In this document: positions 1-34,668 of the stretch, piece by piece
Numbering within the stretch: the stretch's first letter is position 1
Layout of the letters: the number at the start of each line of letters is the position of its first letter
Origin: an uncultured Gammaproteobacteria bacterium
GTDB lineage: Bacteria > Pseudomonadota > Gammaproteobacteria > Pseudomonadales > Pseudohongiellaceae
Direction: 5' to 3'
DNA length: 34,668 nt
Assembly: GCA_903887045.1 (NCBI GenBank)
Contig: CAISOD010000206.1
Coordinates: forward strand, 1 to 34,668
Translations under genes and position numbers: made by a program
Notes under the pieces: generated by a model
The model's database searches: none
Told to the model about the DNA's origin: nothing
What the model saw: the letters and a program-made list of their open reading frames with translations, nothing else

Positions 1-205
1 CGGCGAGGTACGCAGCCACAGCGTATCAACAATAGCAGAAAAAACTCAAAATCTCGGGCTAACGGAGACCTGCATTTTTCCTCCTGCTGTCCCAATTCCG
101 TACCTTTCCCCTAATCCGTCATTGCAATCAAGTCCTTCGGATTGCTTTGCCGGCCCCGACTTTCGCTTTTTTATTCCTGCAGGCTTGCGCAAAAAATCGA
201 GTTCA

Positions 206-1534
206 ATGAAAAACAGCCCCATTCGCGCCTCCCTGTTTGCAGGAGCTGTTGGCGCTGCCGAGAGCAACAATCCAGCAATCACCAATCCGGCAATCACCAA
301 TCTCAAAGAGCTGATTGCAACCAACCGTTATCAAGAAGCCTACACGCTCGCTATCCAGTTGATGGACGAGCTAGAGGGCGAGCCGGAATTCGATTTTCTA
401 TTTGGCTTGGCTGCTATCGAGACCGGTCGGCCGAACGAGGCAGTATTTGCTCTCGAACGCATCGCCTATACCTATCCGGATCAACAACGGGTAAAGCTGG
501 AGCTGGCGCGAGCACTGTATCTGATGAACGATCTTGCGGGATCTCGGGCAATGTTCAACGAAGTATTGGCCACCATTCCTGCCGATAACATCATCGCCAA
601 CATTCAGGTATTCATCGACTTGATCGACGAACGCGAGAAATCCATCTCCGGCAGCTTCAGCTGGTACGTTAACTCCAACATCGGCAATGACTCCAATATC
701 AACAGCGCGACGTAGCTGGGTGTGATCCCGACACCGATCGGCGATGTCGAGCTAAGTGCCAATGGCCAGAGTACTGATGACAATTTCAACGACTTGGGTG
801 GCGGCGTCTCTCACAGCAAACCCTTCAGCAAGACCAGCGCTATAAGTATCGGCGGCAATATCAGCCGGCACAACAACCTGAACAGCGATGATTTTGATTT
901 GGATATACTTGCAGCTGATGCATCGTATGCGCACTTGGTGGGAGCAACGCGTTTCAGCTACGGCTTGCGGACACAGCGTGTTGATCTCAACAGCATGCGT
1001 TTCCAGAACAGCAACAGCTTCATTGCCAATTTGCAGCGCTCTTCCGGTGAAGGCTGGAGCCAGTAATTGACCGCCGCCCTGACCCACGTGCGCTATCACG
1101 ACAGTCTCAACCAGAATGCCAGTCTACGTGATGTCAACCAGTACCTGGTATCAGGGGTGCTAGGCAAGGTAATGGGCAGCTTCAACCATACTCTCAGCAT
1201 CTATTACGGCAATGAAAGCGCACAGCAACAAGTCGGCAAGAATAACGCCCAGCAATTCTCTGGAGTTGCCATTGCCGAACAGTATCAGGCCAACACCAGT
1301 AATCTGCCCTATTTACGCGTTTCAATGCATCGCAGTGACAACAAGGCCAACGATCCGATCTTCAATATCGATCGCGAAGACAACACTTTTTCGACGTTGC
1401 TCGGCTGGATATGGTTGTGGAAACGCAACCTGAACATCACTGCTAATGTGACGTACACGAACAATGACAGCAACATAAAGCTGTTCGAATACGACAGGGT
1501 CAAATACCAGACCGGACTGCGTTACCAATTCTGA
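206..1534 (+). pseudogene. Slam/DUF560-like TPR plus outer-membrane beta-barrel protein, broken by two in-frame stops
   Basis: One continuous reading frame runs from an ATG at 206 to the TGA ending at 1534, interrupted by TAG at 713-715 and TAA at 1064-1066. Coding character continues on both sides without a frame change. The first part (about 170 residues) has a short, poor signal-like start and then TPR-like helices ('EFDFLFGLAAIETGRPNEAV', 'VKLELARALYLMNDLAGSRA'). The rest is beta-rich with alternating polar and hydrophobic residues, starts with a 'NSNIGNDSNIN' stretch and ends in 'TGLRYQF', with the terminal Phe typical of outer-membrane barrels. N-terminal TPR plus C-terminal barrel is the layout of surface lipoprotein assembly modifier (Slam, DUF560) proteins; the joined length of about 440 aa is near the low end for that family. 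The hydrophobic part of the signal peptide looks truncated. The family call is by layout and motif only. Recent pseudogene is the simplest reading; sequence error is possible. Confidence 0.65.
269..298 (+). repeat. Two-copy 15-bp tandem duplication inside the broken Slam-like gene
   Basis: Positions 269-283 and 284-298 are the same 15-bp unit with one difference. They encode the repeated pentapeptide NPAIT just after the signal-like region. The unit length keeps the reading frame. Confidence 0.8.
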
Positions 1535-1545
1535 AACACAACTGC

Positions 1546-1986
1546 TCAATCACTCTTGTGTTCGTCTTCCTGATCGCTGTGACGCCTTTCGGCTTTGCCT
1601 GCAAACTGCAGTGAGGCCGAGTTGATACAATAGCGCAAACCGATAGGTTCGGGGCCATCGGTGAACAAATGCCCCAGATGCGCGTCACAGCGCGAACACA
1701 CCACCTCAACGCGCTGCATGCCATAAGATAAGTCCTGATGCTCCTCTATTCTGCTGCCATCTGCAGGTTGGGTAAAACTTGGCCAGCCGCAGCCTGAATC
1801 AAACTTGCTGTCTGAATCGAACAAGATCTCACCGCAACAGCGACAGTGGTAACTGCCTTGGGCTCCACTGGGGCGCCAGTAGGCGCCAGAGAAGGCACGT
1901 TCCGTGCCCTTCTCGCGCGTGATGCGGTACTCCTCCTGAGTCAACACGGCACGCCATTCGGCGTCAGTCTTGCGGATTTTGCTCAT
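1546..1986 (-). CDS. msrB: Peptide-methionine (R)-S-oxide reductase MsrB
   Basis: Reduces the R epimer of methionine sulfoxide in oxidised proteins, using thioredoxin as the usual electron donor. The 146-residue product is the full length of a single-domain cytosolic MsrB. Zinc is held by two CxxC pairs, C48/C51 and C97/C100. The conserved GCGWPSF motif lies at 65-71, and the catalytic Cys is C120 in RYCINSASL. There is no signal peptide. The gene is convergent with the broken barrel gene (11 bp apart) and divergent from alaA. The C-terminal tail after residue 130 is charged and not conserved in the family. Confidence 0.95.
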
Positions 1987-2103
1987 GCTAACCCCTGCAG
2001 GTCTGCTGTCTATTGTAGGTATGGTGGAGGCGAATCAACTGCGCTAGTACAATGCTGCACTTTGACGAATGAGTCGTTCTTCTGCACCGGACCAGGTTTC
2101 TCC

Positions 2104-3321
2104 ATGAGCAGTATCAAACAATCTGAAAAACTCCGCCATGTCTGCTACGAAATCCGTGGCCCTGCCCTGCAGCAGGCCAAGCGACTGGAAGAGGAAGGCT
2201 ATAAGATCCTCAAGCTGAATATCGGTAACCCGGGCGCATTCGGCTTCGATGCCCCGGAAGAAATCCTGCGTGATGTAATCCTCAAGTTGAGGGAATCACA
2301 GGGCTACTCCGACTCGAAAGGCCTGTTCAATGCCCGCAAAGCGGTCATGCACGAAACCCAGCGGCTCAACATCAAGGGTGTCAGCATCAACGATATCTAT
2401 CTGGGCAACGGCGTCAGCGAATTGATCGTGATGGCGATGCAGGGCTTGTTGAACAACGGTGACGAAGTACTGGTACCTGCACCCGACTACCCGTTGTGGA
2501 CTGCTGCCGTTACACTCAGCGGCGGTACTGCAGTGCATTACCGCTGTGATGAACAAGCCGATTGGTTTCCGGATATCGACGATATCAAGCGCAAGATTTC
2601 GTCGAACACCAAGGCTATCGTTGTCATCAACCCGAACAATCCGACCGGCGCTGTCTACAGCGAAGAACTGCTGCTGCAGATCATTGAACTTGCACGCCAG
2701 CACAACCTGGTCATCTACGCTGACGAGATCTACGACAAGATCCTGTACGACGGCGCCCAACACATACCCATGGCGCGACTGGCCGAGGATATATTGATCA
2801 TTTCGTTCAACGGTCTCTCGAAGAATTATCGTCTTGCCGGCTTTCGCGCCGGCTGGATGGTGTTGAGTGGTGCCCGGCACAAGGCGAAGGACTACATTGA
2901 AGGCTTGGAGATCCTGTCAAATATGCGCCTGTGCGCCAACGTGCCGGCTCAACAGGCCATACAGACCGCACTCGGTGGATACCAGAGCATTAACGAACTG
3001 ATCATCCCCGGCGGTCGTCTGCGGGACCAGCGCGACCTGGCCTGGGAAATGCTGACAGCAATTCCAGGCGTCAGCTGTGTCAAACCGAAGGGTGCGATTT
3101 ACCTGTTCCCGCAACTGGATCCCAAAGTGCACAAGATCAGCAGCGACGACAAATTCGTGCTCGACTTCCTGCTGGAGGAAAAGGTGCTGTTGGTGAAAGG
3201 CAGTGGCTTCAACATTGACGATACCCAGCATTTCCGCGTGGTGTTCCTGCCGCACAAGGAAGTTCTGGCCGATGCCATTACGCGCCTTGGGCGCTTCCTC
3301 TCGCACTACCGTCAGGACTGA
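2104..3321 (+). CDS. alaA: Glutamate-pyruvate (alanine) aminotransferase AlaA
   Basis: PLP-dependent fold-type I aminotransferase that makes alanine from pyruvate with glutamate as amino donor. From the ATG at 2104 the product is 405 residues, the same length as E. coli AlaA, and near-identical blocks such as VCYEIRGP, LKLNIGNP, GNGVSELIV, PAPDYPLWTAAV and VINPNNPTGAVYS are plain. The PLP-binding lysine is K240 in FNGLSKNYRLAGFR. The frame stays open further upstream to 1846, but that part would overlap msrB antisense and has no homology to the family, so 2104 is the start. The 3' end overlaps the end of pdxB on the other strand by 10 bp. A PLP enzyme beside a PLP-biosynthesis gene is a reasonable pairing, although the two are transcribed convergently. 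Confidence 0.95.
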   Translation: MSSIKQSEKLRHVCYEIRGPALQQAKRLEEEGYKILKLNIGNPGAFGFDAPEEILRDVILKLRESQGYSDSKGLFNARKAVMHETQRLNIKGVSINDIYLGNGVSELIVMAMQGLLNNGDEVLVPAPDYPLWTAAVTLSGGTAVHYRCDEQADWFPDIDDIKRKISSNTKAIVVINPNNPTGAVYSEELLLQIIELARQHNLVIYADEIYDKILYDGAQHIPMARLAEDILIISFNGLSKNYRLAGFRAGWMVLSGARHKAKDYIEGLEILSNMRLCANVPAQQAIQTALGGYQSINELIIPGGRLRDQRDLAWEMLTAIPGVSCVKPKGAIYLFPQLDPKVHKISSDDKFVLDFLLEEKVLLVKGSGFNIDDTQHFRVVFLPHKEVLADAITRLGRFLSHYRQD

Positions 3322-4445
3322 GCGTTTATCCGGAAACCCAACACGCTAATGGCAACGCGCAAATCAATAGACAACTGTGCGCTGTCTACCCTGTAGTGAT
3401 TGCATTCGTGACGCAGTGGATAGTGTTTGCGCAATTCATCAAAATCCGCTGCCGGCGTATTGCTCGTCACCAGACTTTGCATTGCGGCGTGATCATTCCG
3501 GACATCATGGGCCGCCAGGATCAAACTGTTCAGCTGCTCAAGCATTCCGCCACTGGCCGGCACGGACAACAATTCAGTCTTGCCGGAGAGTTCAGGTGGG
3601 GCGGCAAAACTGAAATATTCACAGAATTGCTGCAGAATCATATGGGTGCCTGTCAGCTTGCCTTCATGGCTGTAACCGGCGATGTGGGGCGTGCCCATCG
3701 TAACGCGCTGCAACAACTCCAGCGAAATTGCCGGCTCGCTTTCCCACGTATCCAACACCACTCGTTGTTGCGGACGCTGCTTCAGCCATTGCAGCAGCTG
3801 CGCATTATCGATTGCGCTGCCACGTGCCGCATTGATCAACAATGAGCCAGCGGGAATCCTGTCAAGTTCGGAGCGTCCCAACATGTGCCAAGTAGGATGT
3901 GGACCCTCACGTGTCAATGGTACGTGCAAGGTAATGACACGTTGCTCCAGTACATCATCCAGCGTGGCAAAGCATGCAGCAAGCGGATGGGTCAACGGCA
4001 GCAACGGATCGTACACCTTTACGGCGATCCCGAGTTGCAACAAGCGCTGCGCCAATCGGTAACCAATTTCACCGCAGCCTATGATGCCGACGCTCCAGCC
4101 GCGCCAGTCTTCGCTGCAGGCTTTTGATTCGATTGCCAGCACGGAAAACACATAATCCACGACAGACACCGCGTTACAACCGCGAGCCCAACCCAGTGCG
4201 ATGCCGGCTTTGGCCAGTGCTTCAGTCTCAATGTGATCAACACCACTGGTAGCTGTGGCAACAAATCGACAGCGCGAACCCATCAGGAGCTGCGGCTCAA
4301 TGTGGGTGACGGAGCGTACCAACAGGGCATCACAGTCGCGCACCTGTTTAGCTGTGATACTCCGCCCCGGCACAGTTACTACTTCGCCATACGGCGCAAA
4401 GTATTCTCTGACTTGTGTGATGTTTTCGTCGGCAACTATCAGCAT
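3312..4445 (-). CDS. pdxB: Erythronate-4-phosphate dehydrogenase PdxB
   Basis: Oxidises 4-phosphoerythronate to 2-oxo-3-hydroxy-4-phosphobutanoate in the DXP-dependent pyridoxal phosphate pathway. It belongs to the D-2-hydroxyacid dehydrogenase family. The Rossmann glycines are G123-x-G125-x2-G128. Catalytic residues are R208 (NAARGSA), E237 (WESEP) and H254 (TPHIAGYSHEGK). A C-terminal dimerisation region after about residue 285 is present, and the total of 377 aa is normal for PdxB. It is the last gene of a minus-strand run with ttcA, yheU and tusA, 17 bp after tusA, so it is probably co-transcribed with them. Confidence 0.96.
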   Translation of the reverse strand: MLIVADENITQVREYFAPYGEVVTVPGRSITAKQVRDCDALLVRSVTHIEPQLLMGSRCRFVATATSGVDHIETEALAKAGIALGWARGCNAVSVVDYVFSVLAIESKACSEDWRGWSVGIIGCGEIGYRLAQRLLQLGIAVKVYDPLLPLTHPLAACFATLDDVLEQRVITLHVPLTREGPHPTWHMLGRSELDRIPAGSLLINAARGSAIDNAQLLQWLKQRPQQRVVLDTWESEPAISLELLQRVTMGTPHIAGYSHEGKLTGTHMILQQFCEYFSFAAPPELSGKTELLSVPASGGMLEQLNSLILAAHDVRNDHAAMQSLVTSNTPAADFDELRKHYPLRHECNHYRVDSAQLSIDLRVAISVLGFRINAQS

Positions 4446-4462
4446 GGGAGCCTGTGGCGCTG

Positions 4463-4714
4463 TCAGGAGGCGTTCTTGCGGATGCGGTAGCGGTAGATGC
4501 CGCCGTCGATGTCCTTCTCAAGTAGCTCGTGGCCGAGGAACAGGCAGAACTTCGGGATGTCGCGACTGGTGGAAGGATCGGTAGCCAACACGATCACAAT
4601 GGTACCGGCATCTATCTCGCGGAATTTCTTGTGCAGCAGCATCACCGGCTCCGGGCAATACAACCCACACGCGTCTAGTGTCACGGAATTTTCAGTCGCT
4701 GGCTCTGTGTTCAC
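4463..4714 (-). CDS. tusA: TusA-family sulfurtransferase
   Basis: Small cytosolic sulfur carrier of 83 aa. The SirA/TusA signature CPxP is present as C20-P-E-P, in the context LDACGLYCPEPVM. C20 would carry the persulfide received from a cysteine desulfurase. In E. coli TusA feeds TusBCD and MnmA for 2-thiouridine at tRNA position 34. Its ATG overlaps the stop of yheU by 4 bp, which suggests translational coupling, and pdxB follows 17 bp later. Linkage to ttcA, another tRNA thiolation gene, supports a sulfur-relay role. A paralogous TusA-like protein with a different acceptor cannot be excluded. Confidence 0.87.
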   Translation of the reverse strand: MNTEPATENSVTLDACGLYCPEPVMLLHKKFREIDAGTIVIVLATDPSTSRDIPKFCLFLGHELLEKDIDGGIYRYRIRKNAS

Positions 4715-4950
4715 CCGGACACCGCTCCAGGCATTCGGGCCAGGCGTTCGCGCGTTTCAATGTGGCAGGTTTCACTGTTGCTGTCGTAAACGATCACAAC
4801 GCTGCCCTGCTGTAGCTGACGCAATACTTGGCGGACTTTGTCCTGCAGGCTGTACTCATGATTGCCGTAATCGGTACCTTCACGTGTCACGAATTCTTCT
4901 ACCAGATTACACAAGGTAGCCGGGTCAAGCGCGGTATGCGGAATCTCCAT
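4711..4950 (-). CDS. yheU: YheU family protein (UPF0270)
   Basis: Small cytosolic protein of 79 aa matching E. coli YheU along most of its length. It shares the IP start, the motif FVTREGTDYGNHE (E. coli reads FVLREGTDYGEHE) and the following QDKVxxVxRQLQxG pattern. The family has no established biochemical role that I know of. Here it lies 4 bp after ttcA and overlaps tusA by 4 bp, between two sulfur-transfer genes of tRNA modification, so a link to that process is an inference from position. No membrane segment or metal motif is visible. Confidence 0.9.
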   Translation of the reverse strand: MEIPHTALDPATLCNLVEEFVTREGTDYGNHEYSLQDKVRQVLRQLQQGSVVIVYDSNSETCHIETRERLARMPGAVSG

Positions 4951-4954
4951 CAGC

Positions 4955-5845
4955 TCAATCCAGCGCGAGCAGATCGATCAAAGCCTGGCCGCCTACACGA
5001 TCAGCCCTGGTCACCCGCCTTTGTTCTAGATTCCTGAAATCGAACAGTGCTGTATCTCCCAGTTGTGACGGTGCCACGTTGCGGATGCTTTTGAACATCA
5101 CATCAAGTCTGCCGGGATATTGTCGCTCCCACTCGTTCAGCATCTGTTTGATCTCCTTGCGCTGCATGTTGTCCTGGGTACCGCACAGGTTGCACGGAAT
5201 GATCGGGAATTCCTTCGCCTTGGCATAGTTGGCGATATCGGCCTCCTTGCAGTAGGCCATCGGCCGGATCACGATGTGGCGGCCGTCATCGCTGAGCAGT
5301 TTAGGTGGCATCGCTTTCAGCTTGCCGCCGAAAAACATATTGAGGAAAAGCGTTTCCATGATGTCGTTGCGGTGGTGCCCAAGCGCAATCTTGGTGGCGC
5401 CGATTTGCTCGGCATAACTATAGAGGTTGCCACGGCGCAAACGTGAACACAGGCCGCAGTAGGTTTTGCCTGGTTCTGTTTTGTCGACTACGATGGAATA
5501 AGTGTCCTGTTCGATAACGTGGTAATCGACGTCGATAGAACGCAGGTATTCCGGCAGCACATGCTCAGGGAAGCCTGGCTGCTTCTGGTCAAGATTGACT
5601 GCCTTTATACGAAAATCGATTGGAGCATGCTTCTGCAGATTCAGCAGGATATCCAGCATCGCATAGGAATCCTTGCCGCCGGACAGGCACACCATCACGA
5701 AGTCACCGTCCTGGATCATGTTGTAATCGGCAATTGCACGCCCAACATCGCCGCGCAGGGTTTTCTGCAAACGGTTAAGGGAGAACGCCGCTTTGCGCGG
5801 ATCCTTCTTTGGTGGTGTAACAAGCACAGGGGTGGCGACAGACAT
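4955..5845 (-). CDS. ttcA: tRNA 2-thiocytidine(32) synthetase TtcA
   Basis: ATP-dependent, iron-sulfur enzyme that thiolates C32 of certain tRNAs. From the ATG at 5845 the product is 296 aa. The PP-loop is S55-G-G-K-D-S60. Cluster cysteines are C130 and C133 (YCGLC) and a later cysteine in PCNLC (C218/C221), the same arrangement as in E. coli TtcA. A further in-frame start exists 39 bp upstream (5884), but that extension is not conserved. It is the first gene of the ttcA-yheU-tusA-pdxB run and is divergent from the polysaccharide deacetylase, with 78 bp between the two starts. Confidence 0.95.
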
Positions 5846-5863
5846 GCAAAATCCGGGTAAAAC

Positions 5864-5891
5864 ACGACAAATCAGAGGTCGCAAGTATAAT
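5864..5891 (+). promoter_or_regulatory. Sigma70-type promoter for the polysaccharide deacetylase
   Basis: A perfect -10 box TATAAT lies at 5886-5891. A partial -35 box ACGACA (4 of 6) lies at 5864-5869, giving a 16-bp spacer. The expected start near 5898 leaves a leader of about 26 nt before the ATG at 5924. The element sits in the short divergent gap with ttcA. Confidence 0.55.
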
Positions 5892-5923
5892 GGCCACCCT
5901 GTGCAATTGCCATTTGAAGCCCA

Positions 5924-6988
5924 ATGCCACGCATTGTTTGTGCCCCGATTCCTGCTGTTCTGCTGCTGTTGCTGTCAATGTGTTGTCCGGCGCTGCTGGC
6001 GCAGGATGCTGATCCACAGGCGGTGATCCTGCAGTACCACCACATCAGCAGCACAACACCGCGCTCCACCAGCGTTACCGTTGAAGAATTCCGTCTGCAC
6101 ATGGACTACCTCCGTGATAACGGCTTCACGGTGCTGCCGCTGGAAAGCATCGTTAAGGCGCTGCAGCAACGCATGCCACTACCGGAAAAAGCCATCGCCA
6201 TTACCTTCGATGATGCCTATATCTCGGTCTACACCGCCGCCTTTCCGCTGCTGAAACAGCGAGGCTGGCCGTTCACGGTGTTCGTGCCGTCGGGGCTGGT
6301 AGGCACCAATCCACGTCTCTATGTAAGCTGGGACCAGTTGCGCGAAATGGGTGCTGCTGGTGCAACGCTGGCCAACCACAGCGTGACACATGGCTATTTT
6401 CTTGGGCGTATTGCCGGTGAGGACGACACTGCGTGGCTGGCGCGTATCGAGCAGGAGATAATCGAGTCAGAAAAGCAAATCCTGCAAGAGACCGGGCAAA
6501 GCCACAAACTGCATGCGTATCCGTTTGGCGAATACAATCCGGCAATTGAAGCACTAGTTGTCCGTATGGGGTATGTGGGACTGGCCCAACACTCGGGGCC
6601 GGTGAACGCTGCATCCAGCTTCACCGCGTTACCGCGATTCCCCTTCTCGGGCGTGTATGCCCCGCTCACCAGTTTTGTACCCAAGGCCAGCAGCCTGCCA
6701 TTCAACGTGCGGATCGCCGAGCCGGCCAGCCCAATAACGGACGAACAATCACCGACAGCGGTGCTGGATTTCGATGGAAGATACCGCCTGGATGCGCTGA
6801 CCTGCTTCAACAATGACAAGACCATGGAGACAGCGCTGTTGGACGCCGGCGAGCAGCGTTACAGGATCAGTACGCCAGTGCAGAACAAGGGGCGTCGCTT
6901 CCGCTACAACTGTACTGCTCCTGGTCGTGACGGCCGGTTCTACTGGTTCTCGGTGCCGTGGATCAACCCGGCGATTCCAGATGGCTGA
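5924..6988 (+). CDS. Exported polysaccharide deacetylase (NodB domain) family protein
   Basis: A hydrophobic signal peptide (about residues 8-26, ending PALLAQ) predicts export. The NodB-type carbohydrate esterase 4 domain follows: ILQYHHIS at 35-42, the TFDD metal/catalytic aspartates D96 and D97, and the H152-x3-H156 metal pair in NHSVTHG. These domains remove N-acetyl groups from polymers such as poly-GlcNAc, chitin oligomers or peptidoglycan; the substrate here is not shown. The early layout resembles the N-terminal half of PgaB. After about residue 240 comes a roughly 115-residue C-terminal part that I do not recognise. It contains two cysteines (LTCFNND and RYNCTAP) that could pair and looks beta-rich. 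A clear -10 element lies upstream. Confidence 0.87.
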
Positions 6989-6991
6989 GGA

Positions 6992-7837
6992 TCAGGGGTA
7001 CAGTGTTTTGTCGCGTGCAAGCAGATTGTTCTTGTAAATCATGGCTTGCAGATCGCGGATGTAGGCGTCTCCCCGTTCCGAGTACTCGCTCAGGCCGCGC
7101 GCCAGCGAAATACCGTCAATAGGCTTGGCATCCTGCCGCAGAGCCTGACGAATCAGTCGCAGGTCCTGATAGCTCGGAAAGGTGTTGATGTTGAGGAAAT
7201 AGGCGTTTACCGCTTCTTCAATGCTCGAGAAGCTTTTGACCTCATGGCTGGCATCAGCACGTCGACGGACCGGCACCAGACCACAGCCAGCCGTATAGCA
7301 CCACTGGCCAAACAAGTTGTAGCCCTCTTGGGCAAAGCGCGAGGTACCCCAGGCTGATTCATTCGCTGCTTGCGCCAGCACCAGCGAAGGTGGCAACACA
7401 TCGACACGGTGCAACAACCTTTCCAGGAAAACAGGGTCGTACAGGTCGTCGGTCTTCAACTGGTAATCACGTGCCAAGTCCCACAGGAAGATGTTCTCAT
7501 CCCTGCGCAAAGTGCCGCCAGCCTTGACCTTGGTCACCACCAACTGCAGACGACGACGCTGCTGGCGTACTTCGGCATTCTTCGCATCGACGTAAGGCTG
7601 CAGGAAGTCAAAGAACGTCTGCTTCTTGATGTGTATGTCATTGATCGAGGCAAAATCCGGCAGGTCGGCGCCCAAGGGTCTTGGCACATAGAAGTTGGCG
7701 AACGGCAGCGACACAGCCACCGGGCGCACCGGCGCAGCAGGGATGAGGGGAGTCAGGTGATAGGCCCCTGCTGCCATTGCCGACAGCAGCAAGGTATGCA
7801 CGAGTCGCGCTTTGCGATGTTGATTATTTTTTGCCAT
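6992..7837 (-). CDS. bax: Bax-like glucosaminidase-domain protein
   Basis: Envelope protein of 281 aa with a signal-anchor hydrophobic stretch at about residues 12-36. The C-terminal domain carries LAQAANESAWGTSRFA followed by GYNLFGQW, the Bax/FlgJ-type endo-beta-N-acetylglucosaminidase signature, with E160 as the probable catalytic acid. The whole product aligns by motif and length with E. coli Bax (about 274 aa). It would cut peptidoglycan glycan strands in the periplasm. The ATG at 7837 is chosen; a GTG 18 bp upstream is possible, and neither has a good ribosome site. It converges on the deacetylase gene with 3 bp between stops. Confidence 0.87.
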   Translation of the reverse strand: MAKNNQHRKARLVHTLLLSAMAAGAYHLTPLIPAAPVRPVAVSLPFANFYVPRPLGADLPDFASINDIHIKKQTFFDFLQPYVDAKNAEVRQQRRRLQLVVTKVKAGGTLRRDENIFLWDLARDYQLKTDDLYDPVFLERLLHRVDVLPPSLVLAQAANESAWGTSRFAQEGYNLFGQWCYTAGCGLVPVRRRADASHEVKSFSSIEEAVNAYFLNINTFPSYQDLRLIRQALRQDAKPIDGISLARGLSEYSERGDAYIRDLQAMIYKNNLLARDKTLYP

Positions 7838-7920
7838 ACGGCGGCATGATAACACAGGCCGTTAAGATGACCTGAACTTGGGATTAAGCCTCGCCTACAA
7901 ATCTCCAATTAGATTTAATA

Positions 7921-7950
7921 AGCAAATACAATATATTGATTCTATTTGCT
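7921..7950. repeat. AT-rich nested inverted repeat at the bolA 3' end
   Basis: Arms AGCAAATA (7921-7928) and TATTTGCT (7943-7950) are exact reverse complements, with the 10-bp palindrome CAATATATTG (7929-7938) between them. The right arm covers the bolA stop codon. The block is AT-rich against GC-rich neighbours and lies upstream of the Bax-like gene. It could be a weak terminator for bolA, part of the next promoter or a protein site. No T-run follows on either strand. Confidence 0.45.
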
Positions 7951-8241
7951 ATTTGAACAAAGCGGGGAGTTGGGTACCGCTGCTGATTCCCACTCTTCCG
8001 GCGTGTACAAATGCAGCGCCAGCGCATGCACAGGCCCCTGCAACTCCGGTTGTAACAGCTGGTACAAATGCTGGTGGCGTTTGACCTTGCTGAGTCCGTT
8101 GAATTGCTCGGCCACCACTACCAGCTTGAAATGCGAATCGGTTCGCGGCCCGGCATGCATGTGGCTCTCATTGTCGAGTTGCAACAACGCCGGCTGCAGG
8201 GCGTCGCGTACTTTCTGTTCGATGGCTGTGGCTATGGTCAT
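7942..8241 (-). CDS. bolA: BolA family protein
   Basis: Small stress/morphology protein of 99 aa from the ATG at 8241. The BolA fold signature is clear: an N-terminal helix (MTIATAIEQKVRDAL), then DSHFKLVVVAEQFNG, the HQHLYQLL helix, GPVHALALHLYTPEEW and a short tail. BolA proteins bind monothiol glutaredoxins through a shared [2Fe-2S] cluster using a conserved His (the VHAL region) and can act as DNA-binding regulators of envelope genes. A TTG start at 8265 would add 8 residues and has no better ribosome site. It is divergent from the RbgA-like GTPase gene and lies 104 bp upstream of the Bax-like cell-wall gene. Confidence 0.9.
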   Translation of the reverse strand: MTIATAIEQKVRDALQPALLQLDNESHMHAGPRTDSHFKLVVVAEQFNGLSKVKRHQHLYQLLQPELQGPVHALALHLYTPEEWESAAVPNSPLCSNSK

Positions 8242-8320
8242 GGCAAAGGCTGGCTGTGGATTCAATGAGCAATATCAGGTCGAGGGGATAGAATAGCAAC
8301 TTTTTACAGGCATATTCACG

Positions 8321-9199
8321 ATGACGATAGGCTGGTACCCGGGCCACATGCACAAGGCCCGCAAGGACATTACTACCGCGGTGAAGCAGGTGGACGCCAT
8401 TGTTGAAATCGTCGACGCCCGCCTGCCCTACGCCAGTGAAAATCCCATGCTGAACAAGTTGATTGGCGACACACCACGGTTGCGTGTACTCAACAAGGCT
8501 GATCTGGCTGATCCGGCGGTGTCAGCCCGTTGGGTGGCCTGGCATGACGATCATGGCATTGGCTGTATGCTGTTCGACAAGGAAGATGCCGGCGCTTTGA
8601 AGACCTTGCTCCGGCGCAGCACCACCAACCTGCCTGCCAGATCCGCCCGCGCCAACCGACTGATGATCGTCGGCATACCCAATGTCGGCAAATCCACCAT
8701 TATCAACCTGCTGGCCGGCCGCAAGATTGCCAAGGTCGGCAACGAACCGGCCGTGACCAAGGCCCGCCAGGAAATCAAACTGGGCGACAACCTCGTGCTG
8801 TACGACACCCCCGGCATTCTGTGGCCACGACTTGAAGACCAGCAGGCGGCCTACCGGCTGGCAGTGAGTGGCGCCATTCGCAATACCGCCATTGAGCTGG
8901 GGGATGTCGGTCTGTTCGCCGTGCAATGGCTGCAAGAGCGCTACCCCCAGGCAATCCGCGACCGCTATCAGATAGAACCTGACGGCATGGCTCCACTGGC
9001 ACTGCTGGAAGCGATCGGCAACAAGCGTGGCGCTCTGACCAAGGCCGGAGTCGACTTCACCAAGGCCGGCGAAGCAGTGCTGAACGATGTGCGCAGCGGC
9101 AAATTGGGCCGCCTCAGTCTGGAGACCCCGGACGACATTCCCGCGATCCAGCCAGAGCTGGCTGACGCCGAAGGTTTGGATGCCGCCAATGCAAGCTGA
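8321..9199 (+). CDS. rbgA: RbgA/YlqF ribosome biogenesis GTPase
   Basis: Circularly permuted GTPase acting in late 50S assembly. Motif order is the permuted one: G4 N58-K-A-D61, G1 P-loop in GIPNVGKST (118-126), G2 threonine in PAVTK, and G3 D162-T-P-G165. The N-terminal WYPGHMHKA is the YlqF hallmark that contacts RNA. The C-terminal helical RNA-binding domain is present, and the 292-aa length is typical. The gene overlaps the next ORF (cobO) by 11 bp, so the two are probably translated from one message although their functions differ. Confidence 0.88.
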   Translation: MTIGWYPGHMHKARKDITTAVKQVDAIVEIVDARLPYASENPMLNKLIGDTPRLRVLNKADLADPAVSARWVAWHDDHGIGCMLFDKEDAGALKTLLRRSTTNLPARSARANRLMIVGIPNVGKSTIINLLAGRKIAKVGNEPAVTKARQEIKLGDNLVLYDTPGILWPRLEDQQAAYRLAVSGAIRNTAIELGDVGLFAVQWLQERYPQAIRDRYQIEPDGMAPLALLEAIGNKRGALTKAGVDFTKAGEAVLNDVRSGKLGRLSLETPDDIPAIQPELADAEGLDAANAS

Positions 9200-9785
9200 C
9201 AAATTCAACCGCACGATGGTGAAGCAGAAAGCCCAGGTCGATGCCTCAATCGCCAAGGCGGACCGCGACCGGAGCGTTATTGTGTTGCTGACCGGCGATG
9301 GCAAAGGCAAGACCACTGCCGGCTTCGGCACAGTAATGCGTGCTCTTGGCTATGGTCACAAGGTGGCCGTGGTTCAGTTCATCAAGGGAACCCAGGCGTC
9401 CGGTGAAGAATTGCTGCTGCGTCAGAGTTACCCGCAGATTCCGTTCTTCCAGATGGGGACCGGCTTTACCTGGGACACGCAGAATTTTGCCAGTGACAAA
9501 GAGGCCGCGCTTCGCACCTGGAATGAAGCGGCGAAACATCTGCAGGACCCGACCCTCGACCTGCTGCTGTTAGACGAGCTGACCTATATGCTCGCCTATA
9601 ACTTCCTCGAAGAAGCCACAGTGCTCGACGCACTACGCAATCGTTCACCGCAATTGAGTGTAGTAGTTACCGGTCGCGGTGGCGGCAGCGCACTACGAGA
9701 GCTGGCCGACACCGTATCGGAAGTGAAGAACAGCAAACACGCCTATGAAGCCGGCATCAAAGCCCGCAAAGGCGTGGACTTCTGA
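9189..9785 (+). CDS. cobO: Cob(I)yrinic acid a,c-diamide adenosyltransferase
   Basis: Adds the adenosyl group from ATP to cob(I)alamin or its precursors (CobO/CobA/BtuR type), for corrinoid synthesis or salvage. The P-loop GDGKGKTTAG lies at about 36-45 and binds ATP in reverse orientation in this family. Other conserved blocks are VQFIKG, LDLLLLDELTYML, VVVTGRG and the C-terminal EVKNSKHAYEAGIKARKGVDF region, whose tail is diagnostic. The product is 198 aa from the ATG at 9189, overlapping the rbgA stop; an ATG at 9216 is a possible shorter start. No other cobalamin gene is in the window, so salvage is the safer inference. Confidence 0.94.
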   Translation: MQADKFNRTMVKQKAQVDASIAKADRDRSVIVLLTGDGKGKTTAGFGTVMRALGYGHKVAVVQFIKGTQASGEELLLRQSYPQIPFFQMGTGFTWDTQNFASDKEAALRTWNEAAKHLQDPTLDLLLLDELTYMLAYNFLEEATVLDALRNRSPQLSVVVTGRGGGSALRELADTVSEVKNSKHAYEAGIKARKGVDF

Positions 9786-9797
9786 CGTAGACCTTGG

Positions 9798-10925
9798 CTA
9801 CTGCAGCTTGTCGAGTGCTGCCGCCAACTGCGCCACTGTGCGCTCGACGTTCTGTAGTTTGTCGAGCCCGAACAACCCAATACGGAATGTGCGGTAATCC
9901 TCGCGCTCATCACACTGCAGCGGTACGCCAGCGGCTATTTGCAAACCCTGCGCCAAAAACTTTTTGCCGTTTTGCAGATCGGCATCGCTGGTGTAGCTGA
10001 CCACTACACCCGGCGCCTTGAAGCCTTCAGCTGCCACACTGGGAAAGCCGCGGGCTTCCAGCAGTGCGCGGACTTTGCTGCCCAACTCCAGTTGTTGTTC
10101 TTTCAAACGGGCAAAACCGTAGGCCTGGTTTTCCCGCATCAGGTTGCGGAACACACGCAGTCCATCGGTGGGCATGGTCGCGTGATAGGCATGGCCGCCT
10201 TTTTCGTAGGCTTCCATGATCTGCAGCCATTTGGCGAGATCGCAGGCAAAGCTGGTACTGGTAGTGGTACGGGCGCGCTCCAGCGCACCGTTGCTCAGCA
10301 TCACCAGACCACAGCATGGCGACGCGCTCCAACCTTTCTGCGGTGCGCTGATCAGCACGTCGATGCCGAGCTGTTTCATGTCGAGCCACAAGGTACCGGA
10401 GGCAATACAATCGATCACTAGCAAGCCGCCAACTTCATGAACAGCATCGGCCATGGCACGAATGTAGCCGTCAGGCAGCAACATACCGGCTGAGGTTTCC
10501 ACATGCGGTGCGAACACCACGGCCGGCTTGCTGCTCTTGATGACGGCAACCACTTCTTCTATCGGACACGGTGTAAAAGGCGCTTGCGTAGCGCTCTGAG
10601 GCTGGCGTGCTTTCAGCACGGTGCTATTGGCCGGAATACGACCCATGTCGAAGATCTGCGTCCAGCGGAACGAGAACCAGCCATTGCGGATCACCAGTAC
10701 ATTCTGGCCGCTGGCGAACTGGCGCGCCACCGCTTCCATGCCGAAGGTGCCGCTGCCGGGTACCACTGCGACGCCATCGGCCTGGTAAACATCCTTGAGC
10801 ATGACTGATATGTCGCGCATCACTTGCTGGAACGACTGCGACATGTGGTTGAGCGCACGGTCGGTATAGACCACGGAAAATTCGAGCAAACCGTCGGGAT
10901 CGACGCTGGGAAGCAAGCCTGGCAT
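9798..10925 (-). CDS. Class V (serine-pyruvate/alanine-glyoxylate type) aminotransferase
   Basis: PLP enzyme of fold type I, class V. The Schiff-base lysine is K197 in SAPQKGW, the PLP-ring Asp is D172 in VIDCIAS, and the phosphate-binding loop is VVPGSGTFGMEA near 54-65. Members of this group act on serine, alanine, glyoxylate, pyruvate or aminoethylphosphonate; the sequence alone does not fix the donor or acceptor here. The product is 375 aa. The ATG at 10925 is preferred over 10955 because AGGA lies 6 nt upstream of it. It is the last gene on the minus strand after the aldehyde dehydrogenase, 160 bp away, with a perfect palindrome in the gap, so it may be separately controlled. It converges on cobO. 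Confidence 0.87.
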   Translation of the reverse strand: MPGLLPSVDPDGLLEFSVVYTDRALNHMSQSFQQVMRDISVMLKDVYQADGVAVVPGSGTFGMEAVARQFASGQNVLVIRNGWFSFRWTQIFDMGRIPANSTVLKARQPQSATQAPFTPCPIEEVVAVIKSSKPAVVFAPHVETSAGMLLPDGYIRAMADAVHEVGGLLVIDCIASGTLWLDMKQLGIDVLISAPQKGWSASPCCGLVMLSNGALERARTTTSTSFACDLAKWLQIMEAYEKGGHAYHATMPTDGLRVFRNLMRENQAYGFARLKEQQLELGSKVRALLEARGFPSVAAEGFKAPGVVVSYTSDADLQNGKKFLAQGLQIAAGVPLQCDEREDYRTFRIGLFGLDKLQNVERTVAQLAAALDKLQ

Positions 10926-11064
10926 GGGAAGTCCTGTGGTTACCTTTGAAAACAATAGCGGCCATTATCGCTGGGTGAGCTGCCTTTGGGCGGTTGCTGA
11001 TCCTGCAAAAATGACGCGTTTCGAGTGGAGCAGTCCAGCCGAAGGCAATCGGTATCGGCATCGT

Positions 11065-11078
11065 TGATGTCGACATCA
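11065..11078. promoter_or_regulatory. Perfect 14-bp palindrome, candidate operator
   Basis: TGATGTCGACATCA is an exact inverted repeat with no spacer. It lies just after the aldehyde dehydrogenase stop and about 140 bp before the aminotransferase start. Size and symmetry suit a dimeric regulator, but no regulator gene is nearby and no family assignment is made. Confidence 0.35.
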
Positions 11079-11085
11079 GCCTCCT

Positions 11086-12579
11086 TCAACGCGGATAGAA
11101 CACCGGAATCTTTGCATCGATGTTGACCCACACCGATTTTGGCTCGGTGTATTCATGCATCGCGAAATGCCCCATCTCCCGACCATAGCCGGAATCCTTG
11201 ATACCACCGAACGGCGAACCCGGATGGAAGCGTTTGTAGCAGTTGATCCACACCATGCCGGCTTCCATGTGACGGGCCATCAGGTGGGCACGCTGCAGGT
11301 TGTTGGTCCACAGGCCTCCGCCCAACCCGTAAATGGTGTTATTAGCCATCTCCAGCACCTCTGCGTCATCCTTGAAGGTCGACACGACGACAAAGGGGCC
11401 GAATACTTCTTCCTGACACACGCGATCGTTGATGGTCTTTGCCCGTACCACGGTCGGCTCAACGAAGCAGCCCTTCTGCAATTCCGGATTGGAAGGCGCC
11501 TTGCCACCAAGCAACAGCTCCCCACCCTCTTCCTGCGCGATCTTGCAGAAACCCAGCACGCGATCCTGATGCAGCTTCGATGTCAGCGGGCCCATCTCAG
11601 TACTTGGGTCGAGCGGATTGCCTAGTTTTATCGACGCGGCGAGCTTGAGGAATTTCTCCAGGAACTGATCGGCGATCTTTTCATGCAACATCAAGCGCGA
11701 GCCGGCAATACACGCCTGGCCCTGGTTGTGGAAAATCGCGAATGCCGAGCCATTCACGGCGGCATCGATGTTGGCGTCTTCAAACACTATATTGGCGCCC
11801 TTGCCGCCGAGTTCGAGTTGAATGCGTTTGAGATTGCCGGCAGAAGCCTGAACGATCTTGCGGCCTGTCATTGTTGAACCGGTGAACGACAACTTGTCGA
11901 CACCCATATGCTCCGCCAGATACTGGCCGGCAATATGACCATAACCTGGTATCACGTTGATCACGCCGGCCGGGAAACCCACTTCACGTGCCAATTCTGC
12001 GACCCGCAAGGTCGACAGCGGCGTCAGTTCTGCCTGCTTCATCACCACGCAGTTGCCGGCAGCCAATGCCGGACCCATTTTCCAACTGGTGAACATCAAC
12101 GGAAAGTTCCATGGCACCACTTGTCCCACTACACCGACAGGCACGCGCGTCACATAATTGAGAAACCCGGTTTCGACAGGAATTACCGTGCCTTCATTCT
12201 TGTCTGGCATGCCCGCGAAATAGCGAAATGTTGCTGTCGTGCGCAACACATCCAGGTTGCGGGTGTCGCGGATCGGATGACCGGTATCCAGCGACTCAAT
12301 CAGTGACAAGTTGTCGCGATCTTTCTCGATCGCCTCTGCCAGCTTGCCAATCAACACGCCACGATCCGATGGCGACATCGCGGCCCACGCCGGAAACGCC
12401 TTGCGCGCAGCGGCTACCGCACGATCGACATCCGCGTGTTTGGCTTCACTGACTTTCGCCAGCAGTGTGTTGTCGTAGGGGTTGAACACGTCGAAGGTCG
12501 AGCCATCGAGCGCGTCAACGAATTCGTTGTTGATGAAAAGTCCGGTCTGGAAGTTTGGCTGGCCTGGGGTCGGAGTCAT
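11086..12579 (-). CDS. NAD(P)+-dependent aldehyde dehydrogenase, candidate 4-hydroxymuconic semialdehyde dehydrogenase
   Basis: Full-length member (497 aa) of the aldehyde dehydrogenase superfamily. Catalytic Cys is C290 (NQGQACIAGSR), the general base is E256 (LELGGK), the oxyanion Asn is N158 (PWNFP), and cofactor contacts include K181 and E391 (EVFGPFV). It converts an aldehyde to the acid. The closest general type is the betaine aldehyde/hydroxymuconic semialdehyde dehydrogenase branch. In hydroquinone pathways of the HapCDE/PnpCDE kind a dehydrogenase of this size oxidises the ring-cleavage product to maleylacetate, so its place after two dioxygenase subunit genes suggests that role. The specific substrate is inference. 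A hairpin lies in the 97-bp gap before it. Confidence 0.9.
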   Translation of the reverse strand: MTPTPGQPNFQTGLFINNEFVDALDGSTFDVFNPYDNTLLAKVSEAKHADVDRAVAAARKAFPAWAAMSPSDRGVLIGKLAEAIEKDRDNLSLIESLDTGHPIRDTRNLDVLRTTATFRYFAGMPDKNEGTVIPVETGFLNYVTRVPVGVVGQVVPWNFPLMFTSWKMGPALAAGNCVVMKQAELTPLSTLRVAELAREVGFPAGVINVIPGYGHIAGQYLAEHMGVDKLSFTGSTMTGRKIVQASAGNLKRIQLELGGKGANIVFEDANIDAAVNGSAFAIFHNQGQACIAGSRLMLHEKIADQFLEKFLKLAASIKLGNPLDPSTEMGPLTSKLHQDRVLGFCKIAQEEGGELLLGGKAPSNPELQKGCFVEPTVVRAKTINDRVCQEEVFGPFVVVSTFKDDAEVLEMANNTIYGLGGGLWTNNLQRAHLMARHMEAGMVWINCYKRFHPGSPFGGIKDSGYGREMGHFAMHEYTEPKSVWVNIDAKIPVFYPR

Positions 12580-12608
12580 TTGATATCACAAGGCTAAGTT
12601 AAAAGAAG

Positions 12609-12642
12609 AAAGGGGGCAGACTCAAATGACTCTGACCCCTTT
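12609..12642 (-). repeat. REP-like imperfect palindrome, possible terminator
   Basis: The core arms AGGGGGCAGA (12611-12620) and TCTGACCCCT (12631-12640) pair with one mismatch, and the pairing extends inward to an AA loop with one more mismatch. On the minus strand the stem is followed by a T-rich stretch (TTTCTTCTTTT), so it can act as a terminator after the large dioxygenase subunit gene. The GGGGTCAGAGTCA-type half-site resembles a palindrome I recall scattered in many proteobacterial genomes near Y1 (REP-associated) transposases. No such transposase is in the window. Confidence 0.6.
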
Positions 12643-12676
12643 GATTGTTATGCAGACAGCGGTGGCGCCGGAATTA

Positions 12677-13681
12677 TTACCAGCGCGATGCCGTAATCGG
12701 GAACGGCTCCAACTCACCCTTGGCGTATTTCTCTTCTAGGCCCGGTGTGCCGTTTTCCAACACCATCAACATCGAACGCTTGGGCGAGAACCCCTGATGA
12801 CGGATGTCGGCCGGCATCGCGCACACATCACCGGATTTCATCACAATGCGACCACGCGGATTGCCGGTGTTCTTGTCCTGGATGTTCCAGTGGATTTCGT
12901 CGGTCAACTGGATGAACCACTCATTGCGATCATTGCCGTGGATCACCGGCAGCATATGTTCTTCACTGGTCACACAGCAGATACAAGCGCGTGTGATCGA
13001 GGTGAACGACGGATTCCAGGTCACGTCGGCGCGGGCAATGTGGTCGAACAGATTGAAGGCGTGCACCTGGTCTTCAAAGCCGGGTTCGATTTCGATGTCC
13101 GGCTTGTCGAAACTCATATCGGCAAACGCACGGTTGATCGGATGACCACTGGCATCGGAGCGTGGCGATACGTCGCCTGGCAGGCCCATCATGCGGCGCG
13201 CCGGTTCGAAGCCACGGATCAGCGGACCGGCAGCGTCTTTGGTTTTCGGGCCGAGCGGCGAGCCGGTTTCCATCGGGGCGCGCAGTGGATCGTAGCCTTC
13301 GTTGATCCAGTTTTTCGAAATGGTTTCAAACGCCACGCGCACGTCGTCGGTGTTGAAAGTTTCGAGGAAGTCGACGCCGGTATCACGATGGCCCTTGCTG
13401 TAGGTGCCGGCATAGATATCAACAGTGCCGTAGTGGTTCTGGGTGCCGAACACATCGTCGAAGAAAATCCAGCCGTAGAAAAAGCCCCAACCTATGTCGC
13501 GCACCATGGCGCGCAGGAAACGATCGACTTCGATTGTGTGTACACCCTTCGGCCAGCTGACATGCACGAAGTACATGTCGCGCTCGAAGGTGAAGCTGCC
13601 GAATTGGAATTTGCAGTAGCCCAGCACCGGATCCGGTGCAGAGGCGATGACTTTGACGCTCTGGGTTTGTGCCATGTTCAT
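12677..13681 (-). CDS. Hydroquinone 1,2-dioxygenase large (catalytic) subunit, PnpD/HapD type
   Basis: Protein of 334 aa with no signal peptide. It carries H248-x-N250-x3-E254 (VIHGNDRNEW) and H295 (ADIRHQGFS). The spacings equal those of the iron ligands I recall for PnpD (His256, Asn258, Glu262, His303), with a constant offset of 8. That enzyme class cleaves hydroquinone between C1 and C2 to 4-hydroxymuconic semialdehyde using Fe(II) and oxygen, as a heterotetramer of two small and two large subunits. Length and pairing with a 163-aa cupin-like small subunit 30 bp upstream fit. The ATG at 13681 has AGAGGA about 8 nt upstream. A ring substituent other than plain hydroquinone is possible; a different Fe(II) oxygenase reaction is the main alternative. 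Confidence 0.82.
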   Translation of the reverse strand: MNMAQTQSVKVIASAPDPVLGYCKFQFGSFTFERDMYFVHVSWPKGVHTIEVDRFLRAMVRDIGWGFFYGWIFFDDVFGTQNHYGTVDIYAGTYSKGHRDTGVDFLETFNTDDVRVAFETISKNWINEGYDPLRAPMETGSPLGPKTKDAAGPLIRGFEPARRMMGLPGDVSPRSDASGHPINRAFADMSFDKPDIEIEPGFEDQVHAFNLFDHIARADVTWNPSFTSITRACICCVTSEEHMLPVIHGNDRNEWFIQLTDEIHWNIQDKNTGNPRGRIVMKSGDVCAMPADIRHQGFSPKRSMLMVLENGTPGLEEKYAKGELEPFPITASRW

Positions 13682-13711
13682 GACGTTATCCTCTCAATGG
13701 GGTAAGGGTGT

Positions 13712-14203
13712 TCAGTCGATCACGCAGATTTTTGACCACTTCTCGACGCTCTCCGGGCCGGCGGATGTCTGGATGATGCATACCGACGGCTTGGCAGCTG
13801 ACAACCGGTAGGCAGCGCCTTTCGGCAGCAATACTTCATGGCCGCGACGTGCACGCACGCGGCCCATGCGCTTGCCCTTTGGTTCTCCATTTACTTTGGC
13901 AGCGCCGGCGCTGTGGCTGGGTTTCTGGTCATCGCCCAACTGGAAAAAGGTGAATTCGATTTCTCCGTCCATCACGATGGCGAACTCATCGTGCGGCGCC
14001 GTGTACCAAGGCGATACTCCTTCGGCGCGCACGACTTCCGCACAGTATTCGAGGTTCGATGCCACCATCACCCGTTCGTACGGTTTGGAGTCGTTGGCTA
14101 CTTCAAAGATGTTGGAGAAAGCGTAGTGCTTGAGATCATCGTTGAGATCGATGCTCCCTTTGTCATAAGAGGCCAGTGACCCCATCTTTGTTTTGAAACT
14201 CAT
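13712..14203 (-). CDS. Hydroquinone 1,2-dioxygenase small subunit, PnpC/HapC type
   Basis: Protein of 163 aa (about 18 kDa), cytosolic, with a beta-rich cupin-like core: APHDEFAIVMDGEIEFTFFQLG, then the basic loop GRVRARRGHEVLLPKGAAYRL. The large and small subunits of type II hydroquinone dioxygenases are both cupin-derived, and the small one is 17-18 kDa and supports the active site of the large one. It sits directly before the large-subunit gene with a 30-bp gap. The ATG at 14203 has GAGGGG about 8 nt upstream. Identification rests on size, fold-like pattern and the partner gene rather than on a unique motif. Confidence 0.75.
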   Translation of the reverse strand: MSFKTKMGSLASYDKGSIDLNDDLKHYAFSNIFEVANDSKPYERVMVASNLEYCAEVVRAEGVSPWYTAPHDEFAIVMDGEIEFTFFQLGDDQKPSHSAGAAKVNGEPKGKRMGRVRARRGHEVLLPKGAAYRLSAAKPSVCIIQTSAGPESVEKWSKICVID

Positions 14204-14215
14204 TGCATAACCCCT

Positions 14216-14269
14216 CTTGGTTGTTATTTGTTGCTTGGTTGTTATATGTGGCTTGGTTGTTGTTTATGG
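14216..14269 (-). repeat. Three 18-bp tandem repeats in the dioxygenase leader
   Basis: Three imperfect copies lie at 14216-14233, 14234-14251 and 14252-14269, each starting CTTGGTTGTT on the plus strand. On the coding (minus) strand the leader is thus CA-rich, with repeated AACAACCAAG ending beside the ribosome site of the small-subunit gene. Two exact AANAANAA matches occur on that strand (complements of 14221-14228 and 14257-14264), the motif bound by Hfq/Crc in pseudomonads. Confidence 0.8.
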
Positions 14270-14290
14270 GTTGAATGATAAGGCAAGTCG

Positions 14291-16039
14291 CTACTGTGGC
14301 AAGGCAAACACATACAGTTGGTTATCGATGCCTGCGGTGACATTGCCGAGCAGCCGGCGATGGCCGGCGGTGGTCACCGACGAGCCCGTGCTGGCCGCGA
14401 TGTACTGCCTGCCATTCACCGAAAAGCTGATCGGATAGCCGGTGACAGAGGAACCGAGATTGACTTCCCATAGCACCTCGCCGGTGACCTGGTCGAAGGC
14501 ACGGAAGTTGCCATCGATGTCGCCACCGAATACCAGACCGCCACCGGTAGTCACCATCGACATCGCCGTTCCGTTGGTGTCGAAGGTCCATGCGGTTTTG
14601 CCGGTTTCGGCCGAAATGGCATAGACGGTGCCCAGACTCCTGGCGCCGGGGGCAATCTTGTCGCGGCCACTGGTGCCATACAAAGCTTCCACATCGGGCT
14701 TGTCGAGCGTCACCGTCACGTCGGAGCAGGTATTCTGCAAGCCGTAGTACATCATGTTGGTTTGCGGACTGTAGGCGCCCGCCCACCAGTTCTTGCCGCC
14801 GGTCAGCGCCGGGCAGATTTCCGCCATGTCACCCTTGGCACTGAACAACGCCGCCGGGTTGACGGTGGCCTCGCCGGTTTTACCATCGATGCTTGCGACA
14901 ACATTTTGCAGCACAGTCGGCCGTGCCCACAGGAACTTGCCGGTTTCACGATCAAGCGTGTACACCACACCGGTCTTGCCGGGGATGCCGGTCAGCACTT
15001 TGTAGGTCTTGCCTTGTTCGATATCAGGGCTGATCCACGCCACTTCAGCCGCGTCTGGTGCCACTGCGGTATCCACCAACAGCCGCTCGAACGGATGGTC
15101 GAGATCCCAATGGTCAACCAGGTGTTGGTAGTGCCAGACGATATGGCCGTCGTCGGGATCAATCGCCAGTGTCGAATTGTGATACAGGTATTTGTTGTCG
15201 TTGCCGGCCAACAGGAATTTCGGTGCAGGTGCGGTGACCGAGGTACCCATATAGATCAGATCAAGCTCGGGGTCGTAGCTTGGCATCATCCAGGCGCCCA
15301 CGTGCCAACGTGATTCCCACGGCAGTCCGCCCCAGGTGTCTTCGCCCTCCCCCGGCTTCTGGATCGTATTGAGTCGCCACAGTTCCTTGCCGGTGGCCGC
15401 ATCATGGGCGGTGATCACACAAGCATCCGGACCGGCCGCGGGCATGCAGCCGCGGCCGGAAATAGCCTTGCCGTTGATTACAACCGCACCGGAGCTTTGC
15501 TGCGCCGGATGGGTACGGTAATCGAGAATCAACGTTGCCCACTTCTCGGCACCAGTGTTCGCATCGATACCGATCAGGTAGTCATCATTGCTGGTGTAGA
15601 TGATGGTATCGCCATACAGCGCCAGAGCACGTTCGGTTTCAGTGGCTGGAATATAGTCGCCGAGGTCTTCCGGCATCTGCCGGCTGAAACGCCAGAGTTC
15701 GTTGCCGGTGGCCGCATCGTGCGCGGTGATGACATCGCCCGGGTGTGGCATGTAAAGCTTGCCATCGTGCACCAGCGGCGTGCCTTCCTGCACCGAACCC
15801 TTGTTGAGCGGCAGGCTCCATGCCAATTGCATGTCCTTCACATTGGTGCGGTCAATCTGGGCGAGCGGGCTGAAGCCCCACGAGTTCAGTGTACGGCGCC
15901 ACATCAGCCAGTCACCATCGGCCGGTTGCTCCAGTAACGCATCGGTGACGGGAACGGTCTGGGACACCACTGGCAACGCGAAACCACTGACGGCAAATGC
16001 CAGCAGCCCCCCCTGCAGGAAGTGATTCCGGTAGGCCAT
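14291..16039 (-). CDS. Periplasmic PQQ-dependent dehydrogenase (quinoprotein beta-propeller)
   Basis: The product is 582 aa from the ATG at 16039, which has AGGGGA 7 nt upstream; an upstream frame to 16072 lacks this. A signal peptide (about 1-27) predicts export. Propeller W-motifs of the type AxDAxTGxxxW recur (for example near 106-116, 159-167, 212-221 and 476-484), and GGKNWW lies at 414-419. No CxxCH heme site is present, so electrons must go to a separate cytochrome c. The catalytic Asp region reads W311-D312-L313-D314. The second Asp is the one associated with lanthanide use in XoxF-type enzymes, but the loops that usually give Glu and Asn ligands are different (GTSVTAP in place of GTGNP). 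Cysteines C198 and C207 may pair. Substrate unknown; an aromatic alcohol or phenol feeding the downstream dioxygenase is inference. Confidence 0.87.
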   Translation of the reverse strand: MAYRNHFLQGGLLAFAVSGFALPVVSQTVPVTDALLEQPADGDWLMWRRTLNSWGFSPLAQIDRTNVKDMQLAWSLPLNKGSVQEGTPLVHDGKLYMPHPGDVITAHDAATGNELWRFSRQMPEDLGDYIPATETERALALYGDTIIYTSNDDYLIGIDANTGAEKWATLILDYRTHPAQQSSGAVVINGKAISGRGCMPAAGPDACVITAHDAATGKELWRLNTIQKPGEGEDTWGGLPWESRWHVGAWMMPSYDPELDLIYMGTSVTAPAPKFLLAGNDNKYLYHNSTLAIDPDDGHIVWHYQHLVDHWDLDHPFERLLVDTAVAPDAAEVAWISPDIEQGKTYKVLTGIPGKTGVVYTLDRETGKFLWARPTVLQNVVASIDGKTGEATVNPAALFSAKGDMAEICPALTGGKNWWAGAYSPQTNMMYYGLQNTCSDVTVTLDKPDVEALYGTSGRDKIAPGARSLGTVYAISAETGKTAWTFDTNGTAMSMVTTGGGLVFGGDIDGNFRAFDQVTGEVLWEVNLGSSVTGYPISFSVNGRQYIAASTGSSVTTAGHRRLLGNVTAGIDNQLYVFALPQ

Positions 16040-16235
16040 GCTGTTTCCCCTGGTAAGTGTGTGTTTTATCAAATGTTATTGATGCGGCCTTTCGGAGCCT
16101 AACAAAGGGCCCCGGCACTGTCACCAGCCCGACTCTTCAAGGCGCACCATAGACGTCTAGCGCAATACTCATGCAGCTTGGCCGCCCGCCGCGCAGGGCT
16201 TACCATGGGCGCCGTCACAAATGCCGTAGTACACC

Positions 16236-18965
16236 ATGCCAGATTTTGCAGTTGGTCAACGTTTTCTGAGCGATGCTGAGCCCGAACTGGGCCTTGGCAT
16301 CATCACCGAAGTCGAATTCCGCACCATCAGCCTCAGTTTTCCTGCCAGCCAGGAGATCCGCCGCTATGCGCACGCCAATGCACCGCTGACACGCATCACG
16401 TTTGAGGTGGGCGATCTGCTGCGCGATGCCGATGGCGCGGAAGCGCAGGTATTGCAGGTGGACGTTGCAAAAGGCCTGCTGGTTTATGGCGTACGCATGC
16501 ACCTCGATGGCGAAGAAAAGATTCTCAGTGAAATCGAGCTGTCGCCTCTGTTGAACCTGAGCCAACCCTTGAAGCGACTTTTGGCGGGGCGCACTGAAAC
16601 CGTGGCCTGGTTCCAATTGCGTCGCGCCGCCCTGGCTGCCCAGAGTTTCATTGAAAGCTCGCCTTTGCTGGGTTTGTGCAGTGGCCGCACTGAACTGTTA
16701 CCGCACCAGCTCTATATTGCCCATGAAGTGGCGCGGCGGCCGGCACCACGTGTGTTGCTGTGCGATGAAGTCGGTCTTGGCAAAACCATCGAGGCCTGCC
16801 TGATCCTGCAACAACAATTGTTCAGCGGGCTGGCAACACGTGTACTGATCCTGTTGCCGGATTCCTTGGTACACCAGTGGTTGGTGGAACTGCTGCGCCG
16901 CTTCAACATGCGCTTCACGATACTCGACGAAGAACGCTGCCGGGCACTGACTGAAGTAACCGATGCCAACCCGTTCCACAGCGAACAGCTCGTTTTGTGC
17001 AGTCGCGAATTCCTCTGCAGTGCGCCGCGATGGCGCGATGCCGCCCTGCATGGCCAGTGGGATCTGTTGATTGTCGATGAAGCCCATCACCTGCTCGATA
17101 CGGCCGCCAAAAGCCGGATGGACTTGCATGGTCTGGTCAGCAGCCTTGCCGCTGAAGTCCCGGGTCTTTTGCTCTTGACTGCTACACCCGACCAAAGCGG
17201 CCTCGCCAGCCATTTCGCCTTGCTTTCGCTGCTTGATCCGCAACGCTTCCACAACTTTGATCAGTTCCAGCAGGAACAAGCCGGCTATCGCGCGCTGGCC
17301 ACCAAACTGGAAACTCTCGGTGATGACCAACAGCAAGTGAATGCCCTGCTGGATCGCCACGGTACTGGTCGCATCGTGTTCCGCAATACCCGCAAGACCG
17401 TAAGCGGCTTCCCCGAGCGTCTGGTACAGGCCCATGCGCTGACCATGCCCGCGCTTTACAGCGGACTTGAACGCGCGCTGCTGCCTGAACGCAATTTTCT
17501 GCACAACGACGAATGGCTGAAGCAGGATCCGCGTGTTGCTTTTGTGCAGCAACTGCTGCAAACGCTCAAGCACACCAAGCTGCTGGTGATCTGCCACACC
17601 CGCTCCACTGCCGAAGCACTGGAGGCACGCCTGCGTTTGCACGACGGCTTGCGCAGTGCAGTATTCCACGAGGGCCTCAGCCTGATCGAGCGCGATCGTG
17701 CAGCTGCCTACTTTGCCGAAAGCGAAGATGGCGCCCAGGTGTTGGTATGCTCCGAGATTGGCAGCGAAGGTCGCAACTTCCAGTTCTGCCAGCATCTGGT
17801 GCTGTTCGATCTGCCCCAGAACCCGGACTTGCTGGAACAACGCATTGGACGTCTTGACCGCATCGGCCAGCAGCAACGCGTGTATCTGTACGTGCCGTAT
17901 CTGACAGGTACCGCACAGGAAGTGTTGTTCAAGTTGCACATCGACACGCTCGGCATCGCCAGCCAGCCGAATCCGGTGGCGGCGAGAGTGTGCGCCGAAT
18001 TGGGGGAACAGATCGTTGCAACACTGCAGACACCACAAGACGCCGTGTTGCTGCAGAGCCTGTTGCAACAGGCAGCAACATTGAACACAGCTTTACTCGC
18101 ACAGCACGCCGCCGGCCGCGACAAATTGCTGGAGCTGAATTCCTGCCGTCCGCAGGCAGCAGCTCAGCTGCAACACGACATCCAGACCCAGGAAAATGAA
18201 GCCTCCCCGCGCCAGTTCCTGCGCAGCGTGTTCGCCAGCTATGGCATCGACAACGAAGAAAACAGCAACGGCACCTGGAGTGTGACACCGGGCGCCGACA
18301 TGCTGATCAGCAGTTTCCCCGCCATTCCTGATGACGGACTCACCTTCACACTCAACCGTTCACTGGCGCTGAAGCGCGACGACCTGCCCTTCGTCAACTG
18401 GCTGCATCCACTGCTGCTGCAGAGCCTCGATCTGGTGCTGCAGGACCACAATGGCAAGGCTACTGTCGGCATCCTGCGTGAAGGCCGGCTACCGGTTGGT
18501 TCGCTGGTAATGGAAAGTCTGTTCCGGGTGACGGTATCTGCCCCTGCGCGCCTGCAAGGCAAACGCTGGTTCCCCTTGACTACGCTGCGTGCGGTAGTGG
18601 ACAGCCAGAAACGCAGCATAGGCAAAACACTGACACCGGAGCTGCTCGACCGCCAGAGCGAATCTCTGTCGAAATCCCAGCAACGCATGTTGCTGCAGGA
18701 AAAACGCCCCGAGGTCGATCTGTTGGCACGCCTCGGCCATAAGGTGGCAGAAAAGCAGCTGCCCGACCTGATCGCCCAGCGCACGCAAGCGATGCAACAG
18801 CAGATTGACGGCGAAATCGAGCGCCTGTTGGCACTGCAAGCGGTGAACCCGCAGGTACAGGACAGTGAAATCGATTACCTGCGGCAACAGCGGAAAACAC
18901 TGGTGGGCTGCTTTGCCGATGCCCGCCTGCACGTTGAAGCAATACGGCTGTTGGTGGTGTTGTAG
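16236..18965 (+). CDS. rapA: RNA polymerase-associated ATPase RapA (HepA)
   Basis: Swi2/Snf2-family ATPase that binds RNA polymerase and helps recycle it after transcription. Walker A is D177-EVGLGK-T184, the DEAH box is D281-E-A-H284, and helicase C-terminal motifs include SEIGSEGRNFQF and DLLEQRIGRLDRIGQ. The N-terminal Tudor-like region begins with VGQRFLSDAEPELGLG, matching E. coli RapA, and the C-terminal RapA-specific domain ends in VEAIRLLVVL. Length 909 aa is slightly shorter than E. coli (968); internal loops are shorter and both ends are present. No clear Shine-Dalgarno precedes the ATG at 16236. Divergent from the PQQ dehydrogenase gene. Confidence 0.96.
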   Translation: MPDFAVGQRFLSDAEPELGLGIITEVEFRTISLSFPASQEIRRYAHANAPLTRITFEVGDLLRDADGAEAQVLQVDVAKGLLVYGVRMHLDGEEKILSEIELSPLLNLSQPLKRLLAGRTETVAWFQLRRAALAAQSFIESSPLLGLCSGRTELLPHQLYIAHEVARRPAPRVLLCDEVGLGKTIEACLILQQQLFSGLATRVLILLPDSLVHQWLVELLRRFNMRFTILDEERCRALTEVTDANPFHSEQLVLCSREFLCSAPRWRDAALHGQWDLLIVDEAHHLLDTAAKSRMDLHGLVSSLAAEVPGLLLLTATPDQSGLASHFALLSLLDPQRFHNFDQFQQEQAGYRALATKLETLGDDQQQVNALLDRHGTGRIVFRNTRKTVSGFPERLVQAHALTMPALYSGLERALLPERNFLHNDEWLKQDPRVAFVQQLLQTLKHTKLLVICHTRSTAEALEARLRLHDGLRSAVFHEGLSLIERDRAAAYFAESEDGAQVLVCSEIGSEGRNFQFCQHLVLFDLPQNPDLLEQRIGRLDRIGQQQRVYLYVPYLTGTAQEVLFKLHIDTLGIASQPNPVAARVCAELGEQIVATLQTPQDAVLLQSLLQQAATLNTALLAQHAAGRDKLLELNSCRPQAAAQLQHDIQTQENEASPRQFLRSVFASYGIDNEENSNGTWSVTPGADMLISSFPAIPDDGLTFTLNRSLALKRDDLPFVNWLHPLLLQSLDLVLQDHNGKATVGILREGRLPVGSLVMESLFRVTVSAPARLQGKRWFPLTTLRAVVDSQKRSIGKTLTPELLDRQSESLSKSQQRMLLQEKRPEVDLLARLGHKVAEKQLPDLIAQRTQAMQQQIDGEIERLLALQAVNPQVQDSEIDYLRQQRKTLVGCFADARLHVEAIRLLVVL

Positions 18966-19071
18966 CTGCCGGTCATCAGGCCGTAAAGCCTCCGCGACAG
19001 CGGTTTACTCTGGTACAAAAGCCCCCTAGGATTCACGCAAATTGCAGTCGCTACCCGCGCAGGAAATTGTC

Positions 19072-22035
19072 ATGCAGTCACCCGGCACCGCCGCTTCGCA
19101 GGCCGCCCCGCTCGTACACTCTACCTTCATTTTCAAACGCAGCCGCTTCCTGCCTACGCTGAATCTCAGTGTGGAGGAATATGAACACCCCGCGACTGGC
19201 GCCGTACATTTTCACCTTGCAAGTGACAACCCCGAAAACGTGTTTTTGGTAGCCCTGCGCACGGTGCCGCACGATTCCACCGGCGTTGCCCATATCCTCG
19301 AACACACGGCACTGTGTGGCAGCCGTCGTTTCCCGGTACGCGATCCGTTCTTCATGATGATCCGTCGTTCACTCAACACCTTCATGAATGCCTTTACCAG
19401 CAGCGACTGGACTGCTTACCCCTTCGCCAGCCAGAACCGCAAGGATTTCAATAACCTGCTAGAGGTCTACCTCGATGCGGTGTTCTTCTCCAACCTCGAC
19501 GAACTCGATTTTGCGCAGGAAGGCCACCGGCTCGAATTCCAGGAACCGACCAATCCCGACAGTGCATTGGAATACAAGGGCGTGGTGTTCAACGAGATGA
19601 AAGGAGCCATGAGCGCGCCCACCAGCTACATCTGGCAGCTGCTGACCGAACAACTGTTTCCCACCACCACCTACCACTACAACAGCGGTGGCGATCCGGT
19701 GAACATTCCCGATCTCAGCTATGACGAGTTGAAAGCGTTCTATCGCACGCATTACCACCCCAGCAACGCGATCTTCATGACCTACGGCGACATCCCTGCC
19801 CACGAACACCAGGCAAAATTCGAAACGCACGCGCTGCATGAATTCCGCAAGATTGATGTGCACATCGCGGTTGAAGACGAACAACGCTACACCGCACCAA
19901 GACGCATCGAAGCCACCTATGCGCTTGATGAACCCGAGATCGAACAGAAAACCCATGTGGTAATGGCGTGGCTGCTCGGCAAGAGCGCCAATCTGGAAGA
20001 CATGTACAAGGCCCAGCTGCTCAGCTCGGTGCTGATGGACAACAGTGCCAGCCCGCTGCAGCTGGCGCTGGAAACCACTGAACTGGGCCGCTCGCCGTCG
20101 CCGCTGTGCGGACTGGAAGACAGCCAGCGCGAAATGAGTTTCATCTGCGGCCTTGAAGGCTGCGATACCGACAGCACGGCCGCGGTTGAACAACTGATAC
20201 TCGACACGCTGCAACAGGTTGCACGTGAAGGCGTGCCGCCGGAAATGGTGGAAGCCGCACTGCACTCGCTCGAATTGCACCAGCGCGAAATCAGCGGTGA
20301 TTCCTATCCTTATGGTTTGCAGTTGATCCTGTCGGCACTGTCGACCGCCACCCACCGTGGTGATCCGATCGAGCTGCTCGACATCGATCCGGTACTGACG
20401 CGCTTCAAGGAAGAAGTGAAGGATCCCGCATTTATTCCCACTCTCGTGCGTGAGCTGCTGCTCGACAACCCGCATCGCATTACGCTGACAGTGCACCCCG
20501 ACAACACCCAGAGCCAGCGTGCCAAGGCCGCTGAAGCCGAACGTTTGGCGACTATCAAGAGCAAGCTCACCGATGCTCAAAAGCAGAAGCTGGTACAACA
20601 GGCCACCGCGCTGCTCGAACGCCAGCAGCGCAAACCCGATGCCGATCTGCTGCCGAAGGTGGAATTGAGCGATGTGCCGGTCGACGTGCAATGGCCGCAG
20701 CGCAAGAACACTGTACTGCACACCCACGCTGGTGAACTGCCGGTAACCTTCTACGCGCAAGGCACCAATGGCCTCAGCTACCAACAAACCATCCTGGCAC
20801 TGCCAGCGCTGACTCCGGAGCAGCTTGAAGTGCTGCCGTATTGCACGTCGAGCATGTCAGAAGTGGGCATAGGCCAGCGCTCCTACCTCGACATCCAGCA
20901 TCAACAGGCGGCCATCAGCGGTGGCATGAGCGTTTACACCTCAATGCGCAGTCACCACGACAACGAACAAAAGTTGCAAGCCTGCCTGGTGGTGTCCAGC
21001 AAGGCCCTGTATCGCAAGCAGGCCGAACTCACCACGCTGTTGCGCGACACCCTGCTCGAGTGCCGCTTCGACGAAACTGACCGCCTGCTGGAATTGATGG
21101 AGCAGATGCTGGGCCGCCGCGAACAGAACATCACCCAGAGCGGCCACAGCCTGGCGATGGGGGCCGCCTGCAGCCGCATGAGTCCGTTGGCACTGCTCGA
21201 TCACCAGGCGTCGGGGCTCGAAGGTATCCGCCGCATGAAACAACTGGTGAAAGATTTGCAGAGCCCGGATGCGCTGCAACAATTCTCCGATCGTCTGCGT
21301 GATGTGCACCAGCGTCTGCTGGAAGGCAGCAAGCAATTCCTGCTGGTTGCCGAAGCCGGTGAAGAACAGGCGCTGATCGCCGCCTTGCAGCAAGCCTGGG
21401 GGGCACTGCCCAGTGCACACTCAGCTGGTACCGGGTTCTCGTTGCCAACAATTCGCGACACAGTGCGTGAAGCTTGGGTCACCAGTACCCAGGTCAATTT
21501 CTGCGCAATGGCATTCCCAACGGTTGCCGGCGCCCATACTGATGCGGCCGCGCTCACAGTTCTGGCCGGATTCCTGCGCAACGGCTACCTGCACCGTGCC
21601 ATTCGCGAACAGGGTGGCGCCTACGGAGGTGGCGCCAGTCAGGACAGCAGCATGGCAGCGTTCCGCTTCTATTCGTACCGCGACCCGCGACTGTCGGAAA
21701 CGCTGGATGATTACCGCCGCGCCATCGACTGGATGCTGCAAAGTACGCACGACTACAGCCAGCTGGAAGAAGCCATCCTCGGCGTCATCGGCCAGATCGA
21801 CAAACCGGCCTCGCCGGCCGGTGCTGCCAAACACGCGTTTCACAACGAATTGTTCGGTCGCGACAAGGCACAGCGCATGCGTTTCCGCCAACAGGTGTTG
21901 AATGTCAGTCTGGAGCAGTTGACTACGGTGACCGAGCGCTATCTGACGCTGGCCAATCCCAGTGTTGCGGTAGTCAGCAGCAAGGCGCGTCAGGCTGAAC
22001 TGGAGAAACTCGGGCTCGAGATACAACTGCTGTAA
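19072..22035 (+). CDS. M16C zinc metalloprotease, PreP/insulinase-like
   Basis: Protein of 987 aa with the inverted zinc motif H74-x2-E77-H78 (HILEH), followed by the GSRRFPVRDPF and TAYPFAS blocks typical of presequence-protease-like M16C enzymes. EVYLDAVFF should hold the third zinc ligand Glu. The C-terminal half keeps the RExGGAYGGGA substrate-binding loop. It has no signal peptide, so it probably degrades peptides inside the cytosol in a closed chamber. The ATG at 19072 has AGGAAA about 9 nt upstream and is preferred over a TTG at 19042. A strong terminator follows. Not in an operon with the gene before it. Confidence 0.92.
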   Translation: MQSPGTAASQAAPLVHSTFIFKRSRFLPTLNLSVEEYEHPATGAVHFHLASDNPENVFLVALRTVPHDSTGVAHILEHTALCGSRRFPVRDPFFMMIRRSLNTFMNAFTSSDWTAYPFASQNRKDFNNLLEVYLDAVFFSNLDELDFAQEGHRLEFQEPTNPDSALEYKGVVFNEMKGAMSAPTSYIWQLLTEQLFPTTTYHYNSGGDPVNIPDLSYDELKAFYRTHYHPSNAIFMTYGDIPAHEHQAKFETHALHEFRKIDVHIAVEDEQRYTAPRRIEATYALDEPEIEQKTHVVMAWLLGKSANLEDMYKAQLLSSVLMDNSASPLQLALETTELGRSPSPLCGLEDSQREMSFICGLEGCDTDSTAAVEQLILDTLQQVAREGVPPEMVEAALHSLELHQREISGDSYPYGLQLILSALSTATHRGDPIELLDIDPVLTRFKEEVKDPAFIPTLVRELLLDNPHRITLTVHPDNTQSQRAKAAEAERLATIKSKLTDAQKQKLVQQATALLERQQRKPDADLLPKVELSDVPVDVQWPQRKNTVLHTHAGELPVTFYAQGTNGLSYQQTILALPALTPEQLEVLPYCTSSMSEVGIGQRSYLDIQHQQAAISGGMSVYTSMRSHHDNEQKLQACLVVSSKALYRKQAELTTLLRDTLLECRFDETDRLLELMEQMLGRREQNITQSGHSLAMGAACSRMSPLALLDHQASGLEGIRRMKQLVKDLQSPDALQQFSDRLRDVHQRLLEGSKQFLLVAEAGEEQALIAALQQAWGALPSAHSAGTGFSLPTIRDTVREAWVTSTQVNFCAMAFPTVAGAHTDAAALTVLAGFLRNGYLHRAIREQGGAYGGGASQDSSMAAFRFYSYRDPRLSETLDDYRRAIDWMLQSTHDYSQLEEAILGVIGQIDKPASPAGAAKHAFHNELFGRDKAQRMRFRQQVLNVSLEQLTTVTERYLTLANPSVAVVSSKARQAELEKLGLEIQLL

Positions 22036-22121
22036 CCGGGAACTTTCCAGCCTGCGCGGGCACTAAGCCTACAGACAGCGGGTGTGGACCAGTTTTCTGG
22101 CTCGTCTGTTGATCGAAACTC

Positions 22122-22158
22122 AAGCCCGCCCCATGACAACAAGGCGGGCTTTTTTATT
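22122..22158 (+). terminator. Rho-independent terminator after the M16 protease
   Basis: Exact 9-bp arms AAGCCCGCC (22122-22130) and GGCGGGCTT (22143-22151) with a 12-nt loop are followed by a T-run. Confidence 0.92.
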
Positions 22159-22199
22159 GGAAGCCGGACTGCAGGTACCTGCGACCTCCATCGCTCCAG

Positions 22200-22994
22200 T
22201 TATTCACGCGACTTTTTGATCAGTTCGTAAGCCTCTTTGATTTCCATGGTTTTTTTGCTCGCCATCTCCATCATTTCCTGCGGCAAGCCTTTCGCTACCA
22301 ATTTGTCGGGATGGTGCTGGATCATCAGCCGCCGGTAGGCTTTCTTGAGCTCGTCATCGCCGGCGTCCTTGGCGACGCCCAGCAATTTGTAGGCATCACT
22401 CAATTTACTGGCGTTGGAATGCTGGCCGCTGTGCATGTGGCTGCTGGCTTGCTGCCGGTGCAGAATCGAATTGAATTCCTGCTGACTGAACCCGAGAGCT
22501 GTCGCACATTGCTGCAGTACCTGCCTTTCAGCCGGATGCAAATTGCCGTCGGCGAGCGCAGTAGCCACAAGGATTTCGAGGAACATCTGCATAAGATGGC
22601 GGCTACGATGGCTGGTAGTGCGCAACTGCTGCAAGGCGTCGTTGAGCGGAAAGCCGTCCTGCTTGCCTTGGGCAAACAGTGCGCGTGCCAGTTGCTGCTG
22701 CGCGGGATTGAGCCGCATCTGCCTGATCACGTTTTCTGCTACGGCGATCTCTTCCTTGCTGACAAATCCGTCGGCTTTCGCCATGTGACCCATCACTGTG
22801 AAGGTGGCAGTGAAAAACGCGGACTGGATTGCTTCAACATCATCACTGCCAATGGCGCCACGACCGGCGCCGCGCTGCATCGTGTTGAGGCCCTGGTCGA
22901 AATTGTGCCCGAGTGCAGCCCCCATCATCGCGCCGAGCGGGCCACCCAGCATGAAACCGAAAGTGCCGCCTATTACCTTACCCCACCAGCTCAT
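22200..22994 (-). CDS. djlA: DnaJ-like co-chaperone DjlA
   Basis: Inner-membrane type III J protein that stimulates DnaK. The product is 264 aa from the ATG at 22994 (a start 15 bp earlier is less like the family). The N-terminal glycine-rich membrane segment MSWWGKVIGGTFGFMLGG is the DjlA hallmark and mediates dimerisation. A TerB-like helical domain occupies roughly 55-175, with MGHMAKADGFVSKEE and TALADGNLHPAE, each carrying the acidic D-G turn typical of that fold. The C-terminal J domain has the HPD tripeptide in MIQHHPDKL. The cell-envelope stress role is known from E. coli. Confidence 0.93.
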   Translation of the reverse strand: MSWWGKVIGGTFGFMLGGPLGAMMGAALGHNFDQGLNTMQRGAGRGAIGSDDVEAIQSAFFTATFTVMGHMAKADGFVSKEEIAVAENVIRQMRLNPAQQQLARALFAQGKQDGFPLNDALQQLRTTSHRSRHLMQMFLEILVATALADGNLHPAERQVLQQCATALGFSQQEFNSILHRQQASSHMHSGQHSNASKLSDAYKLLGVAKDAGDDELKKAYRRLMIQHHPDKLVAKGLPQEMMEMASKKTMEIKEAYELIKKSRE

Positions 22995-23033
22995 TTGACC
23001 GCCTCGCATCTATCCGAACAGCTCCACATAAAA

Positions 23034-23052
23034 AACCCCGCGCGGCGGGGTT
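23034..23052 (-). terminator. Rho-independent terminator between the broken CHRD gene and djlA
   Basis: Exact 8-bp arms AACCCCGC (23034-23041) and GCGGGGTT (23045-23052) have a 3-nt loop. On the minus strand the hairpin is followed by a T-run, so it ends transcripts coming from the broken CHRD gene before djlA starts. Confidence 0.85.
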
Positions 23053-23100
23053 CTTTATGCTGATTGTACTGCGCAAAATCACCATGCAGCATCGGCGATT

Positions 23101-23924
23101 TCAGAGGCGCCATAACATTTTGGCTTGCAGCATGTCGGTTTGGCAGGTGTCGCCATCGGTACGGTCATAGCTCAACGCGGCACCGAAATTACCGCCGGTC
23201 GCTACATTGACACCGATGCCCAGCACATATCCCGGACTTTCCAGTCCGGCATCGCGCACCACAAACGGAGCACCACCGGCTGCAAAGTTTGCGCTCGTTA
23301 TACTGTCATCGTCTTCGAGCTCACTGCCCCAAAACGCCCGCACGTATGGTTTGACGGTGGATGACATGGCCCAGTCGAGCTGGCCACCCAACGAGGCACG
23401 CAGGCGGTCTTCATTCTGCGACCTGACCGTCAGCGCCACCCACACCAGTATTGCGCAGCGAGTCGCTGTCGTAGCGCGCCATGCTGAGCATTGCCATTTC
23501 GACAAGGCGATTGTTCACTTTTCCAGTACCTGCACCGAGCGAATCCAATGCGGCAGCGAGGCCGGAAGTGGCACAGTTTGATGCAGGGGCAAAGCTGAAT
23601 CGCACCAGGATACCGCGGATTTCACCACCACCAGAGCTAGAGCTGTGGATATTGAGATAGGCACCGCCAGTTGCAGCTCCAGTCAGCAGCGCAGCAATGG
23701 ATGTGGGCAGCAGTAGTGTTGCCATTGAGACCGCTGAATACTGCTTTGACCCGCAACTCTCGCGCGGCGGTGTTGAATGTGACGACACCGGAACCAGTGC
23801 CGTTGGTAACGACCGGCGGGTTTTCACTGACCCCCGACAGGGTCACCTTATAGATCTATGCCTGTGACGATGCAGCGGCCGCCAGCATGACGGCAATTGC
23901 CATAATGTTGTAGTTCAATCGCAT
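23101..23924 (-). pseudogene. Exported CHRD-domain protein with autotransporter-like C-terminus, broken
   Basis: An ATG at 23924 with AGAGGA upstream starts a good signal peptide (MRLNYNIMAIAVMLAAAASS then QA), immediately followed by an in-frame TAG at 23856-23858. The same frame continues with a CHRD domain start (YKVTLSGVSENPPV, HIHCCA). At about 23700 the reading moves to another frame (AALLTGAATGGAYLNIHS, GEIRG), and the 40 or more residues normally between these CHRD halves are missing, so a deletion is likely. After 23440 a third frame gives RLRASLGGQLDWAMSS through LGIGVNVATGGNFGAALSYD to the end at 23101, which looks like the last strands of an autotransporter barrel. At least one nonsense change, one deletion and one more frame change are present. 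The CHRD part is confident; the barrel part is less so. Confidence 0.7.
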
Positions 23925-24026
23925 TTTCCTCTCCATTTGCTTGTGAATGAGTTGATCTCACTGCTACTTCCCCGCTGACCACCAAGACAGGTGGCCCGCA
24001 AATTGACTATAGCGGCATTACGGCAA

Positions 24027-26108
<2,082 letters not shown>

Positions 26109-28196
26109 CTATTTGCGCGACAACAGCGACAGCTCGAAATCACGGACGCGCTGGCGGCAATGCTCCACGGTCTGGCGGGTCAGCACACTGCGCCGCTCAT
26201 CCTTCAGATCGCCGTCAAGCGCCTGTTTGACCGCATTTGCAGTGGCAAGCATCTGCTCGAATGCCTTCATGTTGCCGTGGTGGTTCGGCATCTGCAGAAA
26301 AAAGCTTATGCCCGGTGTCGCCATTTCCTGCATCGCTGCCAGCGTGAAAGTGCCCGGCTTCACCATGTTGGCCATGCTGAACATCACCGGACCATTGCCA
26401 TCAGCTTCGGTGTGACGATGGAAGATGTTCATGCTGCCGAGCCGCAAGCCGAAGTGCTGCAACACCGGCAACAATTCGTCGCCGTAAAAATAATGGCCGG
26501 TTTTCGCCATCACATTGATGATGATGACTTCCTGTGGGCCACTTGGTATTTCGGGTTCCTCGATCGCTGGTGCCGGTGGTTCTTCGTGCTGTGGCTGGAA
26601 CAACTCGCCCTGGTTGATGCGCGCGTTGTTGGCTGCCTTCGCTGCAGCCTTGCCAACATTGCTGACTGCCTTGCCAGCGGTTTCCCAGAAGCCCGGCCTG
26701 CTCTCTTTCGGCGCTGCCGGTTTAACCACCGGGGTCTCGCTTACTTTCGCAACCGGCTGCGTTTCCGGTTCGATTTCCATTTGCATTTCAAGTTCCATTT
26801 CCGGCTCCAGCTCTGGCTGTAGCGGCACCGGTTCGGCCTGACGTATCAGCGACGGTATGGTCACTTTCACAAGCGGTTCCATCGGAGGCAAGGCGGCAGC
26901 TGGTGCTGTTGTCGTGGCGGTGCGTGTCACCGGAGCTGAAGTTGCTGCAGCTACTGGCACAACAGGTGCTGCCACAACAGGTACTGCAGCTGGCGCTGGC
27001 GGCGGCGCCATGGCCCCCTGCTGCGTTACCGACTGGTTGCGCCACGCGCGGATCTCTTCCTGCTCTTCGTCCATGAAGTCGACCATCGCATTTTCGTCGA
27101 TACCGGCAATCAAAGCTTCGGCCGGTTCAAGTTCGTGTGAGTGGCCACTTTCGTCGCCACTTTCACCGAAACCCGGTTCGATGCGGGGTTCGGCAGGTGC
27201 TGGTGGCCGCTGGAAATGGCTGGCTGCCAAACGATAGGCGTTTTCCAGCAGCGCCGGTTCATTTTCGTAGTTGTTTTCATCGCTATCCGGATCGTACTCA
27301 GCATCGTCGTCGTGGGCTGCTTCGTCGTCAGTTTGCCCGTCTCGCAGCAGCGCTGTCTCCTTTTCGTCGTCGGCGTCAGCTGCATCAATGGCTTCGGCGT
27401 CGAGATCGTCTTCTTCCTCAAATACCTCTTCGTCTTCAACGTCGGTGACCGCGTCGTATTCGTTGGCAAGCGCCTCGTCGAACTCCTCGGCTTGCAGCTT
27501 ATCGTAGTCATCGTCGTCGCTGCTGTTGTCGGCATAGCCTGCCATCAACGGATCCGGTTCGGCGGCCACAAACTGATCGGCCAGTTCATCCATCAACCCG
27601 GTTTCATCGAGAAATTCATGGTCCTCGTTTTCGGCGTCCAGATCTGCTGGCACACCACCCTCTTCCTGAACTGCAACGGCGGCGTGCCCCGTCAAAGCGG
27701 CGGATTCCGCTGCAACCGCGTCCAGCTCCTGTATGAAATCAGCATCAAGCCCGGCCAGTACTTCCGGTGGCAAGCCGTCATCGGCAAATTCCTCTTCGAC
27801 GTCTGCAACTGCCCGGTCGGCAGTGACGAAGACATTGGCGTGCTCTATCTCGGTTTCTTCTATCTCGACGGGATCCATCAGCACCGGCACGGTCTGTGCC
27901 GGTGACGGCGGCAACTCCGGGGCATCGTGGCGACGGTCGCGACCATCCTTCAGACCGAAATAGCGCTTGCGAGGCACCGGCGCGGGATCGCCTTCACGCG
28001 GCAGGGTGCGGGCACCGCCATTGGGCAGTTCGGAATTGGGAAGTGCGTCGAGATCGACATTTTCCTGCGGGATGCTGCGATCCAGCTTTACCACAACGCG
28101 GTTACGGCGTTCGCTCCACTTGCGGCGATAGCCATCCAGCAGCACCAACACGATGGCACCGACAGTGGCAACAACCAACCAATCAAGTAATTGCAT
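26109..28196 (-). CDS. zipA: Cell division protein ZipA, with very long acidic linker
   Basis: Inner-membrane protein that tethers FtsZ and stabilises the early divisome. It has an N-terminal anchor (MQLLDWLVVATVGAIVLVLL), a basic juxtamembrane patch (residues 23-40) and a C-terminal FtsZ-binding domain at about 555-695 (IIINVMAKTGHYFYGDELL, GSMNIFHRH, MFSMANMVKPGTF, PGISFFLQMP). At 695 aa it is about twice the E. coli size (328). The extra length is a linker: a strongly acidic stretch at about 108-318 with Asp/Glu runs, then a Pro/Ala/Val part and a short Glu-Pro/Met repeat. It lies 15 bp after smc. Confidence 0.95.
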   Translation of the reverse strand: MQLLDWLVVATVGAIVLVLLDGYRRKWSERRNRVVVKLDRSIPQENVDLDALPNSELPNGGARTLPREGDPAPVPRKRYFGLKDGRDRRHDAPELPPSPAQTVPVLMDPVEIEETEIEHANVFVTADRAVADVEEEFADDGLPPEVLAGLDADFIQELDAVAAESAALTGHAAVAVQEEGGVPADLDAENEDHEFLDETGLMDELADQFVAAEPDPLMAGYADNSSDDDDYDKLQAEEFDEALANEYDAVTDVEDEEVFEEEDDLDAEAIDAADADDEKETALLRDGQTDDEAAHDDDAEYDPDSDENNYENEPALLENAYRLAASHFQRPPAPAEPRIEPGFGESGDESGHSHELEPAEALIAGIDENAMVDFMDEEQEEIRAWRNQSVTQQGAMAPPPAPAAVPVVAAPVVPVAAATSAPVTRTATTTAPAAALPPMEPLVKVTIPSLIRQAEPVPLQPELEPEMELEMQMEIEPETQPVAKVSETPVVKPAAPKESRPGFWETAGKAVSNVGKAAAKAANNARINQGELFQPQHEEPPAPAIEEPEIPSGPQEVIIINVMAKTGHYFYGDELLPVLQHFGLRLGSMNIFHRHTEADGNGPVMFSMANMVKPGTFTLAAMQEMATPGISFFLQMPNHHGNMKAFEQMLATANAVKQALDGDLKDERRSVLTRQTVEHCRQRVRDFELSLLSRK

Positions 28197-28211
28197 GGCT
28201 TTCGATCCGGA

Positions 28212-31200
28212 CTACATCGCTGCCAGCTCGGCAGCTTCTTCGATATCGACAGTAACGAGACGCGAAACGCCGGGCTCGTGCATGGTGACGCCCAACAACT
28301 GGTTGGCAGCTTCCATTGTCAGTCGATTGTGGGTGATGAAAATAAACTGCACAACTGCCGACATCTCTTTCACCAACGCGGCATAGCGGCCAACGTTGGC
28401 ATCGTCCAGCGGTGCGTCCACTTCGTCCAGCATACAGAATGGCGACGGGTTGAGCTGGAAGATGGAGAACACCAGCGCGATGGCCGTCATCGCCTTCTCA
28501 CCACCCGACAGCAAATGAATGGTGCTGTTCTTCTTGCCGGGTGGCCGCGCCATGATGGCAACGCCGGTGTCGAGCAGATCTTCGCCGACCATGTCGAGAT
28601 AGGCATGGCCGCCACCGAATACTTTCGGGAACAGCGCCTGCAGGCCATTGTTGATCTTGTCGAAGGTTTCCTTGAAGCGGGTACGGGTTTCCTTGTCGAT
28701 CTTGCGGATCGCGTTCTGCAGGGTATCCAGCGCGCGCTCAAGTTCGTCGTTCTGGGCATCAAGGTACACCTTGCGCTGCGACTGGGTGCTGTATTCGTCG
28801 ATAGCTGCCAGGTTTATAGGCCCGAGGCGCTGGATGCGAACGGCGACCTGTTCCAGTTCCTGCTCGCAGCCGGTTTCGCTGATATCCGGCGGCATGGAAG
28901 CGAGTACAGTTTGCAGGTCGTACTGGCTTTCCAGCAGTTGCTGCGCGAGCGCGGCGCGCTTCACGTGTGCACCTTCACTATTGAGCTTGCGGGTCACCAG
29001 TTCATCGCGCACACGCTGGGTGTGATCCTGCGTCTGGTGCCGGCGGCTTTCGAGTGCTCGCAGACCTTGTACAAACTCTTCCACTTTGCCGCGAGCAGAC
29101 GCCAATTGCTGTTCGAGCACCAGGCGCGACCCGAGTTTGGTTTCCAGTTCCTGCTTCAGCGCCGGCAACGGGTTGTCGGTAGTCTGCAGATGTTCCTGCA
29201 ATTGGTCGCGCCGCAACTGGTAGCTCTTAACCTGGGCACTGACGCGTTCGAGTGTAATGCGCAGTGAAGACAATTGCGCCAGCAGGGTTTGGTGGCGCAG
29301 TGCCAGCTGGTGCGCTTGTTCTCGCTCGTCACGGGCTTTCTGGCGCGCTTGGTCGAGCACACGGCGATAGTCGTCACGGCCGAGCAGTTGTTCTTCACGG
29401 CGGCCGTTGTCGAACTCCATTTGGTCGAGCGCGGTCTGCAGGCCATTGCGTGCAGTGGCGATGTTGCTTTGTTCTATATGCAGTTGTTTTTCCAACTCGT
29501 CGATTTCGCCACGCAGACGTTTGCGGCGTTCGGTGACTTGTTCGATCTTCATCAGACGGGCCGACCGATCAGAGCTGATAGCGGTCAATTCACGGTTCAC
29601 CACACCAAGGTTACGGATGATGTCTTCCTTCTCCTGCTCCAGCGAGCGCAGGCCTTGCTGATTCTCTTCTGCCTGCGCCAGCAGTTCGTCGGCCAGTGCT
29701 TCAATGGCGCTGATTTGTTCACCCACGACGTTGAGTTCTTCCTGCCGCTGGATCATGCCGGCTTTTTCATCAAATCCGCGCGCCACCCGCACCCAGTCCC
29801 GACCGAGCCACACACCTTCGCGCGTGATCAGTGACTCGCCGGCCTGCAGATGCTGGCGCAGCCCCAGCCCATCGGCAAGGTTGTCGGCGGTATAGATGCC
29901 GGCCAGTACGCTGGCCAATGAAGTAGATGAGGTGACCTGGTCGATCAATGCACGCTTGGCCAACTGCGGGTTACGACCATTGGCATCTTCGACGGCATGA
30001 CCATCGTGCAGCACGACCTGGCCTTCACTGAAATCCTGCAAAGCGGTTTCGAGCTTGGCGAGATCATCCACACGGATCGCCTGCAGATGTTCGCCGAGGA
30101 CAGTTTCGACGGCCTTGTCCCAGCCGCTGGTGACTTTGAGACCATCAACCAAACGTGCCTTGCCGGCGAGCTGGTTCTTCTCCAGCCAGCGCTGGCGGGT
30201 TTGCTGCTTGCTGCCCAGTGCTTGCTGCTGCAGCGCTTCCAGTGAGGCCTGGCGACCAAGCAAAGCCTGCAACTGGCTACGCTGCTGACTCAATTGGCTG
30301 TTGGTGTCCTGCAACTGCTTGCGGGTTGCATCAATGCGAGCATTGAGGCCGGCGCTCTGCCTTTCCAACTCGCCCTGGCGCAAGCTGAGTTCACCCAGAT
30401 TGTTTTCCAGCATCGCCAGTTGTTCGGCTTCAGGATCAGTGGCGAGACTTTCGAGCTCCTTGCCAAGCGAGGTCTTGCGGGCCATGCCGCGGTCGACAAT
30501 ATTTTCCAGATGGTTGATACGTTGCTGTTCGACTTCGGCCTTGCGCACCGTGCCGGAACTTTCCTGGTTGAACTGGTCCCAGTCGTGCTGCCAGCGCTGC
30601 ATGGTTTGTTCAGCCTCTTCGAGTGCCGAGCTTGTCTGGTCTTCCTGCGCGCGGATGTCTTCGAGTTGCGGTTCCAGCATCGACACTTCTTCGTCGAGTG
30701 TCGTTATTCTGGTCAGGTCGGTCTGTAATTCGGTTTCGGCACGGCTCAACGAATCCATGGTGTCGCGCAAATCATCTTCCAGTTGACGCTTGCGCTGACG
30801 TTGGTGCTCGATGCTCTGCTCAATTCGCGAGATATCGCTGCCAAGGCTGTAATACTCGGCCTGGATACGCTGATAGCTTTCGTTGGCTTCACTGCCACCG
30901 GCACGGAACTGTTCGATTTCGGCTTCAATTGCCCGGTATTCGGCAATGCCTGCTTCCAGTGTAATTTCGAGTTCGCTGATCAATTGCTGCGAGCCGGCCA
31001 ACTCGGTATCCAGCCGTTGCCAGCGCAGAGCCTGCAAGCGTGCGGTCGTGTCACGCTCTTCCTGTTTGAACTCGCGGTATTTCTCGGCCGATTTCGCCTG
31101 CCGTTGCAAGTGTTGCAACTGGCGCTCGAGTTCCTCGCGAATGTCGGTCAGACGTTCCAGGTTTTCCTTGGTGCGACTGATGCGGCTTTCGGTTTCCTTG

Positions 31201-31730
31201 CGGCGCTCTTTGTACTTGGAGATGCCGGCAGCTTCTTCGATAAAAACACGCAGATCTTCCGGTCTCGATTCAATCAGGCGAGACACCATGCCCTGCTCGA
31301 TGATTGAGTAACTGCGCGGACCCAGGCCGGTACCGAGAAAGATATCGGTAATGTCGCGGCGGCGGCACTTGGTGCCATTCAGCATGTAGGTGGATTGCGC
31401 TTCGGTATTGACGGTGCGCTTGACCGAAATTTCGGTGAAGCCGGCGTATTCGCCGGTGATCCTGCGCTCGCTGTTGTCGAACACCAGTTCCACCGAGGCC
31501 TGGCCCACCGGTTTGCGGTTGCTGGAGCCATTGAAGATGACGTCCGTCATCTGCTCGCCACGCAGATTCTTGGCCGAACTTTCTCCCATCACCCAGCGTA
31601 CGGCGTCGATAATGTTGGACTTGCCGCAACCGTTGGGCCCGACGATCGCGCAGAGGTTGCTGGGGAGGTTGACAGTGGTCGGATCGACGAAGGATTTGAA
31701 GCCCGCTAGCTTGATACTTTTCAGTCGCAT
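28212..31730 (-). CDS. smc: Chromosome partition protein SMC
   Basis: Condensin-type ATPase of 1172 aa from the ATG at 31730, where the sequence begins MRLKSIKLAGFKSF as in the family. Walker A is GPNGCGKSN (31-39). Long coiled coils flank a hinge near the middle (GWDKAVETVLGEHLQAI region). The C-terminal head has the signature LLSGGEKAM and Walker B FCMLDEVDAPLDDANV. It compacts and segregates chromosomes together with ScpA and ScpB, which are not in this window. An in-frame start 45 bp upstream is not conserved. First gene of smc-zipA-ligA. Confidence 0.97.
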   Translation of the reverse strand: MRLKSIKLAGFKSFVDPTTVNLPSNLCAIVGPNGCGKSNIIDAVRWVMGESSAKNLRGEQMTDVIFNGSSNRKPVGQASVELVFDNSERRITGEYAGFTEISVKRTVNTEAQSTYMLNGTKCRRRDITDIFLGTGLGPRSYSIIEQGMVSRLIESRPEDLRVFIEEAAGISKYKERRKETESRISRTKENLERLTDIREELERQLQHLQRQAKSAEKYREFKQEERDTTARLQALRWQRLDTELAGSQQLISELEITLEAGIAEYRAIEAEIEQFRAGGSEANESYQRIQAEYYSLGSDISRIEQSIEHQRQRKRQLEDDLRDTMDSLSRAETELQTDLTRITTLDEEVSMLEPQLEDIRAQEDQTSSALEEAEQTMQRWQHDWDQFNQESSGTVRKAEVEQQRINHLENIVDRGMARKTSLGKELESLATDPEAEQLAMLENNLGELSLRQGELERQSAGLNARIDATRKQLQDTNSQLSQQRSQLQALLGRQASLEALQQQALGSKQQTRQRWLEKNQLAGKARLVDGLKVTSGWDKAVETVLGEHLQAIRVDDLAKLETALQDFSEGQVVLHDGHAVEDANGRNPQLAKRALIDQVTSSTSLASVLAGIYTADNLADGLGLRQHLQAGESLITREGVWLGRDWVRVARGFDEKAGMIQRQEELNVVGEQISAIEALADELLAQAEENQQGLRSLEQEKEDIIRNLGVVNRELTAISSDRSARLMKIEQVTERRKRLRGEIDELEKQLHIEQSNIATARNGLQTALDQMEFDNGRREEQLLGRDDYRRVLDQARQKARDEREQAHQLALRHQTLLAQLSSLRITLERVSAQVKSYQLRRDQLQEHLQTTDNPLPALKQELETKLGSRLVLEQQLASARGKVEEFVQGLRALESRRHQTQDHTQRVRDELVTRKLNSEGAHVKRAALAQQLLESQYDLQTVLASMPPDISETGCEQELEQVAVRIQRLGPINLAAIDEYSTQSQRKVYLDAQNDELERALDTLQNAIRKIDKETRTRFKETFDKINNGLQALFPKVFGGGHAYLDMVGEDLLDTGVAIMARPPGKKNSTIHLLSGGEKAMTAIALVFSIFQLNPSPFCMLDEVDAPLDDANVGRYAALVKEMSAVVQFIFITHNRLTMEAANQLLGVTMHEPGVSRLVTVDIEEAAELAAM

Positions 31731-31776
31731 TGGCTGCGAGTTTCCCGAATGGCAGTGATTCCGATTTGCCGGCAAG

Positions 31777-31805
31777 ATAACAGATTAAGAATGCGAACTC
31801 AGCAA
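31777..31805 (-). promoter_or_regulatory. Possible promoter of smc-zipA-ligA
   Basis: On the minus strand TTGCTG (complement of 31800-31805) and TGTTAT (complement of 31777-31782) are 17 bp apart, about 47 bp before the smc ATG. Each box matches consensus in only three to four positions, so this is a weak call. Confidence 0.3.
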
Positions 31806-31853
31806 TAAATTTGACAGAGGATGCAGGGGCATGGCCCCACTGTTTTCCTGTAC

Positions 31854-31873
31854 TTATCAACAGGTTATCAACA
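31854..31873 (+). repeat. Two direct TTATCAACA boxes, DnaA-box-like
   Basis: TTATCAACA occurs at 31854-31862 and 31865-31873, 2 bp apart, in the gap between smc and the hydrolase. Each differs at one position from the DnaA consensus TTATNCACA. Function is not shown. Confidence 0.35.
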
Positions 31874-31874
31874 C

Positions 31875-32609
31875 TTGAAGACTCACACTTTTGTGCTCGT
31901 TCACGGCGCTTGGCACGACAGCCGATGCTGGGCTTTGCTCGCCCCTCTGCTGCAGGCGCATGGTCATCGGGTGCTGACCCCCGACCTGCCTGGACACGGT
32001 CAGAGTACCTTGCCGCCGGGACGCGCCACCTTGAAGGCTTATGTGCAGGCGCTGTGCGATGTAGTCGAAAGCTGTAGCGAGCCCGTTATCCTGCTTGGCC
32101 ACAGTATGTCAGGCATCGCGGTAACCGAGACAGCAGCCCGCCTGCCCGCCCGCATTCACCGGTTGGCCTACCTGTGTGCCTACCTGCCGCAGCCGGGCGA
32201 CAGCGTCTTCACGCTGATCGCCCGCAATCGCGGCCATGAACCTCTCAGTGCAATCGAGCTGGCTCTTGCGATGAGTGATGATCGGCGCACCTGTGGTGTC
32301 GCCGCCGATTCCATCATTCCGCTGTTTTATCCGAACGTGCCGGCAGCGGAAGCTGCGCGCTGCCAGCTACGCTTTGGCGCCCAAGGCAGCTTGCCCTTGG
32401 CGACCCCGGCGCAGTTCGATCCAGCCTCACTGGCCGGACTCCAGCGTCACTATGTGTGTTGCATGCAGGACCGGGTCATTCCACTGCATCATCAACAGCG
32501 CATGCTGGCAGCCGATGGCGGCATCACGGCGCATCGTCTGGTGGCTGATCACAGCCCTTTCTTCAGCTGTCCGTCCGAGCTGGCCAAGCTGCTGCTGACC
32601 CTTGGCTGA
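31875..32609 (+). CDS. Alpha/beta-fold hydrolase, methylesterase/salicylate-esterase-like
   Basis: Single-domain cytosolic hydrolase of 244 aa from a TTG at 31875. The start FVLVHGAWHDSRCW with the PDLPGHG loop is typical of the plant methylesterase-like bacterial family. The nucleophile is S77 in GHSMSG, the acid is probably D199 (MQDRVIP), and the base is H226 (DHSPFFS). Substrates in this family are small carboxyl esters; none can be named here. The frame is open to an ATG at 31821, but those 18 residues are not conserved and AGAGG abuts that ATG with no spacing, so TTG is preferred. Divergent from smc. Confidence 0.85.
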   Translation: MKTHTFVLVHGAWHDSRCWALLAPLLQAHGHRVLTPDLPGHGQSTLPPGRATLKAYVQALCDVVESCSEPVILLGHSMSGIAVTETAARLPARIHRLAYLCAYLPQPGDSVFTLIARNRGHEPLSAIELALAMSDDRRTCGVAADSIIPLFYPNVPAAEAARCQLRFGAQGSLPLATPAQFDPASLAGLQRHYVCCMQDRVIPLHHQQRMLAADGGITAHRLVADHSPFFSCPSELAKLLLTLG

Positions 32610-32820
32610 CAGACAGCACTGACTTCAAATCATCATTTTCGAACATGGCCATATTGGCTACAGATTGGCCTATTTGACGATAACGCCAAATTCAGCAGCT
32701 GGGGTAAAAGACCGTAAAATATTGTTTTATATGGAAATTAAAAGTTGGAACAGCGGTTGCAAATTACATACTCGCTTTTGCAGGACTTGTGAATTTAACC
32801 AACTTATCAAGGAGATCCCC

Positions 32821-33123
32821 ATGAACACGAAACCCACACTTGTCGCTCTTGCCACCGTTGCTCTGCTGTTATGCCAGTCGGGCTTTGCCCGTGAAACTGC
32901 TGTTGCGGCGGATCACGCGGGTGTTGTCAGCATCACTGAAATCGTCGTCGCCCAACCTTCACAGCAACGCAGCACCCTTGCCAGCGAGCTCAGCCAACTG
33001 CGCAGCCAGTTGAAAACCGCCGCCTTGCAGCAATTGCAACAGCACCTTGATCCGACTGCCTTGCTGGTGGAGATGTTAAAGACGGCCAACCGTACGCTGC
33101 TGGGTACGGTGCACAAATTGTGA
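32821..33123 (+). CDS. Small secreted protein of unknown function
   Basis: 100-residue product with a strong ribosome site (AAGGAG, 7 nt before the ATG) and a clear signal peptide (lysine near the start, VALATVALLLC, cleavage after QSGFA). The mature part of about 75 residues is helical and rich in Gln, Leu and Ala, with a heptad-like stretch (ASELSQLRSQLKTAALQQLQ) that could form a short coiled coil, and no cysteine. I recognise no family. The start is preceded by 211 bp without a gene after the hydrolase. Its stop is 7 bp from the end of the broken modular protein gene on the other strand. Confidence 0.65.
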   Translation: MNTKPTLVALATVALLLCQSGFARETAVAADHAGVVSITEIVVAQPSQQRSTLASELSQLRSQLKTAALQQLQQHLDPTALLVEMLKTANRTLLGTVHKL

Positions 33124-33130
33124 ATCAGTG

Positions 33131-34668
33131 TCAGTTGCGCGAATAGATAAACCGCAGATCGTAGCTGCGGGCGATGGCAGCGCCGGCGATCGTAGTGAAA
33201 TTGGCGACACGCACAGTGAATTCCAGTCTGGTGAGACTTGCACGTTCTCGCCGGTTACGGTTAACAGCAAGCTGATTGCAGCGTAGTAACGTTTCAGACT
33301 GCCGCCGCTGAGCTGGTTGTAAGTCAACGCGCTGGGCGGGAACGTGGCGGGCTGGCGCTGTTCAGCCAGCGTGAATAATTGATTGGCGGCATCAATATTT
33401 ATGTTGCCATCCACCGGTCCTGCGCATTTCGCCAGCAACTGGGTTTTGCCGCCAACCAGGTTGCCTATCACGTCGCCATTCAGGGTGTGCACGCGCAGGC
33501 TTAAGGTGGAGCCGGTGCTGGCAGCGCTATTCACTTGCAGCAGGTACCCGGTCTGCGTGTTCTTCCAATTCAGCAGATTGACGTTGGCCAGATCAACGGT
33601 GGGATTGGAGTACAGCGTGCCATCCATGCACAGGCTGCCGTCATCAGTAATGGCCACGTCAACCGGTCCCTGGTCCCTGCTACCACCGGCGAGAACCCAC
33701 CGGCAGCGGTAAACATCAGCGCATAGGTGCCGGTAAGCGCCGATGGCAATGTCACCGACATGTTACTGGCCTGCAGCGCGGAAATGACTTTGTCCAGAGT
33801 GCCGGCACCGATCGGGGTTGAACCAAAACTGCCGCCCTTGACTGACACCTGACGGTTGCTGACAGAAACAGTGACACCGGCTGCCTCTTAGAAGCGGAAG
33901 ACAGCACCGTTGCCCTGCTGGTTGTAGGTCATCGGACAACGGGGAACAAGGAGGGCAGGCGTTGCTCGGCCAAACCAAACATAAGATTGATCTCGGCCAG
34001 ATCCGGATTGACGCGCCCTTGGCGTCTCCGCATGCGGCACTGAGCGATGTGCGCGTGCCGCTGAAGCTGACGTACTGGCGACCGCTGCGGCTAAACATAT
34101 CGAGCCGGCCCTGACTGAAACTGCTGTCGCGCGTGCTGTTCGGCAACAAAGACAGCGAGTAGTAGTACCCGCCTTCGTTGTTCTGCCACAGTACGGTGTC
34201 GGAATCATCAAGCAATAGAGGTAAGTCCAACACTGTTTCTCCGGTACAGAGCCTTTTGTCGTCCGCGATAACGAAGGTCAATTGCATGCCATTGGGCAAC
34301 GGAGAAAACGTCGAGGCATTCTGGAATGACAAACGATAAGTGCCAGTGTAATAACTGTCAAAACTGCTGGGGGGATGCTGTCAGTGGAATCGGCAAGTTA
34401 TTGGCGTTGGCAGCTACCAGACTGTTGACATCACCAAGCAAAACACCGCCTGCGCCGAACTTGCCTCCTCGAGCGCTGACAACCCCATTCCGGCTAATCA
34501 GAAATGTATCAGTTGCAGAGTAATGACGATAAAACTCTGTACTGGTAATGTGAGTCAGAATGAATACACCTTCTGGAAACAGTTCCGGATAATTGGCCTC
34601 TGCCAACTCGAAAAACTTCTGGTTGTTGTCACCTCCGCTTGTGGGTTGGGGTTGCGCCAGTTCCCTAG
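33131..34668 (-). pseudogene. Large modular exported protein, broken by frameshifts and a stop; runs off the window
   Basis: Coding pieces on the minus strand join into one repetitive protein only if the frame is shifted several times. The first piece (34668 to about 34369) holds FFELAEANYPELFP and ends at a six-base C run (plus-strand G at 34369-34374); with five C the frame continues into SSFDSYYTGTYRLSF. Further frame changes fall near 34015, 33935, 33680 and 33230, and a TAA at 33888-33890 replaces an expected residue in FRF-EAAGVTVSV. The terminal frame ends LEFTVRVANF to DLRFIYSRN with a TGA at 33131-33133. The F-x-LAE-x3-P-x2-FP module appears three times (about 34600, 33970 and 33370), a period near 205 residues. 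A second module, GTYxLxF with a later LC pair, appears twice. Function unknown; the start lies outside the window. Confidence 0.7.

Follow-up and report, generated by a model that had tools for sequence, protein, structure and literature searches.

The closest described systems are the pnpCDE(F)/hapCDIH operons of Pseudomonas sp. WBC-3 and others, the hap operon reportedly being made up of hapCDIH. The window analyzed here, a stretch of 34,668 nucleotides from an uncultured gammaproteobacterium of the Pseudohongiellaceae, encodes homologues of PnpC, PnpD and PnpE in the same order, with the presumed ligands and the experimentally tested residues retained. It differs from these operons in that no reductase, monooxygenase or regulator gene is adjacent and in that a quinoprotein gene lies in front. 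A second comparable arrangement occurs on plasmid pPT365 of Paraburkholderia terrae, where genes for PnpC, PnpD, an aldehyde dehydrogenase, a maleylacetate reductase and an intradiol dioxygenase lie in a row. The first three are as in the window (69% identity for the aldehyde dehydrogenase and 49% for PnpC), whereas pPT365 has the reductase and shows no quinoprotein among the genes listed in 15 kb, the gene table of the collection being incomplete. A search of the open literature, with most subscription journals outside its scope and thus no proof of novelty, yielded no paper joining a hydroquinone dioxygenase with PQQ, or with both a quinoprotein and maleylacetate, nor one joining maleylacetate reductase with a PQQ-dependent gene cluster.

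The predicted ring-cleavage genes of the window

Four intact open frames, all on the minus strand, make up the block, and each could be matched to a family beyond chance. The original prediction of a block opening with a quinoprotein gene, followed by the genes for a hydroquinone dioxygenase and an aldehyde dehydrogenase, was thus borne out. The features of the block are as follows.

14291 to 16039, minus strand: PQQ-type periplasmic alcohol dehydrogenase (predicted; type I, 4CVB/sorbose-dehydrogenase kind), 582 aa, ATG at 16039; PF01011
14275 to 14302, minus strand: sigma-70-like promoter match before PnpC, TTGCCA-16-TATCAT; weak evidence
13712 to 14203, minus strand: putative hydroquinone dioxygenase small subunit (PnpC/HapC type), 163 aa; 4zxa_A, 5m21_A
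12677 to 13681, minus strand: putative hydroquinone dioxygenase large subunit (PnpD/HapD type), 334 aa; PF18191, 5m21_B, 4zxa_W
12609 to 12642, minus strand: imperfect hairpin with T-rich tail between PnpD and the aldehyde dehydrogenase (inverted repeat I2); terminator-like, weak
12566 to 12639, no strand assigned: 18-bp inverted repeat, arms 12566-12583 and 12622-12639; the aldehyde dehydrogenase start codon lies within its edge
11086 to 12579, minus strand: putative gamma-hydroxymuconic semialdehyde dehydrogenase (PnpE type), 497 aa; C290, E256; 4go4

The large subunit was recognized by a Pfam search, which placed the N-terminal domain of PnpD-type large subunits in it (PF18191, PnpCD_PnpD_N, E 5.3e-46), and by its similarity to the solved large subunits of hydroquinone dioxygenases (5m21_B, E 1.8e-111; 4zxa_W, E 2.2e-111). 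Residues 213 to 315 aligned to 4zxa_W without a gap over a stretch spanning H248, N250, E254 and H295, and all 19 aligned sequences (counting the window's) keep these four residues unchanged. With an offset of +8 they fall on positions 256, 258, 262 and 303 of 4zxa_W, which we take to be the iron ligands of PnpD. The same four residues are the presumed iron ligands of the window's enzyme, and the PnpD-class ligand spacing noted originally in this subunit was confirmed by the alignment. An AlphaFold model built from the 19 sequences (mean pLDDT 54.9) fell below 50 over residues 178-320, the catalytic or cupin half, and gave no usable pocket; the gap-free alignment with 4zxa_W takes the place of a superposition. 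The small subunit gave no match in Pfam or NCBIfam; a search of solved structures assigned it to PnpC (4zxa_A, E 1.2e-48; 5m21_A, E 8.5e-42), and its gene adjoins that of PnpD, just upstream, in all 36 loci including the window.

The aldehyde dehydrogenase matched PnpE (4go4) at E 8.3e-224, the next best match to it in the genome being only 42% identical. According to the PnpE study (PMC4225490), the catalytic Cys and Glu and seven further residues of PnpE were tested by mutation. All nine (C281, E247, N149, F150, F154, W157, H275, I282 and F447), counted by hand through the alignment with 4go4, are retained. A dehydrogenase of this type follows PnpD in 14 of the 15 loci with PnpD at least 86% identical, and in one close relative (L029) no dehydrogenase was found within 1.2 kb of PnpD. 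Judged by sequence, the block is a further member of the PnpC-PnpD-PnpE module, and the first two steps of the hydroquinone route proposed at the outset, ring cleavage and semialdehyde oxidation, are well supported.

That no reductase or regulator lies nearby was correct for the block and did not extend to the genome. Contig C116 of the same genome carries a maleylacetate reductase, a fused 3-oxoacid CoA-transferase (PcaIJ-type), a 3-oxoadipyl-CoA thiolase (PcaF), a PcaR-type regulator and a second PnpCD pair, one of the genome's three PnpD copies being located there. This reductase, the sole full-length maleylacetate reductase match in the genome, matched 3jzd, 3hl0 and 3w5s and is 50% identical to the Paraburkholderia plasmid reductase; no NCBIfam model recognized it at cut-off. 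In two loci of genus g3 (L092 and L093), PnpC, PnpD, the aldehyde dehydrogenase and the reductase occur together.

We favor, with a probability of about 0.78, the reading that the window carries a PnpC-PnpD-PnpE module, that the remainder of the route is encoded on C116, and that the quinoprotein next to it is a 4CVB-type PQQ alcohol dehydrogenase located in the periplasm. In the cytosol, the two-subunit iron dioxygenase would cleave the ring of hydroquinone, or of a substituted hydroquinone, to give a hydroxymuconic semialdehyde, which the NAD-dependent dehydrogenase would then oxidize to maleylacetate or an analogue; intermediates would pass from one locus to the other, later steps being supplied from C116. 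The quinoprotein would most likely oxidize alcohol or sugar groups of compounds present in the habitat, perhaps phenolic glycosides or side-chain alcohols. With this module, a genus of uncultured Gammaproteobacteria would join the bacteria likely to degrade hydroquinone; two of its 11 genomes, 73% and 88% complete, gave no PnpD. Beside PnpCD, 13 of 20 alphaproteobacterial relatives have another aldehyde dehydrogenase, 32-35% identical, so that the PnpD of this clade may have another substrate than plain hydroquinone or be followed by another step.

Family and cofactor of the quinoprotein

The quinoprotein belongs to PF01011 in Pfam and matched 9m2c, 4cvb and 7wmd at E ~1e-114 or better. By sequence and fold it is nearest to 9m2c, 4cvb and 7wmd/7wmk, with propeller homology over its full length; its best full-length matches are with type I PQQ alcohol dehydrogenases such as 4CVB, DepA (7WMK) and sorbose dehydrogenase (4MH1), although it is only ~32-36% identical to these structures in fold alignments and 38% identical to a Ketogulonicigenium plasmid protein. 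Its model (mean pLDDT 69.5) superposed on 4cvb with a TM-score of 0.79, and a signal peptide is predicted from judgement by eye only. Assignment to the MDH/XoxF enzymes was dropped, the 4CVB-type chains scoring far higher. The protein obtained 325 of the 480 bits needed for the NCBIfam family of PQQ methanol/ethanol dehydrogenases, a cut-off that may exclude the 4CVB-type subfamily.

At W311-D312-L313-D314 the quinoprotein carries a D-x-D motif where 4cvb and 7wmd read D-S-E, and D312 and D314 are invariant in the 10 aligned sequences, the window's among them. In an ocean survey (PMC11996626), the D-x-D form is treated as lanthanide binding, and a 'sorbose dehydrogenase' lanthanide clade sharing it is described, present in many copies per genome in some Gammaproteobacteria as in the genome of the window. 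The window's protein shares with that clade the motif and 4CVB as one of the three nearest structures. The quinoprotein is probably of the lanthanide sort.

Quinoprotein-like genes are abundant in the window's genome, with 35 matches and, at E 1e-27 or below, 21 places (counting the gene of the window itself and pieces at contig ends). PQQ synthesis genes were not found: pqqC was missing from all 11 genomes of the genus, pqqE was not detected over cut-off in the same genomes, and no E. coli-like PqqU was found at E 1e-20 among the 31 of 47 candidates scored in the window's genome. Given the lack of pqqC alongside so many quinoproteins, PQQ would have to be scavenged. These same absences would fit a quinoprotein that is never loaded with PQQ here and persists as an empty or differently charged beta-propeller, and the protein does match the NCBIfam 'empty quinoprotein' group, below cut-off, at 250 of 650 bits. 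This we regard as very improbable, considering the higher score for the PQQ alcohol dehydrogenase family (325 versus 250 bits, though also below cut-off), the retained aspartate of the W-D motif, and PQQ scavenging being common among non-producers according to PMC12124388.

Linkage of the quinoprotein to PnpCD among relatives

To follow the block across genomes, loci were re-annotated with a codon-usage ORF caller, the neighborhoods of L037 and L049 being read through tblastn only. The order PQQ-PnpC-PnpD-ALDH recurs in relatives: the quinoprotein gene directly precedes PnpC in 10 of the 12 close relatives (PnpD at least 86% identical) with enough upstream sequence, all of them in two sister genera, and is missing beside PnpC in L031 and L036 (PnpD 90% and 86%). 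None of 20 alphaproteobacterial relatives (PnpD 69-76%) has it beside PnpCD, one of these loci, L055, showing only 0.8 kb upstream. In a distant MAG (L057, PnpD 50%), a 55% homologue lies 6.9 kb from PnpCD-ALDH, in a minus-strand run with maleylacetate reductase and intradiol dioxygenase genes, and in two erythrobacter-type genomes (L040 and L056) a different quinoprotein sits between PnpD and a PnpE-type dehydrogenase. Three g3 genomes have six copies (55-56%) among unrelated genes, on contigs other than that of PnpD, and genome G387, with a homologue at 63%, gave no match to PnpD. By the test proposed at the outset, whether most homologous blocks have the PQQ gene unlinked, linkage was present in close relatives, absent at 69-76% and loose in the one locus at 50%; the association of the quinoprotein with the ring-cleavage genes is lineage-specific.

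The region around the quinoprotein is largely syntenic between the two sister genera: RapA is its neighbor in all 7 g1 loci that extend far enough, the window among them, and in g2 PreP is shared at L034, and YlqF with other genes at L033 and L034. With the many quinoprotein genes of the window's genome, and with the unlinked copies of g3 and G387, this would suit a bystander held next to PnpCD by a conserved chromosomal region, an explanation we rate at somewhat less than even odds. Against it, the four genes stay together in L034 although RapA does not lie between them and PreP, the gene after the dehydrogenase differs from the window's in both L033 and L034 (L033 ending just short of the quinoprotein), and L057 shows a separate association. 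The idea put forward initially, that the quinoprotein oxidizes an aromatic alcohol or a substituted phenol in the periplasm and that the hydroquinone product reaches the cytosol, so that the four genes form one route, draws on the adjacency in the 10 close relatives, on gaps ahead of PnpC free of terminator-like hairpins, on the gene run of L057 and on the other quinoprotein of L040 and L056. It appears unlikely to us, in view of the alphaproteobacterial loci, L031 and L036, the g3 and G387 homologues and the largely syntenic flanks, and because a PQQ alcohol dehydrogenase alone does not turn a phenol into a hydroquinone. Were the quinoprotein part of the route, ring cleavage here would rely on an imported cofactor and the substrate class of lanthanide-type quinoproteins would widen; if it is not, the block cautions against reading a pathway from adjacency where quinoprotein genes abound. 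Bolder still, and decidedly improbable, is a lanthanide-type quinoprotein recruited to the hydroquinone module in a genus that does not make PQQ and has ~20 or more quinoprotein-like genes, where it would oxidize phenolic alcohols or glycosides in the periplasm, pass para-diphenols to PnpCD and leave phenolic breakdown hanging on external PQQ and lanthanides.

A further option concerns the dioxygenase itself, whose substrate might be not hydroquinone itself but a substituted para-diphenol derived from phenolics of plants or algae, making a reductase alongside unnecessary. The genome has three PnpD copies, of which the C116 copy is already provided with a reductase, and genes for a gallate dioxygenase (L045), a tannase/feruloyl esterase (L057) and an intradiol-dioxygenase-like protein (L031) adjoin the loci of relatives. 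The full set of retained PnpE residues argues for the ordinary semialdehyde, and we consider the substituted substrate rather unlikely.

Signals between the genes

The block may not form one simple operon. A further difference from the pnpCDE(F)/hapCDIH operons is the hairpin ahead of the dehydrogenase in the window's group: a lenient scan found a terminator-like hairpin in 10 of 14 PnpD-dehydrogenase gaps, none of them matched in 60 shuffles each and the window's scoring lowest, while a strict scan (loops of at most 8 bases) found one in 4 of 14 (L026, L030, L031 and L036), not including the window's. The standard scan of the block gave no more terminator-like sites than chance predicts (5 against 5.3) and did not detect this hairpin. 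Between the quinoprotein gene and PnpC, the lenient scan found no terminator-like hairpin in any of 10 gaps. The exact 13-base motif of the inverted repeat occurs in 3 of 151 loci, all three being copies of this site. As regards the promoter match before PnpC, its score was reached by 3 of 200 gap shuffles, and over the whole region such matches were not in excess (4 against an expected 2.8). Promoter scores clearly beat shuffles in only 3 of 10 gaps (the window, L026 and L039; 17 of 200 shuffles in L024), so that a separate PnpC promoter is not claimed.

The four-gene block and its PnpCDE module

Contig C206, which contains the window, is one of 313 in a 3.39 Mb genome assembly of 99.7% completeness. 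The genome was found to carry the predicted block of a PQQ dehydrogenase, a two-subunit dioxygenase and an aldehyde dehydrogenase, with gene order and reading frames confirmed on the minus strand:

16039-14291, minus strand, quinoprotein (PQQ-type alcohol dehydrogenase), ATG at 16039, 582 aa; first in reading order
14203-13712, minus strand, PnpC-like small subunit of hydroquinone dioxygenase, 163 aa; second
13681-12677, minus strand, PnpD-like large subunit, 334 aa; third
12579-11086, minus strand, PnpE-type aldehyde dehydrogenase (ALDH), 497 aa; fourth

A gene for RapA is divergent from the quinoprotein gene, and the other window genes checked include YlqF, BtuR, PreP, NAD-dependent DNA ligase and ZipA.

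With E ~1e-111, PnpD matched two large subunits of known structure, 5m21_B and 4zxa_W; PnpC matched 4zxa_A at E 1.2e-48. Residues 213 to 315 of PnpD aligned gap-free with 4zxa_W at an offset of +8, placing H248, N250, E254 and H295 at positions 256, 258, 262 and 303, which we take to be the four iron ligands of PnpD. The H248-x-N250-x3-E254 plus H295 pattern singled out by the original prediction thus appears to hold by sequence alignment, the predicted PnpD structure being too poor for use: all 19 aligned sequences, the window's own among them, share the four residues. PnpD relatives at any distance occurred in 18 of the 57 genomes searched and in 9/11 genomes of the window's genus, the two lacking them being 73% and 88% complete.

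The top ALDH match named for this reaction was PnpE (4go4, E 8.3e-224), with a slightly higher score against 4o6r, an aldehyde dehydrogenase of no stated function; the runner-up match within the genome was 42% identical. The PnpE study (PMC4225490) probed nine residues by mutation, and all nine of these (C290, E256, N158, F159, F163, W166, H284, I291 and F457) are kept in the window ALDH, as counted by hand via alignment to 4go4. The match and the kept residues support the predicted assignment of ALDH to the second step of the hydroquinone route. A Paraburkholderia plasmid cluster has the order PnpC-PnpD-ALDH-maleylacetate reductase-intradiol dioxygenase, and its ALDH is 69% identical to that of the window. 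The window PnpCDE adds a new member to a known module type.

An 18-bp inverted repeat at 12566-12639 resembles a small mobile or repetitive element. Since one arm contains the ALDH start codon and the exact motif is confined to this site among 151 loci, an insertion may have supplied the present start of ALDH.

Family of the quinoprotein and PQQ supply

Over its full length the quinoprotein is related to 9m2c, 4cvb, 7wmd and 4mh1, the same entries ranking first in a fold search with its predicted model (mean pLDDT 69.5); it reached the cut-off of neither of two NCBIfam quinoprotein models. 4CVB accepts many alcohols and sugars. According to PMC10975547, a mycotoxin is oxidised by DepA, which shares 91% identity with 4CVB. 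With relatives acting on a mycotoxin, alcohols and sugars, the family therefore gives no pointer to a phenol. The quinoprotein has W-D-L-D vs W-D-S-E in 4cvb and 7wmd, and D312, L313 and D314 were invariant in 10/10 aligned sequences (window and the more distant locus L057 counted). In excerpts of an ocean survey (PMC11996626), the D-x-D pair is read as a lanthanide mark, and a D-x-D sorbose-dehydrogenase clade is described with 4CVB as nearest structure and with many copies per genome in a few Acidobacteria and Gammaproteobacteria.

The window's genome yielded 35 matches to the quinoprotein, with 21 places at E <=1e-27, counts that include the window's own gene and contig-end pieces; five other genomes of the genus (99-100% complete) yielded 27 to 34 each. 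Weak matches may be other propellers, e.g. BamB. In the samples searched, pqqC was found in none of the 11 genomes of the window's genus (g1), the six of its sister genus (g2) and the five of a further genus (g3), and was above cut-off in 24/99 family members. pqqE was above cut-off in 4/37 genomes, none from g1, with a model that gave weaker matches in all 37 genomes and all 14 control genomes. E. coli-type PqqU was found at E 1e-20 in two of 37 genomes, none from g1 (31/47 candidates scored in the window's genome). The genus thus shows many apparent PQQ enzymes (27-35 matches in six near-complete genomes) without PQQ synthesis genes. According to excerpts of PMC12124388, scavenging of PQQ by non-producing bacteria is already known as common, and uptake by diffusion is considered possible in some groups; the quinoprotein could therefore be loaded.

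Linkage and role of the quinoprotein

One scan of species genomes, covering close relatives only, returned 35 loci (36 with the window), in all of which PnpC is directly ahead of PnpD. PnpD was at least 86% identical in 15 loci, 12 of which extend at least 1.4 kb upstream (L028, L032 and L035 end too early). The quinoprotein was upstream in ten of these 12 (not in L031 and L036), all ten from g1 and g2, and a PnpE-type dehydrogenase followed PnpD in 14/15, the exception, L029, having 1.2 kb downstream. In the 20 loci with PnpD at 69-76%, all titled Alphaproteobacteria, the quinoprotein was found in none (L055 has just 0.8 kb upstream), and the dehydrogenase was PnpE-type in 4, different (32-35%, within ~1 kb) in 13 and neither in 3. 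The PQQ gene was thus linked to the block in most close relatives with enough upstream sequence, in none of the alphaproteobacterial loci and loosely in L057; the quinoprotein beside PnpCDE is a lineage-specific arrangement.

The original prediction was that the quinoprotein could act ahead of ring cleavage, and several results speak against it. The region is largely syntenic in g1 and g2, so that ten linked loci are not ten events. Moreover, three g3 genomes hold six quinoprotein copies (55-56%) amid unrelated genes, on contigs other than that of PnpD, and, of 369 genomes sampled across the class, the window's own and one other, G387, were the only ones to give a match at E 1e-120; G387 has no PnpD match. 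A lenient scan detected a hairpin with a T-rich tail in 10 of 14 PnpD-ALDH gaps, the window's being the weakest (none in L032, L033, L034 and L035), and none in the ten quinoprotein-PnpC gaps; a stricter scan found one in 4/14 PnpD-ALDH gaps, the window's not among them. The quinoprotein and PnpCD may thus be on a shared transcript, with ALDH perhaps partly separate in transcription in most of these genomes. On present evidence, a bystander role of the quinoprotein is a little more likely than membership of the pathway; the PnpCDE steps of the pathway reading have good sequence support.

AACAACCAAG occurs three times, 18 bases apart, at 14216-14261 on the minus strand, immediately ahead of the PnpC start; visual inspection of gap sequences from nine relatives showed no such triplet. 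Among the 20 alphaproteobacterial loci, another quinoprotein lies between PnpD and the dehydrogenase, there PnpE-type, in two erythrobacter-type genomes (L040:11034-12965 and L056), its best NCBIfam match being the glucose/quinate dehydrogenase family, below cut-off; L041 and L050 have another quinoprotein 5 to 7 kb off. In L057, the one remaining locus of the 36 (PnpD 50%), PnpC-PnpD-ALDH adjoins a tannase-family gene; at a distance of 4.8 to 6.9 kb, the opposite strand carries an intradiol dioxygenase and a reductase, along with a quinoprotein of 55% identity. A gallate dioxygenase, above curated cut-off, adjoins PnpC in Sphingobium xanthum (L045:7897-9264).

The 14 named loci with PnpD at least 86% identical are all from MAGs (by title Gammaproteobacteria 12, Nevskiaceae 1, Klebsiella pneumoniae 1); for some, the isolate name hints at a lake or wastewater. 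The MAG titled Klebsiella pneumoniae (L030, CAMDML010000056.1) looks mislabelled; it has the same block, with PnpD 91% identical and RapA likewise as neighbour.

Putative later pathway steps in the same genome

The block itself has no maleylacetate reductase or regulator, as originally noted, but both are present in the same genome on contig C116, where a second PnpC-PnpD pair is followed by the genome's sole full-length maleylacetate reductase match (nearest 3jzd, 3hl0 and 3w5s; below cut-off for every NCBIfam model). Neighbours of this reductase are a PcaR-type regulator, a 3-oxoadipyl-CoA thiolase and a 3-oxoacid CoA-transferase whose two halves are fused; the regulator, the thiolase and each transferase half scored above curated cut-offs. 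Given these later-step genes, the window block would plausibly supply maleylacetate to the C116 enzymes.

A third PnpCD pair, on contig C122, adjoins a Rieske-like protein (judged by eye) and a reductase fragment of 107 aa (L084:8458-8781). In another genome of the genus (L086), gene clusters and inspection by eye place a full-length reductase, thiolase and CoA-transferase genes next to PnpCD.
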